DNA of 64,000 bases. Source: Actinomycetes bacterium (GTDB lineage Bacteria > Actinomycetota > Acidimicrobiia > Acidimicrobiales > Ilumatobacteraceae). The translations under genes and the position numbers were made by a program. Positions 1 to 64,000 of the stretch are shown here, one piece after another. The first letter of the stretch is position 1; each line of letters opens with the position of its first letter. The stretch covers positions 620,001-684,000 of the forward strand of contig JAIOPC010000014.1 of assembly GCA_021414085.1 (NCBI GenBank), given 5' to 3'. The notes beneath the pieces are model-generated. The model saw only the letters and a program-made list of their open reading frames with translations, searched no databases and was not told the origin of the DNA.

Positions 1-392
1 ACCAAGATGGCTGTTTCGATCAGCAGTGTGACGAACTGCGCGATCAACACCGAGAACACCAGGTGTTCGTGAGGGAAGCTGACCTTCTTGATCAATCCGG
101 AGCCGCTTTGTACGTTGCTCATTGCCACGCTGGTCGTGATGGAAAAGAAGTTCCACGGCAGTAGTCCGGCCAGGAAGTACAACGGGAAGTTGGTGAGTCC
201 GCTCGGATCACCCGGCTGCGGTTTGGACACGAACACGTAGGTGAAGATGACCGTGAAGATCAGCATCTGACTGAGCGGATTGAACAGACTCCAAGCCCAA
301 CCCAGTACCGACTTCTTGTAGCGCGTGCGAAGTTCCTTCAGCGAGAGCAGATACAGGAGGTTGCGATGGGCCATCGCCGCGCGCAGAGACAT
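1..392 (-). CDS. ABC-2 type polysaccharide/polyol-phosphate export permease (3' end truncated by window edge)
   Basis: Own reverse translation, not in ORF track: MSLRAAMAHRNLLYLLSLKELRTRYKKSVLGWAWSLFNPLSQMLIFTVIFTYVFVSKPQ...LPWNFFSITTSVAMSN, typical of Wzm/TagG-like permeases; runs off the left edge. Confidence 0.85.
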   Translation of the reverse strand, partial: MSLRAAMAHRNLLYLLSLKELRTRYKKSVLGWAWSLFNPLSQMLIFTVIFTYVFVSKPQPGDPSGLTNFPLYFLAGLLPWNFFSITTSVAMSNVQSGSGLIKKVSFPHEHLVFSVLIAQFVTLLIETAIL

Positions 393-560
393 GGGAATCA
401 GGGATTGTACAGATCGCCGCCGAACAGTGGTCGAACTGGGGCAACGAAGGAGCCGCCCCGCCGAAGGCCGTCTGGTCAACTTGGCGCAAGCACGTGCCGA
501 TGAATGCAGAGTAGAATTAGGTGTACCGAACTAGGTGTACAGGACCAGAGGGGACCTTCG

Positions 561-2612
561 ATGACTCGACGTATTCGACGGGGCGCATGTGTGGTAGCGC
601 TGTTCACGACCGCGATTGCGACGGTCAACTTTGCGGGTGTCGCGCCCGCCAGCGCAGCGATCAACATCTCATTCACGCTCACCACCAACGGGTCGAGCGG
701 ACTCGCGAACATCGATGCGGGCTACGGCAACTGCGGGGGCACTTCGCCCGATGGTGGTGTATCCGGTTACGACGGCTCGTTCTTCTGGGATTCCAGCGGG
801 AGTTTGAGGACCAATACGCCAATTTGGACGCTTCCTCCCACCCAAGTGCCGAATCCTGGGATCAACTGTGGTGGGGCGACCTTGTCGATTGTTCGCCTCG
901 AGCTCTACCCGAACGGCCACTCGTACGACCCGTGGTCGGGCGACTACGGCGGGGCGCACGCACAGCGCGAGAAAGGCAAGGACGGCGCCGGTTTCGCCAA
1001 CTTCGGAACGGTGCCGATTCCCACGGTTGGTGTCGCTGGTGGGTTTCGGATCGAGGGCGACATCGTGTCGTCGACACCAGTGCCCGACGGTCGTGTGAAG
1101 GTAGACCTCTTCCAGATCGGGTGCATTCCACCCGATGTGTGTGCACAGCCACCGGTCACGGAGACAGGCGCCGAAGTCGGCGCCTTCACGTCTGGGGCGA
1201 ACAAGGGCAAGCGATGGACCGGCAGCGTTGGCTGGCCGGGGCATTACCTCGCGTTCGTGGAAGACACTGCAACCGGTCGCAAGGTTCACGGCTTCATGGA
1301 GCTGTACGAAGGCCAGGTGCAGACTCTGGATCTCGATGCCTCATGTTTCGGCATGTTGACGTGCTACTACGACTTGGGCGGGCCGGGCGCGGCACAGGGC
1401 GGTTTCCATCCGCTCTCGCCGACTCGAATCCTCGACACGCGAACCGCGACGGGCATCACGAACGGGCAAATGACACCCGGAGACGGTCGCTCCACCAATG
1501 GCGATGGGTACAAGCGCCAGGCGACGATGCGCAACCACGAACTGAAGGTGACTGGCGTCGGCGGAATCCCTGCGGCCGGAGTGTCGGCGGTGTTGCTGAA
1601 CGTGACTGCCGTTGCAACCTCGCCAGGCTTTCTGACGGTGTACCCACGCCCCCCTATGCCTGCGGACACCATCTTCTGGGATCAAGGCACGTTCGGTCCG
1701 CTTCCATCAACCTCAAACCTGAACTTCGTCGAGGGTGAAGTCACACCAAACCTGGTTCTGGTGAAGGTTGGCGCTGGCGGCACGATTCGATTCTCGTACT
1801 CGGGCTCCGCGCCGATGCACGTGATCGCAGATGTGGCCGGTTGGTTCGATACTGGTGAACCGACGACCGCAGCTAATGGCTTAGGCTTTACCGGGATTAC
1901 GCCAGTTCGTTTGATGGATACCCGTAATGGGATTGGCGACACAATCGGGCGCTTTCAACCCGGCGACAATCGGTCGTTGCAAGTCACCGGCATATTTGGC
2001 GTGCCCACCGATGCTAAGTCGGTCGTGGTCAACATCACCAGCGCAGCTGCGACAGACAGCGGCTTCGTGACGGCGTTTCCGGATGGAACGCTGACTCCGA
2101 ACGCATCGAACCTGAACATCAGCCCTGCAGCGACACGCGCCAACCTGGCAGTTGTCAAGGTGGGCACGAATGGCAAGATTCGCTTGGCGGTGTTCGAGAC
2201 CGACATGCACCTGATTGTCGACATCTTTGGGTACTACAGCGCAAGCGGCGGCTTGACCACCATTATCGAGCCGACGCGCGTGTTCGACACCCGCGATGGC
2301 ACGAACACCCCGAGGGGTCAGTTTGGCCCGGGCGAGTCTCGAGATGTTCAAATCGCGGGAATCGGTGGAGTGCCGACTAACGCGACAGCTGTGATCGCGA
2401 ACGTCACAGTCGCTGCTCCGAGTGAGTGGGGGTACCTGACCGCATGGCCAGCTGGCCAGCCACGACCCGACGCGTCGAACGTCAACTTCATCAACGGTCG
2501 CAACGTGCCGAACCTGGTCATCCTCGGCATCGGAGCGGGTGGACGAATTTCGATCTACAACGCGTTGGGGAGTGCCAGCGTCATCGTCGACGTCTTCGGC
2601 TACGTAGTCTGA
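561..2612 (+). CDS. Secreted cell-surface protein with three tandem 'DTR' domains
   Basis: Signal peptide MTRRIRRGACVVALFTTAIATVNFAGVAPASA; three repeats beginning PTRILDTR / PVRLMDTR / PTRVFDTR and ending VIADVAGWF / LIVDIFGYY / VIVDVFGYV. ATG at 561 preferred over ORF-track start 504. Confidence 0.8.
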   Translation: MTRRIRRGACVVALFTTAIATVNFAGVAPASAAINISFTLTTNGSSGLANIDAGYGNCGGTSPDGGVSGYDGSFFWDSSGSLRTNTPIWTLPPTQVPNPGINCGGATLSIVRLELYPNGHSYDPWSGDYGGAHAQREKGKDGAGFANFGTVPIPTVGVAGGFRIEGDIVSSTPVPDGRVKVDLFQIGCIPPDVCAQPPVTETGAEVGAFTSGANKGKRWTGSVGWPGHYLAFVEDTATGRKVHGFMELYEGQVQTLDLDASCFGMLTCYYDLGGPGAAQGGFHPLSPTRILDTRTATGITNGQMTPGDGRSTNGDGYKRQATMRNHELKVTGVGGIPAAGVSAVLLNVTAVATSPGFLTVYPRPPMPADTIFWDQGTFGPLPSTSNLNFVEGEVTPNLVLVKVGAGGTIRFSYSGSAPMHVIADVAGWFDTGEPTTAANGLGFTGITPVRLMDTRNGIGDTIGRFQPGDNRSLQVTGIFGVPTDAKSVVVNITSAAATDSGFVTAFPDGTLTPNASNLNISPAATRANLAVVKVGTNGKIRLAVFETDMHLIVDIFGYYSASGGLTTIIEPTRVFDTRDGTNTPRGQFGPGESRDVQIAGIGGVPTNATAVIANVTVAAPSEWGYLTAWPAGQPRPDASNVNFINGRNVPNLVILGIGAGGRISIYNALGSASVIVDVFGYVV

Positions 2613-2613
2613 G

Positions 2614-2638
2614 CCGCCGCCCTGCGGGGCGGCGGTTT
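2614..2638 (+). terminator. Rho-independent-like terminator
   Basis: 9-bp perfect stem ccgccgccc/gggcggcgg, loop tgcg, followed by ttt, right after the stop codon at 2612. Confidence 0.65.
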
Positions 2639-2658
2639 CAACGTGGCACAATGACCAA

Positions 2659-3690
2659 ATGGCGAATCGTTTCGGTGAGCGTCTACTCGGCGCGGGCTCA
2701 CGACTGAAGCGATCGCTTCATCGAGCAACTGAACCTCGCTCGTCGGCGCTGACGCGCCGGGAGGTCGACCGCCTGATCGGACTGTTGTTCCCGACTGGCT
2801 TGGGTGCGGACTCGTTGAACAGCGTTCGCCTGGCGTTGCAAGATCACGACCTCACGGCCTCGACGCTGAGAAGTGTCATCGGCGGTGTCGATCAACATCT
2901 ATCGCCAAGTCCGTTCTCGGTAGGTATGTCGCGAGAGGATCTTGCCTTTGTTGCCGTGGGCGGCATCGACGTCGCGCTTGACCGTGCCGACCGCTCGGTC
3001 TCGGCGTCGATCATCGAATCGGGCACCTGGGAGCCGCACGTCGAGCGTGTGCTCCGGCAGTATCTGGTGAAGGGCTCGGTCTTCGTCGACATCGGCGCCA
3101 ACGTCGGCTGGCACACGATGCTGGCGGCGTCAATCGTTGGTGACGCGGCTGCGGTGTATGCGTTCGAACCGAACCCAGCCAACGCGCGACTGATCGCCCA
3201 CACGATCGAGAAGAATCGTCTTCCGAACGTGCACCTTTTGCCATTCGCACTGAGCGACCGGGTTGGTTTCTCTTCGTTTCAGTCGGCGATCGGTTCTAAC
3301 GGGGCGTTCGTAGGAAGCCGTGAACACGACTCCCTCGACGCAAGCGTGACAATCGTGCCGACGTTACGGCTCGACGACCTGAGCATCGAGCACGTCGACG
3401 TCTTAAAGATCGATGTTGAGGGTGCCGAGCCGCTTGTGTTACGGGGGGCAGAGGCGACAATCGAGCGCGATCACCCGGTCATCATCTTTGAGTTCTCGTG
3501 CGACATGTCCGAGCGCGTTGGAGGTGACGCCGCGCGAACTCACCTCGACATGTTGCAGGCGCGCGGCTACGAACTGGCGCTCATCGAGCAACCGACCGGC
3601 GAGCTGCTACCAATAGGCGACGTTGGTGAGCTGCTGGCCGGGTGGGGGAGCCGCTTCCGAACCGAAGACATCCTCGCAGTTCACCGCTAG
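2659..3690 (+). CDS. FkbM family methyltransferase
   Basis: FVDIGANVGWHTMLAA, YAFEPNPAN, VLKIDVEGAEPLVLRGA motifs. Confidence 0.85.
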   Translation: MANRFGERLLGAGSRLKRSLHRATEPRSSALTRREVDRLIGLLFPTGLGADSLNSVRLALQDHDLTASTLRSVIGGVDQHLSPSPFSVGMSREDLAFVAVGGIDVALDRADRSVSASIIESGTWEPHVERVLRQYLVKGSVFVDIGANVGWHTMLAASIVGDAAAVYAFEPNPANARLIAHTIEKNRLPNVHLLPFALSDRVGFSSFQSAIGSNGAFVGSREHDSLDASVTIVPTLRLDDLSIEHVDVLKIDVEGAEPLVLRGAEATIERDHPVIIFEFSCDMSERVGGDAARTHLDMLQARGYELALIEQPTGELLPIGDVGELLAGWGSRFRTEDILAVHR

Positions 3691-4850
3691 CGCGCGGAGG
3701 CGGTTGCGTGGCCGCGAATGCCGCTACGAAAAACCGTGCTCGAGAATTCGTTGGCGCGTTGTTGGGCGCTGGCCGACATCGCAGCAAGTCTGTTGGAATC
3801 GGCGATGAGTTCGCGGGTGAACTGTATGAGCTCGGCTGGAGTGTGCCAATGGAAGCCGTCGATGCCGTGACGCACAATCTCGGCAGGCCCCGCGGCACCG
3901 AACACGATTGGCACCGCGCCTGCTGCCATCGCTTCCACCACCGCGATGCCGAAATGCTCGAATCGTTCCGGATGAGTCGCGGGGTCTTCCCCGAATCCGC
4001 CGCCGTGCCAGAAGATGCTCGCCGCGGCGAGGGTCTCGCGTACGAGCGATCGCGGCGCGTTGAAGTGCACACCCACAGCGTGATCGCGGGCAAGTCGGCG
4101 AACAGCAAGCGCGTAGTCACGGCTGGCAGCGTCGGCACCGCCGACCAACTCCAGCCGCCAACCATCGGCCCCCTGTTGCTCGAGCTCGATGAATGCGTGC
4201 AGTAGATCGAGCTGTTTCTTGCAATGCCCGAACTTGGGATCGAAGAAACGGCCGATGGACGCGATCGTGTGTGACTTCGCGCCGGGCTGCACTTCCGGCT
4301 GTACGGGCGGGTACAGCACTTGTGACGGCACCTTCCACAGACTCGTTACCCACTCGGCCGTGAACGATGAGTTGGCGAGAAACGTTGTGTAGCTGCGTGC
4401 CCAGGCTGTGCGCACGGCACGCTTCTCCAACCCGGCGTGCACTCGCTCGATGCGCCGATTCTTGAAGTGCGGGAGTGCGAAGGCAAGGCTGCGCGCCAAC
4501 CGACGTGTGACGCGCTGACCTGGGGTGGGGGGTTGCCCGGGGAAGTGCACGTAGTACAGCCCGATGGGTGCGCGATTCACGGTGGTACTGAGGTATGTGG
4601 TGTTGATGAACACGTCGAACTCGACGCTCGCTGCCGACGCCGCGAGATCGCCATCGACTCGTTCGTATCCGCAGTGCGACAGGTCGATGCCGAGACGGGC
4701 GAGTGTTGCTGCGACATCGACCGGTTCCGGGCCGAGCAGCACGACATCGTGATCGTCGGCGAGAGCGTTCGCGATCGCGCCTGCTACCTGCTCGCCACCT
4801 CCGTACGTACTCCAATAGAGGTTGTAGACCGCGACTCGCTTGCGGGTCAC
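3687..4850 (-). CDS. Glycosyltransferase family 4 (group 1)
   Basis: VAVYNLYWSTYGGGEQVAGAIANAL; FGIAVVEAMAAGAVPIVFGAAGPAEIVRHGIDGF. GTG start overlaps upstream stop (GTGA). Confidence 0.85.
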   Translation of the reverse strand: MTRKRVAVYNLYWSTYGGGEQVAGAIANALADDHDVVLLGPEPVDVAATLARLGIDLSHCGYERVDGDLAASAASVEFDVFINTTYLSTTVNRAPIGLYYVHFPGQPPTPGQRVTRRLARSLAFALPHFKNRRIERVHAGLEKRAVRTAWARSYTTFLANSSFTAEWVTSLWKVPSQVLYPPVQPEVQPGAKSHTIASIGRFFDPKFGHCKKQLDLLHAFIELEQQGADGWRLELVGGADAASRDYALAVRRLARDHAVGVHFNAPRSLVRETLAAASIFWHGGGFGEDPATHPERFEHFGIAVVEAMAAGAVPIVFGAAGPAEIVRHGIDGFHWHTPAELIQFTRELIADSNRLAAMSASAQQRANEFSSTVFRSGIRGHATASAR

Positions 4851-6202
4851 TTTGTCACCTCCCACGACATCAGCGCGCGTCGGCTGACGCGTGGCTTCGC
4901 CGCACGCCGATCGCGCAGAACGCCTGGGAGTAGACGCACATAGCTGGCCAGGACGCGGCGGCGGTGTGCGGACATCGTGCGCTCGGGCATCTGCAGTCGC
5001 AGTGGGCGCATTATGTACGCCGACACCATCCAGCGTGCGCATCGGCGCAGCTCACCCAGCCCGGCGCGCAGCGCCAGGCGACCGGGTGCGTTCTTGGCCA
5101 GGACGAGCAGACGGTTTCGTTCCGTGTAGAAGCGGAAGGTGGGCGACCCCACGCCGGCGGACTGGGCATGTCGATGTCGCACCACCGACGACGGCTCGTA
5201 CAAGTAGCGCCACCCTTGCAGTCGACCGCGCCACGAGAGATCTGTGTCTTCGTAGTACAGGAACAGCCGCTCGTCGAAGACACCAACCGTGTCGAGGTAC
5301 TCGCGCTTCAACAACACGGCCCCGCCGCACCATGCGAACACCTCTGCCGGTTCCTCGTACTGCCCGAGATCGCGTTCGAGGAAACCTCTGTCGCCGCCGA
5401 ACCCGCCGCGGTAGAGGCTGGACCCGACGTTGTTGATGACGTCGAAAGGTTGGTCGTCCAACCGCACGTCGACCCAGGTGCGCTCAGCATCCACGCTCAG
5501 TTCGCGACGTTCAGCTTCCGTAGAGAGGCTGACTGGTTGTGGTCGCGTCGGACTGCTGACTCGCAACGACGCCACAGTCGGCAACGGTTCGCCGGGTTCG
5601 ATCGTGATACGGATCGAGCCACGCTCACGACTCCAACGCGCGATCTCGTCGCCGTTCGCGCGATCCGGTTCCTCGGGCCCGTAGAACCCTTCATCGAACG
5701 ACACGCGTTGATCGTTGCGCACACCATCGATGCGGGTTGCCGAGAAGTGAACGCCTTGCCGTCGCGGGTCCTTGCGGCCAATCGTCTCCGCGTCGGGCGC
5801 CGCTACCTCGATGCCCAAGTAGCGGTCGGCGAACAGCATCTTGGCGCTGACGGCGCCAATGTCGGCGGCCGTTTCAGCTGCTTGCACGAGAGGACGTAGC
5901 CAGCCACGATCGACGGTCGCGTCGTTGTTAACGAGCGCCACGTAGGCGTGCTCGCCGGCCAAGCGCATGCCGAGGTTGCAGCCACCAGCGAAGCCGAGAT
6001 TTTCGAGCGGCTCGAGCAGCCGAACTTGCGGGTAGCCGGTTCGCACTCGGTCGGCGACATCGTCGAGCGAACCGTTGTCGACTAACACGATCTCCAACTT
6101 GTCGGCCGGCCAGTCGGTGGCAAGCAACGAATCGAGGCAGTCGATCGTCATCTGCCCACCGTCGAAGTTCAGCACGACAACACGAACCAGGGGAGTGTTC
6201 AC
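4847..6202 (-). CDS. Glycosyltransferase family 2
   Basis: VRVVVLNFDGGQMTIDCLDSLLATDWPADKLEIVLVDNGSLD; ALVNNDATVDRGWLRPL; AVLLKREYLDTVGVFDERLFLYYEDTDLSWRGR. Confidence 0.9.
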   Translation of the reverse strand: MNTPLVRVVVLNFDGGQMTIDCLDSLLATDWPADKLEIVLVDNGSLDDVADRVRTGYPQVRLLEPLENLGFAGGCNLGMRLAGEHAYVALVNNDATVDRGWLRPLVQAAETAADIGAVSAKMLFADRYLGIEVAAPDAETIGRKDPRRQGVHFSATRIDGVRNDQRVSFDEGFYGPEEPDRANGDEIARWSRERGSIRITIEPGEPLPTVASLRVSSPTRPQPVSLSTEAERRELSVDAERTWVDVRLDDQPFDVINNVGSSLYRGGFGGDRGFLERDLGQYEEPAEVFAWCGGAVLLKREYLDTVGVFDERLFLYYEDTDLSWRGRLQGWRYLYEPSSVVRHRHAQSAGVGSPTFRFYTERNRLLVLAKNAPGRLALRAGLGELRRCARWMVSAYIMRPLRLQMPERTMSAHRRRVLASYVRLLPGVLRDRRAAKPRVSRRALMSWEVTK

Positions 6203-7623
6203 GCGTCCACCGGAAGTTTGATCACGTCGTCGAATTGTGAGCGATGGACAAAGCGACCGAGTGCGCGTACTGGGAAGCGCAGTGGGCCGCCGTGCGTGGC
6301 ATTGCCGTTCGCTGAGTTGTCGTTTGCCGAGTTGTCGACCAGCAGCGTGATCTCCGGCGCGTTTGGCTTGGTGCTCATCGACTGTGCGTACGCAATGTTG
6401 GCTCGCCCAGCTGACGAGTCGTCGAATTTGCCGGCAAGCGCAATGCGGCGGGGGACAACGCGTAGCGCCCGCGGCTTACGCGGGCCAAGCTCCTCGAGAG
6501 CGGCAACGGTGGCACGGCCGACGCCGGGCCAAGTCCAGAGCTGCGCGGCCGCGCGCACAGCGGCGAGCAACACCTGCCGATGTGGCTCGTCAGTGAGCGC
6601 TTTCGTGAGCGCGCTGGCGATTGCGCTGACGTCGTAGGGGTCGAACTCGGCGGTGGGTTCGGCCAACACCTCGGGCAGGGCCGACACGTTGGACGTGATG
6701 ACCGGGCAGCCACACGCCGCGGCTTCCAGAACAGGCAGACCAAAACCTTCCTCGGTCGCGGGCACAATCGCCAACCGCGCCACTTGGTGCAATGCCACCA
6801 ACTCTTCGTCCGTGACGCTGCCCGTGAACAGCACCTCAGCGACAACACCCGCTTCGAGGGCCCACTGCAGCCATTGCCGGTGCAGCGTGTCGTCGAAGGT
6901 GCCGACGACCGCCAGGCGATGCGTGTGGCGAATGGCCTTCGGTAGCGTGCCCCACGCACGCAACAGGCGCTCGACGTTCTTGCGCGGGTCGCTGCCACCG
7001 GCCACGTTGACCACAAGCGAACGACCGTCGTTGGCGAGCACGTTGCGCAGTCGCGGCCACGCGTCGCCTGCCGCGGGAGCGAATTGGCCGTCGCAGCCGG
7101 CACCGATGGTCACGATGCGATCGCGCGGGAAGCGCAACTCCTCAGCTGCGGTATCGGCAGCGAAATCTGAGATCGCCAGCAGTGCATCAAGAGTGCGCGT
7201 GAGTATTCCGCGCAACCTCACCTGTGCGCGTGCTGCCGGACGCACCTGGTACTGCTCGGGATAGCGCTCGGGAATCACGTCGTACATCACCGCCGCGACC
7301 GGCAGTCCAGATTCGGTGATGATGCGCGGCACCGGGTCGAGCGGTATCGGGTGCAACATCAGTTGCGTTGCCAGGAACCACGCTCCAGATTCGGTGTACT
7401 GGCGCACCGTTGCCGGGTGCAGTTGCTGCAGCGTTATATCCGGCAGAGCGGCAGCCAGTTGTGCAGCTTCGACGGCCGTCTCGTAGAGCGCGACGACCGG
7501 CGCTCCGGCCGCGTGCAATCCTCCCAGCAGCCCCATTGTGTAACGACCGATGCCGCGTGCGCCGGCTGTCGGGTGACAGACCGGCCGAGCGTCGACGAGC
7601 AGATGGCTGAGTGCTTCAGCCAT
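6199..7623 (-). CDS. Glycosyltransferase family 4 (group 1)
   Basis: GIGRYTMGLLGGLHAAG N-terminus; VAGGSDPRKNVERLLRAW; EEGFGLPVLEAAACGCPVITSNVSALPEV. Confidence 0.88.
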   Translation of the reverse strand: MAEALSHLLVDARPVCHPTAGARGIGRYTMGLLGGLHAAGAPVVALYETAVEAAQLAAALPDITLQQLHPATVRQYTESGAWFLATQLMLHPIPLDPVPRIITESGLPVAAVMYDVIPERYPEQYQVRPAARAQVRLRGILTRTLDALLAISDFAADTAAEELRFPRDRIVTIGAGCDGQFAPAAGDAWPRLRNVLANDGRSLVVNVAGGSDPRKNVERLLRAWGTLPKAIRHTHRLAVVGTFDDTLHRQWLQWALEAGVVAEVLFTGSVTDEELVALHQVARLAIVPATEEGFGLPVLEAAACGCPVITSNVSALPEVLAEPTAEFDPYDVSAIASALTKALTDEPHRQVLLAAVRAAAQLWTWPGVGRATVAALEELGPRKPRALRVVPRRIALAGKFDDSSAGRANIAYAQSMSTKPNAPEITLLVDNSANDNSANGNATHGGPLRFPVRALGRFVHRSQFDDVIKLPVDA

Positions 7624-7948
7624 TGCTGCGCAGCGCGGCGATGGTGTGTTCCAGCTCGCTGAGCTGCCGTTCGATCACCTGCGCGGCGCCGATCGCGGTG
7701 TCGGCGTCGAGTCGCAGTCGCTCGGCGTAACCGACGAACAGCGGCAGTGCTTCCTCCGACCCTGCGTGCACCTCGTGGTTCAGCGTCATCAGCACGCGGT
7801 GCATGGCATCGACCTTCTCGCGCAAATCGGCCACCTGCGCGGGCAGCGAGCCGAACGCGCGTAAGCGCCGGAAGAACCCAGGAATGGATGGCACGGGCTC
7901 GACGATACTCGCTGGTCGCGCCGGTGGTCGGTGCGCCAAAGGCCGCAC
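7616..7948 (-). CDS. Small coiled-coil hypothetical protein in glycan cluster
   Basis: 110-aa ORF overlapping upstream of the GT4 gene; VADLREKVDAMHRVLMTLNHEV... helical pattern. Confidence 0.5.
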   Translation of the reverse strand: MRPLAHRPPARPASIVEPVPSIPGFFRRLRAFGSLPAQVADLREKVDAMHRVLMTLNHEVHAGSEEALPLFVGYAERLRLDADTAIGAAQVIERQLSELEHTIAALRSNG

Positions 7949-7974
7949 CGTCGCCGCAGATATGCTGGGCGAAT

Positions 7975-8892
7975 ATGTCGAGCCGCTTGGTAGCTAGGTC
8001 GCTGCGACGTATCGGCCGGTTGCTTCCCGTGGGAATTCGGCGACGGCTGCGCCCCGTGGCACGTCGCGCGGGCCTCGGATTGCCCGGCGACAAGTGGTGG
8101 GTCGAGCAAGGCGACGGCTCCGTCGGGCGACTCAACACCGGCGGTCCGCGGCGCTGCAACATCTGTGGGTGGTCGGGGGCAGAGTTCCGAGGCGTTGCTC
8201 ATGTTGAATCTGCCCTCTGCCCCATATGTGAGTCTTCCGCGCGCGATCGCTTTCTGCTTTGGTGCGCGGCTCGTGCTCCGTCGAGTGGCGCAACCAAGGC
8301 GCGGGTGCTTGAGACCAGCCCGCGCATGGGTGCCGACTATCGCTCCATGATGCGCCGTCACTTTGACTATCAAGCCAGCGACTTCGATCTCGGCGCCCAC
8401 AAGGCCGATATCCAGATCGATCTGCAAGACATCGCCTTGCCCGATGCCTCGCTTGACCTATTGCTCACCCCGCATGTCTTGGAGCACGTCCCGCATACTG
8501 CAGCCGCACTCGCCGAAATTCATCGCGTGCTTGCACCGAGCGGACGCATGTATCTGCAGGTCCCGTTGGTGCGCGGCACGACGGCTGCTCCGTCGAAGCC
8601 CGAGTTCCATGCCGACAACACGCTCGTGTGTTGGAACTTCGGGTGGGATCTCACCGCCATGCTGCGGGCCGCTGGCTTCACGACCACCGTGCTGGTGACG
8701 GCCGACTTCGCCCGACTGCTTGGCGGTGAGGGTGAGGTGCCCGCGCCGATTGGCGATGTGTTTGATGTTGCGGACATTGTGCGCGGCGCTTGCCTCGATG
8801 ATCTGACGGTGGTGGCGTCGGCCGCCGAGTCAGAAGCGATGGGATGGCTGCCGCCCTATCAGTTCGCAACGTGGGAGTGCGTGCGCGCCTAA
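7975..8892 (+). CDS. Class I SAM-dependent methyltransferase with N-terminal double CxxC motif
   Basis: CNICGWSG...CPICESSARDR; LLTPHVLEHVPHTAAALAEIHRVLAPSGRMYLQVP. ATG at 7975 preferred over ORF-track start. Confidence 0.8.
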   Translation: MSSRLVARSLRRIGRLLPVGIRRRLRPVARRAGLGLPGDKWWVEQGDGSVGRLNTGGPRRCNICGWSGAEFRGVAHVESALCPICESSARDRFLLWCAARAPSSGATKARVLETSPRMGADYRSMMRRHFDYQASDFDLGAHKADIQIDLQDIALPDASLDLLLTPHVLEHVPHTAAALAEIHRVLAPSGRMYLQVPLVRGTTAAPSKPEFHADNTLVCWNFGWDLTAMLRAAGFTTTVLVTADFARLLGGEGEVPAPIGDVFDVADIVRGACLDDLTVVASAAESEAMGWLPPYQFATWECVRA

Positions 8893-8895
8893 CGA

Positions 8896-9606
8896 CTACT
8901 TGCGTCGGAAGCGCTCGCGAACGCACATGCTGATCATTCCGAGCCCCAGTCGAATCGACTTTACGCGACTGCCAGTCACCGAACTCTCACCGACCCGCGG
9001 TAGGTACTTCACTGGCACCTGCACAAATGGCAAGCGCGTGTGCGCCGCGTGCAGCATCATCTCGTAACCAAACGACGAGCCGTTTCCACGAAAGCGCGGA
9101 CTGAGGCGATCGATGCCGGCTCGACTCATCACGCGAAAAGTGCAGCCGACATCGGAGAGATAGACGGTGTTGAACATCGCTTCCGTGAGCTTGGCCACCG
9201 CCCAGTTGCCCCACTTAAGGAACATCCCCATGTTGGCGCCGCTGAAGATGAATGCCTGCACGGTGCGCGACCCAAGAACTAGGTCGACATCTTCCGTGAA
9301 TGGCAACAACTTCAAGATGTCGCGTGGGTCGAACGTTGCATCGGGTTCGCACACGCATACGAGGTCGGCGGAAGCTGTTTCCACAAGTCCGCGACGGATG
9401 GCCGCACCATAGCCCTGCTTCGGCTCGGGCACCTCGCGAGCGGCTGTGCCGGCAACGGCTGACGACGTATCGGGATGCGCATTGTTGTTGACGACAACGA
9501 TGTCGTCGACAATGCCCAGTTCGTGAAAGGCGTTGATGCACGCCGCGATGCTGTCGGCCTCGTTATAGGTGGGCAGCACCACTGCCAATGTCTTTCCTTG
9601 CCACAC
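8896..9606 (-). CDS. Glycosyltransferase family 2 (polyprenyl-phosphate sugar synthase-like)
   Basis: LAVVLPTYNEADSIAACINAF; EPKQGYGAAIRRGLVE; DADVCEPDATFDP-like region. Confidence 0.85.
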   Translation of the reverse strand: MWQGKTLAVVLPTYNEADSIAACINAFHELGIVDDIVVVNNNAHPDTSSAVAGTAAREVPEPKQGYGAAIRRGLVETASADLVCVCEPDATFDPRDILKLLPFTEDVDLVLGSRTVQAFIFSGANMGMFLKWGNWAVAKLTEAMFNTVYLSDVGCTFRVMSRAGIDRLSPRFRGNGSSFGYEMMLHAAHTRLPFVQVPVKYLPRVGESSVTGSRVKSIRLGLGMISMCVRERFRRK

Positions 9607-9626
9607 AGCGTCCCTTTCCCTGGCTG

Positions 9627-11117
9627 TCAGGTGCCCGATGAAATGGGAACGTACAGAGTCATGCCGCCAAGATCTTCGCGTTTATACGAATCCTGCGGCA
9701 AGTAGAAGCAGCTCGGGTCGTGGTCGCCTGGAGGAAACAAGAATGCGACCGACTCAGGCGGTGCCTGTTGAACAAGAATCTGCGAACTGGGGAATCTGAC
9801 GGTGTAGGGATGGCACGAGATCGCCGTCCTGATTTCCCGGTCCGTGCGGTACTCGATCGGGAGCACAAACCAGTAGTAACCGGCAAGCAACTCGATGTCG
9901 AGTTCGTCGAGTCGGTTGATCACGCGATCCTGCCAAGCATTCGGGTCACCCGAATCGAAGCCCTGTTGGCGGTCGAGGAACGGGATTGCCGTGATACCAA
10001 CCCACAGCACAGCAGCACCGGCGATTGCGGCGACGGTGCTCCGCAGACTCCACGTCGACATCACTCGTGTCGCAGCCGTACCAAGGGCGATCGCCATCAG
10101 CGCAAACGGAATGATGGCGTACCTGCCGTCGTCGGAGAAAATGAGGGGCGGCATCAAGGCCATCAGCGGGAAACAGGCGATCAATCCTGCAGGCACGATC
10201 CACCGACTCGGCCGACGCGCGGATGTCGCCAGCATCACGCATCCGGCCACGACGCCAAGCAGGATCGCGACGAACAGTCCGATCGAGAGGGCTCTGTTGA
10301 ACACCCAACGACCATCGAGAGTGAGCAGGCCCAGGCCGCGTGGAAGCAGCTTGGTGAAGAAGCCGGTGAAGCGATCTGAGTAGGTGCCGGGGAAGGTGCC
10401 GGTCTTCTGCAGTGACGGCCATCCATTCATCGCGTTCCATGCGATGAACGGCCCGTTCGCCGTGACCGCGGCGGCGACGGCCGGCAACCACCAGCGGCGT
10501 AAGTCGCGACGATGCACGAATGCCGCGACGCACACCACCGGAAGTAGCACAGTGGCGAACATTGGGTGCACGTAGAACCCGAGACCAGCGAGGAAGCCGA
10601 CAAGGGCCGATTGTCGAATTGTTGGCTCGACCTGATCCGCCGCGATCGCTGTCGCCCACACCGTGCCAGCGGCGACCGCGAGAGCCAGCGCGTAGCCCAT
10701 GTAGGCGAGAGTGCTCAGCAGCAGCAGACCACCGGGTGCCAACCACACGAGCGCGGATGCAAGCGCTGCCGACCGACGGTCGACAAGGCGACGGGTTGCC
10801 CCGAAGGTTGCCGCAGCCGCAACTGCCCACATGCCCACGAACAGCCATTTGAGGACCGCCACGCTGCCATCGGCAAAGTTCAGGATTGGACTGAACAGGT
10901 ACGCATCGAGGACAGCGGTGTAGGACTGACCGGCGATCACCACAGGCAGGCGTCCATCGCGAATCGCGGCGAGGGAGTGCAAACCCGACGATGCTTCATC
11001 GGCGTTGAACGCGCCAAAGACCGAATCCATCACGACGACTCGCAGGGCCACACCAATGGTGATCAGCACACAGCCAAGCGCCGCGATGCACAGCCACTTC
11101 TTGGTCGACTGAGTCAT
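9627..11117 (-). CDS. Polytopic membrane protein, GT39/ArnT-like glycosyltransferase
   Basis: Many hydrophobic segments; FGAFNADEASSGLHSLAAIRDGRLPVVIAGQSYTAVLDAYLFSP. Start MTQSTKKWLC at 11117. Confidence 0.65.
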   Translation of the reverse strand: MTQSTKKWLCIAALGCVLITIGVALRVVVMDSVFGAFNADEASSGLHSLAAIRDGRLPVVIAGQSYTAVLDAYLFSPILNFADGSVAVLKWLFVGMWAVAAAATFGATRRLVDRRSAALASALVWLAPGGLLLLSTLAYMGYALALAVAAGTVWATAIAADQVEPTIRQSALVGFLAGLGFYVHPMFATVLLPVVCVAAFVHRRDLRRWWLPAVAAAVTANGPFIAWNAMNGWPSLQKTGTFPGTYSDRFTGFFTKLLPRGLGLLTLDGRWVFNRALSIGLFVAILLGVVAGCVMLATSARRPSRWIVPAGLIACFPLMALMPPLIFSDDGRYAIIPFALMAIALGTAATRVMSTWSLRSTVAAIAGAAVLWVGITAIPFLDRQQGFDSGDPNAWQDRVINRLDELDIELLAGYYWFVLPIEYRTDREIRTAISCHPYTVRFPSSQILVQQAPPESVAFLFPPGDHDPSCFYLPQDSYKREDLGGMTLYVPISSGT

Positions 11118-11125
11118 GCGTGAAT

Positions 11126-13855
11126 TCAGACGATTGCGGGGTTGGATGCTTCGGGGTCGATGCCGTATTGCTCCATCGCCGCGTGTAGCTCGGCGGGGCC
11201 GGACAACCCTTCGGCGGCCAGCGCGCCGAGCACGGCCAACACCACATGGCCGGTATCGACCTCGAAGAAGTGACGCAATGCTTCGCGTGTGTCGCTGCGG
11301 CCCATGCCATCGGTTCCCAGCGGCACGAAGGTGCGGCCGGGTAGGAAGCGTGCGACCTGTTCCGGCACGATCTTCATGAAGTCGGTAACCGCGACGATCG
11401 GGCCTTTCGCCTCTGCGAGCAACTCGGTCACTAACGGCACACGTGCCGGGTTGCTGGGGTGCATTCGGTTCCAACGTTCGGCAGCGAGCGCGTCTTCGCG
11501 CAACGCCTTGTATGAAGTCGCCGACCACAGCTCGACACCGATACCGAGCTTGGCGAGCTCCTCGGCTGCAGCGTGCGCCGCGCCTTGCGCCGACCCGCTG
11601 AACAGCACGGTCGCGTGGCGCAGCATCTCGGGCGGCGCGGGCTTCCAGCGATAAAGGCCGCGCACGATGTGTGCCGGGTCGAGCTCGGCTGGCATCGCTG
11701 GCATCGGATAGTTCTCGTTGTACAGCGTGAGGTAGTAGAAGACGTCGCGATCAAGGCCGGCGGTGCGTTCCTCGTCGGTGCCATACATGCGGGTGATGCC
11801 TGCCTGAATGATCGCCGCCACCTCAAACGCAAAGGCGGGGTCGTAGGCCTGGCACGGCGGCACGGTGCTGGCCAACACCAGCGAGTGCCCGTCTTGGTGT
11901 TGCAAGCCTTCGCCCGCCAACGTCGTGCGACCAGCGGTCGCGCCCAGCAAGAAGCCGCGCACTCGTGCGTCGGCCGCTTGCCAAATCAAGTCGCCGACGC
12001 GCTGAAAACCGAACATGGAATAGAAGGTGTAGAAGGGAATCGTCGGAACGCCGCGAGTGGCGTACGCCGAGCCAGCGGCGATAAAGCTGGCCAGCGAGCC
12101 AGCTTCGGTGATGCCTTCTTCCAGAATCTGTCCCTGTGCACTCTCGCTGTAGCTCAGCAACATGTCGTGGTCGACGGGCTGATACTTCTGGCCCTGCGAG
12201 GCGTAGATCTTCAACTCGGGGAACAGCGAGTCCATACCGAAGGTGCGGCCCTCGTCGGGGATGATCGGTACGACGTATTGGCCGATGTTCTCGTCGCGCG
12301 CCAAGTTGCGCAATAGGCGAGTGAAGCCCATCGTCGTGCTGACTGCCTGATTCGCAGAACCCTTGCGCAGTTCCTCGAAGGTGGTGTCGAGCGGCAAGCC
12401 GACGACCTTGCGCGGCCGCACGATGCGCTTGGGAATGCTGCCGCCGAGTGCCCGGCGGCGTTCCATCATGTACTGGAACTCGACGCTGTCGCGCGACGGG
12501 CGGAAGTAGGGGAGCGCATCGTCGGCGAACGCCGAGTCGGGGATTTCGTCGTGCAGGTGCAGTCGGTCGCGCAACGCCATCAGCTGCGTCTCGTTCATCT
12601 TCTTGATCTGGTGCGTCGAGTTGCGGCCCTCGATTTCCGGGCCGAGCGTCCAGCCCTTGATCGTCTTGCACAGCAACACGGTGGGTGCACCGGAGCCGAG
12701 GTTCTCGGTTGCTGCCTTGTACGCGGCATAGAGCTTGCGATAGTCGTGGCCACCGCGCGGCAGGTTGAGTAGATCGTCGTCGCTAAGATGCGCGACTAGC
12801 TGGCGCAGGCGCGGATCCGGGCCGAAGAAGTCGTCGCGAATGTAGGCGCCGTTCTCGACGCTGTAGCGCTGGAACTGTCCGTCGACCGTGGTGTTCAACT
12901 GATTCAGCAGCACGCCGTCTTTGTCGTTGGCGAGCAGCGCGTCCCACTTGCTGCCGAGAATGACTTTGATCACGTTCCAGCCGGCCCCGCGGAAGACGGC
13001 TTCCAGTTCTTGGATGATCTTGCCGTTGCCGCGCACCGGGCCATCGAGGCGCTGCAGGTTGCAGTTGACCACGAACACCAGGTTGTCGAGCTTCTCGCGA
13101 CTGGCGAGCGTGATGGCGCCGAGTGTCTCCGGTTCGTCGCATTCGCCGTCGCCTAGGAACGCCCACACGCGGCTGCCGGTGGTGTCGTCGAGTTGGCGGT
13201 TGAGCAGGTAGCGGTTGAAGCGCGCGTGGTACAGCGCGCTGATCGGGCCGAGACCCATGCTGACCGTCGGGAACTCCCAGAAGTCGGGCATCAGGCGCGG
13301 GTGGGGGTAGCTGCTGAGGCCAGCGCCGCCGCGACCGATCTCGCGCCGGAACTGTTCCAGGTCGGATTCGTGCAGTCGCCGCTCGAGGAAGGCGCGCGCG
13401 TAGATGCCTGGCGTCGCGTGACCCTGGAAGTAGATGTGGTCGCCGGCGTTGCCGTCGTCCTTGCCACGGAAGAAGTGGTTGAACCCGATCTCGTACAGGC
13501 TTGCCGAGCTGGCGAACGTGCTGAGGTGGCCGCCGATGCCTTCTTCGTGCTTGTTCGCGCGCACCACCATCATCGCTGCGTTCCAGCGCACGAACGCCCG
13601 GATACGACGCTCGATGTATTCGTCGCCGGGGAACCACGGCTCGGCTTCGCGCGGAATCGTGTTGACGTACGGCGTGCTCACGGTTGCCGGGAAGCTGACC
13701 TGCGCCTCGTTCGCGTGCTCGAGCAACTTGCCGAGCAGGAACCTGGCGCGCGTCTTGCCCTGAATCTCGATGACGGCATCGAGGCTTTCCATCCACTCCT
13801 CGGTCTCGCCAGGGTCGCTGTCGGGGAGTTGGTTGACGTAGCCGTCGAAGATCAT
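11126..13855 (-). CDS. aceE: Pyruvate dehydrogenase E1 component, homodimeric type
   Basis: 909 aa; GHIYFQGHATPGIYARAFLERRL-like region, FLGDGECDEPETLGAI thiamine-PP motif, IIPDEGRTFGMDSLFPELKIYASQGQKYQPVDH. Confidence 0.95.
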   Translation of the reverse strand: MIFDGYVNQLPDSDPGETEEWMESLDAVIEIQGKTRARFLLGKLLEHANEAQVSFPATVSTPYVNTIPREAEPWFPGDEYIERRIRAFVRWNAAMMVVRANKHEEGIGGHLSTFASSASLYEIGFNHFFRGKDDGNAGDHIYFQGHATPGIYARAFLERRLHESDLEQFRREIGRGGAGLSSYPHPRLMPDFWEFPTVSMGLGPISALYHARFNRYLLNRQLDDTTGSRVWAFLGDGECDEPETLGAITLASREKLDNLVFVVNCNLQRLDGPVRGNGKIIQELEAVFRGAGWNVIKVILGSKWDALLANDKDGVLLNQLNTTVDGQFQRYSVENGAYIRDDFFGPDPRLRQLVAHLSDDDLLNLPRGGHDYRKLYAAYKAATENLGSGAPTVLLCKTIKGWTLGPEIEGRNSTHQIKKMNETQLMALRDRLHLHDEIPDSAFADDALPYFRPSRDSVEFQYMMERRRALGGSIPKRIVRPRKVVGLPLDTTFEELRKGSANQAVSTTMGFTRLLRNLARDENIGQYVVPIIPDEGRTFGMDSLFPELKIYASQGQKYQPVDHDMLLSYSESAQGQILEEGITEAGSLASFIAAGSAYATRGVPTIPFYTFYSMFGFQRVGDLIWQAADARVRGFLLGATAGRTTLAGEGLQHQDGHSLVLASTVPPCQAYDPAFAFEVAAIIQAGITRMYGTDEERTAGLDRDVFYYLTLYNENYPMPAMPAELDPAHIVRGLYRWKPAPPEMLRHATVLFSGSAQGAAHAAAEELAKLGIGVELWSATSYKALREDALAAERWNRMHPSNPARVPLVTELLAEAKGPIVAVTDFMKIVPEQVARFLPGRTFVPLGTDGMGRSDTREALRHFFEVDTGHVVLAVLGALAAEGLSGPAELHAAMEQYGIDPEASNPAIV

Positions 13856-13903
13856 CGTGGCATTCTGCCACCGCCATCGACCACCGCCTACGCTGCCGTG
13901 CCA

Positions 13904-14341
13904 ATGGCGAGCTCAACAGTCACGACAGTGTTTACCGACGGGGCATGTTCGGGTAATCCGGGTCGCGGTGGCTGGGCGTGGGCAGTTGCCCCCGAGGGAG
14001 CGCTGTATGGCTCAGGTGGTGCCGCGCACACGACGAACCAACGCATGGAGCTGCAGGCGGTATTGGAAGCGCTGCGGTCACTGCCCGGAGATCTGATCAT
14101 CGTCAGCGACAGCACGTACGTCGTGCACTGCTTCCGCGACCGCTGGTGGGTGAAGTGGCTAGCCAATGGATGGAAGAACTCGCAGCGGCAACCCGTCGCC
14201 AACGTCGACATTTGGGAGCCATTGATCGCGCTGGTACAAGAACGCCAACCCGAGTTCCGCTGGGTTAAAGGCCACAGCGGCGACCCAATGAACGACCTGG
14301 TCGACGCGTTGGCCGTGGCCGCGGCGTCAACCGCGAAGTGA
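13904..14341 (+). CDS. rnhA: Ribonuclease HI
   Basis: VFTDGACSGNPGRGGWAW; NQRMELQAVLEAL; VSDSTYVV; WVKGHSGDPMND. ATG at 13904. Confidence 0.92.
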   Translation: MASSTVTTVFTDGACSGNPGRGGWAWAVAPEGALYGSGGAAHTTNQRMELQAVLEALRSLPGDLIIVSDSTYVVHCFRDRWWVKWLANGWKNSQRQPVANVDIWEPLIALVQERQPEFRWVKGHSGDPMNDLVDALAVAAASTAK

Positions 14342-14455
14342 CGAGCCACACGAAGTGACGCGCTCAGTCATCAAATCTCTGCAACGGCGCGTCAGTTCGG
14401 GCATGTTTGGGCCATCGCGGTGAACTTCATCAGCTGACGGATATGGTCCGACGAC

Positions 14456-15391
14456 ATGACCAACTCGCCCCTGATGGGCGGCGTTGGTGACGTTGCAGCC
14501 TCGCACCATGCCGCCATTTCGCGTTCCCAGGCTGTCGCTTCGGGTCTAGGAACCCCGCAAATTCGTCGAGAGCTGAAGCGCAGCACACTTCGCGTTGGAG
14601 CACCCAACGTGTTTCTCGTGCACGGCGCTCCAACCACTTGGCACCAGGCGTTGATGGCCGCAACGCTGACTGCGAACGGAGCGGGAATCGCGTCGTACCG
14701 CGCTGCCGCGCGACTTCACGGACTTGACGGCTTCACTGCCGACCTGATCGAGGTGACAGTTCCGCGAGGTCGGCGCGTCCGAGTTCCGGACGCGATCGTG
14801 CATCAGGGGTTTGTTCCGGACACGCACCGTGTTGAGATCGATGGAATCCCGTGCACATCGCTTGCGCGCACGCTCATCGATCTGGCGCAGGTTGTGACCA
14901 CCCTCGAATTGGAGAGGGCGCTCGACGACTTCCAGCGCAGGGGCTACAGCCTGACGTGGCTCGAGCAAATGGCGACTGAACTACATCGTCCTGGCCAACG
15001 AGGCACGAAGTTGGTGTTGGCAGAGGTAGCGCAGCGGCGGACCTCAGGTGTCGTTCGTGGCTCTTGGTTCGAGAAGCTGATCGAGCTGGCGATCGCGTCG
15101 CCGAACCTTCCGCCCCTGATACAGCAGCACGTCATTCGGACGGAGGACGGTGACTTCATCGCGCAAGTGGACCTCGCGTTTCCGTCCGTGCGTCTCGGCA
15201 TAGAAGCGCACAGCCGCTCGTTCCATACCGGCACACATCGCGAGGTCATCGACCAGCGGCGCGAGAACCGGGCAATCGCGGAAGGCTGGCAGTTCTCGTA
15301 CTTGGGTTGGGCGGATCGCAAGTCGCCGGCACAGGCGCGGGCATTTCTCGAGAAGGTCGTCGCGCGTCGTCGACGAGATCTTGGTTGCTAG
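14456..15391 (+). CDS. AbiEi/DUF559-like (Vsr-fold endonuclease-like) protein
   Basis: N-terminal winged-helix-like region (ISRSQAVASGLGTPQIRRELKRSTLRVGAPNVFLVHGAP), C-terminal FIAQVDLAFPSVRLGIEAHSRSFH; organisation like 41090-42022. Confidence 0.65.
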   Translation: MTNSPLMGGVGDVAASHHAAISRSQAVASGLGTPQIRRELKRSTLRVGAPNVFLVHGAPTTWHQALMAATLTANGAGIASYRAAARLHGLDGFTADLIEVTVPRGRRVRVPDAIVHQGFVPDTHRVEIDGIPCTSLARTLIDLAQVVTTLELERALDDFQRRGYSLTWLEQMATELHRPGQRGTKLVLAEVAQRRTSGVVRGSWFEKLIELAIASPNLPPLIQQHVIRTEDGDFIAQVDLAFPSVRLGIEAHSRSFHTGTHREVIDQRRENRAIAEGWQFSYLGWADRKSPAQARAFLEKVVARRRRDLGC

Positions 15392-15411
15392 CGCGTCGTA
15401 TTGTCGGAACG

Positions 15412-15645
15412 ATGGCTGTCGAGTTCTCGGTGCTGACCTTGTCGGATGATGACGACACACTCGATGACTTCCTCTGCAACAACGAGTGGCCGTTCCACGC
15501 TCTCCGGCAGCTGACGAGCGACGACCTCGCTGCGATCGAGTTTCGCGAAGCCTGGGGGAGCGACGGCGGCCCGCGATTCGACACTCTGATCTACGGAATC
15601 CTCCGCGGCGAATGGGCTGCGACGGCGCAAAATCCGACGATCTGA
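15412..15645 (+). CDS. Short hypothetical protein; weak resemblance to the N-terminus of GNAT acetyltransferases
   Basis: 77 aa; DDDTLDDFLCNNEWPFH resembles the GNAT 'FL...eWPFH' N-terminus but no acetyl-CoA-binding motif follows. Confidence 0.4.
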   Translation: MAVEFSVLTLSDDDDTLDDFLCNNEWPFHALRQLTSDDLAAIEFREAWGSDGGPRFDTLIYGILRGEWAATAQNPTI

Positions 15646-15748
15646 CGCGCCTCCTGAGGCTGTGGGGCGTTCGGCGCGCCAGTTCGCCGGACGCGTCACT
15701 TCGGCCCGGATGCGGCGGTACGAAACCCTCGGACGTATCGTCGTCGGA

Positions 15749-16525
15749 ATGGATATCAACGGAGTCAGCGCAATCGTGACAGGTGGTGCCTCGGGCATCG
15801 GAGCGGCGGCGGCCCGCATGCTTGCCGCGAAGGGCGCCAAGGTCGTGGTCGCCGACTTGCAGGAGGATAAGGGCAAGGCGCTGGCCGACGAGATCGGTGG
15901 CGCGTTCTGCAAGGTCGACGTGACCAACACCGACGACATCATCAGCGCCGTCGAAATGGCCAAGGACATGGGTCCACTGCGCGTGCTGGTCAACTCGGCC
16001 GGCATCGGGTGGGCGCAACGAACGGTCGGCAAGGACGGCACGTACGACTCAGCGGCGAATCTCGACGCATTCAAGAAGGTTGTCGCCATCAACCTCGTTG
16101 GCAGCTTCGACTGCATCCGTATCGCAGCAACGGCAATGAGCACCACCGAGCCGCTGGAGTACGGCGAGCGCGGTGCGATCGTCAATATCGCTTCGGTCGC
16201 GGCGTTCGACGGCCAGATCGGCCAAGCCAGCTACTCCGCATCGAAGGGTGGCGTGGTGGGGATGACGCTGCCGATCGCACGCGACCTTGCAGCCATCGGC
16301 GTGCGCGTCAACACGGTTGCCCCCGGCCTGATCGATACGCCGATCTACGGCCAGGGCGACGCGAGCGAAGCATTCAAGAGCAACCTGCAGAAAGGCGTGC
16401 TGTTCCCGCAGCGCCTTGGCACGCAGGAAGAGCTGGCTTCGGTGATCGTTGAGTGCGTCACGAACAGCTACTTGAACGCCGAGACAATTCGCGTCGACGG
16501 TGGCATTCGGATGCCACCGAAGTAG
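15749..16525 (+). CDS. SDR family NAD(P)-dependent oxidoreductase (3-hydroxyacyl-CoA dehydrogenase type 2-like)
   Basis: AIVTGGASGIGAAAARML; NSAGIGWAQRT; SYSASKGGVVGMTLPIARDLA. Confidence 0.9.
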   Translation: MDINGVSAIVTGGASGIGAAAARMLAAKGAKVVVADLQEDKGKALADEIGGAFCKVDVTNTDDIISAVEMAKDMGPLRVLVNSAGIGWAQRTVGKDGTYDSAANLDAFKKVVAINLVGSFDCIRIAATAMSTTEPLEYGERGAIVNIASVAAFDGQIGQASYSASKGGVVGMTLPIARDLAAIGVRVNTVAPGLIDTPIYGQGDASEAFKSNLQKGVLFPQRLGTQEELASVIVECVTNSYLNAETIRVDGGIRMPPK

Positions 16526-16539
16526 ATCCGTCCGGCAAG

Positions 16540-17001
16540 TCAGTCCGGTTGCGGTTGATCTAGTTGTGACCGAACCGCGGCAAAGCATTCGGCGACACTG
16601 CGCACGCCATCGGCGCCGAGCGGCTTGATGAAGTGTCGGCGCACGCTGGCGACATGATCCGGCGCGGCGGCTTCAATCTTTTTGCGTCCGGAGGCGGTGA
16701 GCGACGCGTACATCACGCGCCGATCGCCGGGGCAGGCCGCGCGCCCGACCCAGCCTTGGCGCACCATGCCATCGAGCCGGCGAGTCAGCCCACTTGGCGA
16801 CAGTTTCAGCGCGTCCGCCAAGTCGCACATGCGCAGCCGATTGTCTTCGGCTTCCGACAGGTAGACCAGCACTTGATAGTCGCCCATGGTGAGACCGTGC
16901 GGAGCGAGATCAGCCTCGAACGCCGCCGTGAGCTCGGGGACCGTGCTGATGAAGTTGCGCCACGCCACCTGTTCACGCGCGGTGAGCCACGTAGTACCCA
17001 T
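16540..17001 (-). CDS. MarR family transcriptional regulator
   Basis: TMGDYQVLVYLSEAEDNRLRMCDLADALKLSPSGLTRRLDGMVRQGWVGRAACPGDRRVMYASLTASGRK. Confidence 0.93.
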   Translation of the reverse strand: MGTTWLTAREQVAWRNFISTVPELTAAFEADLAPHGLTMGDYQVLVYLSEAEDNRLRMCDLADALKLSPSGLTRRLDGMVRQGWVGRAACPGDRRVMYASLTASGRKKIEAAAPDHVASVRRHFIKPLGADGVRSVAECFAAVRSQLDQPQPD

Positions 17002-17037
17002 GACGCCAGCCTACCAACGGTGTTGCGTAGGAAATAG

Positions 17038-17049
17038 TTGCGATCGCAA
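17038..17049. promoter_or_regulatory. Perfect 12-bp palindrome TTGCGATCGCAA, candidate MarR operator
   Basis: In the marR-yceI divergent intergenic region; extends as TA-n-TTGCGATCGCAA-n-TA. Confidence 0.6.
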
Positions 17050-17061
17050 ATACGTTCGGAT

Positions 17062-17093
17062 AGGTTAATTGTTGTCCCCACAACAATTGACCT
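17062..17093. promoter_or_regulatory. Long palindrome AGGTTAATTGTTGT-cccc-ACAACAATTGACCT, candidate MarR operator
   Basis: 14-bp arms with one mismatch, 4-nt spacer, 16 bp upstream of the YceI ATG. Confidence 0.7.
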
Positions 17094-17109
17094 AACAAAG
17101 GAGTTCGCC

Positions 17110-17652
17110 ATGAGCGATCTAAAAGCACTCACACCCGGAACCTGGACGGTCGACGCCAGTCATTCGAACATTGGTTTCACTGCTCGCCACTTGATGGTTG
17201 CCAAGGTGCGCGGCAAGTTCACCGACTTCACTGGCGCCATCGAAGTTGCCAGCGATCCGTTGCTGTCAACAGTCAATGCCACCGTTGAAGCCAAGTCGAT
17301 CGACACGGGCGACGAGGGCCGCGACACCCACCTGCGCAGTGCCGACTTCTTCGATGTCGACAACAACAAGCAGTGGACGCTGGTCAGCACCGGCATCAAG
17401 GCTGCGGGGAGCAACTACGTTCTCAGCACCAACCTCACCATCAAGGGCGTCACCAAGCCCGTCGACTTCGCACTCGAATTCGAGGGCGTTGTACAAGATC
17501 CGTGGGGCAACACCAAGGCCGGTTTCACCGCCGAGGCCGAGATCAATCGCAAGGATTGGGGCCTCGAGTGGAACGTCGCTCTTGAAACCGGTGGTGTGTT
17601 GGTCGGCGAGAAGGTAAAGATCGTTCTCGAAATCGAAGCACTCAAGTCGTGA
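17110..17652 (+). CDS. YceI family protein
   Basis: LTPGTWTVDASHSNIGFTARHLMVAKVRGKFTDFTGAIEVA; LTIKGVTKPVDFALEFEG. Confidence 0.93.
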   Translation: MSDLKALTPGTWTVDASHSNIGFTARHLMVAKVRGKFTDFTGAIEVASDPLLSTVNATVEAKSIDTGDEGRDTHLRSADFFDVDNNKQWTLVSTGIKAAGSNYVLSTNLTIKGVTKPVDFALEFEGVVQDPWGNTKAGFTAEAEINRKDWGLEWNVALETGGVLVGEKVKIVLEIEALKS

Positions 17653-17694
17653 TCCAAGAGTCCTGATCCGGATGCCCGGAGGAAGCGAGCAGCT

Positions 17695-18165
17695 ATGTCC
17701 ATCAAACGACTGAACCATGCAGTGCTGTATGTGCGCGACGCGAAAGCGTCAGCGGCGTTCTACACCGACGTGCTCGACTTCGCGGTCGCAGCTGACATGG
17801 GCGGCAAAGCTATCTTCCTCCGGGCCGACGGCTCCGACAACGATCACGACCTTGGCCTGTTCTCGGTCGGTGAACGCGGTGTGCCGGCGCACTCGGTTGG
17901 GCTGTATCACTTGGCATGGCAAGTGCACACGCTCGAAGAGTTGGTCGCGCTGCGTGCTCGGCTAGTCGAGGCTGGCGCTTTGGTCGGCGAGAGCGACCAC
18001 GGTGTGAGCAAGAGCCTGTACGCGCACGACGTCGATGGCATCGAATTCGAAATCATGTGGGCTGTGCCCCGCGCCGACTGGCCGGCCGACATTGGGACCA
18101 AGCACCTCGACCTGCAGGCAGCGTTAACGCGCTGGCCGCAGATGGATACCGCCACCCACAACTGA
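17695..18165 (+). CDS. VOC family protein (glyoxalase/extradiol dioxygenase-like)
   Basis: LNHAVLYVRDAKASAAFYTDVLDF; LYHLAWQV; DVDGIEFEIMW. Confidence 0.85.
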   Translation: MSIKRLNHAVLYVRDAKASAAFYTDVLDFAVAADMGGKAIFLRADGSDNDHDLGLFSVGERGVPAHSVGLYHLAWQVHTLEELVALRARLVEAGALVGESDHGVSKSLYAHDVDGIEFEIMWAVPRADWPADIGTKHLDLQAALTRWPQMDTATHN

Positions 18166-18189
18166 TAGAACACACCTTCTGTGCAGCCG

Positions 18190-20175
18190 ATGACAACCGC
18201 GTCCACGGCCGCGCTGGTGCAGGCCGATCAGGCTCACCGCCTTCCTTATCTTCCCGCGCTCGACGGGTTGCGTGGTGTTGCTGTTGCCGTTGTTGTTGCG
18301 TTCCACGCACATTGGCTGACCGGCGGCTACCTCGGTGTCGATCTGTTCTTTGTCCTATCGGGGTTCTTGATCACGCGGCTGTTGTTGAATGAGTACGCCG
18401 ATTCGGCGCGGATCGATCTCGCCAAGTTCTGGAAGAGGCGTGCTCGTCGGCTGCTGCCAGCACTGATCCTTGTCACATTGTTCGCGGCGGTCGTCGAGCG
18501 TGCGCGCGGCACGCTGGATGGTCCGACCGGCGGCCGTCGTGACGTGATCGGCGCCTTGACCTACTCGTCCAACTGGCTGCGCATGAGTGCGGAAGCCGGA
18601 TATTGGAGGCAATTCGCGCGTCCAGCCCTGCTCGATCACATCTGGAGTCTTGCGATCGAGGAGCAGTTCTATGTGGTGTGGCCGCTCCTCGTGTTCGGCC
18701 TCTTGCGGTTTGTGCGCTCAGATCTCGGACGAGTGCTCATACTCGGAATCGCGTCGTGCGGCCTTGGGCTGTGGGCGTTACGGGTTTTCAGCGTGACCTC
18801 CGATGCGAACCGGATCTACATGGGCACCGACACCCGGGCCGTTGCATTGCTGCTCGGAGCCACCGTTGCGGCCATCGCTCATCGACGGTCTGTCATCTCT
18901 CACGGCTCGGTTCCGTCGAACAGCGCCGTACTGCGGGTCGCCGCCGTGCCTGCACTGCTGGTGCTCGCACTCATGATCGTTCGCATGCGCGGTGACGCCT
19001 TGATCACCTACGAAGGCGGCCTGCTGCTGTGTTCACTCGCCGGGGCCATCGTGGTCGCCGCTGGCGCGCTCGAGCGACCACCTGCAGTCTTTCGGATCTT
19101 CACCGCGGCTCCGCTGCGCTGGTTGGGCCTACGCAGTTACGGCATCTACCTGTGGCACTGGCCGATCATGGTCGGCCTACGCGTCGCCAGCCGGCCGACT
19201 AGTGCCTCGTGGAGGCGACTCGCCGCTGTTGTCATCACCTTGGTGGTCGCGGAGATCTCCTACCGATTCATTGAGCAGCCGATCCGACGAAAGGGTCTGC
19301 TCGCACTGCGCCGTCCTGCTCGCACTGTCGCACTTGGCTTAGGAATTGCATCACTGTCGCTCGCGGTCGTGTTCATCCCCACCAAGGCCGTTTCGATGGT
19401 TACTGCTGTCCCGCTACCGACATCGGGTCCGGCACCCGCCGCGCCGTCGTTCCCGGTGCGCGCATTGCCCGATGAGGGGTTGCCGAAGGTCATGTTTGTC
19501 GGAGACTCGGTCGGCTTCTATCTGGGGCGGCAGGCAAACGCCGAACGGGAACGGTTGGGCATCAAGGTCGTCAACGAAGCCCACAACGGGTGTCCACTGT
19601 CGGATACGCCGCTACGTCGTCGAGGCGCGAAGTCGTCGGTGCCATTGGTGTTCGCGCCCGAGTGTCAGGAGGCTGTGCGCGCCTACGGCGACACCGTGGC
19701 AGACGCGCAACCTGATGTTGTGATTATGGTGTTTGGAGCCTCGTTCCTGGACGAGAACGAAATTTCGCCAGGGGAGTGGCACGCCCCGTGCACGGCCGAG
19801 TTCGACGGCTGGTTCCAGGATCAGATCACTCGGAGTGTCGAAGCGTTGTCATCGACAGGTGCGACCGTGTACTGGGCGACAACGCCGTACTACCGCGGCG
19901 AGGTCGACGATAAAACTCCGACGTTTGATGATCAGGTCGATTGCGAGAACGAAGTCGCGCGAACGGTCGCCGCGCAGAGCAACGGGGTACTGGGTGTACT
20001 TGAACTCGGTCAGTGGACCTGCCCCACCCGTGACTGCCTTACTGAACGCGATGGCTACGAGCTTCGGTTCGACGGCTTCCACTACATCGATGAGGGCGCT
20101 GCGCTTGCGAACATCTGGATGCTGCAGCAGATCTTCGACCCTCTGCCGTGGATGCGCGCCGTCGCGAGCTCTTAG
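18190..20175 (+). CDS. OafA/YrhL-type acyltransferase with C-terminal SGNH domain
   Basis: YLPALDGLRGVAVAVVVAFHAHW; DLFFVLSGFLITRLLL; C-terminal VMFVGDSVGFYLG and GFHYIDEGAALA. Confidence 0.9.
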   Translation: MTTASTAALVQADQAHRLPYLPALDGLRGVAVAVVVAFHAHWLTGGYLGVDLFFVLSGFLITRLLLNEYADSARIDLAKFWKRRARRLLPALILVTLFAAVVERARGTLDGPTGGRRDVIGALTYSSNWLRMSAEAGYWRQFARPALLDHIWSLAIEEQFYVVWPLLVFGLLRFVRSDLGRVLILGIASCGLGLWALRVFSVTSDANRIYMGTDTRAVALLLGATVAAIAHRRSVISHGSVPSNSAVLRVAAVPALLVLALMIVRMRGDALITYEGGLLLCSLAGAIVVAAGALERPPAVFRIFTAAPLRWLGLRSYGIYLWHWPIMVGLRVASRPTSASWRRLAAVVITLVVAEISYRFIEQPIRRKGLLALRRPARTVALGLGIASLSLAVVFIPTKAVSMVTAVPLPTSGPAPAAPSFPVRALPDEGLPKVMFVGDSVGFYLGRQANAERERLGIKVVNEAHNGCPLSDTPLRRRGAKSSVPLVFAPECQEAVRAYGDTVADAQPDVVIMVFGASFLDENEISPGEWHAPCTAEFDGWFQDQITRSVEALSSTGATVYWATTPYYRGEVDDKTPTFDDQVDCENEVARTVAAQSNGVLGVLELGQWTCPTRDCLTERDGYELRFDGFHYIDEGAALANIWMLQQIFDPLPWMRAVASS

Positions 20176-21065
20176 CGCGCCAGCACCGCGCGCAATGCGA
20201 CCTCGAGCGTTTCGTGCTGAAACTGGAAGCCGCTGGCCTGCAGCGCGCGGGGCAACGCACGCTGACCGCTGAGTAGCAAACCGTCGACCAGCTCGCTGCC
20301 CAGCAACAGCTTCGGCCCAAACGACGGAACGGGTATGAGCGAGGGTCGGTGCAAGACCTTGCCGAGTGTCTTGGCGAACTCGCTGCCGGTGACGGGCGTC
20401 GGCCCGGTCAGGTTGACGGCGCCGCGTACGTCGCCGGTCAACAGATGACGGATGGCGGCGACCTCGTCGGGTAGCGAGATCCAGCTCTGCCACTGGCGAC
20501 CATTGCCGAACCTGCCGCCGACACCCAGTTTGAACAGCGGCAGCATCTTGCCCAGCGCGCCGCCCTTGCCTGCGAGCACGATGCCCGTGCGCAGATGGAC
20601 AACACGAACCCCACCCGCCTCCGCTGCGCTGGTCGCTGCTTCCCACTGGCGACAAACGTCGGCGAGGAAGTCGCTGCCTGCCGGTGAGGTTTCGTCGAGT
20701 TCGCGTTCGCCGCTGTCGCCGTAGTAGCCCACGGCCGATCCGCTGAGCATCACCTTCGGGCCGTTAGCGCAGCCCACGATCGCCGACGCAAGTAGCTCCG
20801 TCGAACGGACTCGGCTGTCAAGAATCTCAGCCTTGTAGGAATCGGTCCAGCGATGATCGCCGATGCCGGCGCCCGCGAGATGAACGACGGCGTCGGCACC
20901 TTCCAACGCGCCAGCCGAAAGGCTGTCAGCCTTCGGGTCCCACTGGATCTCTCCTTGGCCTGCAGAACGGCGAACGAGCTTGACGACTTCGTGGCCATCG
21001 GCGGTGAGTGACGTGCATAGGGCTGAGCCGATCAGTCCGCTGGACCCTGAGACAACGACGCGCAT
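20172..21065 (-). CDS. TIGR01777 family (YfcH-like) epimerase/SDR protein
   Basis: MRVVVSGSSGLIGSALCTSL; DAVVHLAGAGIGDHRWTDSYKAEILDSRVRST; SGSAVGYYGDSGERELDE. Confidence 0.92.
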   Translation of the reverse strand: MRVVVSGSSGLIGSALCTSLTADGHEVVKLVRRSAGQGEIQWDPKADSLSAGALEGADAVVHLAGAGIGDHRWTDSYKAEILDSRVRSTELLASAIVGCANGPKVMLSGSAVGYYGDSGERELDETSPAGSDFLADVCRQWEAATSAAEAGGVRVVHLRTGIVLAGKGGALGKMLPLFKLGVGGRFGNGRQWQSWISLPDEVAAIRHLLTGDVRGAVNLTGPTPVTGSEFAKTLGKVLHRPSLIPVPSFGPKLLLGSELVDGLLLSGQRALPRALQASGFQFQHETLEVALRAVLAR

Positions 21066-21088
21066 GCGTTGAGCGTACGCTTGCAATC

Positions 21089-21364
21089 ATGTGTCGCAAC
21101 ATCACAACACTCCGTGGCCTACAGCCGGTTGCCACCACCGAAGAGATCGAAGCTGCCGCGCGTCAATACGTGCGCAAGATCAGTGGCGTGCAGAAGACAT
21201 CCGAGGCGACGGAAAAGGCCTTCGAGGCCGCGGTGCACGAGATCGCGCACATCACCGCCCATCTGTTGCAAGATCTTCCGCCGCGCAAGCAACCACCGCC
21301 GACGCTGCCGCCATTGCGGCGTATCAAGGTCGCGCGCCCGCCAGCTGTTGTCGCTGCTCGCTAA
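21089..21364 (+). CDS. DUF2277 family protein
   Basis: MCRNITTLRGLQPVATTEEIEAAARQYVRKISG, small conserved protein. Confidence 0.75.
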   Translation: MCRNITTLRGLQPVATTEEIEAAARQYVRKISGVQKTSEATEKAFEAAVHEIAHITAHLLQDLPPRKQPPPTLPPLRRIKVARPPAVVAAR

Positions 21365-21927
21365 CGCAATACGTCGCTGATCAGACCGTCGAGCACGTCG
21401 CTTTCGACGGCACCGAACAGTTGTTGCTCGGTGCCGTTCGCATCGATGATGACTAACGCAGGTTGAGCGGGAATCTCGAAACGGTCGTAAATGTCGCCAG
21501 CGTCGTCGCTGACTTGCGGGAAGGTCAGCCCGTGCTTATCGATGAAGCCTTGGAACGCATCGTCGCTGCCGTACCAAGCAACGCCGACGAACTGCACTTG
21601 TCCGGCCCACCGTGCGCTTGCCGCCTCGACCGAGGGGGCTTCGTGGTTACAAGTGCTTCAAGTCGGCGCCCAGAACCAGAGGACGACCGGTTTGCCAGCG
21701 AACTGGGTGAAGTCGATGGCACCGCCGCCCACTGCTGGAGCGGAGAACTGCAATGCGGCTGGAGCCGAAGCGTTGCCGGCGTCGGAAGTTGCCAGGGGAG
21801 CGGGTGCCGTCGCCGGAGCGGGCGTCGCCGCTGGAGCGGTTGCCGTCGTGGAACCACCCTCGCTGCCGCACGCGGCTAGCGGCCAGGCAAGTGCCAGAGC
21901 GGCGAGAGTGATTCGTGACTTGCTCAT
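21361..21927 (-). CDS. Candidate selenoprotein: TlpA/thioredoxin-like lipoprotein with UxxC motif, one in-frame TGA (21658-21660) read as Sec
   Basis: ORFs 21658..22071 and 21361..21597 share a minus-strand frame. Reading through TGA gives MSKSRITLAALALAWPLAACGSE...GKPVVLWFWAPT-U-STCNHEAPSVEAASARWAGQVQFVGVAWYGSDDAFQGFIDKHGLTFPQVSDDAGDIYDRFEIPAQPALVIIDANG...; TGA sits at the first position of the Trx CxxC; lipobox LAAC. Confidence 0.82.
21620..21639 (-). promoter_or_regulatory. Candidate bacterial SECIS stem-loop downstream of the TGA
   Basis: mRNA GCC-C-CCUC-[GGUC]-GAGG-C-GGC: 4 bp + 1x1 mismatch + 3 bp, apical loop starting with GG, loop starting 27 nt after the UGA. Confidence 0.65.
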
Positions 21928-21962
21928 CGAGTGAGACCGTATCGCCTTAGCCTGGCTGGCGC

Positions 21963-22406
21963 ATGAAAACCCGGACGTTGTTGATCCTTGCTGTGACGTG
22001 CGGCCTTGCCATTCTGCTCGCCGGCGGCCTGCAGCTGTTGCGCCTCGCCAACCAGGACGAGCCCACCCCACCGCTTTCGATCGGCGACTCGGCGCAACTC
22101 GGCGATGCGGTCGTGACGGTGGACCACTACGCAGTCACCAACGACGCGATCCTCGTCACGGTGACGCTGTCGGGCGTTGATGATCCCGACGGCGTGAACG
22201 GGTTCACGCTGATTGCGCCGGGCGAGGCCATCTCGGCCGACCCTCCCTCGGCGGCGACGGAATCAGCCGAGGTACCGCTGTGCACAGGCTTCACCATCGC
22301 GCCCCAGACCTGCGCGCTGCAGTTCCCCGCGACCGCCCTGCAGGGCAGCGATCGGTTGCTGTTCTTCCAGCGCGCGGCCGAGCAAGCGCGCTGGAGGCTG
22401 GCGTGA
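21963..22406 (+). CDS. Hypothetical membrane-anchored protein
   Basis: N-terminal TM helix TLLILAVTCGLAILLAGGLQLL followed by beta-rich extracellular region. Confidence 0.6.
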   Translation: MKTRTLLILAVTCGLAILLAGGLQLLRLANQDEPTPPLSIGDSAQLGDAVVTVDHYAVTNDAILVTVTLSGVDDPDGVNGFTLIAPGEAISADPPSAATESAEVPLCTGFTIAPQTCALQFPATALQGSDRLLFFQRAAEQARWRLA

Positions 22407-22468
22407 TTTGCTGCGGTACCGTGAAGGTTTAGCAATCAGCCGCAACGAGTGAATTGGAGCCGGAATCG

Positions 22469-23905
22469 ATGGAGCAGCACTTCGACCTCGTCGTCATCGG
22501 CGGTGGGCCAGGGGGCTACGGCGCCGCGCTGTATGCCACTTCCGCCGGGCTGAACGTCGCTCTCGTCGAGAAGGATGTGCTGGGCGGCACCTGCCTCAAT
22601 CGCGGCTGCATTCCCGCCAAGGCATTTCTCGAGACTGCTGCCACGCAGCGCCACGTCAACCACGCGGCCGACTTTGGTATTGAGTCAAACACTCCGGGTG
22701 CCACCTTCTCTGTCAACTTCGCGGCTGCGCAAGCGCGTAAGCAAAAGGTCGTCGACGGCATCGTCAAGAGCCTGACGGGCCTCATCAAATCGAAGAAGAT
22801 CACCGTGCTCGACGGCGTCGGCAAACTCGGCGCGAACCGCACGGTCACCGTCACGCATCCCGACGGCACGTCCAGCACGATCACCGGCGGCAACGTTGTG
22901 TTGGCCACAGGCAGCGTGCCGCGCACGATTCCTGGCTTCGAGCCAGCCGGCCCGGTGATGACGAGCGACGAAGTGCTGATGCTCGACCACTTGCCGGGGC
23001 GTGTTGCCGTCATCGGTGGCGGCGCCATCGGGTGCGAGTTCGCCAGCACGTTTGCCGACCTCGGCTCGACGGTCACGATTCTGGAAGGCATGCCGAAGGT
23101 GCTGCCGGGGCTGGATTCCGATGTCGCCAACGTGGTCGTGCGCAGCTTCAAGAAACGTGCCATCGACATCAAAACCGACATCAAGATTCTCGGACACACA
23201 CCGTTCACCGACGGCACCGGGACGACGGTGCATTATTCGGCCGACGACGGCAAAGGCGCGTACGCGCAGAACCTGGAAGTCGATGCAGTCGTCGTCAGCA
23301 TCGGGCGTCGCCCGTACGCCGATCAGCTTGGTCTTGAAGGCACAGCGGTGAAGTTGACCGAGCGCGGCTTCGTGCAGGTCGACGAGTTCTGCTTCACCGG
23401 CGAGCCTGGCGTGTACGCCATCGGCGACCTGATCGACACCCCGGCGCTCGCACACGTTGGCTACGCCGAAGCGATCCTCGTTACCAAGCACATTCGCGGC
23501 GAGAACCCAACACCGATTGCTTACGACCGTGTGCCCTGGGCCATCTACTGCCACCCCGAAGTGGCGTTCGTTGGCCCCAGCGAAGAAGCCGCCACCGCCG
23601 CCGGTCACAGTGTCGTTGTCGCCAAGCATCAGTTCCGAGCCAACAGTCGGGCGCAGATCCTCGGCGAGCTCGATGGCTTGGTGAAGGTGATCGCGAAGAA
23701 GAACGACGATGGCACCGCCGGGCAAGTGCTGGGCGTGCACATGGTTGGGCCGTGGGTGACCGAGCAGCTGAGCGGCGGTTACCTCGCGGTCAACTGGGAA
23801 GCGACGGTTGCCGAAGTAGCCGAATACATCCAACCGCACCCAAGCCTGACCGAACTCTTCGGTGAGACGATGCTGTCGCTCACCGGTCGCAGTCTGAATT
23901 CATAA
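22469..23905 (+). CDS. lpdA: Dihydrolipoyl dehydrogenase (E3)
   Basis: DLVVIGGGPGGYGAAL; GGTCLNRGCIPAKAFLE redox disulfide motif; HPSLTELFGE C-terminus. Confidence 0.95.
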   Translation: MEQHFDLVVIGGGPGGYGAALYATSAGLNVALVEKDVLGGTCLNRGCIPAKAFLETAATQRHVNHAADFGIESNTPGATFSVNFAAAQARKQKVVDGIVKSLTGLIKSKKITVLDGVGKLGANRTVTVTHPDGTSSTITGGNVVLATGSVPRTIPGFEPAGPVMTSDEVLMLDHLPGRVAVIGGGAIGCEFASTFADLGSTVTILEGMPKVLPGLDSDVANVVVRSFKKRAIDIKTDIKILGHTPFTDGTGTTVHYSADDGKGAYAQNLEVDAVVVSIGRRPYADQLGLEGTAVKLTERGFVQVDEFCFTGEPGVYAIGDLIDTPALAHVGYAEAILVTKHIRGENPTPIAYDRVPWAIYCHPEVAFVGPSEEAATAAGHSVVVAKHQFRANSRAQILGELDGLVKVIAKKNDDGTAGQVLGVHMVGPWVTEQLSGGYLAVNWEATVAEVAEYIQPHPSLTELFGETMLSLTGRSLNS

Positions 23906-23917
23906 GGAGAAACGCAA

Positions 23918-25351
23918 ATGGCCGACGTCATCCTGCCGCAACTGGGCGAGACAGTCACCGAAGGAACAATCACGCGCTGGTTCAAGAAGGTGGGCGACAC
24001 CATCGCCGCCGACGAGCCGTTGTTCGAGATCAGCACCGACAAGGTCGACACGGAAGTGCCGTCGCCGGTTTCGGGCACAGTGACGGAACTGCGCGTCGCT
24101 GAGGGCGACACGGTTCCGGTTGGTGCCGTCATTGCTGTTGTGCAGGTTGGAGCCTCAGCGCCCGCGCCGGCCGCGCCTACTCCTCCAGCACCGGTCGTTG
24201 AAGCGCCTGTTGTTGAGGCACCGGTTGCGGCCGCGCCAGCGCCGGTCGTTGAAGTGCCGGTCGTTGAAGCGCCGGTTGCTCCGGCCCCCGCGCCCGCTGC
24301 ACCGGTGTTGCCTCCGCTCGAAGTTGCCGTTGCAGCTTCACCCGCGGTCGAGGCCGCGCCACCGACGTCGAGCGGGGAACATCGACTGCTGTCGCCCGTT
24401 GTGCGGCGCCTCGTCTCCGAGCACGCGATCAATCCCGACGACATCACGGGCACAGGCCCCGGTGGCCGCATCACGCGCGACGACGTACTGGACTTCATTG
24501 ATCGCAAGCAGTTGAGTGCTGGCGCCCCGGCGCCGGCGCCAGCGGCGCCCGCGCCTGCCGCTGCCGCCCCTGCCGCTGCCGCACCGGCACCCGCCGCGTC
24601 CGCGCCGGCTGCACCGGTGCCTGTCGTGCGCACCGGCGAACGCGACACCACTGTTGCGCTGAGCAAGATCCGCAAGCTCACAGGCAGTCACATGGTCATG
24701 AGCAAGGGAGTCAGCCCGCACGCGTTCAGTGTTGTCGAGGTCGACTTCGCCAACGTCGATGTCACGCGCGGCAGCGTCAAGAGCGAGTGGAAGGCGGCCG
24801 AGGGTTTCGGCCTTACCTATCTGCCGTTCATCACCCGTGCTGTGGTCGATGCACTTGTGGAGTTCCCGCACCTCAACGCCAGCGTCGCCGACACCGACCT
24901 GATTGTGCACAACTTCATCGATATTGGCATCGCCGTCGACCTCGACTACGAGGGTCTGTTGGTGCCGGTTGTGCGTTCGGCGGAAGGTAAGCGGCTGCGT
25001 GCGATCGCTCGCGAGATCAACGATCTTGCGGCCCGCACCCGCACCCGCAAACTGAGCCCCGACGAAATCATTGGCGGCACGTTCACGATTAGCAACAACG
25101 GCTCGGCCGGCAGCGTTTTGACGATGCCGATCATCAATCAGCCGCAGGTCGCGATCCTCTCCACGGACGCAATCGTGCGCAAGCCGGTGGTCGCTCGCTT
25201 GGCCGATGGTGGCGAAGCCATCGTTATCCATCCCGTTGGCAACCTGGCGATGAGCTGGGATCATCGCGCGTTCGATGGCGCCTACGCCGCCGGCTTCCTG
25301 GTGCGGGTGAAGGAACTACTCGAGACCCGCGACTGGTCACAGGAACTCTGA
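23918..25351 (+). CDS. 2-oxoacid dehydrogenase E2 (dihydrolipoamide succinyl/acyltransferase)
   Basis: Lipoyl domain EISTDKVDTEVPSPVSG; Ala/Pro linkers; E3-binding domain LSPVVRRLVSEHAINPDDITGTGPGGRITRDDVL; catalytic MSWDHRAFDGAYAAGFL. Confidence 0.93.
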   Translation: MADVILPQLGETVTEGTITRWFKKVGDTIAADEPLFEISTDKVDTEVPSPVSGTVTELRVAEGDTVPVGAVIAVVQVGASAPAPAAPTPPAPVVEAPVVEAPVAAAPAPVVEVPVVEAPVAPAPAPAAPVLPPLEVAVAASPAVEAAPPTSSGEHRLLSPVVRRLVSEHAINPDDITGTGPGGRITRDDVLDFIDRKQLSAGAPAPAPAAPAPAAAAPAAAAPAPAASAPAAPVPVVRTGERDTTVALSKIRKLTGSHMVMSKGVSPHAFSVVEVDFANVDVTRGSVKSEWKAAEGFGLTYLPFITRAVVDALVEFPHLNASVADTDLIVHNFIDIGIAVDLDYEGLLVPVVRSAEGKRLRAIAREINDLAARTRTRKLSPDEIIGGTFTISNNGSAGSVLTMPIINQPQVAILSTDAIVRKPVVARLADGGEAIVIHPVGNLAMSWDHRAFDGAYAAGFLVRVKELLETRDWSQEL

Positions 25352-25357
25352 ATCGGC

Positions 25358-27034
25358 GTGTCCTTTGATGGACGGCTCGACATGACGCTGCACGTTCGTT
25401 GGCTTGGCCGCGTGCCATACCGCGAGGCGTTGGCAGTGCAGCATGCGATGTTCGGCAATGGCCGCAACGATCACCTGCTGTTGCTTGAGCACCCGCACGT
25501 GTTCACGCACGGCCCGCGGGCCGATCTTGCCGCCAATGTGCGCGTCGAACCCGCGTCGGTGAACGCAGAGTTGGTGTCGGTGAAGCGCGGTGGCGACGTG
25601 ACGTATCACGGCCCTGGCCAACTCGTGGGGTATCCGATCGTCAATGTGCCCAACGCTCTTGGCGCCGCCGATCATGTGTGCACCATCCAACGTGTGCTGG
25701 TTGCGACGCTGCAGGAACTAGGCCTCGATGATGTCGGTTGCTTGTCCGACTACCCGGGCGTGTGGGTCGGTGTCAGTGGCGCCAACCCGCGCAAGATCGC
25801 AGCGATCGGTGTCCGGTTGGCGAATGGTCGGACCATGCACGGCTTCGCGCTCAATGTGTGCCCGGACATGCGTTACATGCGCGACTACATCGTGCCGTGT
25901 GGCATCGGCGACAAGCCGGTCACGTCGCTCGCCGAAGAAGGCATCAGCGTCGACATGCATCGCGTTGTCGAAGTTGTTGCGCGTCATGCTGGCGAAGCGT
26001 GGGGCGAGGGAATCGTTGAACGGCAGGAGGTCGCGTGGAAGCACCGACCGGAAGACCTGGCACCGTTCTCCCGTGGAGAAACAACTCCTGCGAGCAGAGC
26101 GACTGCTCGGTTGCAGCAAGCGGGCGTCCCTGACGGTCTTGCCATCGCAAGCCGCAAACCCGAGTGGCTGCGCCCAAAGGTGAAGCTCGGCAGCGGGGTC
26201 TTGCAGCTGAAGCAGACGGTGAGGGAGCACGGCCTTGTCACCGTGTGTGAAGAGGCAGGTTGTCCGAATCTCAGCGACTGTTGGGCCGACGGCACGGCCA
26301 CGTTCATGGTGCTCGGCGATCGGTGCACACGCGCATGTGGTTTTTGCTTGGTCGATACCAGCAAACCGCTTGCGCCGGCCTCTGACGAACCGGCCCGGGT
26401 GGCGGCGGCGATCTGCGAGATGGCGCTAGATCACGCCGTGCTCACGATGGTCGCGCGCGACGACCTAGCCGACGGAGGGTTCGCCCATGTCGCCGCGTGC
26501 GTGCGCGCAATCCGCGCGGTCAGCCCGCGAACCGCTATCGAAACATTGGTCAGCGACGCCAAGGGCGACGACGCCGCGCTGCACTTGCTGTTCGACGACC
26601 CGGCAAGTCGACCCGACGTGTTCAACCACAACATCGAAACTGTTGCAAGGCTGCAGCGAGCGGTGCGGCCAAGCGCTGGCTACGCCCGCAGCCTCTCGGT
26701 TCTCGCCCGGGCGAAGGCCGCAGGCTTGGTCGTCAAGACCGGCTTCATGCTCGGCCTCGGTGAGACCGACGACGAGATCGCCGGCCTGCTGGTCGACCTC
26801 GCCGCCATCGGCGTCGACATCGTGACGATTGGTCAGTACCTACGTCCCACCGATGGTCATTTGCCCGTTGCCCGGTGGGCGGAACCGAGCGAATTCGAGC
26901 GTTGGAAGGCGGCAGGTGAGTCCTTGGGGGTCGGCCACGTCGAGGCCAGTCCGCTGACCCGCAGCAGTTACCACGCGAAGCAAGCCGCAAACCTGGTGAC
27001 GACGGGAACCTCCGCCGCCGTTTCGTTCGTCTAA
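25358..27034 (+). CDS. LipB-LipA fusion: octanoyltransferase plus lipoyl synthase in one ORF
   Basis: LipB: RGGDVTYHGPGQLVGYPI, CGIGDKPVTSL. LipA: CEEAGCPNLSDCW, GDRCTRACGFCLVDT, RSSYHAKQ. One 558-aa frame without stop; GTG 25358 or ATG 25382. Confidence 0.93.
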   Translation: MSFDGRLDMTLHVRWLGRVPYREALAVQHAMFGNGRNDHLLLLEHPHVFTHGPRADLAANVRVEPASVNAELVSVKRGGDVTYHGPGQLVGYPIVNVPNALGAADHVCTIQRVLVATLQELGLDDVGCLSDYPGVWVGVSGANPRKIAAIGVRLANGRTMHGFALNVCPDMRYMRDYIVPCGIGDKPVTSLAEEGISVDMHRVVEVVARHAGEAWGEGIVERQEVAWKHRPEDLAPFSRGETTPASRATARLQQAGVPDGLAIASRKPEWLRPKVKLGSGVLQLKQTVREHGLVTVCEEAGCPNLSDCWADGTATFMVLGDRCTRACGFCLVDTSKPLAPASDEPARVAAAICEMALDHAVLTMVARDDLADGGFAHVAACVRAIRAVSPRTAIETLVSDAKGDDAALHLLFDDPASRPDVFNHNIETVARLQRAVRPSAGYARSLSVLARAKAAGLVVKTGFMLGLGETDDEIAGLLVDLAAIGVDIVTIGQYLRPTDGHLPVARWAEPSEFERWKAAGESLGVGHVEASPLTRSSYHAKQAANLVTTGTSAAVSFV

Positions 27035-27039
27035 GCGCC

Positions 27040-28326
27040 ATGCGAATCGCCGACACAGACCCCGACGAACTCGACGACAACCTCGACGACGACGGCCGTC
27101 CGCTGCGTGGGCCAGGTTCGCGCCGACGCAAGTTGTCGGTAATGGCAGGCGCGGCGGTAGTCATCGCCGGTGGTATCACCGCAGCGGTCGCGTTCTCGGG
27201 CGACGACGACGATCCGGCTGCCGATGTGAGCAAGTCGACGGTCGTCGAATCGTCGGACACAACCGGCTCTGGTGACGGGCCGGCCGTTGCGGTCGCTCCC
27301 TCCCCGGACGGATTTCCTGACTACGGCAGCGACTACATGGGGCCGCAGTTGGACACGATGTTCCAACGCACCACCGACACCGGCATTCGGCTGGTTTTGC
27401 AGAACAGTGGCGACTGGCAGGACTTTGTCTTCGAGGGCGACACTGGGTTTGGCGTGGCGGAAACGATCGCCATCCCGGTCGCGCCGCCAGGCACCGGCCA
27501 GCAAAGTAGCTGGATCGCACCCCAGTGGTGCAGCCCGATCGGCGGGTTCCGTCTTGCCATGTCATTCAAGGATGCGATCGGTATCGCGAACGGAAGTCGC
27601 TATGGCGAACCGCGCGACGGGCTGGCAGCCACACTGTTCAGCAGTGGCTACGCAGAGGGTGTGCCGTTCCGTGCGCTCGTGTTGAACTTGGGTGACGACG
27701 TGCTCAGCGCGACCGCAACTTGGGCGGACGACGCCAGCGATACAGCGGTACCGGTCGATGGTTGGGTGGTTCTCGCAACGCCGGGTGAAGCCAGTGGCAA
27801 GTTCGAACTTGTACTGCAAACCGAAACCGGCGAACGCACCGTTGCGTGGGACGAGATTCCGCAAGATGGCGATCTTGAGTGGCAGAAGGATTGCTCACCG
27901 CCGCCGCCAGAACTTCCGCTGGCTGGCGGCCAGCCCGACGATCCTGCGGGCGCCGAAGCTCAGATCCGAGCCAACTACGACTTGCTGTACGACCTCGATA
28001 TCGCGTTTGCGGATAAAGCGGAGCAACTGCTTGACGATACGACCGGCGTCCTGGATGCAATCGAGCAGATGCGGGAGGGTGGCTTCGCCGACGCGGCCGA
28101 GACATCGGTGCACACAATGACTGATCTCGTTTTCGTTTCGCCGAACGAGGCATGGTTTACGTACGACCTCGAAACACAGTTCGGCGGATTCGCAAACCGC
28201 TTCGGGATCGCCTACCTGATCGACGGCGAGTGGCGATTCGCGCGAGCGGTCGTGTGCCAAGACCTGTCGCTGACCGGCATTCCGTGCAACCCGCCGGTGA
28301 ACGACATCTACCCCGCCGTGGGGTAG
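27040..28326 (+). CDS. Hypothetical single-TM protein with acidic N-terminus
   Basis: DPDELDDNLDDDGR..., TM segment LSVMAGAAVVIAGGITAAVAF, long extracytoplasmic region. Confidence 0.6.
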   Translation: MRIADTDPDELDDNLDDDGRPLRGPGSRRRKLSVMAGAAVVIAGGITAAVAFSGDDDDPAADVSKSTVVESSDTTGSGDGPAVAVAPSPDGFPDYGSDYMGPQLDTMFQRTTDTGIRLVLQNSGDWQDFVFEGDTGFGVAETIAIPVAPPGTGQQSSWIAPQWCSPIGGFRLAMSFKDAIGIANGSRYGEPRDGLAATLFSSGYAEGVPFRALVLNLGDDVLSATATWADDASDTAVPVDGWVVLATPGEASGKFELVLQTETGERTVAWDEIPQDGDLEWQKDCSPPPPELPLAGGQPDDPAGAEAQIRANYDLLYDLDIAFADKAEQLLDDTTGVLDAIEQMREGGFADAAETSVHTMTDLVFVSPNEAWFTYDLETQFGGFANRFGIAYLIDGEWRFARAVVCQDLSLTGIPCNPPVNDIYPAVG

Positions 28327-28330
28327 TTCG

Positions 28331-28591
28331 TTACCTGATGAATTGCTCGGCGCGATCGATCGCGTCTTTGGCGTCGGCCAGGCTGCAATTGGTGAGCTCG
28401 CGATAGAACTTGATCGCGGCGATCTTGTTGCCGCTCTTCAGCGCTTCTTGAACCTGCGGTGAGAGCGCGGGGTCTTGCGTGGTTGTGGGGTGTGCGTAGT
28501 CGATGTTGAGCTGGCGATAGATGAACTGCAAACGCTGTTCCAGTTCGGTAACGCGCAGCTGTAGAAGCTGTGCTTCCGTTTCACTGAGCAT
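28331..28591 (-). CDS. Small protein with ribosomal L7/L12 C-terminal-like domain
   Basis: SPQVQEALKSGNKIAAIKFYRELTNCSLADAKDAIDRAE resembles the L7/L12 CTD (KI.AIK..RE.TG..L.eAK..V). Confidence 0.65.
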   Translation of the reverse strand: MLSETEAQLLQLRVTELEQRLQFIYRQLNIDYAHPTTTQDPALSPQVQEALKSGNKIAAIKFYRELTNCSLADAKDAIDRAEQFIR

Positions 28592-28647
28592 CCGTCGACC
28601 GCCTTTGGGTTGGCACGGTCAAAGCGTAGGCAATGTGCGCCATAGCT

Positions 28648-30129
28648 TCAGAATGGGATGAGTTTCGTCACGGTGTTAGCGGCAGCGTTGGTGACCCAGA
28701 TGTTGCTACCGTCGAACGCAAGTCCATCTGGGCTGTCGCCGACGGTGACGGTCGCTACCACCGTATTGGTTGCCGGGTTGATCTTGGAGACCGTGTCGTC
28801 GGTGGCGTTAGCGACCCAAACGCTGGTGCCGTCGAAGGCGATCCCGCGAGGCCCGCTGCCGACAGCGACGTTGACGATGACCGCGCCGGTTGCCGGGTTG
28901 ACCTTGGAGACGGTGGTGCCGCCACTGTTGGCGACCCAGATGCTGGTGCCGTCGAACGCAATCCCGACCGGGCCGCTACCGACGGTGAACGGGCCGGAGA
29001 CCGCGTTGGTGCCAACGTTGACCTTGACGATGGTCGAGACGCCAAGGGCAACCCAAACGCTCGTGCCGTCGAATGCCATGTTCCCGGCTCCGCTGCCGAC
29101 AGCGACCGGCGTGTCGAGCGCGTTGGTTACTGGGTTGATCTTGACGATCGAGTTGTTACCGCTTTGGCTGACCCAGATGTTGCTGCCGTCGAATACGACA
29201 CCGAGGGGCAAACCGGAGACGGCGATGGTGTCGACAGCGTTCGTGGTGGCGTTGATCTTTGAGACCGATTCTCCACCAAGGTTGGCGACCCACAGGCTGG
29301 TGCCGTCGAAGGCGATGCCTCGTGGCCCGTCGCCGACATTGATCGTCGCAGTCACCGTGTTGCTCGCAGGGTCGATCTTGGAGACGGTGTCGGCGTTGTA
29401 GTTGGCAACCCAGATGTTGCTGCCGTCGGACGCAATGTTAACGGGTGCGCTCCCGACAGTGATGGTGGCGGCACGGCCGGGGTCTTGGTCCCAGCGCAGC
29501 ATCGCGATTTGTTCATCGGTGATGCGGTTGGCGGGGCCGGCGGGGCCGGTGAGTCCGGTTGGTCCGGTGGCGCCGGCGGGTCCGCTACCGCCAGCTTGGT
29601 AGTAACCGACCACGTCGGCGAGCAGGTTGACCGTCGCGCCTGCTGGGCCGCCACCGAAATAGAACAGGTTGAGCATCCCGGCGTTGCCGCCACTGGTGGG
29701 AAGTTGCACGGTGACGCTGTTGGGGATGACGGCGCCGTCTTCGAAGTTGAGATTCGAGGTGGCGGGGTCGCCGGCTGCGTCGCCGGGGCGCACCGACACG
29801 AAGCCGCCGGCGGTGGGTGACACGACGGTGACGTTGAGTACGACTGCGGTTGCGCCGTCGGGCACGACGATGGCGTTGCCGCCGATCACCGGGATCGATC
29901 CGGTGATGTCGAGTATGCGTGCGCTACCGGAGGTGAATGGGCCGCTGAGGCCAAGGCCGACACCGGCGCGTGTGTCGAGCACACGCGTGGGTGTGACTGG
30001 CACGAACACCGAGCCGCTGCTGGAGGCTTGCACTGCGTAGAGACCGCCGCCTCCGATTGCCACCGCAACCGCAGCACCGATCGCTGCCCAACGCGAACGC
30101 CACAATGGTGTGTTTTGTTTGGTGCCCAT
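28648..30129 (-). CDS. Surface protein: N-terminal DTR domain, short collagen-like linker, YVTN-type beta-propeller
   Basis: TPTRVLDTRAGVGLG; GPAGATGPTGLTGPAGPAN; repeated TVSKINPATN.V.ATV.VG..P.GIAFDGTSVWVAN. Confidence 0.85.
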   Translation of the reverse strand: MGTKQNTPLWRSRWAAIGAAVAVAIGGGGLYAVQASSSGSVFVPVTPTRVLDTRAGVGLGLSGPFTSGSARILDITGSIPVIGGNAIVVPDGATAVVLNVTVVSPTAGGFVSVRPGDAAGDPATSNLNFEDGAVIPNSVTVQLPTSGGNAGMLNLFYFGGGPAGATVNLLADVVGYYQAGGSGPAGATGPTGLTGPAGPANRITDEQIAMLRWDQDPGRAATITVGSAPVNIASDGSNIWVANYNADTVSKIDPASNTVTATINVGDGPRGIAFDGTSLWVANLGGESVSKINATTNAVDTIAVSGLPLGVVFDGSNIWVSQSGNNSIVKINPVTNALDTPVAVGSGAGNMAFDGTSVWVALGVSTIVKVNVGTNAVSGPFTVGSGPVGIAFDGTSIWVANSGGTTVSKVNPATGAVIVNVAVGSGPRGIAFDGTSVWVANATDDTVSKINPATNTVVATVTVGDSPDGLAFDGSNIWVTNAAANTVTKLIPF

Positions 30130-30232
30130 GACTGACAACTCCCTACATAGAGGCGAATTGTCGAAATCCCAAAGGGCGACGCCGGTGCGGCACCGTAACA
30201 GGTCTGGTCCTGCGACGTAGACAGAGGCTTGG

Positions 30233-32695
30233 TTACGCCCTTGGTCGTACGTTGTCTGGATCGAACAGTGGCTCGCGGCCTACTGTCGCCGCGACCATCT
30301 GGCCGAAGATCTTGATGTACACCTTCGTGCCCGGCGCCTCGAACTGTGGTCGCACGTAACCCAGTGCGACGCTCTTGTTCAAGGTGAAGCTCCATCCGCC
30401 CGAGGTGGCGAGCCCGATGTTGTTCGCACCCTCGCCGGCACCATCGAAGATCGACGAGCAGAACGGTGCGTCGGCGTCGCCTGGTTCGTCGAGCGTCATC
30501 GACACGAACCGCCATGCAGAACCCTTCGCCTTCTCGGCGACGAGCGCAGCCTTGCCGACGAAATCGGGCTTGGTGAGGTCGACGAAACGATCGAGCGATG
30601 CGTCGAATGGCGAGTATCCGATCTCGAGGTCGCCCTTCCACCCGCGGTAGCCCTTATCGAGTCGCAAGCTGTCGACTGCGTAGATGCCGAAGTCGCGGAT
30701 GCCGTGTCGTTCGCCCGCAGCCCAGATCGCTTCGTACAGCGCGGGCAGTTGGGCGTTCGCGGCGTGAAGTTCCCAACCAAGCTCGCCGACGTAGTTGACG
30801 CGTAGCGCGCGCACCGGGCCCACCGCGGTTTCGATGTCGCGCACCGAAAGCCACGGGAACGACGCGTTGTCGAGAGCGGTGGTAGTCACCTGCGCGAGCA
30901 CGTCGCGCGAACGCGGGCCGACGACGATTAGCGAACCGAAGGCAGCCGTGACGTTGGTGAGGGTGACCGAACCGTCGCCGGGCAGCGCAGCTTCCAAGAC
31001 ATCGAGGTCGTGCCACTCGGCGCTTGCCGCTCCGACGGCGTAGTAGTGCTGGTCGGCGATCTTGCTGAGCGTGAATTCGCTGAGCACCTTGCCGTCTGGC
31101 AGCAGCGCGTAGCAAAGCGTGACGCGACCGGTCTTGGGCAACTTCGTGCACAACAGCTGATCGAGATACGCCTCGGCGCCAGGACCCTTGATTTCGATCT
31201 TGGTGAAACCGGGCAGATCGAGCACTGCAACGCCGTTGCGCGCGGCGGCACACTCTTGCGCTACCTGCTCGCGCCATCCGTTGCGGCGAAAGAACGACAA
31301 CGAATGGTCGGTGACCGCGTTGGCGGTGCCGATGTTGGTGTCGAACCAGGTCGGCCGCTCCCAACCGCCCCGCGCGCCGAAGTAGGCGCCCTTCGCCTTC
31401 AGAGTTTCAAAGAGCGGCGATGTATACGCCGGGCGACCAGCTGGACGTTCTTCGAACGGGAAGCCCATCGCATATTCGTTCTGGTACACCTCGATCGCCT
31501 TGTCGATCGTGTACTGCGTGGTCGCGTAGTCCTTGTAACGGCGACGATCGATCGACCAGATGTCAATCGCGGGTCGGCCCTCGAGAATCCACTCGGCGAT
31601 TGCCTTGCCCGCGCCTCCACCCTGTGCGATGCCGAAGCTGAACGTGTTGCAGTGGAAGAAGTTGCGTAGGCCGCGCTCGGGACCAAGGTATGGGTTTCCA
31701 TCGGGCGCGTACGGAATCGGGCCATTGACGACGCGGGCGATGCCAGCATCGCCGAGCACAGGCACACGCTCGCCAGCGTCGAGGATCTGCGGTTCCAGCC
31801 GCTCGAGATCTTCGCTCCACAGCTGGTTCGCGAACTGATCGGGGATGCTGTCCTGCCACATCGCAGTGGCCTTCCACTCGTACGGCCCGAGGATGAAGCT
31901 GTTGCGCTCTTGGCGTAGGTAGTAACTGGTGTCGGGGTCGCGCAGCAACGGCAACGGTGTGTCGCGTGCGGCGAGCTCGGCGATTTCCTCGGTGATGTAG
32001 TACTGGTGCGACATGTGTGCGATGGGTAGGTGGCGACCGATCAGGCTCATCAACTCAGCGGCGCGGTAGCCGGCTGCGTTGACGACGATTTCGCAGTCGA
32101 TCGTGTGCTCCTCGCCGTCGGCGGTGCGCGATGTCACCGTCCACGCGTGGTTCGGGTGTTGCACCAGGCCGACGACGCGCTCGAAGCGCCGCACGCGGGC
32201 GCCCATCGCGCGCGCCGCGCGCGCCATTGCCTGCGTGATTTGCGACGGATCAATGTCGCCATCGAGCGGGTCCCACAATGCGCCGACCAGATCGTGCGTC
32301 TTCACCAGCGGATAGCGCTCGACGAGTTGCGCGGACGTCAGCATGTCGTAGCCCATGCCTTGCGCGTTGGCCATGCTGGTCACGTGGCGGAATTCGGCGT
32401 AGCGCTCGTCGCTGTGCGCCAAGCGCACCGAACCGGTGACGTGGTAACTGATCGGAAACTCGGGGTCCTTGGCTAGCTCGCGATAGAGGGCAGCGGAGTA
32501 CGACTGCACCTTCATCACGCTCCAGCTGGTGCTGTATGTCGGCACGTTGCCAGCGGCATGCCACGTGGAGCCGGACGTCAGCTCGTCGCGCTCCAGCAGC
32601 AACACATCTGTGCACCCCATTTTGGCCAGATGATAGAGCGTGCTGCAGCCGGCGATGCCGCCACCGATAACGACGATTCGTGCCTGATCATTCAT
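30233..32695 (-). CDS. FAD-dependent oxidoreductase with C-terminal GcvT domain (dimethylglycine/sarcosine dehydrogenase-like)
   Basis: IVVIGGGIAGCSTLYHLAKMGCTDVLLLERDELTSGSTWHAAG; GWERPTWFD; YRGWKGDLEIGYSPFDASLDRFVDL. Confidence 0.9.
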   Translation of the reverse strand: MNDQARIVVIGGGIAGCSTLYHLAKMGCTDVLLLERDELTSGSTWHAAGNVPTYSTSWSVMKVQSYSAALYRELAKDPEFPISYHVTGSVRLAHSDERYAEFRHVTSMANAQGMGYDMLTSAQLVERYPLVKTHDLVGALWDPLDGDIDPSQITQAMARAARAMGARVRRFERVVGLVQHPNHAWTVTSRTADGEEHTIDCEIVVNAAGYRAAELMSLIGRHLPIAHMSHQYYITEEIAELAARDTPLPLLRDPDTSYYLRQERNSFILGPYEWKATAMWQDSIPDQFANQLWSEDLERLEPQILDAGERVPVLGDAGIARVVNGPIPYAPDGNPYLGPERGLRNFFHCNTFSFGIAQGGGAGKAIAEWILEGRPAIDIWSIDRRRYKDYATTQYTIDKAIEVYQNEYAMGFPFEERPAGRPAYTSPLFETLKAKGAYFGARGGWERPTWFDTNIGTANAVTDHSLSFFRRNGWREQVAQECAAARNGVAVLDLPGFTKIEIKGPGAEAYLDQLLCTKLPKTGRVTLCYALLPDGKVLSEFTLSKIADQHYYAVGAASAEWHDLDVLEAALPGDGSVTLTNVTAAFGSLIVVGPRSRDVLAQVTTTALDNASFPWLSVRDIETAVGPVRALRVNYVGELGWELHAANAQLPALYEAIWAAGERHGIRDFGIYAVDSLRLDKGYRGWKGDLEIGYSPFDASLDRFVDLTKPDFVGKAALVAEKAKGSAWRFVSMTLDEPGDADAPFCSSIFDGAGEGANNIGLATSGGWSFTLNKSVALGYVRPQFEAPGTKVYIKIFGQMVAATVGREPLFDPDNVRPRA

Positions 32696-32721
32696 GACAT
32701 GTGAAGATAGGCGAAATCACT

Positions 32722-35214
32722 ATGACGGACCTTCCTAGCTCTGCCCGCGTCGTAATTGTCGGCGGTGGAATCGTCGGTTGCAGCATCGCCTACCACCTAG
32801 CGCTGCGGGGCGAAACCGATGTCGTGCTGCTGGAACGCAAGCAGCTCACCTGCGGCACTACCTGGCATGCCGCCGGCTTGGTGGGCCAATTGCGTGCCAC
32901 TCACAACCTGACTCGGCTGGCGCAGTACACCACCAACCTGTTTGCGACGCTCGAGCAAGAAACCGGGCAAGCAACCGGCTTCCAGCAACGCGGTTCGGTG
33001 CTGGTGGCGCCGAACAAGGAACGTCTGGAGGAGATCACGCGCGGCGCCTCGATGGCTCGCGTGTTTGGTCTCGACGTCAACATCGTCGGCCCATCGGAGA
33101 TCAAGGCGCTGGTGCCGCTGGCCAACGTCGACGACTTGGTCGGCGGCGTGCACATGCCCAGCGACGGTGTCACCAACCCAATCGACACCACACAGGCATT
33201 AGCGAAGGGCGCTCGCTCACGCGGGGTGCGCATCGTCGAGAACGCAAAGGTGTCGCGAATCATCGTCGAGAACGGTCGTGCGACCGGCGTCGCCTACGAG
33301 GTCGATGGCACCGTGGGCGAGATTCGCGCCGATGCCGTCGTCAATGCGGCAGGTATGTGGGGCCGCGAGTTGGGCGACCAGGTGGGCGCGGTGGTGCCAC
33401 TGCACGCGGCCGAGCACTTCTACATCGTCACGGAGGCGGTGGAAGGAATCTCGCCGACGATGCCCGTGTTGCGTGATCCGGAAGGCTGCGGTTACTTCAA
33501 AGAGGATGCTGGCAAGCTGCTGATCGGGTGGTTCGAGCCAGTGTCGAAGCCGTGGGGCATGACGAAGCCGGGCGGCGCGAGTGGCATCCCTGAGGAGTTT
33601 TCGTTCGGCACCTTGCCGGAAGACTTCGAACACATCGCACCGTTGGTGGAAGCCGCGACGCACCGCATGCCGATTCTCGGCGAGACCGGCATTCGCCTGT
33701 TCTTCAATGGGCCGGAAGCGTTTACGCCCGACGATCGTTATCTGCTCGGCGAGTCGCCCGATGTGAAGAGTCTGTTCATGGCGTGCGGCTTCAACTCCAT
33801 CGGTATCCAATCATCGGGCGGCGCCGGCAAGGTGCTCGCCGATTGGATACTCGACGGTCATCCACCAATGGACCTGTGGGATGTCGACATCCGCCGCGTC
33901 ATGCCCTTCCAACGCAACGCGAGTTATCTGCACGATCGCACGGTCGAGACGCTGGGTTTGTTGTACGCGATGCACTGGCCTTTCCGTCAACCGGAGACGG
34001 CGCGCGGTGTGCGTCGGTCGGTGTTGCACGATCGCCTGGATGCGAAGGGCGCGTGCTTCGGTGAGACTGCCGGATGGGAACGCACCAACTGGTTTGCGCC
34101 GGCGGGCGTCGCGGCCGAGTATGAGTACACCTACGGTCGGCAGAACTGGTTCCCGTACTCCGCCGAAGAGCACCACGCCGTACGTAGCGCAGTGGGCGTG
34201 TTCGATCAATCGTCGTTCGGCAAGTTCTCTGTGGAAGGTCCCGACGCCGAAGCGGTGCTGAACCAAATCTGTGCGAACGACGTCGCCGTGCCCGTGGGCA
34301 AGATCATCTACACGCAGTGGCTCAACGAGCGCGGCGGCATTGAGGCGGATCTCACGATCACGCGTGAAGCGGCTGATCGGTACCTGGTGGTTACCGCTGC
34401 GGCGACGCAGGTGCGCGACTTCGCGTACTTGAAGGCGAACATCCCGGCAACCGCTCGCGTCGTCGCCACCGACGTCACTTCCGGGTTCGCCGTGTTGAGC
34501 GTGATGGGTCCGAACTCGCGTGCGCTGTTGCAGTCACTCACCAGTCACTCAGCCGCTGACGACTTGTCGAACGAGGCATTCCCGTTCGGAACTTCGCGCA
34601 TCATCGATCTCGCCTACGCGCGGGTGCGCGCCAGTCGCGTGACCTACGTCGGCGAGCTGGGATGGGAGCTGTACATCCCAACCGAGTTCGCCACCGGCGT
34701 ATTCGATGCGATCGTTGCCGCTGGCCCCGAGTTCGGTCTGCGCCACGCCGGTTACCACGCGCTCAACTCGTTGCGCATGGAGAAGGGGTATCGCCACTGG
34801 GGCCACGACATTGGGCCCGACGAGACGCCGCTGGAAGCGGGTCTCGGTTTCGTGGTCGCATGGAACAAGCCGGGCGGGTTCATGGGCCGCGAAGCGCTGA
34901 TGAACCAGAAGTTGGCGGGCGTGCATCAACGACTCGCGCAATTCGCTTTGGTCGACTCAGACAAGTTGCTGCTGCACAACGAGCCGATCGTGCGCGATGG
35001 CGTGATCGTCGGCCGCATCACCTCGGGCATGTACGGCCACACGGTGGGTACCGCGCTCGGAATGGGCTACGTCACGTCACCCGACGGCGGTCTGGTCGAC
35101 CGCGACTTTGTATTGAACGGCAAGTACGAAATCGAAATCGCCGGTGAACGCGTGCCAGCCAAGGTTTCCCTCGACCCCTGGTACGACCCCAAGAGCGAAC
35201 GGGTCAAGCGCTAA
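32722..35214 (+). CDS. FAD-dependent oxidoreductase with C-terminal GcvT domain (dimethylglycine/sarcosine dehydrogenase-like), paralog of the divergent neighbour
   Basis: VVIVGGGIVGCSIAYHLALRGETDVVLLERKQLTCGTTWHAAGLVGQLRATHNLTRL; GWERTNWFAP; YRHWGHDIGPDETPLEAGLGF. Alternative GTG start at 32701. Confidence 0.92.
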   Translation: MTDLPSSARVVIVGGGIVGCSIAYHLALRGETDVVLLERKQLTCGTTWHAAGLVGQLRATHNLTRLAQYTTNLFATLEQETGQATGFQQRGSVLVAPNKERLEEITRGASMARVFGLDVNIVGPSEIKALVPLANVDDLVGGVHMPSDGVTNPIDTTQALAKGARSRGVRIVENAKVSRIIVENGRATGVAYEVDGTVGEIRADAVVNAAGMWGRELGDQVGAVVPLHAAEHFYIVTEAVEGISPTMPVLRDPEGCGYFKEDAGKLLIGWFEPVSKPWGMTKPGGASGIPEEFSFGTLPEDFEHIAPLVEAATHRMPILGETGIRLFFNGPEAFTPDDRYLLGESPDVKSLFMACGFNSIGIQSSGGAGKVLADWILDGHPPMDLWDVDIRRVMPFQRNASYLHDRTVETLGLLYAMHWPFRQPETARGVRRSVLHDRLDAKGACFGETAGWERTNWFAPAGVAAEYEYTYGRQNWFPYSAEEHHAVRSAVGVFDQSSFGKFSVEGPDAEAVLNQICANDVAVPVGKIIYTQWLNERGGIEADLTITREAADRYLVVTAAATQVRDFAYLKANIPATARVVATDVTSGFAVLSVMGPNSRALLQSLTSHSAADDLSNEAFPFGTSRIIDLAYARVRASRVTYVGELGWELYIPTEFATGVFDAIVAAGPEFGLRHAGYHALNSLRMEKGYRHWGHDIGPDETPLEAGLGFVVAWNKPGGFMGREALMNQKLAGVHQRLAQFALVDSDKLLLHNEPIVRDGVIVGRITSGMYGHTVGTALGMGYVTSPDGGLVDRDFVLNGKYEIEIAGERVPAKVSLDPWYDPKSERVKR

Positions 35215-35220
35215 CGACCG

Positions 35221-35303
35221 GGGGGTTTCATGCGTGCGGGGGGTTTCGTGCCCGCAGGCGTGCACGAAACCCCCGAGTGCGCCACAAGTGCAGCAAACCC
35301 CCC
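35221..35303. repeat. Palindromic repeat locus A (GGGGGTTTCRTGC family)
   Basis: gggggtttcatgc (35221-35233), gggggtttcgtgc (35239-35251) perfectly inverted at 35262-35274 (10-nt loop), further half-site gcagcaaacccccc to 35303. Confidence 0.75.
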
Positions 35304-35307
35304 GCAT

Positions 35308-35646
35308 CTACTGCGGGGCTTGCAGGCTGATCTCTCTGCCGTCGGGATCGAGCACCATCGCCTCGACTACTCCCCAATGCTGCGGTTCGAACTCTCGAGA
35401 CAGTTTCAGCGCGGCGGCCTTTCCGAACTGCGCTGAGTCGGCGACTTGCAGGATTGGATGAGTCGTCAACTCGCGATCGTGCTGTTCCGCGATGAACACG
35501 TACGGGCCACCACTTGGGTGGCGCCATTGGCCGGACTCGTGGTCGGTTTCGAACACGTTCTCGAAACCGAGCGATTTCCACAACGCCGCGGTCGCCGAGT
35601 AGTTGCGAGTTTCGACGAAGTAGCCCAAGAATCCTTCAGTCGCCAT
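35308..35646 (-). CDS. VOC family protein
   Basis: GYFVETRNYSATAALWKSLGFENVFETDHESGQWRHPSGGPYVFI; VLDPDGREISLQAP. Confidence 0.8.
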   Translation of the reverse strand: MATEGFLGYFVETRNYSATAALWKSLGFENVFETDHESGQWRHPSGGPYVFIAEQHDRELTTHPILQVADSAQFGKAAALKLSREFEPQHWGVVEAMVLDPDGREISLQAPQ

Positions 35647-35701
35647 CGGTTGCGTTCCCTCTCGTGAGACTTGTTCAGTGGTTGCGACCTATCATCGCGC
35701 T

Positions 35702-37294
35702 GTGAGCGACACACAAGAAGGCGGACGGCGGGGCGGGCGCGCAGCGCGGCAAGCGTTACGGGCGGCGCCACTGGCGCTAGATGTGCGGCCCGTGAACCCG
35801 GGGATGGTGGGCGGCAGGTACAAAGTGCTCACCGACGCCGAGGTACTGAAGGTGCATTTGGCCGCGCTCGACGTGCTGGAGAACATCGGATTGGCCGACG
35901 CGATTCCGTCGTGTCTCGAGGTGTTGTTGCCCAAGGGCTGCACGCTCAGTTCCGACGGTCGGCTGCTGTTTCCCCGCGCACTGATTGAAGACACGCTGGC
36001 GATGGCGGCGCGCAACTTCGTCTTGCACGCGCAAGACCCGCAGTACGACATGGAGCCGTGGGGAAAGAAGGTTTACTTCGGCACCGCCGGTGCGGCCGTA
36101 TACATCGTCGACCCGATCACCGGCGAGTACCGGGAGTCCACTTCGCAAGACGCGTACGACATCGCGCGCCTCGTCGACAGGATGGAACACATCCACTTCT
36201 ATCAGCGCACCGTGGTGCCTCGGGATTTGCCGGATCCCGCCGAGATGGATATCAACACCTGCTACCTCAGCGTGAGCGGAACGACGAAACATGTCGGTAC
36301 GTCGTGGGTGCACCCCGATCATCTCGAGGCGTCGTTGAAGATGTTGCACCACATCGCCGGCGGAGAAGACAAGTGGCGCGCGCGGCCGTTCGTTAGCCAG
36401 TCGAACTGTTTCGTCGTGCCGCCACTGAAGTTCGCCGCCGACGCATGCCGTTGTCTGGAAGTCGCCGTGCGCGGTGGCATGCCGGTGCTGCTGTTGTCGG
36501 CTGGGCAGGCCGGCGCAACGGCGCCTGCGGCGCTTGCTGGTGCGCTGGTGCAAGAAGTTGCGGAAGTGTTGGCGGGGCTTGCGTATGTGAACGCAATCAA
36601 GCCCGGTCACCCAGCCATCTTCGGCTTGTGGCCCTTCGTCAGCGACCTGCGTAGCGGTGCGATGTCGGGTGGTAGCCCCGAGCAAGCAATCTTGTCGTCC
36701 GCCTGTGCGCAGATGGCGCACTTCTACGACCTCACCGGCGGCACATCGTCCGGTATCAGCGACGCGAAGATGCCCGACGCGCAAGCTGGCGCCGAGAAGG
36801 GCTACAACCACGCGCTGGTCGGCAACGCCGGCGCGAATCTGATCTACGAGTCCGCTGGCATGCACGGCAGCCTGCTCGGCTTCTCGCTCGAGGGTGTCGT
36901 TCTCGACAACGACATCGTCGGCGCTGTACAACGCACGATCAAGGGAATCGATGTCAACGACGAGACGTTGTCGGTCGATGTCATCCGTGCCGCGGTGATC
37001 GGCGGCCCTGGTCACTATCTCGGTTCGAAGCAGACGCTCTCTTTGATGCAGACCGAATACATCTATCCCGCGGTCGGCGACCGACTGAGTCCGAAAGAAT
37101 GGAACGAGGTCGGCCGACCGAAGGTCATCGATCGCGCGATCGACAAGGTGCGCGACGTGCTGGCCACGCACTATCCCGATCACATTCCGGAGGCCATTGA
37201 TCAGCAGATCCGCGCCGAGCTGCCCATCCGCCTTGATCGTGATCGAATGCAGCTCCCCGTGCCGTCCGTCGCGGGCAGCATCGCCGGTTCTTAG
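35702..37294 (+). CDS. Trimethylamine methyltransferase (MttB) family protein, non-pyrrolysine
   Basis: VLENIGLADAIPSCLEVLLPKGC; YFGTAGAAVYIVDPITGEYRESTSQDAYDIARLVDRMEHIHFYQRTVVPRD; GISDAKMPDAQAGAEKGYN. Probable GTG start at 35702; no internal TAG. Confidence 0.88.
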   Translation: MSDTQEGGRRGGRAARQALRAAPLALDVRPVNPGMVGGRYKVLTDAEVLKVHLAALDVLENIGLADAIPSCLEVLLPKGCTLSSDGRLLFPRALIEDTLAMAARNFVLHAQDPQYDMEPWGKKVYFGTAGAAVYIVDPITGEYRESTSQDAYDIARLVDRMEHIHFYQRTVVPRDLPDPAEMDINTCYLSVSGTTKHVGTSWVHPDHLEASLKMLHHIAGGEDKWRARPFVSQSNCFVVPPLKFAADACRCLEVAVRGGMPVLLLSAGQAGATAPAALAGALVQEVAEVLAGLAYVNAIKPGHPAIFGLWPFVSDLRSGAMSGGSPEQAILSSACAQMAHFYDLTGGTSSGISDAKMPDAQAGAEKGYNHALVGNAGANLIYESAGMHGSLLGFSLEGVVLDNDIVGAVQRTIKGIDVNDETLSVDVIRAAVIGGPGHYLGSKQTLSLMQTEYIYPAVGDRLSPKEWNEVGRPKVIDRAIDKVRDVLATHYPDHIPEAIDQQIRAELPIRLDRDRMQLPVPSVAGSIAGS

Positions 37295-38526
37295 TCAGCG
37301 GCGGCTCGCCCTTCAGCCTCGATCTTCGTCACGACGTTGCGCGTCAGTACCAGGTAGGCGCAACCGGTGCAGAACGCCACGCCGCCGAATGTGGTGAGTG
37401 TCCAGCGCACGCCAACCGCCTCGGAGAGCAATCCGGCCAACAGTGCTGTGATCGACAACGTGAGCGTGAGGATCGCGAAGTCGCCGGCCATAACGCGGCC
37501 GCGTATGTAGTCGGGCGTGCGTAACTGCAGCCCGTATGTGCTCAGCGTCCACTGTGCGCCGCCACCAAGGTGGGCGACCGCGATGAACGCCGCGGCGAGG
37601 AAGATCACCGGCGACCATGCTGCCGCGAGGTAACAGACGCTGAACGCGATGCCGGAGAGGCCGCAGACGCGTAACACCTTCGAGAGGTCGCCTCTCGTAA
37701 ACCTGGCCGCGATCAGTGGGCCGAGGCCGGTGCCGACGCCGCGGGCACCGAATAGCAAACCGGTTCCGCCGTCTTTCCAACCGTACGCCTCCGTCGCGAG
37801 CACCGGAAGCTGGCTGACGATGCCCGAGCCGATTGCGAAGGTTCCCTTGCTCGCCAATAGCGCGAGCACTGCCTTGTCTTTGCGCGCGTATCGCACGGCC
37901 TCGCCCATGTCGCTGAACGGACGCATAGTGCGTCTCGCCTCGCTCCGTTGCTGCTGCATCGGGTGGCGAATCATCGACAGCAAACCGAACGCAATCACGA
38001 AGGTCGCCGCGTCGGCGATGAACGACGCTTGCCGTCCGAAGGTTTCGCTGAACACACCACCGAGCGCTGCTCCGACCGCCAGCATCACACCCCAGGTGCT
38101 GCCGAAGAGCACGTTCGCCGTGCGCAACTCATCTGGGGTACGGGCGAGGTTGGGGACGCCGGCGTCGATGGCTGGCTTGACGAACGCTGCGAGCGCGCTG
38201 ATGGTGCCTTGAAAGATGAACAACGGCCACACGCGGTCGACTGAGGCGGTCAACAGTCCGAGCGCCGCGACGGCTTGTAACAGCGAGACAACCATGATCA
38301 GGCGACGGCGGTCGAAGCGATCGACCATCGAACCGGCGAGCGGCGTCACCAGGAACGCCGGCAACGTGAACGCAACGTATGCAAGCGAGACCAGCAACTC
38401 GCTGTCTGTCCCGTCCTTTACCATTCCGGTGATCGCGACAAAGACGAACCAGTCGCCCATGAACGAAACGACTTGCGCGAAGAAGAGGGCGCGCAGATCC
38501 GCATTCCCGCGGAGCAGCTTGATCAT
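37291..38526 (-). CDS. MFS transporter
   Basis: LRALFFAQVVSFMGDWFVFVAITGMV; PLAGSMVDRFDRRRLIMVVSLLQA; ATG overlaps upstream stop. Confidence 0.85.
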   Translation of the reverse strand: MIKLLRGNADLRALFFAQVVSFMGDWFVFVAITGMVKDGTDSELLVSLAYVAFTLPAFLVTPLAGSMVDRFDRRRLIMVVSLLQAVAALGLLTASVDRVWPLFIFQGTISALAAFVKPAIDAGVPNLARTPDELRTANVLFGSTWGVMLAVGAALGGVFSETFGRQASFIADAATFVIAFGLLSMIRHPMQQQRSEARRTMRPFSDMGEAVRYARKDKAVLALLASKGTFAIGSGIVSQLPVLATEAYGWKDGGTGLLFGARGVGTGLGPLIAARFTRGDLSKVLRVCGLSGIAFSVCYLAAAWSPVIFLAAAFIAVAHLGGGAQWTLSTYGLQLRTPDYIRGRVMAGDFAILTLTLSITALLAGLLSEAVGVRWTLTTFGGVAFCTGCAYLVLTRNVVTKIEAEGRAAAD

Positions 38527-39938
38527 CGAGTTGCGTGTGCGTGCAACAAGTGGGCGAGACACTCCGTGACTCGCCTTGCCGTTGGCACGTGAAGGTACTC
38601 GTTCGGTCCGTGGGCGTTGGCGCCCGGGCCGAGCGCGCCGGTGATCACGAACTGCGCGGCTGGAAAGCGCAGGCCGAGCATTCCCATGAACGGGATTGAT
38701 CCACCCTCGCCGAAAGCCCGTGTCGCCTTACCGAAGGTTTCTTGCCCGGTTGACTCGAGTGCGTCCCAGAGCCACGGTGCAAACGGCGGGGCATTCCAGC
38801 CCGGCCCCGCATGGCCGTCGAGGAACTGCACTTTCGCGCCGTAGGGCGGATCGGCCGTGAGGCACTTGGCGACCGCCGCTAGTGCACGATCGGGGTCGCA
38901 GGTCGGTGGCAGCCGGATGCTGAGTTGCAGCGACGTCTGCGGCCGCAGCACGTTTCCTGCTGCGGCGATTGCGGGGATGCCATCGATGCCGGTGAGGCTG
39001 AGCGTCGGTAGCCAAGTGCGCGCGAGCAGTTGCTCCGTGGCGTCGTCCATCGCAGGATGCGCGCCCTCGACGAACGGGAAGTGACCACCGATTGGGAACT
39101 CGGCAGCGGTCTCGGTGGCTTGGTCGCGGCGATCGGCGGGGATCGGCTCGTGAAGTTCCGGCAGCAGCAGTGCGCCGGTGCTGCTGTCTTCCAATCGGTC
39201 CAGCAACATACGCGCGATGCGAAACGACGACGGCACGACACCGCTCGCTTCTCCGCTGTGCACGCCCTCGGTGAGGATCTCGACTCGCAACGTGCCCGCT
39301 ACCAATCCACGTAGCGAAGTGGTGACCCACATGCGTTCGTAGTCGAGGCAACCGGAGTCGAGGCAGAGCACGAACGTGGGCGAGCCGATGCGATCTGCGT
39401 ACGCCTCGAGATATGCCGGTAGGTCCGGGCTACCGCTTTCCTCGCTGGCCTCGATCAGCACAACGAGGCGCGAGTGTTGTAGTCCCGCGAGCTGCGCGGC
39501 TTCGATCGCGAGCAGCGATGCGAATGCGGCGTAACCATCGTCGGCCCCGCCGCGGCCATACAGCTTGTCGCCCTCAAGCACCGGCCTCCACGGCCCGAGG
39601 TCTTCGCGCCAGCCCGTCATTTCTGGCTGCTTGTCGCAATGGCCGTACAGCACGACCGTGTCGTCGGCTGGGCCACCGTTGTACGCCGGAACTTCGCACA
39701 AGATCAGGGGAGTGCGGCCCTCGAGCTGCAGCACTTCAACCGAAAGGCCCGCGATCGGTCTTGCCGCGCACCAATCGCGGATCAGCGCAACTGCCTGATC
39801 GAGATAGCCGTGGGCCTTCCAATCCGGGTCGTAGAGCACCGATACACAGGGGATACGGATGTAGTCGTGCAGCTTCGGCAGGATCTCATTCGTCCACACC
39901 TTGTCGACGTGTTCGTGGATGGTGCTGTTGGAACTCAT
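38523..39938 (-). CDS. M20 family metallopeptidase (dipeptidase)
   Basis: VVLYGHCDKQPEM; LYGRGGADDGYAAFASLLAI; LIEASEESGSPDLPAYL. Confidence 0.92.
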   Translation of the reverse strand: MSSNSTIHEHVDKVWTNEILPKLHDYIRIPCVSVLYDPDWKAHGYLDQAVALIRDWCAARPIAGLSVEVLQLEGRTPLILCEVPAYNGGPADDTVVLYGHCDKQPEMTGWREDLGPWRPVLEGDKLYGRGGADDGYAAFASLLAIEAAQLAGLQHSRLVVLIEASEESGSPDLPAYLEAYADRIGSPTFVLCLDSGCLDYERMWVTTSLRGLVAGTLRVEILTEGVHSGEASGVVPSSFRIARMLLDRLEDSSTGALLLPELHEPIPADRRDQATETAAEFPIGGHFPFVEGAHPAMDDATEQLLARTWLPTLSLTGIDGIPAIAAAGNVLRPQTSLQLSIRLPPTCDPDRALAAVAKCLTADPPYGAKVQFLDGHAGPGWNAPPFAPWLWDALESTGQETFGKATRAFGEGGSIPFMGMLGLRFPAAQFVITGALGPGANAHGPNEYLHVPTARRVTECLAHLLHAHATR

Positions 39939-40906
39939 CGACGCACCGCTGCGATGCGTTCCATCGTGCGTTCGGCCTCACGCACCATCTCGCGCACGAT
40001 GTCGCCCGCCGGAATCAGTTCGTCGATTGCGCCAGCGCCTTGGCCGCACGGGAAGAACTCGCGACTCGCATCGACCTCGGTGCCGTCCTGTGCACCGAGG
40101 TGGTTGACGCCTGCCTTCGTGCTCGCTATCACCTGTTGTGGGAACGGCTGAAGTTCTTCCGGATGCTGTTCGAAGTGATTCGTCCACTCGTTACGCACGA
40201 CGCGGCACGTCTTGCCGGTGTACGAACGACTGACGACGGTGCCGTCTTCGGCGACGCCGAGGATCGCTTCCTTGTAACCCTTTACCGCCCGGGCTTCCGG
40301 CGTTGCGATGAAGCGGGTGCCGACCCACACGCCATCGGCGCCAAGTGCGAGTGATGCGGCGAGGCCGCGTCCATCGAACAGTCCGCCGGCCGCGACCACT
40401 GGCACCTTGTCGCCGACCGCGTCGACCACCATCGGAACCAGCGTGAGGGTGGCGACCGTACCGGTGTGGCCACCAGCTTCGGTGCCCTGCGCGACGACGA
40501 AGTCGACGCCGCTTGCGACCGCGCTGACGGCGTGGCGCACCTTGCCGCACATGCTGCCGACCAGAACGTTCTTCGAGTGCAGCAGGTCGATGACCTCGCG
40601 GGGGACTCCTAAGCCGGCGACGAAGATTCGCGCCCCACCGTCGATCACGTTCTGAATGCCCTGCTCGACCTGCCCGGGCAGCGCGGTGAGCAGATCGACG
40701 CCGAACGGCTTCGATGTCGCCTCGCGCACCTTGGCCATCTCGATCGGCAGTTCCTCAACAGCCATGGTGCTCGCGCCGAGCGTGCCAATTCCGCCAGCCT
40801 CGCTGACCGCCGCGACCAGTCGGTGATAGCTCACTCCACCCATGCCAGCCAGCATCACCGGATGCTCGATGTCCAGTAGTTCCGTCAACCGCGTCCGTAA
40901 GGCCAT
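39935..40906 (-). CDS. Nitronate monooxygenase/enoyl reductase-like (NPD) flavoprotein
   Basis: EHPVMLAGMGGVSYHRLVAAVSEAGGIGTLGAS; VVAQGTEAGGHTGTVATLTLVPMVVDAV; PVVAAGGLFDGRGLAASLALGADGVWVGTRF. Confidence 0.92.
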   Translation of the reverse strand: MALRTRLTELLDIEHPVMLAGMGGVSYHRLVAAVSEAGGIGTLGASTMAVEELPIEMAKVREATSKPFGVDLLTALPGQVEQGIQNVIDGGARIFVAGLGVPREVIDLLHSKNVLVGSMCGKVRHAVSAVASGVDFVVAQGTEAGGHTGTVATLTLVPMVVDAVGDKVPVVAAGGLFDGRGLAASLALGADGVWVGTRFIATPEARAVKGYKEAILGVAEDGTVVSRSYTGKTCRVVRNEWTNHFEQHPEELQPFPQQVIASTKAGVNHLGAQDGTEVDASREFFPCGQGAGAIDELIPAGDIVREMVREAERTMERIAAVRR

Positions 40907-40940
40907 GCACCGACCGTAGCCCCAAGCACCAACTCAACTC

Positions 40941-41012
40941 CATGTCGGGGGTTTCGTGCAGGACTTGGGCATGTCGGGGGTTTCATGCAGGTTTTCCAGC
41001 ATGAAACCCCCG
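40941..41012. repeat. Palindromic repeat locus B (GGGGGTTTCRTGC family)
   Basis: catgtcgggggtttcgtgcagg (40941-40962) repeated at 40970-40991 with one mismatch; 14-bp perfect inverted repeat cgggggtttcatgc/gcatgaaacccccg (40975-40988 / 40999-41012), 10-nt loop aggttttcca. Confidence 0.85.
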
Positions 41013-41089
41013 GGTGGCGATGCTTCCGGCCGCGGATATGTTCGGCGTCGCGACTTTCCCCAAAGTGGTTTCGATCGGGGAGACTTCGC

Positions 41090-42022
41090 ATGTCTAACTT
41101 TTCTGCAGCGACGCTTGAGTTGTTGCAACGCCAGATTGGCCATCTGACCACTCAGCAACTCGCGGCGGGCGGAATCGGGAGGTCTGGCCGCCAACAACTC
41201 GTGGATAACCGAGTGCTCGATCGACCGTTCAAGTCCGTCTATCGCGTGGCCACGCGGCGACCGACGCTGGAACAGCGGCTCGTCGCGCTGAGCCTTGCCC
41301 ACCCATCGGGGTTCGTCACCGGGCCAACCGCCGGCGGATACTTGGGACTGCGTCGAATGCCTCGCGCATCGCAAATTCATTTTTGCATTCGTCACGACGC
41401 TCGAATCGACATTCCCGTTGATGTCAAAGTGCGCCAGTCCACGCGGATCGCTCCGGTGGACGTGCGCACGCTCGAAAACGGAATGCGGATAGCGAGCTGG
41501 GCGCGTCTGCTCTGCGATCTTGCTGCGGACTTATCCAAGGTCAGCCTGACGTCAATCATCGATCAGGCCTTACGCGAGGGCCACTGTGTGCTGGAAGAGC
41601 TTGACGCGATGTCGCTGCGGTTGTGCCATCCGACCCGACGGGGATCAGAGCTCTTTCGACGCACGTTGATGGAGCGGGGCCATCGCAAACCCGTTGATTC
41701 GCATCCCGAGCTCGCTGTCTTGAACGGGCTGCGTGCTCGCGGGGTTCCTGCAATACCCCAGGATGAACTCTTGCTTCCAAGTGGCAAACGCATTCGCATC
41801 GATCTGGCCGTGCCGGCTGTTAGGTGGGCCGTCGAGGTCGACGTCCATCCCGAACACAATCGACCGAGCGGTGTCGCGAGCGACAAGCAGCGGGATCGAC
41901 AGTCTCACCGCATCGACTGGCAAGTCGATCGTGTTACCGAGGAGGATCTAGTGGATCCGGAGACCCTCTTTGACGAACTCGCTGCCAACTACCGCGCTCG
42001 TGTTGCGGCGGTTGCGGCGTGA
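41090..42022 (+). CDS. AbiEi/DUF559-like (Vsr-fold endonuclease-like) protein
   Basis: LTTQQLAAGGIGRSGRQQLVDNRVLDRPFKSVYRVA; C-terminal DELLLPSGKRIRIDLAVPAVRWAVEVDVHPEHN. ATG at 41090. Confidence 0.65.
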   Translation: MSNFSAATLELLQRQIGHLTTQQLAAGGIGRSGRQQLVDNRVLDRPFKSVYRVATRRPTLEQRLVALSLAHPSGFVTGPTAGGYLGLRRMPRASQIHFCIRHDARIDIPVDVKVRQSTRIAPVDVRTLENGMRIASWARLLCDLAADLSKVSLTSIIDQALREGHCVLEELDAMSLRLCHPTRRGSELFRRTLMERGHRKPVDSHPELAVLNGLRARGVPAIPQDELLLPSGKRIRIDLAVPAVRWAVEVDVHPEHNRPSGVASDKQRDRQSHRIDWQVDRVTEEDLVDPETLFDELAANYRARVAAVAA

Positions 42023-42025
42023 GTG

Positions 42026-42080
42026 GGGGGCTTGATGCACGTTTTCCGGCATGAAACCCCCGGGGTGCAGGAAACCCCCG
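42026..42080. repeat. Palindromic repeat locus C (GGGGGTTTCRTGC family)
   Basis: gggggcttgatgc (42026-42038) / gcatgaaaccccc (42049-42061), two mismatches, 10-nt loop acgttttccg; extra half-site gtgcaggaaacccccg (42065-42080). Confidence 0.75.
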
Positions 42081-42082
42081 AC

Positions 42083-43288
42083 TCAGCGATACGGACCCGG
42101 TTGTTTGAGGAACTTGCGGTGCCAGCGCCTTGGGGTGAAGACGATTGCACGGGGTTCGTCTTCGAACATCCACCTGGCGAAGTTGCGGCGCGTCCAACCG
42201 GTGAGGCCGACGACGCGAACGGCGCCGCGCGCGATCCACGCGCGCGCGAGCCAACCGTTCAGCACCTTCGACAGGCGATGGTCGGCGAGCAGATGTGCGC
42301 GCACCGACTTCTCGTACATCGAAGCCACCGTCGCGGCCGAACCCAGGATTGCCTCGGCTGCCAACCGGCCGGTGACGATCGCTTGGCCGATTCCTTCGCC
42401 TGTCATCACGTCGGTGGCGCGCGCCGCGTCGCCGACGAACAGCACCCGCCCTGCGCTCAGCGTTGCGCGATCAATTGCCGCCGGGATCGGCCACGCGGTC
42501 ACGCGATCTTGCAGCTGTGCATCGGGTCCTAACGCTTCGCGAATGTGCGGACGCTCGAGCAAACTCGCCCACTCGGCGTTCATCGACTTGCCCGTGCGCG
42601 CACCGTCGCGCAATACGCCGAACCCGAGATTGACGCGACCGTCGGGCAGCGGAAAGCTCCACGCATATCCGGGAAGAAAGTCGGGCTCGAACCACACGTA
42701 GAGCCGATGCGCGGCTGGCCCGGTGATACCAGTTGCGTACTGGCGAAACGCGTGCCACTCGCCGAGGTACCCGGGCTCGGCGAGGCCCAGCGCTTTGCGG
42801 GTCGGCGACCACATTCCGTCGGCCGCGATTGCGAACCTCGCACGCACGTTCCCGATTCCCTCGATCGCGACCTCGACGCCATCGGAGTTCTGCGTCACGC
42901 CCGTCACGGCGCAGCCCTCGCGTACGTCGGCACCCGCCTCGCGCGCCATTCGCAACAGCGCGTCGTCCAACTCGCGGCGAGGCGCGGTGGCCCCGAAGAT
43001 CCCGTCGGGTGGCATCGGCAGGCAAACCTCGCGCCCAGACGGCGAGCGCAGCCACGCTTCCTCCACCGTCTGCCAGCTCGGCACCATGGCCGGTTCGAAC
43101 CCCAGGGCTTCGAGCTCGCGCAATGCCAACGTGGTCAGGCCATCGCCACAGCATTTGTCGCGCGGGAACACGGCCTTGTCGACGACCATGACCGCTCGGC
43201 CCGCCCGCGCCAGCACGATCGCCGCCGTGGCGCCGGCAGGTCCGCCCCCGACGATGAGTACGTCGACCGTTGACTCGTTCTCTGACAT
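42083..43288 (-). CDS. Geranylgeranyl reductase family FAD-dependent oxidoreductase
   Basis: VDVLIVGGGPAGATAAIVLARAGRAVMVVDKAVFPRDKCCGDGLTTLALRELEALG; VLFVGDAARATDVMTGEGIGQAIVTGRLAAEAI. Confidence 0.9.
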   Translation of the reverse strand: MSENESTVDVLIVGGGPAGATAAIVLARAGRAVMVVDKAVFPRDKCCGDGLTTLALRELEALGFEPAMVPSWQTVEEAWLRSPSGREVCLPMPPDGIFGATAPRRELDDALLRMAREAGADVREGCAVTGVTQNSDGVEVAIEGIGNVRARFAIAADGMWSPTRKALGLAEPGYLGEWHAFRQYATGITGPAAHRLYVWFEPDFLPGYAWSFPLPDGRVNLGFGVLRDGARTGKSMNAEWASLLERPHIREALGPDAQLQDRVTAWPIPAAIDRATLSAGRVLFVGDAARATDVMTGEGIGQAIVTGRLAAEAILGSAATVASMYEKSVRAHLLADHRLSKVLNGWLARAWIARGAVRVVGLTGWTRRNFARWMFEDEPRAIVFTPRRWHRKFLKQPGPYR

Positions 43289-43300
43289 CGCTTCCACCTT

Positions 43301-44245
43301 ATGATGCCCGTCATGAAACGACTATGTGAGGACCGAGTTGTAATCGTCACTGGCGCAGGTCGCGGTATTGGCCGCGAGCACGCACTGAGCCTCGCCAAGC
43401 ACGGCGCGAGGGTTGTTGTCAACGACCTTGGCGCTAGCACCGACGGTGTCGGTGCCGATACAAGCCCGGCACAGCAGGTCGTCGCCGAGATCGAAGCGAT
43501 GGGTGGGCAGGCGGTCGCCAACGGCGACAGCGTGTCGTCCTTTGAGGGCGCGCAGCGGCTGATCAACACCGCCATCGAAGTGTTCGGCCAGCTCGACGTC
43601 GTCGTCAACAACGCTGGCATCCTGCGCGACCGCATGCTGGCCAACATGACCGAAGAAGAGTGGGACGCAGTCATCAATGTTCACCTCAAGGGAACGTTTG
43701 CCCCCGCGCATTGGGCCGCTGCCTACTGGCGCGATCAGAGCAAGGCTGGCAAGCCGGTGAATGGTCGCATCATCAACACGACGTCGGTCAGCGGCATCTA
43801 CGGCAACCCCGGCCAGACGAACTACGGCGCGGCGAAGGCGGGAATCGCGGCCTTCACGCAAATCGCCTCGATGGAACTCGCTCGCTACGGCGTCACCGTG
43901 AACGCAGTGGCACCGGTGGCACTCACGCGGATGACCGAAGGTCTTGGCCCGGCACCCGAGACCGATGAAGAGCGCGAGATGCGATCGCCGAAGTGGATTG
44001 CCCCGATCGTCACGTGGCTGGCGAGCGAGGAGTCCTCCAATGTGACGGGCCGCGTGTTCGAAGCCAGCGGTCAAACGTTGGCAATCGCCGAAGGTTGGGT
44101 GCGTGGCCCGCGCCACGCTCCCGTCGACGACCCGACCAAGCTCGGTTCTATCGTCGAAGAACTGCTCGCGGGCGCGCGTCCCAACAGCGGTATGAACGGC
44201 GATCCCGGCGGCTGGCCGCAACCGCAGCCCCAGCGGCAGGCCTGA
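43301..44245 (+). CDS. SDR family oxidoreductase (MFE-2/HSD17B4-like)
   Basis: RVVIVTGAGRGIGREHALSLAKHGARVVVNDLGAS; NNAGILRDRMLANMTEEEWDAVINVHLKGTF; NYGAAKAGIAAFT. Confidence 0.92.
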   Translation: MMPVMKRLCEDRVVIVTGAGRGIGREHALSLAKHGARVVVNDLGASTDGVGADTSPAQQVVAEIEAMGGQAVANGDSVSSFEGAQRLINTAIEVFGQLDVVVNNAGILRDRMLANMTEEEWDAVINVHLKGTFAPAHWAAAYWRDQSKAGKPVNGRIINTTSVSGIYGNPGQTNYGAAKAGIAAFTQIASMELARYGVTVNAVAPVALTRMTEGLGPAPETDEEREMRSPKWIAPIVTWLASEESSNVTGRVFEASGQTLAIAEGWVRGPRHAPVDDPTKLGSIVEELLAGARPNSGMNGDPGGWPQPQPQRQA

Positions 44246-44252
44246 GAATCCG

Positions 44253-45104
44253 ATGCCGTTGAACCCTGAAGCCGTCGGCGCGCTCGGCGACGCCCGCGAG
44301 ATCTCATGGAACTCGAAAGACGCCCTGCTGTACGCCGTTGGAATCGGCGCCGCACACGACGACCTGCAGTTCAGCACCGAAAACACGAAGGACACCCCGC
44401 AAGTCGTCTATCCGACGTTCGCGGTTGTTGCTGGCTCGGGCACGCCTTCCGCGGGCAAGAGCGCACTCAGTCAAGTGGGGTCGTTTAACTGGGCGATGCT
44501 CGTGCACGGCTCGCAAGCCATCACGCTGCATCGTCCGATCCCGGTCGAAGCAAAGGCAATTGCGCAAGACCGTGTTGCCGCAATGTACGACAAGGGCAAG
44601 GCCGCGATCGTCGTGATCGAGAACGAGGTGAAGACGGTTGCGGGTGAACCGTTGTGGAGCACGCGTTCGGCGGTCTTCATCCGCGGCGAAGGTGGTTGGG
44701 GTGGCGACCGAGGCCCAAGCGGTGCGCAAAATGAGCCGCCGGATCGCGCACCGGACCACGAGGTGACTTTGCAGACCTCGCCGGACCAAGCGTTCGTTTA
44801 TCGGCTATCGGGCGATCGCAACCCGCTGCACACCGACCCTTCGTTCGCTGCGCTCGGCGGTTTCGATCGACCGATTCTGCACGGCCTGTGCTCGTATGGA
44901 TTCACGGGCCGCGCGTTGTTGGCCGAACTGGCCGCAAACGACGTCAGTCGCTTTCATCACATGGAGGCGCGGTTCGCGTCGCCGGTGATGCCCGGCGATG
45001 CCCTGACGGTGCGCATGTGGCGAGTAGGGGACGGCAAAGCGGTGTTCACCACATCAGTGGGCGACCGCGTGGTGATCGATCAGGGATTAGCAACCTTCAG
45101 CTGA
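44253..45104 (+). CDS. MaoC family dehydratase (enoyl-CoA hydratase 2-like)
   Basis: ALLYAVGIGAAHDDLQFSTENTKDTPQVVYPTFAVV; YRLSGDRNPLHTDPSFAALGGFDRPILHGLCSYGFTGRA hydratase-2 motif. Confidence 0.92.
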   Translation: MPLNPEAVGALGDAREISWNSKDALLYAVGIGAAHDDLQFSTENTKDTPQVVYPTFAVVAGSGTPSAGKSALSQVGSFNWAMLVHGSQAITLHRPIPVEAKAIAQDRVAAMYDKGKAAIVVIENEVKTVAGEPLWSTRSAVFIRGEGGWGGDRGPSGAQNEPPDRAPDHEVTLQTSPDQAFVYRLSGDRNPLHTDPSFAALGGFDRPILHGLCSYGFTGRALLAELAANDVSRFHHMEARFASPVMPGDALTVRMWRVGDGKAVFTTSVGDRVVIDQGLATFS

Positions 45105-45135
45105 CCCCTCCAGCTAGCTGAGCGGTCGAGCTCAT

Positions 45136-45687
45136 TCAGTCCGGGTAACACGCAACCGATACGTCGATCTGTTGCACAAATGGGTCGTGCGCACGAACCG
45201 CGAAGCGCGCTCGGTCGGCGGCGGCGGAGCGGGCGGCGGCGGTGTTCTCGCTGGCAGGCAGTTGCAGGTGCACGCGCACGCTGTCGGCCAGTCGCTGTAC
45301 CTCGACAACCGTTGGCAGGTGCGACAGCTCTCGGCGCACGGCAGCCGCGTAGGCCGACTCAACGGAGCGGTTGGCGATGGCGGCGGCAACCGTCGCGTTT
45401 GGTAGCTCGTCGTCGATTTGGGTTGGATCAACCACGACCAACGGCACTCGGTGACGACTGGCGCAAATCGACCCCATCTCGGCCAGCGTGTGGGGTGACT
45501 CGGGCTCGCGGGTGAGGATCGCCAGGTCCACACTTTGCTCGAGCGGGCATGCGGCATGGTGATCAACGCCGCGGCACGGTCCGCCGTGATCATCAGAGCA
45601 ATGGACGACTTCGTGGCCCTCAGCTGCGAGTTGCTTGTTCAGTTCGCTCGCCTGGCTTGGTTTTGACTCAATGAGCAGCACTTTCAT
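45136..45687 (-). CDS. Hypothetical protein with degenerate receiver-like N-terminus
   Basis: MKVLLIESKPSQASELNKQLAAEGHEVVHCSDD... resembles response-regulator beta1-alpha1, but the phosphoacceptor region reads VDLAILTREPE. Confidence 0.5.
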   Translation of the reverse strand: MKVLLIESKPSQASELNKQLAAEGHEVVHCSDDHGGPCRGVDHHAACPLEQSVDLAILTREPESPHTLAEMGSICASRHRVPLVVVDPTQIDDELPNATVAAAIANRSVESAYAAAVRRELSHLPTVVEVQRLADSVRVHLQLPASENTAAARSAAADRARFAVRAHDPFVQQIDVSVACYPD

Positions 45688-45800
45688 GCGCTCATGACAC
45701 AACGATGTGCGCCCTTGCAACTAGGGCCAAAGGTCAGTACAGCTGCTTTACCCCTCGGGCAATCTCGCGATCGCGTCGTCGGCGACGACGAGGCATTGAG

Positions 45801-47543
45801 CTAGCGCAGGCGTGCGACTACGTCGGCGAGCGCGACATCTTCGCGTTCGCCGGTGCGGCGGTCTTTCACTTCCACGACGCCGTCGACCAAACCGCGGCCA
45901 ACCACAACGATCGTCGGCACGCCGACTAACTCCGCGTCGTTGAACTTCACCCCTGGCGACACGCCGACGCGATCGTCGAGCAACACGCGTAACCCAGCGG
46001 CCTCGCACTCCGCCGCCAACAGCTCCGCAGCAGGCAGTTGCGGATCCGTTGCCTTGCCGGTGGCGACGATGTGTACATCGGCCGGTGCGATCTCGCGCGG
46101 CCAGATCAGACCCTTGTCGTCGTGATTCAGTTCGGCAACCGCCGCGACTGCGCGTGACACGCCGATCCCGTACGACCCCATCGTGACGACGCGAGTCTTG
46201 CCGTTCTCGTCGAGCACCGTCAGACCGAGTGCCTCCGCATACTTGCGGCCAAGTTGGAAGATGTGGCCGATCTCGACGCCACGCGCAATCTCTAACGCCT
46301 TGCCGCAGCTTGGGCACGGATCACCGGCGTGGACTTCGGCGGCTTCGATGAACCCATCGGGGGTGAAGTCGCGGCCCATCATCAGGTCCTTGACGTGGCG
46401 ACCCGGCGCGTCGGCGCCGGTGATCCAGCGAGTGCCCGAAACGATGCGCGGGTCGACGACAAACCGAATGCCGGCCGGCTTGTCCTCGCCGAGCGCGCCG
46501 GGGCCGATGTAACCCTTCGCAAGATGCTTGTTCTTCGCGAAGTCTTCCTCGCTGAACGGCTCGATCTCTGCGGGCGACACTTGCGCCTCGAGTCGCTTCA
46601 TGTCGACCTCGCGGTCGCCGGGAACGCCGATTGCCAGCGAGCTGACGGTGCCGTCGGGGTGCTTCAACTTCACGACCAGGTTCTTCAACGTGTCGGCCGC
46701 AGTCCAGTCGCGATCGGCGCGGCGCAGATCGGTGCGTGCGTTGAACAAATCGACCAGCGTTTGGATCGTCGGCGTGTCGGGTGTGTCGACAACCTCCGCC
46801 GCAGGGCCGTCGAGCGCCAAAGCGGCCGGCGATGTGACGCGCACGGCCTCGGTGTTGGCGGCGTAGTCGCAGTTCGAGCAACGCACGTACGTGTCTTCGC
46901 CGACGGCCATTGGCGCCAGGAACTCTTCGCTCGCCGAGCCGCCCATTGCGCCGCTCATCGCCGAGACGATCACGTACGGCATGCCCAGACGTTCGAATGT
47001 CCGCTGATATGCGACGCGGTGCTTCTGGTAACTGGCTTCGAGACCGGCCTCGTCGATGTCGAAGCTGTACGAGTCCTTCATCGTGAACTCGCGGCACCGC
47101 AGCAGGCCAGCACGCGGGCGTGCTTCGTCGCGGAACTTGTTCTGGATCTGGTAGATCACGAGCGGCAAGTCCTTGTAACTGCTGTACAGATCTTTGACCA
47201 GCAGCGTGAACATCTCTTCGTGCGTCGGTGCCAACAACATGTCGGCGCCCCGGCGATCCTTCAGGCGGAACAGATTGTCGCCATAGTCGGTCCAGCGGCC
47301 GCTCGCCTCGTACGGCTCGCGGGGCAGCAGTGCGGGGAAGTGGACCTCCTGGAACCCCTCGCGGTCCATCTCCTCGCGGACGACACGCTCGACATTGCGA
47401 AAAACAATCCACCCGAGCGGTAGCCAGGTGAAGCCGCCGGGTGCGGCGCGGCGGATGTAGCCACCGCGCACCAGCAGGCGATGACTGGCCACTTCCGCGT
47501 CGGCGGGATCCTCGCGCAGGGTGCGCAGGAACAGCGTCGACAT
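45801..47543 (-). CDS. proS: Proline--tRNA ligase
   Basis: [103 protein letters not shown]. Confidence 0.96.
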
Positions 47544-47627
47544 TCGCAACAAAGGGGTACCTCGTAGACGGTTTGGAGGCCCTTTTCAGAGCCCAATACG
47601 GCAGGCCGCACACTACTGGGCAGGCGC

Positions 47628-47633
47628 TATACT
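47628..47633 (+). promoter_or_regulatory. Putative -10 box (TATACT) of the rimP operon
   Basis: tatact in the divergent proS/rimP intergenic region; no clear -35 recognised. Confidence 0.35.
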
Positions 47634-47661
47634 TTGGCCGTCTTTGAAGTTCAAGGAACTA

Positions 47662-47690
47662 AAGGCGTGGGCTCTCGTGGCCCACGCCTT
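47662..47690 (+). promoter_or_regulatory. Leader hairpin upstream of rimP
   Basis: 11-bp perfect stem aaggcgtgggc/gcccacgcctt, 7-nt loop tctcgtg, followed by ctttact and a second small hairpin ggccca-gtt-tgggcc. Confidence 0.6.
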
Positions 47691-47756
47691 CTTTACTGAA
47701 AGGGCCCAGTTTGGGCCAGTAAACGCCAGGTAGCGACATGGAAGGGAGGCCAAACG

Positions 47757-48308
47757 ATGAGTGAAACGCAGACGCTCGACAAGGTTCGCGCCCTCGTGAC
47801 CCCCATCGTCGGCGACCTCCAACTCGACCTCTACGACCTCGAGTTCCGGGGTGGGACGTTGCGCGTTGTTCTCGACACCCCGGTCGGCAGTGCGGCCGGA
47901 GTCGACCTCGACACCATTGCGTTGGCGACCCGCCTGATCGGGCGCGAATTCGACCATCACGACCCGGTGCCGGGCCACTACACCCTCGAAGTCACCAGCC
48001 CCGGGCTTGAGCGCACGCTGCGCACGCCCGCGCACTTTCAGCGCGAGTTGGGCAAGGTCGTGGCGCTGAGGCTGCGCGACACGACGAACGCCGATCGGCG
48101 CGTGCAGGGCGTTCTGAGCGCGGCCGACGAGCAGGCGGCGACCATCAGTCCGGAAGATGGCAGCGAAGCGCGCACGGTCAAGTACGACCAAATCGATCGC
48201 GCACGCACCGTCTTCACCTGGGGCCCGAGCCCGAAGCCAGGTGGCAAGAAAGCAAAGACTGGCAGCCCAACGACAAGTCCCGCAATCAATAAGGAGCAGG
48301 CACGGTGA
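47757..48308 (+). CDS. rimP: Ribosome maturation factor RimP
   Basis: LDLYDLEFRGGTLRVVLDTPVGSAAGVDLDTIALATRLIGREFD; YTLEVTSPGLERTLRTPAHFQRELGK. Confidence 0.93.
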   Translation: MSETQTLDKVRALVTPIVGDLQLDLYDLEFRGGTLRVVLDTPVGSAAGVDLDTIALATRLIGREFDHHDPVPGHYTLEVTSPGLERTLRTPAHFQRELGKVVALRLRDTTNADRRVQGVLSAADEQAATISPEDGSEARTVKYDQIDRARTVFTWGPSPKPGGKKAKTGSPTTSPAINKEQAR

Positions 48309-49507
48309 GCACCCTCGACATGTCCGAAGCCATCAAGATGTTGGCTAACGAGAAGAACATCTCGGTCGACACCCTGCTGCAAGTTCTCGTCGACGCGCTT
48401 GCGCTCGCGTACAAGCGTCGGCCGGGCGCGGCACCCGAAGTTGAAGTGCACGTGAATCCCGACACGTTCGAGTTCACATTCATTGCGTTCGACATCGACG
48501 ACGACGGCAACTGGGTCAACGAGCGCGACGACACGCCGAAGAAGGAAGAGCTTGGCCGAATCGCGGCGCAGACCTTCCGTCAGGTGATGAGCCAGAAGAT
48601 TCGCGAAGCCGAACGCGATCGCAAGTTTGAGGAATACGCGAACCGCGAAGGCGACATCGTCACTGGCATCATTCAGCAGGCCGACGATCGCTACACCCTG
48701 CTTGATCTCGGCCGTGTCGAAAGCCTGCTGCCAAAGGCCGAGCAGGTGCCGTTCGAGCGCCCGGTTCCCGGCGATCGCGTCAAGGCCTACATCGTCGAAG
48801 TGCGCAAGACCGCGAAGGGTCCGCAGATCGTCGTCAGCCGCACCCACCCAGGTCTCATCAAGCGACTTTTCGAGCTGGAAGTTCCAGAAATCGCGGATGG
48901 CATCGTCGAGATCAAGGGCTGTGCGCGCGAACCTGGCCACCGCACGAAGATTGCCGTGTGGTCAAACGATCACAACGTCGATCCGGTCGGCGCGTGTGTC
49001 GGTGCCCGTGGTGGCCGTGTACGCATGGTTGTCAACGAATTGCGCGGCGAGAAGATCGACATCGTTCCGTTCAGCGAGGACCTTGCCGATTTCGTGGCCA
49101 AGGCTTTGTCGCCAGCGCGCGTCACCGCTGTCATCATTAGCGACGATGTGACCCAGGCCGATGTGATCGTGCCCGACAATCAGTTGAGCCTCGCGATCGG
49201 CAAAGAAGGCCAGAACGCGCGCCTCGCGGCGCGGCTGACGGGTGTGCGCATCGACATTCGCGGCGAAACAGAACCCGTCGATGGTCTTGAAGAGGGCGAC
49301 TACGAAGAAGGCGAGTGGGTGCCCAACGCCGAGACCGGCGAAATCGAGTGGCACGCCGCCGACGGTACGATCCTCACGCAAGAGCAGTGGAACGAGCAAG
49401 CGGCGGCAGCAGCTGCCGAGCCCGCGGCCTCCGAACCCGAGGTCGCAGCAGTGGAAGAGCCGTCTGCCGAGGCGGCAAGTAATGAGGAGAGTGGTGACCA
49501 CGCCTAA
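48305..49507 (+). CDS. nusA: Transcription termination/antitermination protein NusA
   Basis: Overlaps rim[96 protein letters not shown]. Confidence 0.96.
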
Positions 49508-49877
49508 CACTCGAATCGCCGTACCGCAGCGCACTTGCATCGGCTGTCGCCAAACGCGGCCGCAGAGTGAACTAGTGCGTTGCGCTGTTAACCAGCATGG
49601 CGCTCAGGTCGGCCGCACAGCGGCTGGCCGCGGGGCATGGCTGTGCTCGATGACCTGCTACCACACGGCGGTGCAACGTAAGGCGTTTGATAGGTCGTGG
49701 AAGCGCTCGCTGCCCGCCGACGCGCTGCTGTCGCTTGGCGATTCGCTGCGCGCCGCAATGAACGACACAAATCTGAACGACACAAACCTGAACGACACAG
49801 ATCTGAACGACACGGACATGAAAGAATCGTCAGTTGTCGGGATCGCTCCCGACAACACGACGCCAAGGAAAGGCTGA
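49482..49877 (+). CDS. YlxR family RNA-binding protein with C-terminal NDTxL repeats
   Basis: RTCIGCRQTRPQSELVRCAV; GRGAWLCSMTCYHTAVQRKAFDRSW. Start 49482 ATG or nearby GTG. Confidence 0.88.
   Translation: MRRVVTTPNTRIAVPQRTCIGCRQTRPQSELVRCAVNQHGAQVGRTAAGRGAWLCSMTCYHTAVQRKAFDRSWKRSLPADALLSLGDSLRAAMNDTNLNDTNLNDTDLNDTDMKESSVVGIAPDNTTPRKG
49762..49821 (+). repeat. Tandem 15-bp repeat, 4 copies, inside ylxR
   Basis: aacgacacaaatctg / aacgacacaaacctg / aacgacacagatctg / aacgacacggacatg. Confidence 0.9.
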
Positions 49878-49885
49878 CCCGAGTT

Positions 49886-52849
49886 TTGGCGAAGAACCTG
49901 CGCGTACACGAGCTCGCGAAACAGCTCGGAATGACGAATGCCGAGATGATGGCGCTCTGCGAGCGAATGGGTGTGGGAGTGAAGAGTCACTCATCCACAC
50001 TCATCGAGGCACAGGGCGACCGTCTTCGTCGACGCGCGGAGAAAGATGGGCTCACCCGGCCCGAGCAGCCCGAAGAGCCCAAGCCGGTAAAGGCTGCCGC
50101 CAAGAAGGCGGCAGCGCCGAAGGATCCGAGCGACACCAAGCCGAAGGTCGCCAAGGCAACCGCCACCAAAGCAACCGCCAAGCCAGCGAAGGCCGCAGCA
50201 CCGAAGAAAGCCGCTGCCGCGAAGGTCGCCGAGCCAACAGATGATGCGCCGACAACAACAGCCTCGGTCGAGGAAGTGGCAGCACCGGCCGCAGAAGTGC
50301 GCGTCGAGCAGGTCGAACCCGAGCCCGCGCCAGCCGTTGCGCACTCGCGCATCACCAGCAGCCGGCAACCGGCGGCTGAGCCTGCTCGCCCCGCGGCGGC
50401 CACGCCGACGGCGGCAGCGCCCACCGCTCCCCGAACAGCGGCACCCGCCTCACCCGCACCCTCCTCACCCGCTCCCGCCGCCGCACCTGCGGCCGCCGGC
50501 GCCCCGCCAGCGCGCCCGGCAGCCGCGCCAGCCCGACCGACTTCTGCTTCGGGTCGGCCGATTCCGCCGCCACCCACCGGTGGCCGCCCAACTTCGGCCT
50601 CTGGCAAGACGATTCCGCCGCCGCCCGGCGGGTTGCGATCAAGCAGTGCTCCGCGTACGGGCTTCGGCCCTACGACCAGCGGCCCGCGCCCCGGTGGTGG
50701 CTACACCGCCCGTCCCGGCGGCCCGGGTGGCCCGGGTGCCACCGGCCCCTCACGTCCCTCCTCGCCCGGCGGTCCCCGTCCGGGTGGTTACCCGCCGCGC
50801 ACTGGCGGCCCCGCGGGCGCTCGCCCGGGTGGCTTCGGTGGTCCTCGGCCCGGTCCCGGTGGCGCCGGCGGCCCCGGCGGTGCCCGTCCGGGTGGCCCCG
50901 GTGGCGCTCGTCCAGGCGGTCCCGGTGGCGGCCCTGGTGGTCCTGGCGGTCGTCCGAACGGACAACGTCGCGCGCCGCGCAAGAAGAGCCGTGCCCGTCG
51001 TCGTCGCGACTTCGACGAAATGCAGCCGAACTACAACAGCAGCTATACCGCCACCAATGCTCCGGTTCCTGATGGCACCATCATCGTCGAGCGCGGCGTG
51101 TCGGCGCAGGAGTTCGCTCCCAAGCTAAACCGCACCGCTGCCGACGTGATTCGCTTCTTGCTGCAGAACGGCGAAATGGTCACCGCCACCATGACGCTGA
51201 GCGACGAGCAGATGGAGTTGTTCGCACTGGAAGTCGGAGCCGACCTGTTGCTGGTCGAGCCCGGTCAGCAAGAAGAACTCGAACTGCAAGCGCTCTTCGA
51301 TGACAGCGACGACGACGACGAGGCTTTGCAGGTGCCGCGAGCCCCGGTCATCACGATCATGGGTCACGTCGACCACGGCAAGACCACGTTGCTCGACAAG
51401 ATTCGCAACGCCAACGTTGTTGCTGGCGAGGCCGGAGGCATCACACAGCACATCGGCGCATACATGGTTGATGTGCATGGCAGCAAGATCACATTCCTCG
51501 ACACGCCTGGCCACGCCGCATTCACCAAGATGCGCGCCCGTGGCGCGCAGGTGACCGACATTGTCGTGTTGATGGTTGCGGCCGACGACGGCGTTATGCC
51601 GCAAACGATCGAAGCCATCAACCACGCCCGCGCCGCTGAAGTGCCGATCGTGGTCGCGCTCAACAAGGTCGACAAAGAGAACGCCGATGTGCAGCGCGTG
51701 CTGTCACAACTCAGCGAGCAAGAACTGGTTCCCGAGTCGTGGGGCGGCGACACCATCGTCGTCGAGATGTCGGCATCACAAAATCTGGGCGTCGACGATC
51801 TGCTGGAACAACTCGCCGCCGTAGCTGCGGTGGAGGAGTTGACTGCCAATCCGTCTGGCCGTGCCAAGGGTGTTGTGCTCGAGGCCAACCTCGACACCGG
51901 CCGTGGCCCGGTCGCGACGGTGCTGGTCGACAAGGGCGAGCTCAAAGTTGGCGATGCAATCGTCGCTGGTGCCTCATGGGGCCGAGTGCGCGCCATGATC
52001 GACGACAAGGGCAACCAGGTGAAGGTCGCTGGCCCCAGCACGCCGGTGCAGGTGCTCGGTCTGCAAAGCGTGCCGAACGCGGGCGACGAGTTCCGTAGCT
52101 CGGATACCGAAAAGACCGCCCGTACTGTCGCCGAGGCTCGCGAGCAGCGCTATCGCTTGAAGGCGCAGCGCGGCGATGCGCGCGTGCACACCGGCGTGAA
52201 GCTGGAAGACATCTTCAACCAGATTCAGGCTGGCGAGGTGGCCACGCTGAACATCGTGCTGAAGGCCGACGTGCAGGGCTCGCTGGAAGCCGTCTCCGAA
52301 TCGCTACGCAAGCTCGAGCGCGATGAAGTGAAGCTGGCGTTCGTGCACCGCGCGGTCGGCGCGATCAACGAGAACGACATCAGCCTGGCCGCCACCACCA
52401 ACGCCACGCTGATCGGGTTCAACGTGCGTCCGGATCGTAAGGCCCGCGAACTTGCTGCCTCCGAGGGCGTCGAGATTCGCACCTACGAAATCATCTACAA
52501 GCTGCTGGAAGACATCAGTCGCGCCATGATCGGAATGCTCGCCCCCGAGTTCGAGGAAGTGGTCACGGGCGACGCGGAGGTGCGCGAGATCTTCCGTGTT
52601 CCGAAGCTCGGCGCAATTGCCGGTTGCCTCGTCACCAGCGGCGTCATTACGCGTGGATCCAAAGTTCGCTTCCTTCGCGAAGGCACGATCATCTGGAAGG
52701 GTGCTATCCAGTCGCTCAAGCGATTCAAGGATGATGCCCGTGAGGTGCGCGAAGGTTTCGAATGCGGCATCGGTCTCAGCGACTTCCAGGACCTCAAGCC
52801 CGGCGACATCATCGAAACATTCGAGGAACGAGAAATCGCTCGCGTCTAG
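49886..52849 (+). CDS. infB: Translation initiation factor IF-2
   Basis: [31 protein letters not shown] (probable TTG start); [53 protein letters not shown]. Confidence 0.96.
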
Positions 52850-52887
52850 CAAGTCCACGACGTGTGGAGCGTCGGTAGCCTGCGGGC

Positions 52888-53526
52888 ATGGCTGATCTTG
52901 AGTTCTTTTTCGACGCGGTGTGCCCGTTTGCTTGGGTGACGTCACGATGGGTCACCGAGGTCCAGCAAACGCGCGATGTCGAGGTCGAGTGGCGCTTCAT
53001 CTCTTTGAAGATGATTAACGAGGGCACCACGGACGGGGCGTATGGCGACAGGTTCCGCGACAGCCACATGGCCGGTTTGTTCTCCCATCGAGTGTGCGAC
53101 GAAGTTCGAATCCAGCATGGCAACGATGCTGTGGGTGCGCTCTACACAGCGTTGGGTGATGCGTTTCACACACACCCGCGCCTGCCCAAGATCAACGTCG
53201 ACCCCGCAGCGTTCATGATCGAAATGCTGAAGGCGGCCGACCTGCCGACCGACTATGCAGCACACGTGCACGACGAATCACACGATGCGTACATCCGCCA
53301 AGACACCGAACTGGCGTTTAGTCGCACGGGCCGCGATGTCGGCACACCGATCATTACGTTCCACCCAGGGCAAGCCAACGAAGGAAGTTTCTTCGGACCG
53401 GTGATCTCCTCCATCCCTCGCGGTGACGATGCGCTACGCCTGTGGGACGCGATTGAGGTTGTTGCCACCTCGACGGACATGTCCGAGCTGAAGCGCTCCA
53501 ATCGCGCGCCGCTGAATTTCAACTAG
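52888..53526 (+). CDS. DsbA family / 2-hydroxychromene-2-carboxylate isomerase-like protein
   Basis: ADLEFFFDAVCPFAWVTSRWVTEVQQTRDVEVEWRFISL; DVGTPIITF. Confidence 0.8.
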   Translation: MADLEFFFDAVCPFAWVTSRWVTEVQQTRDVEVEWRFISLKMINEGTTDGAYGDRFRDSHMAGLFSHRVCDEVRIQHGNDAVGALYTALGDAFHTHPRLPKINVDPAAFMIEMLKAADLPTDYAAHVHDESHDAYIRQDTELAFSRTGRDVGTPIITFHPGQANEGSFFGPVISSIPRGDDALRLWDAIEVVATSTDMSELKRSNRAPLNFN

Positions 53527-53536
53527 GAGGCGTGTA

Positions 53537-53944
53537 GTGACAAAGCCCCGCCGTCCATCGGCCCCATCGACGCACCGTTATCCCCGTACCGCGCGGCTCA
53601 GCGAATCGTTGCGTGAGGTGATTGCAGAAGAACTCACCCGCATCGACGACGAGCGGCTTTCACTGGTCACCGTTACCTCCATCGATGTCGATCCCGAGAT
53701 GAACCGCGCAATCGTGTTCTTCGACTCGTTGGTCGGCGAAGAAGGCGACGCGGAGATTCTGGCTGCGCTTGGCGAGCATCGTGTGCGTATTCAGTCCTCC
53801 GTCGGGCGTCAGGTGCGCGCCAAGAAGACCCCGATTCTCAGCTTCAAACCCGACGACTCGATCCGTGCCGCCGAGCGCATCGAACGGGTTCTGCGCGACA
53901 AGGCGACGTTGCCCGAACGCCCGCCGTCACCAGATGAGGACTAG
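53537..53944 (+). CDS. rbfA: 30S ribosome-binding factor A
   Basis: YPRTARLSESLREVIAEELTRIDDERLSLVTVTSIDVDPEMNRAIVFF; between infB and truB. Confidence 0.93.
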   Translation: MTKPRRPSAPSTHRYPRTARLSESLREVIAEELTRIDDERLSLVTVTSIDVDPEMNRAIVFFDSLVGEEGDAEILAALGEHRVRIQSSVGRQVRAKKTPILSFKPDDSIRAAERIERVLRDKATLPERPPSPDED

Positions 53945-54825
53945 TGGCGCGTCGCAAGCCACCATCAACACACGGGCTGGCAGTTGTCGATAAGCCTGCC
54001 GGGGTCACCAGCCACGATGTTGTTGGCATGTTGCGCCGCCGCTTCAACGAGAGGCAGGTTGGTCACGCAGGCACGCTCGATCCGGACGCGACGGGTGTAC
54101 TGCTGGTCGGCGTCGGGCGGGCGACGCGGCTGTTGCGGTTTCTCACCGACCTGGGCAAGACGTACTCCGGTCAGGTCGTGTTCGGCACGACAACCGACTC
54201 GTTGGACAGCACCGGTGCGGTGACCGGCACCTTCGAGATGAACGACCTCACTGAAGCGCGAGTTCGCGATGCGGTAAGCCAGCATCTGACGGGCGCGATT
54301 GAGCAGATCCCGCCGATGGTCAGTGCGGTCAAGATCGACGGGCGGCGACTGTACGAACTGGCGCGCGATGGTGTCGAGATCGAACGCGCACCGCGACCCG
54401 TTGTCGTTCACCGCTTCGACGTCGTCGCAACCGCCGACCCGCTGGTGTACAGCATTGAAGTGCAGTGCTCGAAGGGCACGTACATCCGCACACTCGCCGA
54501 CGACCTTGGACGGCTGTGCGGCGGTGGCGCGCACTTGCGCGGTCTTCGTCGCGTGGCCGTCGGTAGTTTCCGTGTGGAGGACGCGGCTAGCCCCGACGAT
54601 GTGCAACTGCTCACGCTGCCGCAAGCCGTTCGCGACTACCCAACTATCACGGTGTCGGAGGCGCAAGCCGTCATGGTCCGCAATGGGCGCCTGCTCGAGC
54701 GCACCGAGTGCGGAGTTTCCGGCGATGGACCGTGGGCTGTTCTGGACCCTGCCGGCGAATTGATGGCCATGTATGAGGCCGCGGCCAATGATCGGGTGAA
54801 GCCATCAGTCGTACTGCCCTTGTAG
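53944..54825 (+). CDS. truB: tRNA pseudouridine(55) synthase
   Basis: GLAVVDKPAGVTSHDVVGMLRRRFNERQVGHAGTLDPDATGVLLVGVGRATRLLRFL. Confidence 0.96.
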   Translation: MARRKPPSTHGLAVVDKPAGVTSHDVVGMLRRRFNERQVGHAGTLDPDATGVLLVGVGRATRLLRFLTDLGKTYSGQVVFGTTTDSLDSTGAVTGTFEMNDLTEARVRDAVSQHLTGAIEQIPPMVSAVKIDGRRLYELARDGVEIERAPRPVVVHRFDVVATADPLVYSIEVQCSKGTYIRTLADDLGRLCGGGAHLRGLRRVAVGSFRVEDAASPDDVQLLTLPQAVRDYPTITVSEAQAVMVRNGRLLERTECGVSGDGPWAVLDPAGELMAMYEAAANDRVKPSVVLPL

Positions 54826-54834
54826 CCTTTTGAC

Positions 54835-55779
54835 GTGCGCATCGTCACCGATCTCACCGTCTCGCCGTGGCCCGGCGAGCGCACGATCATCACGATCGGC
54901 GCATACGACGGGGTGCACCTCGGTCACCAGGCGGTCATCGCCGACGTGCGGCGATTGGCGCAAGCGACCGGTGCCCGCTCGGCTGTCGTAACTTTCGACC
55001 GCCATCCGGCTTCGGTCGTGCGGCCCGAGAGCGCGCCGCAACTGCTGACCGACCTTGACCAGAAGCTCGAGTTGCTGGCGGCGACCGGTGTCGATGCGAC
55101 CGTCGTTGTGCGCTTCGACGAGGAGCAGTCTCGCGAAGATCCAATGGCTTTTGCACAACGAGTGCTCGTCGACTGTCTGGCGACCTCGATCGTGGTGGTC
55201 GGCGACGACTTTCACTTCGGCCGCGATCGTCGGGGCAACGTCAGCACGCTGCGCGAACTTGGCGCGCGCGAGGACTTTGACGTTCAGCCGCTGTCCCTAG
55301 TGCAGCGCAGCGACGGCCCGGACGAGTCGATCAGCTCAACGGCAATTCGCCGTGCCCTTGCGGGTGGTCAGGTCGAGATCGCAGCCGGCATGCTTGGCCA
55401 TCCGTTCGAAGCACGCGGCGTTGTGGTGCAGGGCGATCAACGCGGCCGCCAGTTGGGCTTTCCGACCGCCAACGTGCATGTGCCCAACGTCATCTGCCTG
55501 CCGGCCGATGGCGTGTACGCCGGTTGGTACTTCCGACCAGACGGCAGTCGGCACCAATGCGCCATCAATCGCGGTCGTCGCCCAACATTCTTCGAGCACG
55601 CGGATCACTCGGTGCTCGAGGCGCACCTGCTCGACTTTGACGGCGACCTATACGGCGAATCTGCACGCGTGCAGTTCCAGAGTTTCCTGCGCAGCGAGCG
55701 CAAGTTCGATGGCATCGACGCTTTGATCAGCCAGCTGAAGAACGACGTCGACCGCGCCCGCGGCGCTCTCGCTGGTTAG
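54835..55779 (+). CDS. ribF: Bifunctional riboflavin kinase/FAD synthetase
   Basis: TIGAYDGVHLGHQAVIADVRRLA; VVVGDDFHFGRDRRGN; GDQRGRQLGFPTANVHVPN. Confidence 0.95.
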   Translation: MRIVTDLTVSPWPGERTIITIGAYDGVHLGHQAVIADVRRLAQATGARSAVVTFDRHPASVVRPESAPQLLTDLDQKLELLAATGVDATVVVRFDEEQSREDPMAFAQRVLVDCLATSIVVVGDDFHFGRDRRGNVSTLRELGAREDFDVQPLSLVQRSDGPDESISSTAIRRALAGGQVEIAAGMLGHPFEARGVVVQGDQRGRQLGFPTANVHVPNVICLPADGVYAGWYFRPDGSRHQCAINRGRRPTFFEHADHSVLEAHLLDFDGDLYGESARVQFQSFLRSERKFDGIDALISQLKNDVDRARGALAG

Positions 55780-56951
55780 CTCGCTGGCCAGATGAGAGTG
55801 CCAGCGTTGTCGTAGACACCCTCGAGGACCGACACATCAAGGAGAGTGTCGATGATCGGCACTTCGCCACCGAACAGACCGCTCTCGGCGTATACCGTCA
55901 CCTCGTTGAGTAGTTCGTCGACTAACGGCAGGCCTAGCGGAGCCCCGTCGGCGACCGCCCCTTTCAGCAGATCAGACTGCACCTGCCAGCGCGCTGCTTC
56001 GCCCTCAGGCGTAAAGAAGGCAGCGTCGCCTCGCGCGTTGAGCGCATCGACTGCAACCTGCACGGCCGCGTCCGGGTCGGCGACGGCATCGGCCAACCCG
56101 CGCATTGTGGCGCGCATGAAGTCTTGCGCGGCCGTTGGGTGCTCTTGCAAGAAGGTGACATTGGTATAGATCACTCCGAAGCTGCCGGGAATGTCGTAGT
56201 CGCTTGGGTCGTACAGTTTGAAGGGCACGTTGTTGGCTTCTAACTGGAAGGGCTCGTTGCTCTTGTAACCCGGGAATCCGACGATGCCAGGCGCCTCAAT
56301 GTGCACCATTGGGTCGAACCCGTCGAGCAGCACGGTCTCGTAATCCACGTCGAGCACAAGCCCGGCTTGGGCGAGCATGGCGCGCACCGATGGCGTGATA
56401 GCGCCCTTCACACCAATCTTCTTGCCGCGAACATCCTCGAGCGACGCGACCTCTCCGTCCTTGGTGATCAAGGCGTCGATTCCGGTGCGTCCTTCGACTG
56501 CGAGTGCGACGAACCCGGCATCGTTCGCCCCGGCGAAGTCGACGACCTCACTGAACGAACCAGCGGATGCAAACTGGGCGTCGTTGGCTGCGATCAGGGG
56601 ATAGTTGTCGGTTGAGAAGCTGGCCCGCACCTCGACCTTGAGGCACAGCTCGTCGTAGTAGCCCTTGCTCTCTGCGTTGAGGACATCGATGATGCTGGCG
56701 TCGGCATGAAGGTCGAAGCCGGAGAGATAAAGGATCGTGCCCGCAGCCTGGTTGGCCGCGCAACGCTCGGCGGGAAAGGGCTCGTCGGCGTGTACGTCGA
56801 GGTTGGCCGGGACGGAATCACCGACGAGAGAATCGTCGGTGCTGCCGTTTGACGAAACTTGTGGGGTCCCGATCGTGGTGTCGTCGCCGCTGCATGAAAC
56901 GAACAGCACGAACGATGAGAGGATGATCGGTAAGGAGGTTCGGCGAGCCAT
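55776..56951 (-). CDS. ABC transporter substrate-binding lipoprotein (NMT1/THI5/SsuA-like)
   Basis: Lipobox LFVSCSGDD; GYYDELCLKVEVRASFSTDNYPLIAANDAQFASAGSFSEVVDF; DVRGKKIGVKGAITPSVRAMLAQAGL. Confidence 0.88.
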   Translation of the reverse strand: MARRTSLPIILSSFVLFVSCSGDDTTIGTPQVSSNGSTDDSLVGDSVPANLDVHADEPFPAERCAANQAAGTILYLSGFDLHADASIIDVLNAESKGYYDELCLKVEVRASFSTDNYPLIAANDAQFASAGSFSEVVDFAGANDAGFVALAVEGRTGIDALITKDGEVASLEDVRGKKIGVKGAITPSVRAMLAQAGLVLDVDYETVLLDGFDPMVHIEAPGIVGFPGYKSNEPFQLEANNVPFKLYDPSDYDIPGSFGVIYTNVTFLQEHPTAAQDFMRATMRGLADAVADPDAAVQVAVDALNARGDAAFFTPEGEAARWQVQSDLLKGAVADGAPLGLPLVDELLNEVTVYAESGLFGGEVPIIDTLLDVSVLEGVYDNAGTLIWPAS

Positions 56952-56960
56952 CTGGTGAGC

Positions 56961-57752
56961 TTACGGGGCGAGGGCATCGAACAACTGCACGACGTTCGCA
57001 GTGCCAACGCCAACTCGATGCCCAGTGCGCGAGATGAATCCGAGCTGAACTCCGCTCGCCGGATCGTTCGCCGCGAAGAACTGCTCGTGGCCATCGGCAT
57101 CGACAGCCACCTCGGTCAGCAACGGCGCGCCGCCGGTTACCAGGCACGCTCGTGCGTAACCAGCATCGAGCACTTCGATCGCGACGTGTTGCACGCCCGG
57201 CCCGCGCTCGGCGAGATAGCGCGCGACCGCGGGAGAGGCCTCGGGGCCGACTAAGACAAAAGTCACACCGCCGACAGCCACCGCCGCGACGCCCGGGCGC
57301 GGGTCGGCGAGGGTGACCTCGTGAAAGCCGAAACGCGCGCACATCGAGGTGGTGGCAGCGACAAGGTCGTGCACCGCTAGCACGACGTGGTCGACCCGAC
57401 TTGCAACGGTGTCGAGCCCACCTCGATCAGCCTCAGCGGCGCGCTTCTCGGGTGCCGGATCGCGGCGCTGGCGGGCGACCTCGATGCGATGCGTTTCCGT
57501 CAGCAGCACTCGGAAGAGTTGTTCGGCGAAGTCCGGGTCGACACCGGCCTGGATCGCCTGCTGGCGGCGGGAAGTGACGACGTCGCGAACTCGATTGGGT
57601 TGGATGACCGGAGTATCGAAGCCCTCCTTCACCACCGCCACCTCCCGACACGCAGCGAGTCGTTCAGCGATGATCGCGATCAGGGCCGCGTCGAGCTGAT
57701 CGATTCGTGCGCGCAGAGCGGCAAGGTCCGCCGTTGCTTCGTCGGAAATCAT
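56961..57752 (-). CDS. Chorismate mutase (AroQ-type) fused to VOC/HPPD-like domain
   Basis: ADLAALRARIDQLDAALIAIIAERLAACREVAVVKEGFDTPVIQPNRVRDVVTSRRQQA plus VDHVVLAVHDLVAATTSMCARFGFHEVTLADPRPG...GPGVQHVAIEVLD; ATG at 57752. Confidence 0.85.
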   Translation of the reverse strand: MISDEATADLAALRARIDQLDAALIAIIAERLAACREVAVVKEGFDTPVIQPNRVRDVVTSRRQQAIQAGVDPDFAEQLFRVLLTETHRIEVARQRRDPAPEKRAAEADRGGLDTVASRVDHVVLAVHDLVAATTSMCARFGFHEVTLADPRPGVAAVAVGGVTFVLVGPEASPAVARYLAERGPGVQHVAIEVLDAGYARACLVTGGAPLLTEVAVDADGHEQFFAANDPASGVQLGFISRTGHRVGVGTANVVQLFDALAP

Positions 57753-58513
57753 CGGTTCTCGGTTCTTTGGGCTGCGTGCCAGTGCAACACAGTTCGTTCG
57801 AGTAGTGAAAGCAGTAGCAGGGCGACGACTCCAACAACAGCGATCGAAAACACCGACGCCCACAGGCGGTCGGCTTGGTTGTTGGCGGCAGCGGAGCGCC
57901 CTATGTTTCCGATGCCTTCGTTGGAGAAGTTGGCGCCTTCCACGTAGTACGCGATCGCGAGCGCAAGTCCGACGTTGAAGCGAGCGGTGGTGAAGAGCAG
58001 TGGCGCTGCAGACGGAAGTCGCACCCGGGTCAGAACTTCGAGGCGTGATGCATCGACGGACGACATCAGTTCCAGTGTCGCTGGCTCAACGCTGCGCATG
58101 CCATCAACAGAGGCAAACACGAACGCCGGTAGGCACACAAGGGTGACCATGAACAGCGCCGGTGCTGATCCCAGCCCAAGCCAGACGACGACCGAGCTGA
58201 CATATGCGATCCACGGCACCACCTGAATTAGCAGCAGGATCGGTTGCGCGGCGCGCTCCAGGAAGCGGTTACTGGCAAGCACGGCGCCGAAGGCGACCGC
58301 GAGCAGCAGTGCGAACAAAAGCCCGAGCATCGAATGCTGCACCGTGACCCAGGCGGCGTCGAGGTAGTCGCTACGGAACTTCCATAGGTAGTTCACGGCC
58401 GAGGACGGCGCTCGCAGAATGAAGGGTCGCACGTTGAATGCTCGAACGAAGCCCTCCCAGACGGCGACGAAGACGACGATGCCGACCAAAGGTGCGAAAG
58501 CGCGTCGCGTCAC
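57749..58513 (-). CDS. ABC transporter permease (SsuC/ThiX-like)
   Basis: PLVGIVVFVAVWEGFVRAFNVRPFILRAPSSAV; ASRLEVLTRVRLPSAAPLLFTTARFNVGLALAIAYYVEGANFSNEGIGN; GTG start overlaps ATPase stop. Confidence 0.9.
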   Translation of the reverse strand: MTRRAFAPLVGIVVFVAVWEGFVRAFNVRPFILRAPSSAVNYLWKFRSDYLDAAWVTVQHSMLGLLFALLLAVAFGAVLASNRFLERAAQPILLLIQVVPWIAYVSSVVVWLGLGSAPALFMVTLVCLPAFVFASVDGMRSVEPATLELMSSVDASRLEVLTRVRLPSAAPLLFTTARFNVGLALAIAYYVEGANFSNEGIGNIGRSAAANNQADRLWASVFSIAVVGVVALLLLSLLERTVLHWHAAQRTENR

Positions 58514-59268
58514 GGTCGCATGGCTCCGTGTAGCGCATGTCGCGCCTCGGCACACAACTCGACGAACCTTGAGTCGTCCTCAATGTCGCGCGCTCGCGGG
58601 CGAGGCAAATCAACGTTGAAATCGGCGACGACGCGCGCTGGCCGTGGCGAGCAAACGATCACGCGATCGCTCAGCGCGACTGCCTCGGAGATGTTGTGCG
58701 TGACGAACAGCACTGTTACTCCGCGCCCTTCCACCAATTGGTTGAGCAGTAGTCGCATCTCCGAGCGTGTGATCTCGTCGAGCGCCGCGAAAGGTTCGTC
58801 CATCACCAACAGCGGAGAGTGCAGCGACAATGCCCGGACGAGCGCAACTCGTTGCTGCATGCCACCAGAGAGTTCGTGCGGATACGACTCCATGAAGTCG
58901 CCGAGTCCGACTTCTCGCAGCAAGGTGTTCGGATTCGCGGCGTCGGGTGGATTGGCGGCGCGATTGATGTCGAGCAGCAGGTGTGCATTCGCCCGCACTG
59001 TGCGCCAGGGCAGTAGTCCGGGCTGTTGCGGCACCAGCCCAACGCGCTTGTGCGAACGGGCGACTGCTGGGGGAGACCCGTCCACGAGGACGGTGCCAGA
59101 ACTGGCCGCTTCGAGGCCAGCGACGACTCGGACCAGAGTGGTCTTGCCGCACCCCGAGGGTCCGATGAAGCTGACAAACGAGCCGGATTCGATCTCTAAC
59201 GAGACGTTGTCGAGCACCTCAAGGTCGCCGAAGGACTTGTTGAGGCCGTGCAACGCAACATTGCTCAT
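58510..59268 (-). CDS. ABC transporter ATP-binding protein (SsuB/ThiZ-like)
   Basis: FIGPSGCGKTTLVRVVAGL; LSGGMQQRVALVRALSLHSPLLVMDEPFAALDEITR. Confidence 0.95.
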   Translation of the reverse strand: MSNVALHGLNKSFGDLEVLDNVSLEIESGSFVSFIGPSGCGKTTLVRVVAGLEAASSGTVLVDGSPPAVARSHKRVGLVPQQPGLLPWRTVRANAHLLLDINRAANPPDAANPNTLLREVGLGDFMESYPHELSGGMQQRVALVRALSLHSPLLVMDEPFAALDEITRSEMRLLLNQLVEGRGVTVLFVTHNISEAVALSDRVIVCSPRPARVVADFNVDLPRPRARDIEDDSRFVELCAEARHALHGAMRP

Positions 59269-59329
59269 CGAAGTCGAGTGTACGGAGTCACCCGCTGAAG
59301 GATGACCCCGTAGCACTCGACCCCTGCTG

Positions 59330-59983
59330 TCAGTAGGTGTCCGCGGTCTTCCACAGATGGACGCTGGTCGCCAGGATCCAGATCATCCAGGTAACGAATC
59401 CGATCAGACCGAAGTACATCACCGCGTCGTCGTCGCTCATCGCGCCGACCGACCCGACGAGAAACGCGAGCGCAGGCAACAGACCGAGCATGGCATTCCA
59501 CTTCGGCAAGAACCCGGTGCGCAGCGCCAGCAGGTTGGTCGCCGCGAGATGGGCAGCGATGAACGGCCCGGCCAGCGAGAGCACCACCATTGACATGGTG
59601 TAGAAGAACCTGGCTTGATCTTCGCCCACCCCATCGACACGAATCGCGACGGTCGTCAGAATCGCAGTTGAGGCTGCGAACATGGCACCGCTGCCGAGAA
59701 AGCCGACGAGCGATACGACGGACAACCGATGGTTGTTGCCCTCAGCCTTAGCCATTCGGCGCCAGAGCGAGCCGAACCACAGCAGAAGGACAAACAACGA
59801 AAGCGCACCGAGGAGAGCGCTTGTGCGGATACCGCTTGCCTGGTCGGTGAACCACTCAAGAACCTTTGCGTTGCTGTCGTCCTTCTTGGGTGGTGTCCCC
59901 TGCAGAATGACTCCGACGACGTTCAGGATGACGAACCCCACGCCACCCAGTACTGCCCACTTTTCCCACTTCTTGTCATCCAT
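59330..59983 (-). CDS. Hypothetical polytopic membrane protein
   Basis: Several hydrophobic helices (WAVLGGVGFVILNVVGVIL; LLGALSLFVLLLWFGSLW; LGLLPALAFLVGSV). Confidence 0.65.
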   Translation of the reverse strand: MDDKKWEKWAVLGGVGFVILNVVGVILQGTPPKKDDSNAKVLEWFTDQASGIRTSALLGALSLFVLLLWFGSLWRRMAKAEGNNHRLSVVSLVGFLGSGAMFAASTAILTTVAIRVDGVGEDQARFFYTMSMVVLSLAGPFIAAHLAATNLLALRTGFLPKWNAMLGLLPALAFLVGSVGAMSDDDAVMYFGLIGFVTWMIWILATSVHLWKTADTY

Positions 59984-60155
59984 TTGATGACCCCCTTTCG
60001 GTGCTCAACAGTAATCAGGCCACTGATATCGCCCGCGCACTCTTGCCGACCAGGCGCTAGCATTGCTGCGTCCACTGGGGCCATACCTCCGGTGCGATGC
60101 CAACGGCCCTGCCGGTGGCGACCTCCACTCAGCCCACGGGCACGGAAGGCAAGCA

Positions 60156-60425
60156 ATGACTAAGCACGCAATGGATAAGTCTGTCGTGATCGGCGCTCAC
60201 AAGCTGAGCCCCACCGACACCGGTTCGCCCGAGGTGCAGATCGCGCTGCAAACGGCGCGCATTAACCACCTCACCGAGCACTTCAAGACGCACGTCAAGG
60301 ATCACCACAGTCGCCGCGGTCTGCTGCGCTTGGTCGGCCAGCGTCGCCGCATGCTCGATTATGTGCGTGGCATCGATGTCGAGCGCTACCGCAAGATCGT
60401 GCAAACAAACGGGCTGCGCCGTTAA
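60156..60425 (+). CDS. rpsO: 30S ribosomal protein S15
   Basis: [58 protein letters not shown] at 60156. Confidence 0.97.
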
Positions 60426-60664
60426 CTAGACCCTCGTTAACTAGGCGTCGCGAAACCCCGTTACCGCCCGGCTGCCTGGTAGCCTGGGCACGACATATCA
60501 ACCGAGCGGACTCACATGAATCGGTTGTCAGTCGCGAGTGCCGAGGCTCCCCGCCTAACTCACAATTAGGGGGTTGCAGCCGTCGACATTGACGACTGGG
60601 AACCGGCTTCCGCTCCAATAGCACCCGTTGTCTTTCGGCGCGTGGTGTGTGAAAGGAGCTCGCC

Positions 60665-63157
60665 ATGGCTGACGCCATTCGAGTATCCGGTGCCGTTACT
60701 GGTACCGAAAAGACCCTGTCCTTCGAGACGGGCAAGTTGGCTCAACAAAGCCAAGGTGCCGTTGTCGCGAGTTTGGGACGAACCACAGTGTTGGCCACCG
60801 CCAACGCAGCCAAGGAAGTTCGTCCGGGTACGGACTTCTTCCCGCTGACCATCGACGTGGAAGAGCGTGCTTACGCCGCGGGCAAGATCCCAGGTTCGTT
60901 CTTCCGCCGTGAAGGTCGCCCAACTGAGGATGCAATCCTCACCTGCCGTCTGACCGACCGCCCGCTGCGGCCGGCGTTCCCCGATGGCTTCCGTAACGAG
61001 ACCCAGGTCGTGCTCACCATTGTTGGCGCCGACATGGAGAACCCGCACGATGTGCTGGCAATCAACGCCGCTTCGGCTTCGTTGATGATCAGCGGCATTC
61101 CGTTCGACGGCCCGATTGGCGCCGTGCGCGTTGCGCACACGCAAGCCGGCGAGTGGATTCCGCACCCGACCTACGCCGAGGGCGAGGAAAGCACCTTCGA
61201 ACTCGTAGTGGCCGGTCGTCAGCTCGACAACGGCGACGTTGCGATCATGATGGTGGAAGCTGGCGGCACTGCCAAAAGCTTCAAGTACTACGCCGATGGT
61301 GCTCCGAAGGTCGACGAAGCCGCTCTGGCTCGTGGCCTCGAGGCCAGCAAGACGTGGATCAAGGACAGCATCAAGCTGCAGCGTCAGCTGGTGGCCAGCG
61401 TTATCGCCACCAAGGGCCCGATCGTGCCGATGGAGTACACGGTGTCGGTCGATTACGCACCGGAAGTCTTCACCGCAGTTGAAGGCATCTGCACGCCGGC
61501 GATCTCGAAGGCGATCGCTATTGCGGGCAAGGCCGAGCGCAATGCCGCAACTGACGGCGCAGCAGCCGACGCGATCGAGAAGCTGTGCGCAGAGGGCAAA
61601 GAGTTCGCTGGCCGCGAGCGCGAAGTCAAAGAGGCCGTGCGCAGCCTGACCAAGAAGTTGGTCCGTAAGCGCATCGTCGAAGAAGGCAAGCGCATCGATG
61701 GTCGCGGAACTCGCGACCTGCGTCCGCTCTCCAGCGAAGTTGGCATCTTGCCGACGGCGCACGGCACGGGCCTGTTCCAGCGTGGCGAGACACAAGTGAT
61801 GAACGTCGTCACGATGGCGATGCCGCGCATGAACCAACTGCTCGACACGCTCGGCCCGGAAACGCACAAGTATTTCTTGTTCCACTACAACATGGCCCCG
61901 TGGGCCAACGGTGAGACCGGCCGCGTTGGTACGCCCAAGCGTCGCGAGATCGGCCACGGTGCGCTCGCCGCTCGTGCGCTGCTTCCGGTGCTGCCGCCGA
62001 TGGACGAGTTCAACTACACGCTGCGCCTGGTCGCTGAGGTGTTGGCCAGCAATGGCAGCACCAGCATGGCTTCCGTGTGCAGTGGCTCGCTCGCACTGAT
62101 GGACGCCGGTGTGCCGGTGAAGGCATCGGTCGCCGGTATCGCGATGGGCCTGGTGTACGCCGAAGGCAAGTACACCACGCTCACCGACATCCTCGGCGCG
62201 GAAGACGCGTTCGGCGACATGGACTTCAAGGTCGCCGGTACGTCGGATGCGATCACTGCGTTGCAGCTCGATACCAAGATCGACGGCATTCCTGCCGATG
62301 TCTTGGCCGCCGCGCTCAACCAGGCCAAGGACGCCCGCATGGAGATCCTCGCCAACATGGATGCTTGCCTCGCAAGCGCTCGTCCGGAAGTGGCAGCGAC
62401 TGCGCCGAAGATCACCACGCTGATCATTCCGATGGACAAGATCGGTGAGGTCATCGGGCCCAAGGGTAAGGTCATCAACACGATCCAGCAAGAGACCGGC
62501 GCCGATATCGCTGTCGACGACGACGGCGCGCAGGGCATCGTCACCATCGGCGCCGTCGAGGCGTGGCGTATGGAAGAGGCACGGGCTCGCATTCAGGCGA
62601 TCGTGTCGCCGCCGATGGCCGATGTTGGTGCGACCTACCAGGGCCGCGTCGTCAACATCACCAAGTTCGGCGCCTTCATCAACATCCTGCCCGGCCGCGA
62701 CGGTCTGTTGCATGTCAGCAAGCTCGGTAAGGGCAAGCGGGTCAACAACGTGGAAGACGTGCTCACCCTCGGTCAGGAGATCGAAGTCATCGTTGAAGAA
62801 ATCGACGAGAAGGGCAAGGTCAGCCTGACCCCCGGTGAGTCCTGGAATCCCGTGATCCCGGAAGGCGCTCCGAGCAGCGGCGACCGTGATCGTGGCGACC
62901 GTCCGCCGCGCGATCGCAATGATCGCGGTGGCAGCCGTGGTGGTGGCGATCGCGATCGCGAGCCCCGTCGTGAGTCCAGTCGTGCAGCGGCACCCGCCAC
63001 CGACGGAGTGGCCGTGTCATTCGACGATGCGTTCGATGCGGAACTCGCTGGCGATCTTGGCGACCTCGGCCCGGGTGGCGAAGCTGGTGGCAACACCAGC
63101 GGCGGCGGCCGCGACCGTGGTGGCGATGGCGACCGTTCGCGTCGCCGTCACCGCTGA
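60665..63157 (+). CDS. pnp: Polyribonucleotide nucleotidyltransferase
   Basis: PGTDFFPLTIDVEERAYAAGKIPGSFFRREGRPTEDAILTCRLTDRPLRPAFP; KH and S1 domains (GPKGKVINTIQQETGADI; VNITKFGAFINILPGRDGLLHVSKL). Confidence 0.97.
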   Translation: MADAIRVSGAVTGTEKTLSFETGKLAQQSQGAVVASLGRTTVLATANAAKEVRPGTDFFPLTIDVEERAYAAGKIPGSFFRREGRPTEDAILTCRLTDRPLRPAFPDGFRNETQVVLTIVGADMENPHDVLAINAASASLMISGIPFDGPIGAVRVAHTQAGEWIPHPTYAEGEESTFELVVAGRQLDNGDVAIMMVEAGGTAKSFKYYADGAPKVDEAALARGLEASKTWIKDSIKLQRQLVASVIATKGPIVPMEYTVSVDYAPEVFTAVEGICTPAISKAIAIAGKAERNAATDGAAADAIEKLCAEGKEFAGREREVKEAVRSLTKKLVRKRIVEEGKRIDGRGTRDLRPLSSEVGILPTAHGTGLFQRGETQVMNVVTMAMPRMNQLLDTLGPETHKYFLFHYNMAPWANGETGRVGTPKRREIGHGALAARALLPVLPPMDEFNYTLRLVAEVLASNGSTSMASVCSGSLALMDAGVPVKASVAGIAMGLVYAEGKYTTLTDILGAEDAFGDMDFKVAGTSDAITALQLDTKIDGIPADVLAAALNQAKDARMEILANMDACLASARPEVAATAPKITTLIIPMDKIGEVIGPKGKVINTIQQETGADIAVDDDGAQGIVTIGAVEAWRMEEARARIQAIVSPPMADVGATYQGRVVNITKFGAFINILPGRDGLLHVSKLGKGKRVNNVEDVLTLGQEIEVIVEEIDEKGKVSLTPGESWNPVIPEGAPSSGDRDRGDRPPRDRNDRGGSRGGGDRDREPRRESSRAAAPATDGVAVSFDDAFDAELAGDLGDLGPGGEAGGNTSGGGRDRGGDGDRSRRRHR

Positions 63158-63199
63158 GCATTTGCCAGCTGAGTCTGTGATAGCTGAACGGGTGACACG

Positions 63200-64000
63200 T
63201 TGACCGATCTTCGGATCGCAACTCTCGACTCTGGCCTCACGGTGGCCACCGAACGCGTGCCCGGCGCGCTGTCGGTGGCTGCCGGGGTTTGGGTCGGCGT
63301 CGGGTCGCGCGATGAACCCGACGAACTCAGTGGGGTCAGCCACTTCCTCGAGCATCTGCTGTTCAAGGGCACCGACACTCGTTCGGCGCAGGAGTTGGCG
63401 CGGGGAGTTGATCGTCGTGGTGGCGATTTCAATGCGTTCACCTCGAAAGAGTCGACCGGCTACTACTGCCGCTTGCCTGCACGTCATGCGGGCTTTTGCA
63501 TTGAGTTACTTGGCGACGTGCTGACGCGGCCCGCGCTGCGCGACGAAGATGTCAACGGCGAACGGCAAGTCATTCTCGAAGAGCTGGCGATGGACGACGA
63601 CTCGCCAGACGATGTGGCCCATCGACAGTTCGCAGCGGCGCTGTTCGCAGATCACGCACTCGGGCGCGACCCTGCTGGAGACCGTGAACACGTACAGGCG
63701 ATCACGCCCGACGACGTGCGTTCCTTCTTCGCCAAGCACTATCGGGCGGAGGCGATGGTGGTCGCTGCGGCTGGGCCATTAGCGCACGACGAGATGTTGG
63801 CTCAGATTGAGAAGGCGTTTGCGGGTGTGGCCGTTGGTGGGGCACGTCCGACGCGCAAGGCTCCGCTACAGCCTGGCTCGGGCACGAACCTCAATGACGA
63901 CACCGAGCAAGTGCACATCGTGATGGGTGGCCGCGGCTTGCAGCGCAACGACCCTCGCCGCGAAGCGCTCGATGTGGTGAACCACGTACTCGGCGGCGGG
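63200..64000 (+). CDS. M16 family zinc metallopeptidase (3' end truncated by window edge)
   Basis: Own translation from TTG 63200, not in ORF track: LTDLRIATLDSGLTVATERVPGALSVAAGVWVGVGSRDEPDELSGVSHFLEHLLFKGT (HxxEH); downstream of pnp as is common. Confidence 0.9.
   Translation, partial: MTDLRIATLDSGLTVATERVPGALSVAAGVWVGVGSRDEPDELSGVSHFLEHLLFKGTDTRSAQELARGVDRRGGDFNAFTSKESTGYYCRLPARHAGFCIELLGDVLTRPALRDEDVNGERQVILEELAMDDDSPDDVAHRQFAAALFADHALGRDPAGDREHVQAITPDDVRSFFAKHYRAEAMVVAAAGPLAHDEMLAQIEKAFAGVAVGGARPTRKAPLQPGSGTNLNDDTEQVHIVMGGRGLQRNDPRREALDVVNHVLGGG

Follow-up and report, generated by a model that had tools for sequence, protein, structure and literature searches.

The assembly of lipoate by the octanoyltransferase LipB and the lipoyl synthase LipA is usually studied with the two enzymes as separate proteins. 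The locus described here raises the question of whether both can be joined in a single protein and, if so, how widespread and how old the joined form is. In the window (i.e., the whole stretch of 64,000 nucleotides that was analysed), we found one gene, lipBA, that begins with a GTG codon located 6 nt past the stop codon of the E2 gene and encodes 558 aa without any internal stop (Table 1). Translation could equally well begin at an ATG at 25382 (Met9), as relatives start 1-8 residues ahead of a conserved xxRWLG. The original prediction had placed LipB and LipA in one uninterrupted 558-aa frame directly after lpdA and the E2 gene; this holds, and all of the motifs that it quoted for the two enzymes were found in lipBA. 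The gene very probably encodes a bifunctional octanoyltransferase/lipoyl synthase that serves the adjoining E2 and GcvH, and that originated from a single ancient fusion by loss of the lipB stop codon.

Table 1. Coordinates of lipBA, its parts, and the genes upstream in the window.
Feature	Position (nt)	Strand	Basis
lpdA, dihydrolipoyl dehydrogenase (E3)	22454..23905	+	TIGR01350, 463.7 bits (cut-off 408.8)
E2 dihydrolipoyl acyltransferase, one N-terminal lipoyl domain (DKVDTEV)	23918..25351	+	Pfam
lipBA, fused octanoyltransferase (LipB)-lipoyl synthase (LipA)	25358..27034	+	Pfam/NCBIfam matches; fused frame kept in relatives
LipB half, residues 10-216 (Lys146/Cys181 acyltransferase dyad, HGPGQ motif)	25385..26005	+	PF21948, PRK14345, alignment with 1w66
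LipB catalytic lysine K146 (KIAAIG)	25793..25795	+	Matches KVAAIG lysine of 1w66; invariant in both alignments
LipB catalytic cysteine C181 (PCG)	25898..25900	+	Matches PCG cysteine of 1w66; invariant in both alignments
Junction and LipA N-terminal extension, residues 217-262	26006..26143	+	AlphaFold pLDDT, alignment with 5exi
LipA half, residues 263-543, radical SAM lipoyl synthase	26144..26986	+	TIGR00510 above cut-off; Foldseek with 5exk
Auxiliary [4Fe-4S] cluster motif C297-x4-C302-x5-C308	26246..26281	+	Invariant in both alignments
Radical-SAM cluster motif C323-x3-C327-x2-C330	26324..26347	+	Invariant in both alignments
C-terminal RSSY motif R535-Y538, auxiliary-cluster serine region	26960..26971	+	Invariant in 23-sequence alignment; S537 in 49-homologue alignment

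The Pfam domains identified in lipBA are LplA-B_cat (residues 21-210), LIAS_N (264-302), and Radical_SAM (318-478). Both halves score above the respective NCBIfam equivalog cut-offs, namely, PRK14345 for LipB (161.9 bits; cut-off 155) and TIGR00510 for LipA (348.1 bits; cut-off 310.25), and the LipB half also matches TIGR00214 (130.4 bits; cut-off 83.55). The LipB of Mycobacterium tuberculosis (1w66; EC 2.3.1.181), which aligns to residues 10-208, resembles the LipB half in fold (Foldseek TMt 0.85, 39% identity), in the Lys/Cys dyad, and in the PCG motif, but it is a stand-alone enzyme, whereas the LipB of the window forms the N-terminal part of a larger polypeptide. Similarly, the LipA half shares its fold, both Fe-S cluster motifs, and RSSY with M. 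tuberculosis LipA (5exi/5exk) and human LIAS (EC 2.8.1.8); a Foldseek comparison of the AlphaFold model with 5exk gave a TMt of 0.94 at 46% identity. These two lipoyl synthases also stand alone, whereas the N-terminal extension of the LipA in the window joins it to LipB. A fusion of an attachment enzyme in front of LipA is represented in NCBIfam by NF053790 (LplA_LipA_fuse; bifunctional lipoate-protein ligase/lipoyl synthase), but in that family an ATP-dependent LplA ligase takes the place of LipB. Assignment of lipBA to this family was rejected, as its score of 316.2 bits is below the cut-off of 800 and the match covers only model positions 331-605, which correspond to the LipA part.

For the substrates, a whole-genome search with PF00364 identified the E2 in the window as the only lipoyl-type E2 of the source genome. 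The remaining two Biotin_lipoyl matches bear the biotin motif EAMKM, and the lipoyl targets of this genome are the E2 and one GcvH. The gene order lpdA-E2-lipBA is conserved in relatives, in which a 4-nt overlap between E2 and lipBA is frequent. This lipoylation block beside E2 and E3 is real and old, and the order lpdA-E2-lipB-lipA is found outside of the class as well. By analogy with the LipB and LipA enzymes that have been studied, the LipB half would transfer octanoyl from octanoyl-ACP to Cys181 as a thioester, with activation by Lys146, and then to the lipoyl-domain lysine of E2 or GcvH. The insertion of sulfur at C6 and C8 would then fall to the LipA half, through SAM radical chemistry and at the expense of its auxiliary Fe-S cluster. 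The sequence of events, with octanoyl transfer followed by sulfur insertion on the protein-bound octanoyl, is suggested by family knowledge, and both the octanoyl-ACP donor and the specificity for E2 and GcvH would be carried over from the same studied enzymes. We infer that one enzyme performs both steps in a fixed 1:1 ratio, and the joined sites may provide fixed stoichiometry together with proximity, such that an octanoylated lipoyl domain could be passed on locally.

The spatial relationship of the two halves was examined with AlphaFold, for which the full-chain pTM was 0.92 for the protein in the window and 0.88 for a second homologue (L230). By our own estimate, freely floating domains of such sizes are expected to give a pTM near 0.55, and the higher values suggest that AlphaFold predicts a defined two-domain arrangement. 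The predicted placement of the domains fits a hand-over between the two sites, although a direct hand-over of the lipoyl domain, like the substrate channelling that the original prediction had put forward as an inference, is speculative. In its strongest form, the protein would act as a channelling machine with fixed domains, in which a docked lipoyl domain goes from LipB to LipA unreleased and which has been kept throughout the class and reinvented in another actinobacterial lineage; we consider this conceivable but rather doubtful. In an analysis of APC-corrected mutual information among 166 sequences, 86 of the top 300 pairs are inter-domain; these are scattered, and phylogeny dominates the signal.

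The junction itself bears on whether the gene yields one protein or two. In the model of the window protein, pLDDT values below 50 are limited to residues 1-5, 235-242 (nt 26060-26083), and 551-558, and the model of L230 has low confidence at residues 225-251. The alignment with M. tuberculosis LipA (5exi) starts at residue 239, and most of the apparent linker is therefore the N-terminal extension of LipA itself. Given this variable junction that is predicted to be disordered, cleavage or an internal LipA start could produce two proteins from one gene, and the fusion would then mainly fix their co-expression. A candidate start codon, an in-frame ATG/GTG, is present within the linker of 85 of the 97 homologues, such that free LipA may be made by internal initiation in some of them, and a linker start is accompanied by a Shine-Dalgarno-like site in 32 of the 97. 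However, neither the presence nor the position of these starts is conserved, high-GC DNA yields many GTG codons by chance, and the linker in the window contains only one TTG, without a Shine-Dalgarno-like site. Together with the confident inter-domain placement, which favours a stable two-domain protein, these observations make the production of two proteins improbable.

The sequences suggest that both halves are catalytically competent. In an alignment of 49 homologues, K146, C181, C297/C302/C308, C323/C327/C330, and S537 are invariant, and the same LipB dyad, six LipA cysteines, and S537 are also invariant in a 23-sequence alignment reaching ~41% identity. Moreover, a search of the source genome, of which ~3% is missing, found no second LipA and no second full-length LipB. 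We found no point in support of one half having degenerated into a docking domain only, and both the invariant residues and the lack of a substitute gene in the genome searched speak against it, which makes this explanation very unlikely. The source genome also encodes a weakly matching LplA/B-type domain in an ORF of 264 aa (L071 1312-2106, minus strand; 33.7 bits, with part of the model matched).

The whole class Acidimicrobiia, which comprises bacteria from soil and water, has the fusion as a fixed trait, and the intact loci that were checked are all fused. Of 41 near relatives, the 33 with good-quality genomes all have a match to lipBA, as do 231 of the 247 genomes sampled across the class. 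The open-frame column of the genome search reads through stops; therefore, frames were checked from stop to stop. The fusion was found in 99 of 99 loci (two being contig-edge pieces), in a further 38 of 38 loci of the class that were picked mainly for a split BLAST match, and in all 20 of the wide regions that were taken from different families. These sets overlap slightly and together cover ~145 genomes from over 50 families. In a scan of named contigs, the best 80 matches are all of the Acidimicrobiia-type fusion, and 79 of the 80 named loci are fused. Among the named records that have a class, most belong to Acidimicrobiia (Acidimicrobiaceae, Ilumatobacteraceae, Candidatus Microthrix, and Acidiferrimicrobium sp. 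IK). Some records instead carry the label Actinomycetes or Bifidobacterium breve (L162, L166, and L175, which encode the fusion, have the latter in their titles); these MAGs were probably misnamed or given loose names. One genome of the class (G129; locus L146) has a stand-alone LipB and no LipA was detected, which may be explained by loss, misbinning, or incomplete assembly.

The original prediction had named a missed stop or frameshift near nt 26060-26130 as a concern. The fusion stands after this check, as relatives down to ~41% identity hold both halves in-frame, and this conservation excludes a chance origin of the fused frame. Some assemblies do err at this locus, as seen in G245 (frameshifts in lipBA and also in E2) and L157 (an in-frame stop within LipB), but a sequencing or assembly artefact that removed a stop between two genes can be dismissed given that the fused frame recurs in those ~145 genomes, which were assembled independently of one another. 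Among these are single-contig genomes as well as one that lacks a MAG label (Acidiferrimicrobium sp. IK).

Outside of the class, the expectation that LipB and LipA are normally encoded by separate genes was borne out in the Actinomycetota sampled, and the two genes are often adjacent. In a phylum-wide sample of 397 genomes, those outside of the class among the matches listed have separate LipA frames or pairs with intervening stops, and none of the 15 outside-class loci with both genes within reach has a shared frame. Several of these loci (L095-L099) have lpdA, E2, lipB, and lipA in this order with gaps of 12-87 nt, and in another (L104) lipB and lipA overlap by 4 nt. In proteobacterial plasmid records, lipB and lipA are likewise neighbouring genes with a frame each. 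These neighbours in other Actinomycetota and Proteobacteria share the (E2-)lipB-lipA order and the reactions with the locus in the window, but have two reading frames, either apart or overlapping by 4 nt, instead of one. Six candidates for further fusions outside of the class (G675, G750, G557, G774, G308, and G383) were rejected because the stop-to-stop check found separate genes.

For the origin of the fusion, the fused sequences form one clade in the tree of the LipA half (SH-aLRT 94; 75/85 in a careful run) and in that of the LipB half (SH-aLRT 93). The fused halves are thus monophyletic for both domains, with one change per tree and moderate support (bootstrap 75%), and these trees favour a single ancient origin. 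In the most likely scenario, a single fusion event preceded the radiation of Acidimicrobiia and its product has been retained. Because the separate genes elsewhere are often adjacent in the same order, the joined frame most likely formed when an ancestral lpdA-E2-lipB-lipA operon lost the stop codon of lipB; stop loss in such a pre-existing operon is the simplest history.

A search of the sister classes identified one more real fusion, in G713 (L238 5348-6946). In its congener G696 (L248), lipB has a separate stop and overlaps the lipA start by 4 nt. In a DNA alignment of the two, G713 lacks stretches of 107 and 27 nt precisely at the junction; these gaps take out the lipB stop and the lipA start, and the frames are joined. 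This fusion is apparently recent and independent of that in Acidimicrobiia. Although found in one genome, it illustrates a deletion route to fusion through an event larger than a single-base error, and the pair provides a view of how LipB-LipA fusions arise.

LipB and LipA themselves are known, ordinary enzymes, and it is their permanent joining that seems to be undescribed. Such cases are given automatic names as 'Multifunctional fusion protein' in UniProt. No NCBIfam model of a LipB-LipA fusion was matched by any of the 49 members, and NF053790 is curated for LplA-LipA. Our literature search, which reached few subscription journals, found no paper describing the fusion. A survey of lipoate assembly across GTDB includes LplA-LplB fusions, and a term search of its text found no LipB-LipA fusion (PMC10332631). 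The presence of an intact covalent fusion across a class is evidence that LipB and LipA cooperate and could help to show how their steps are coupled; it also provides a natural single-chain enzyme for structural and channelling work, and a clean marker for Acidimicrobiia. The gene is an annotation trap as well, because pipelines that name it as lipoyl synthase alone will call lipB missing.

Several other genes on the minus strand of the window were noted. An AceE-like pyruvate dehydrogenase E1 of 909 aa (11126-13855; assigned by eye) is located ~9 kb from the E3-E2-lipBA block. A gene for an SDR/epimerase with DUF1731 (20172-21086) is placed divergently from the block, and its homologue stands between E2 and lipB in L104 and L110. 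On the other side, there are genes for a secreted-looking protein with YNCE-like beta-propeller repeats after a short collagen-like GPAGATGPTGLTGPAG tract (28648-30138) and for an 820-aa protein with DAO and GCV_T domains, of the dimethylglycine/sarcosine dehydrogenase type (30233-32695).
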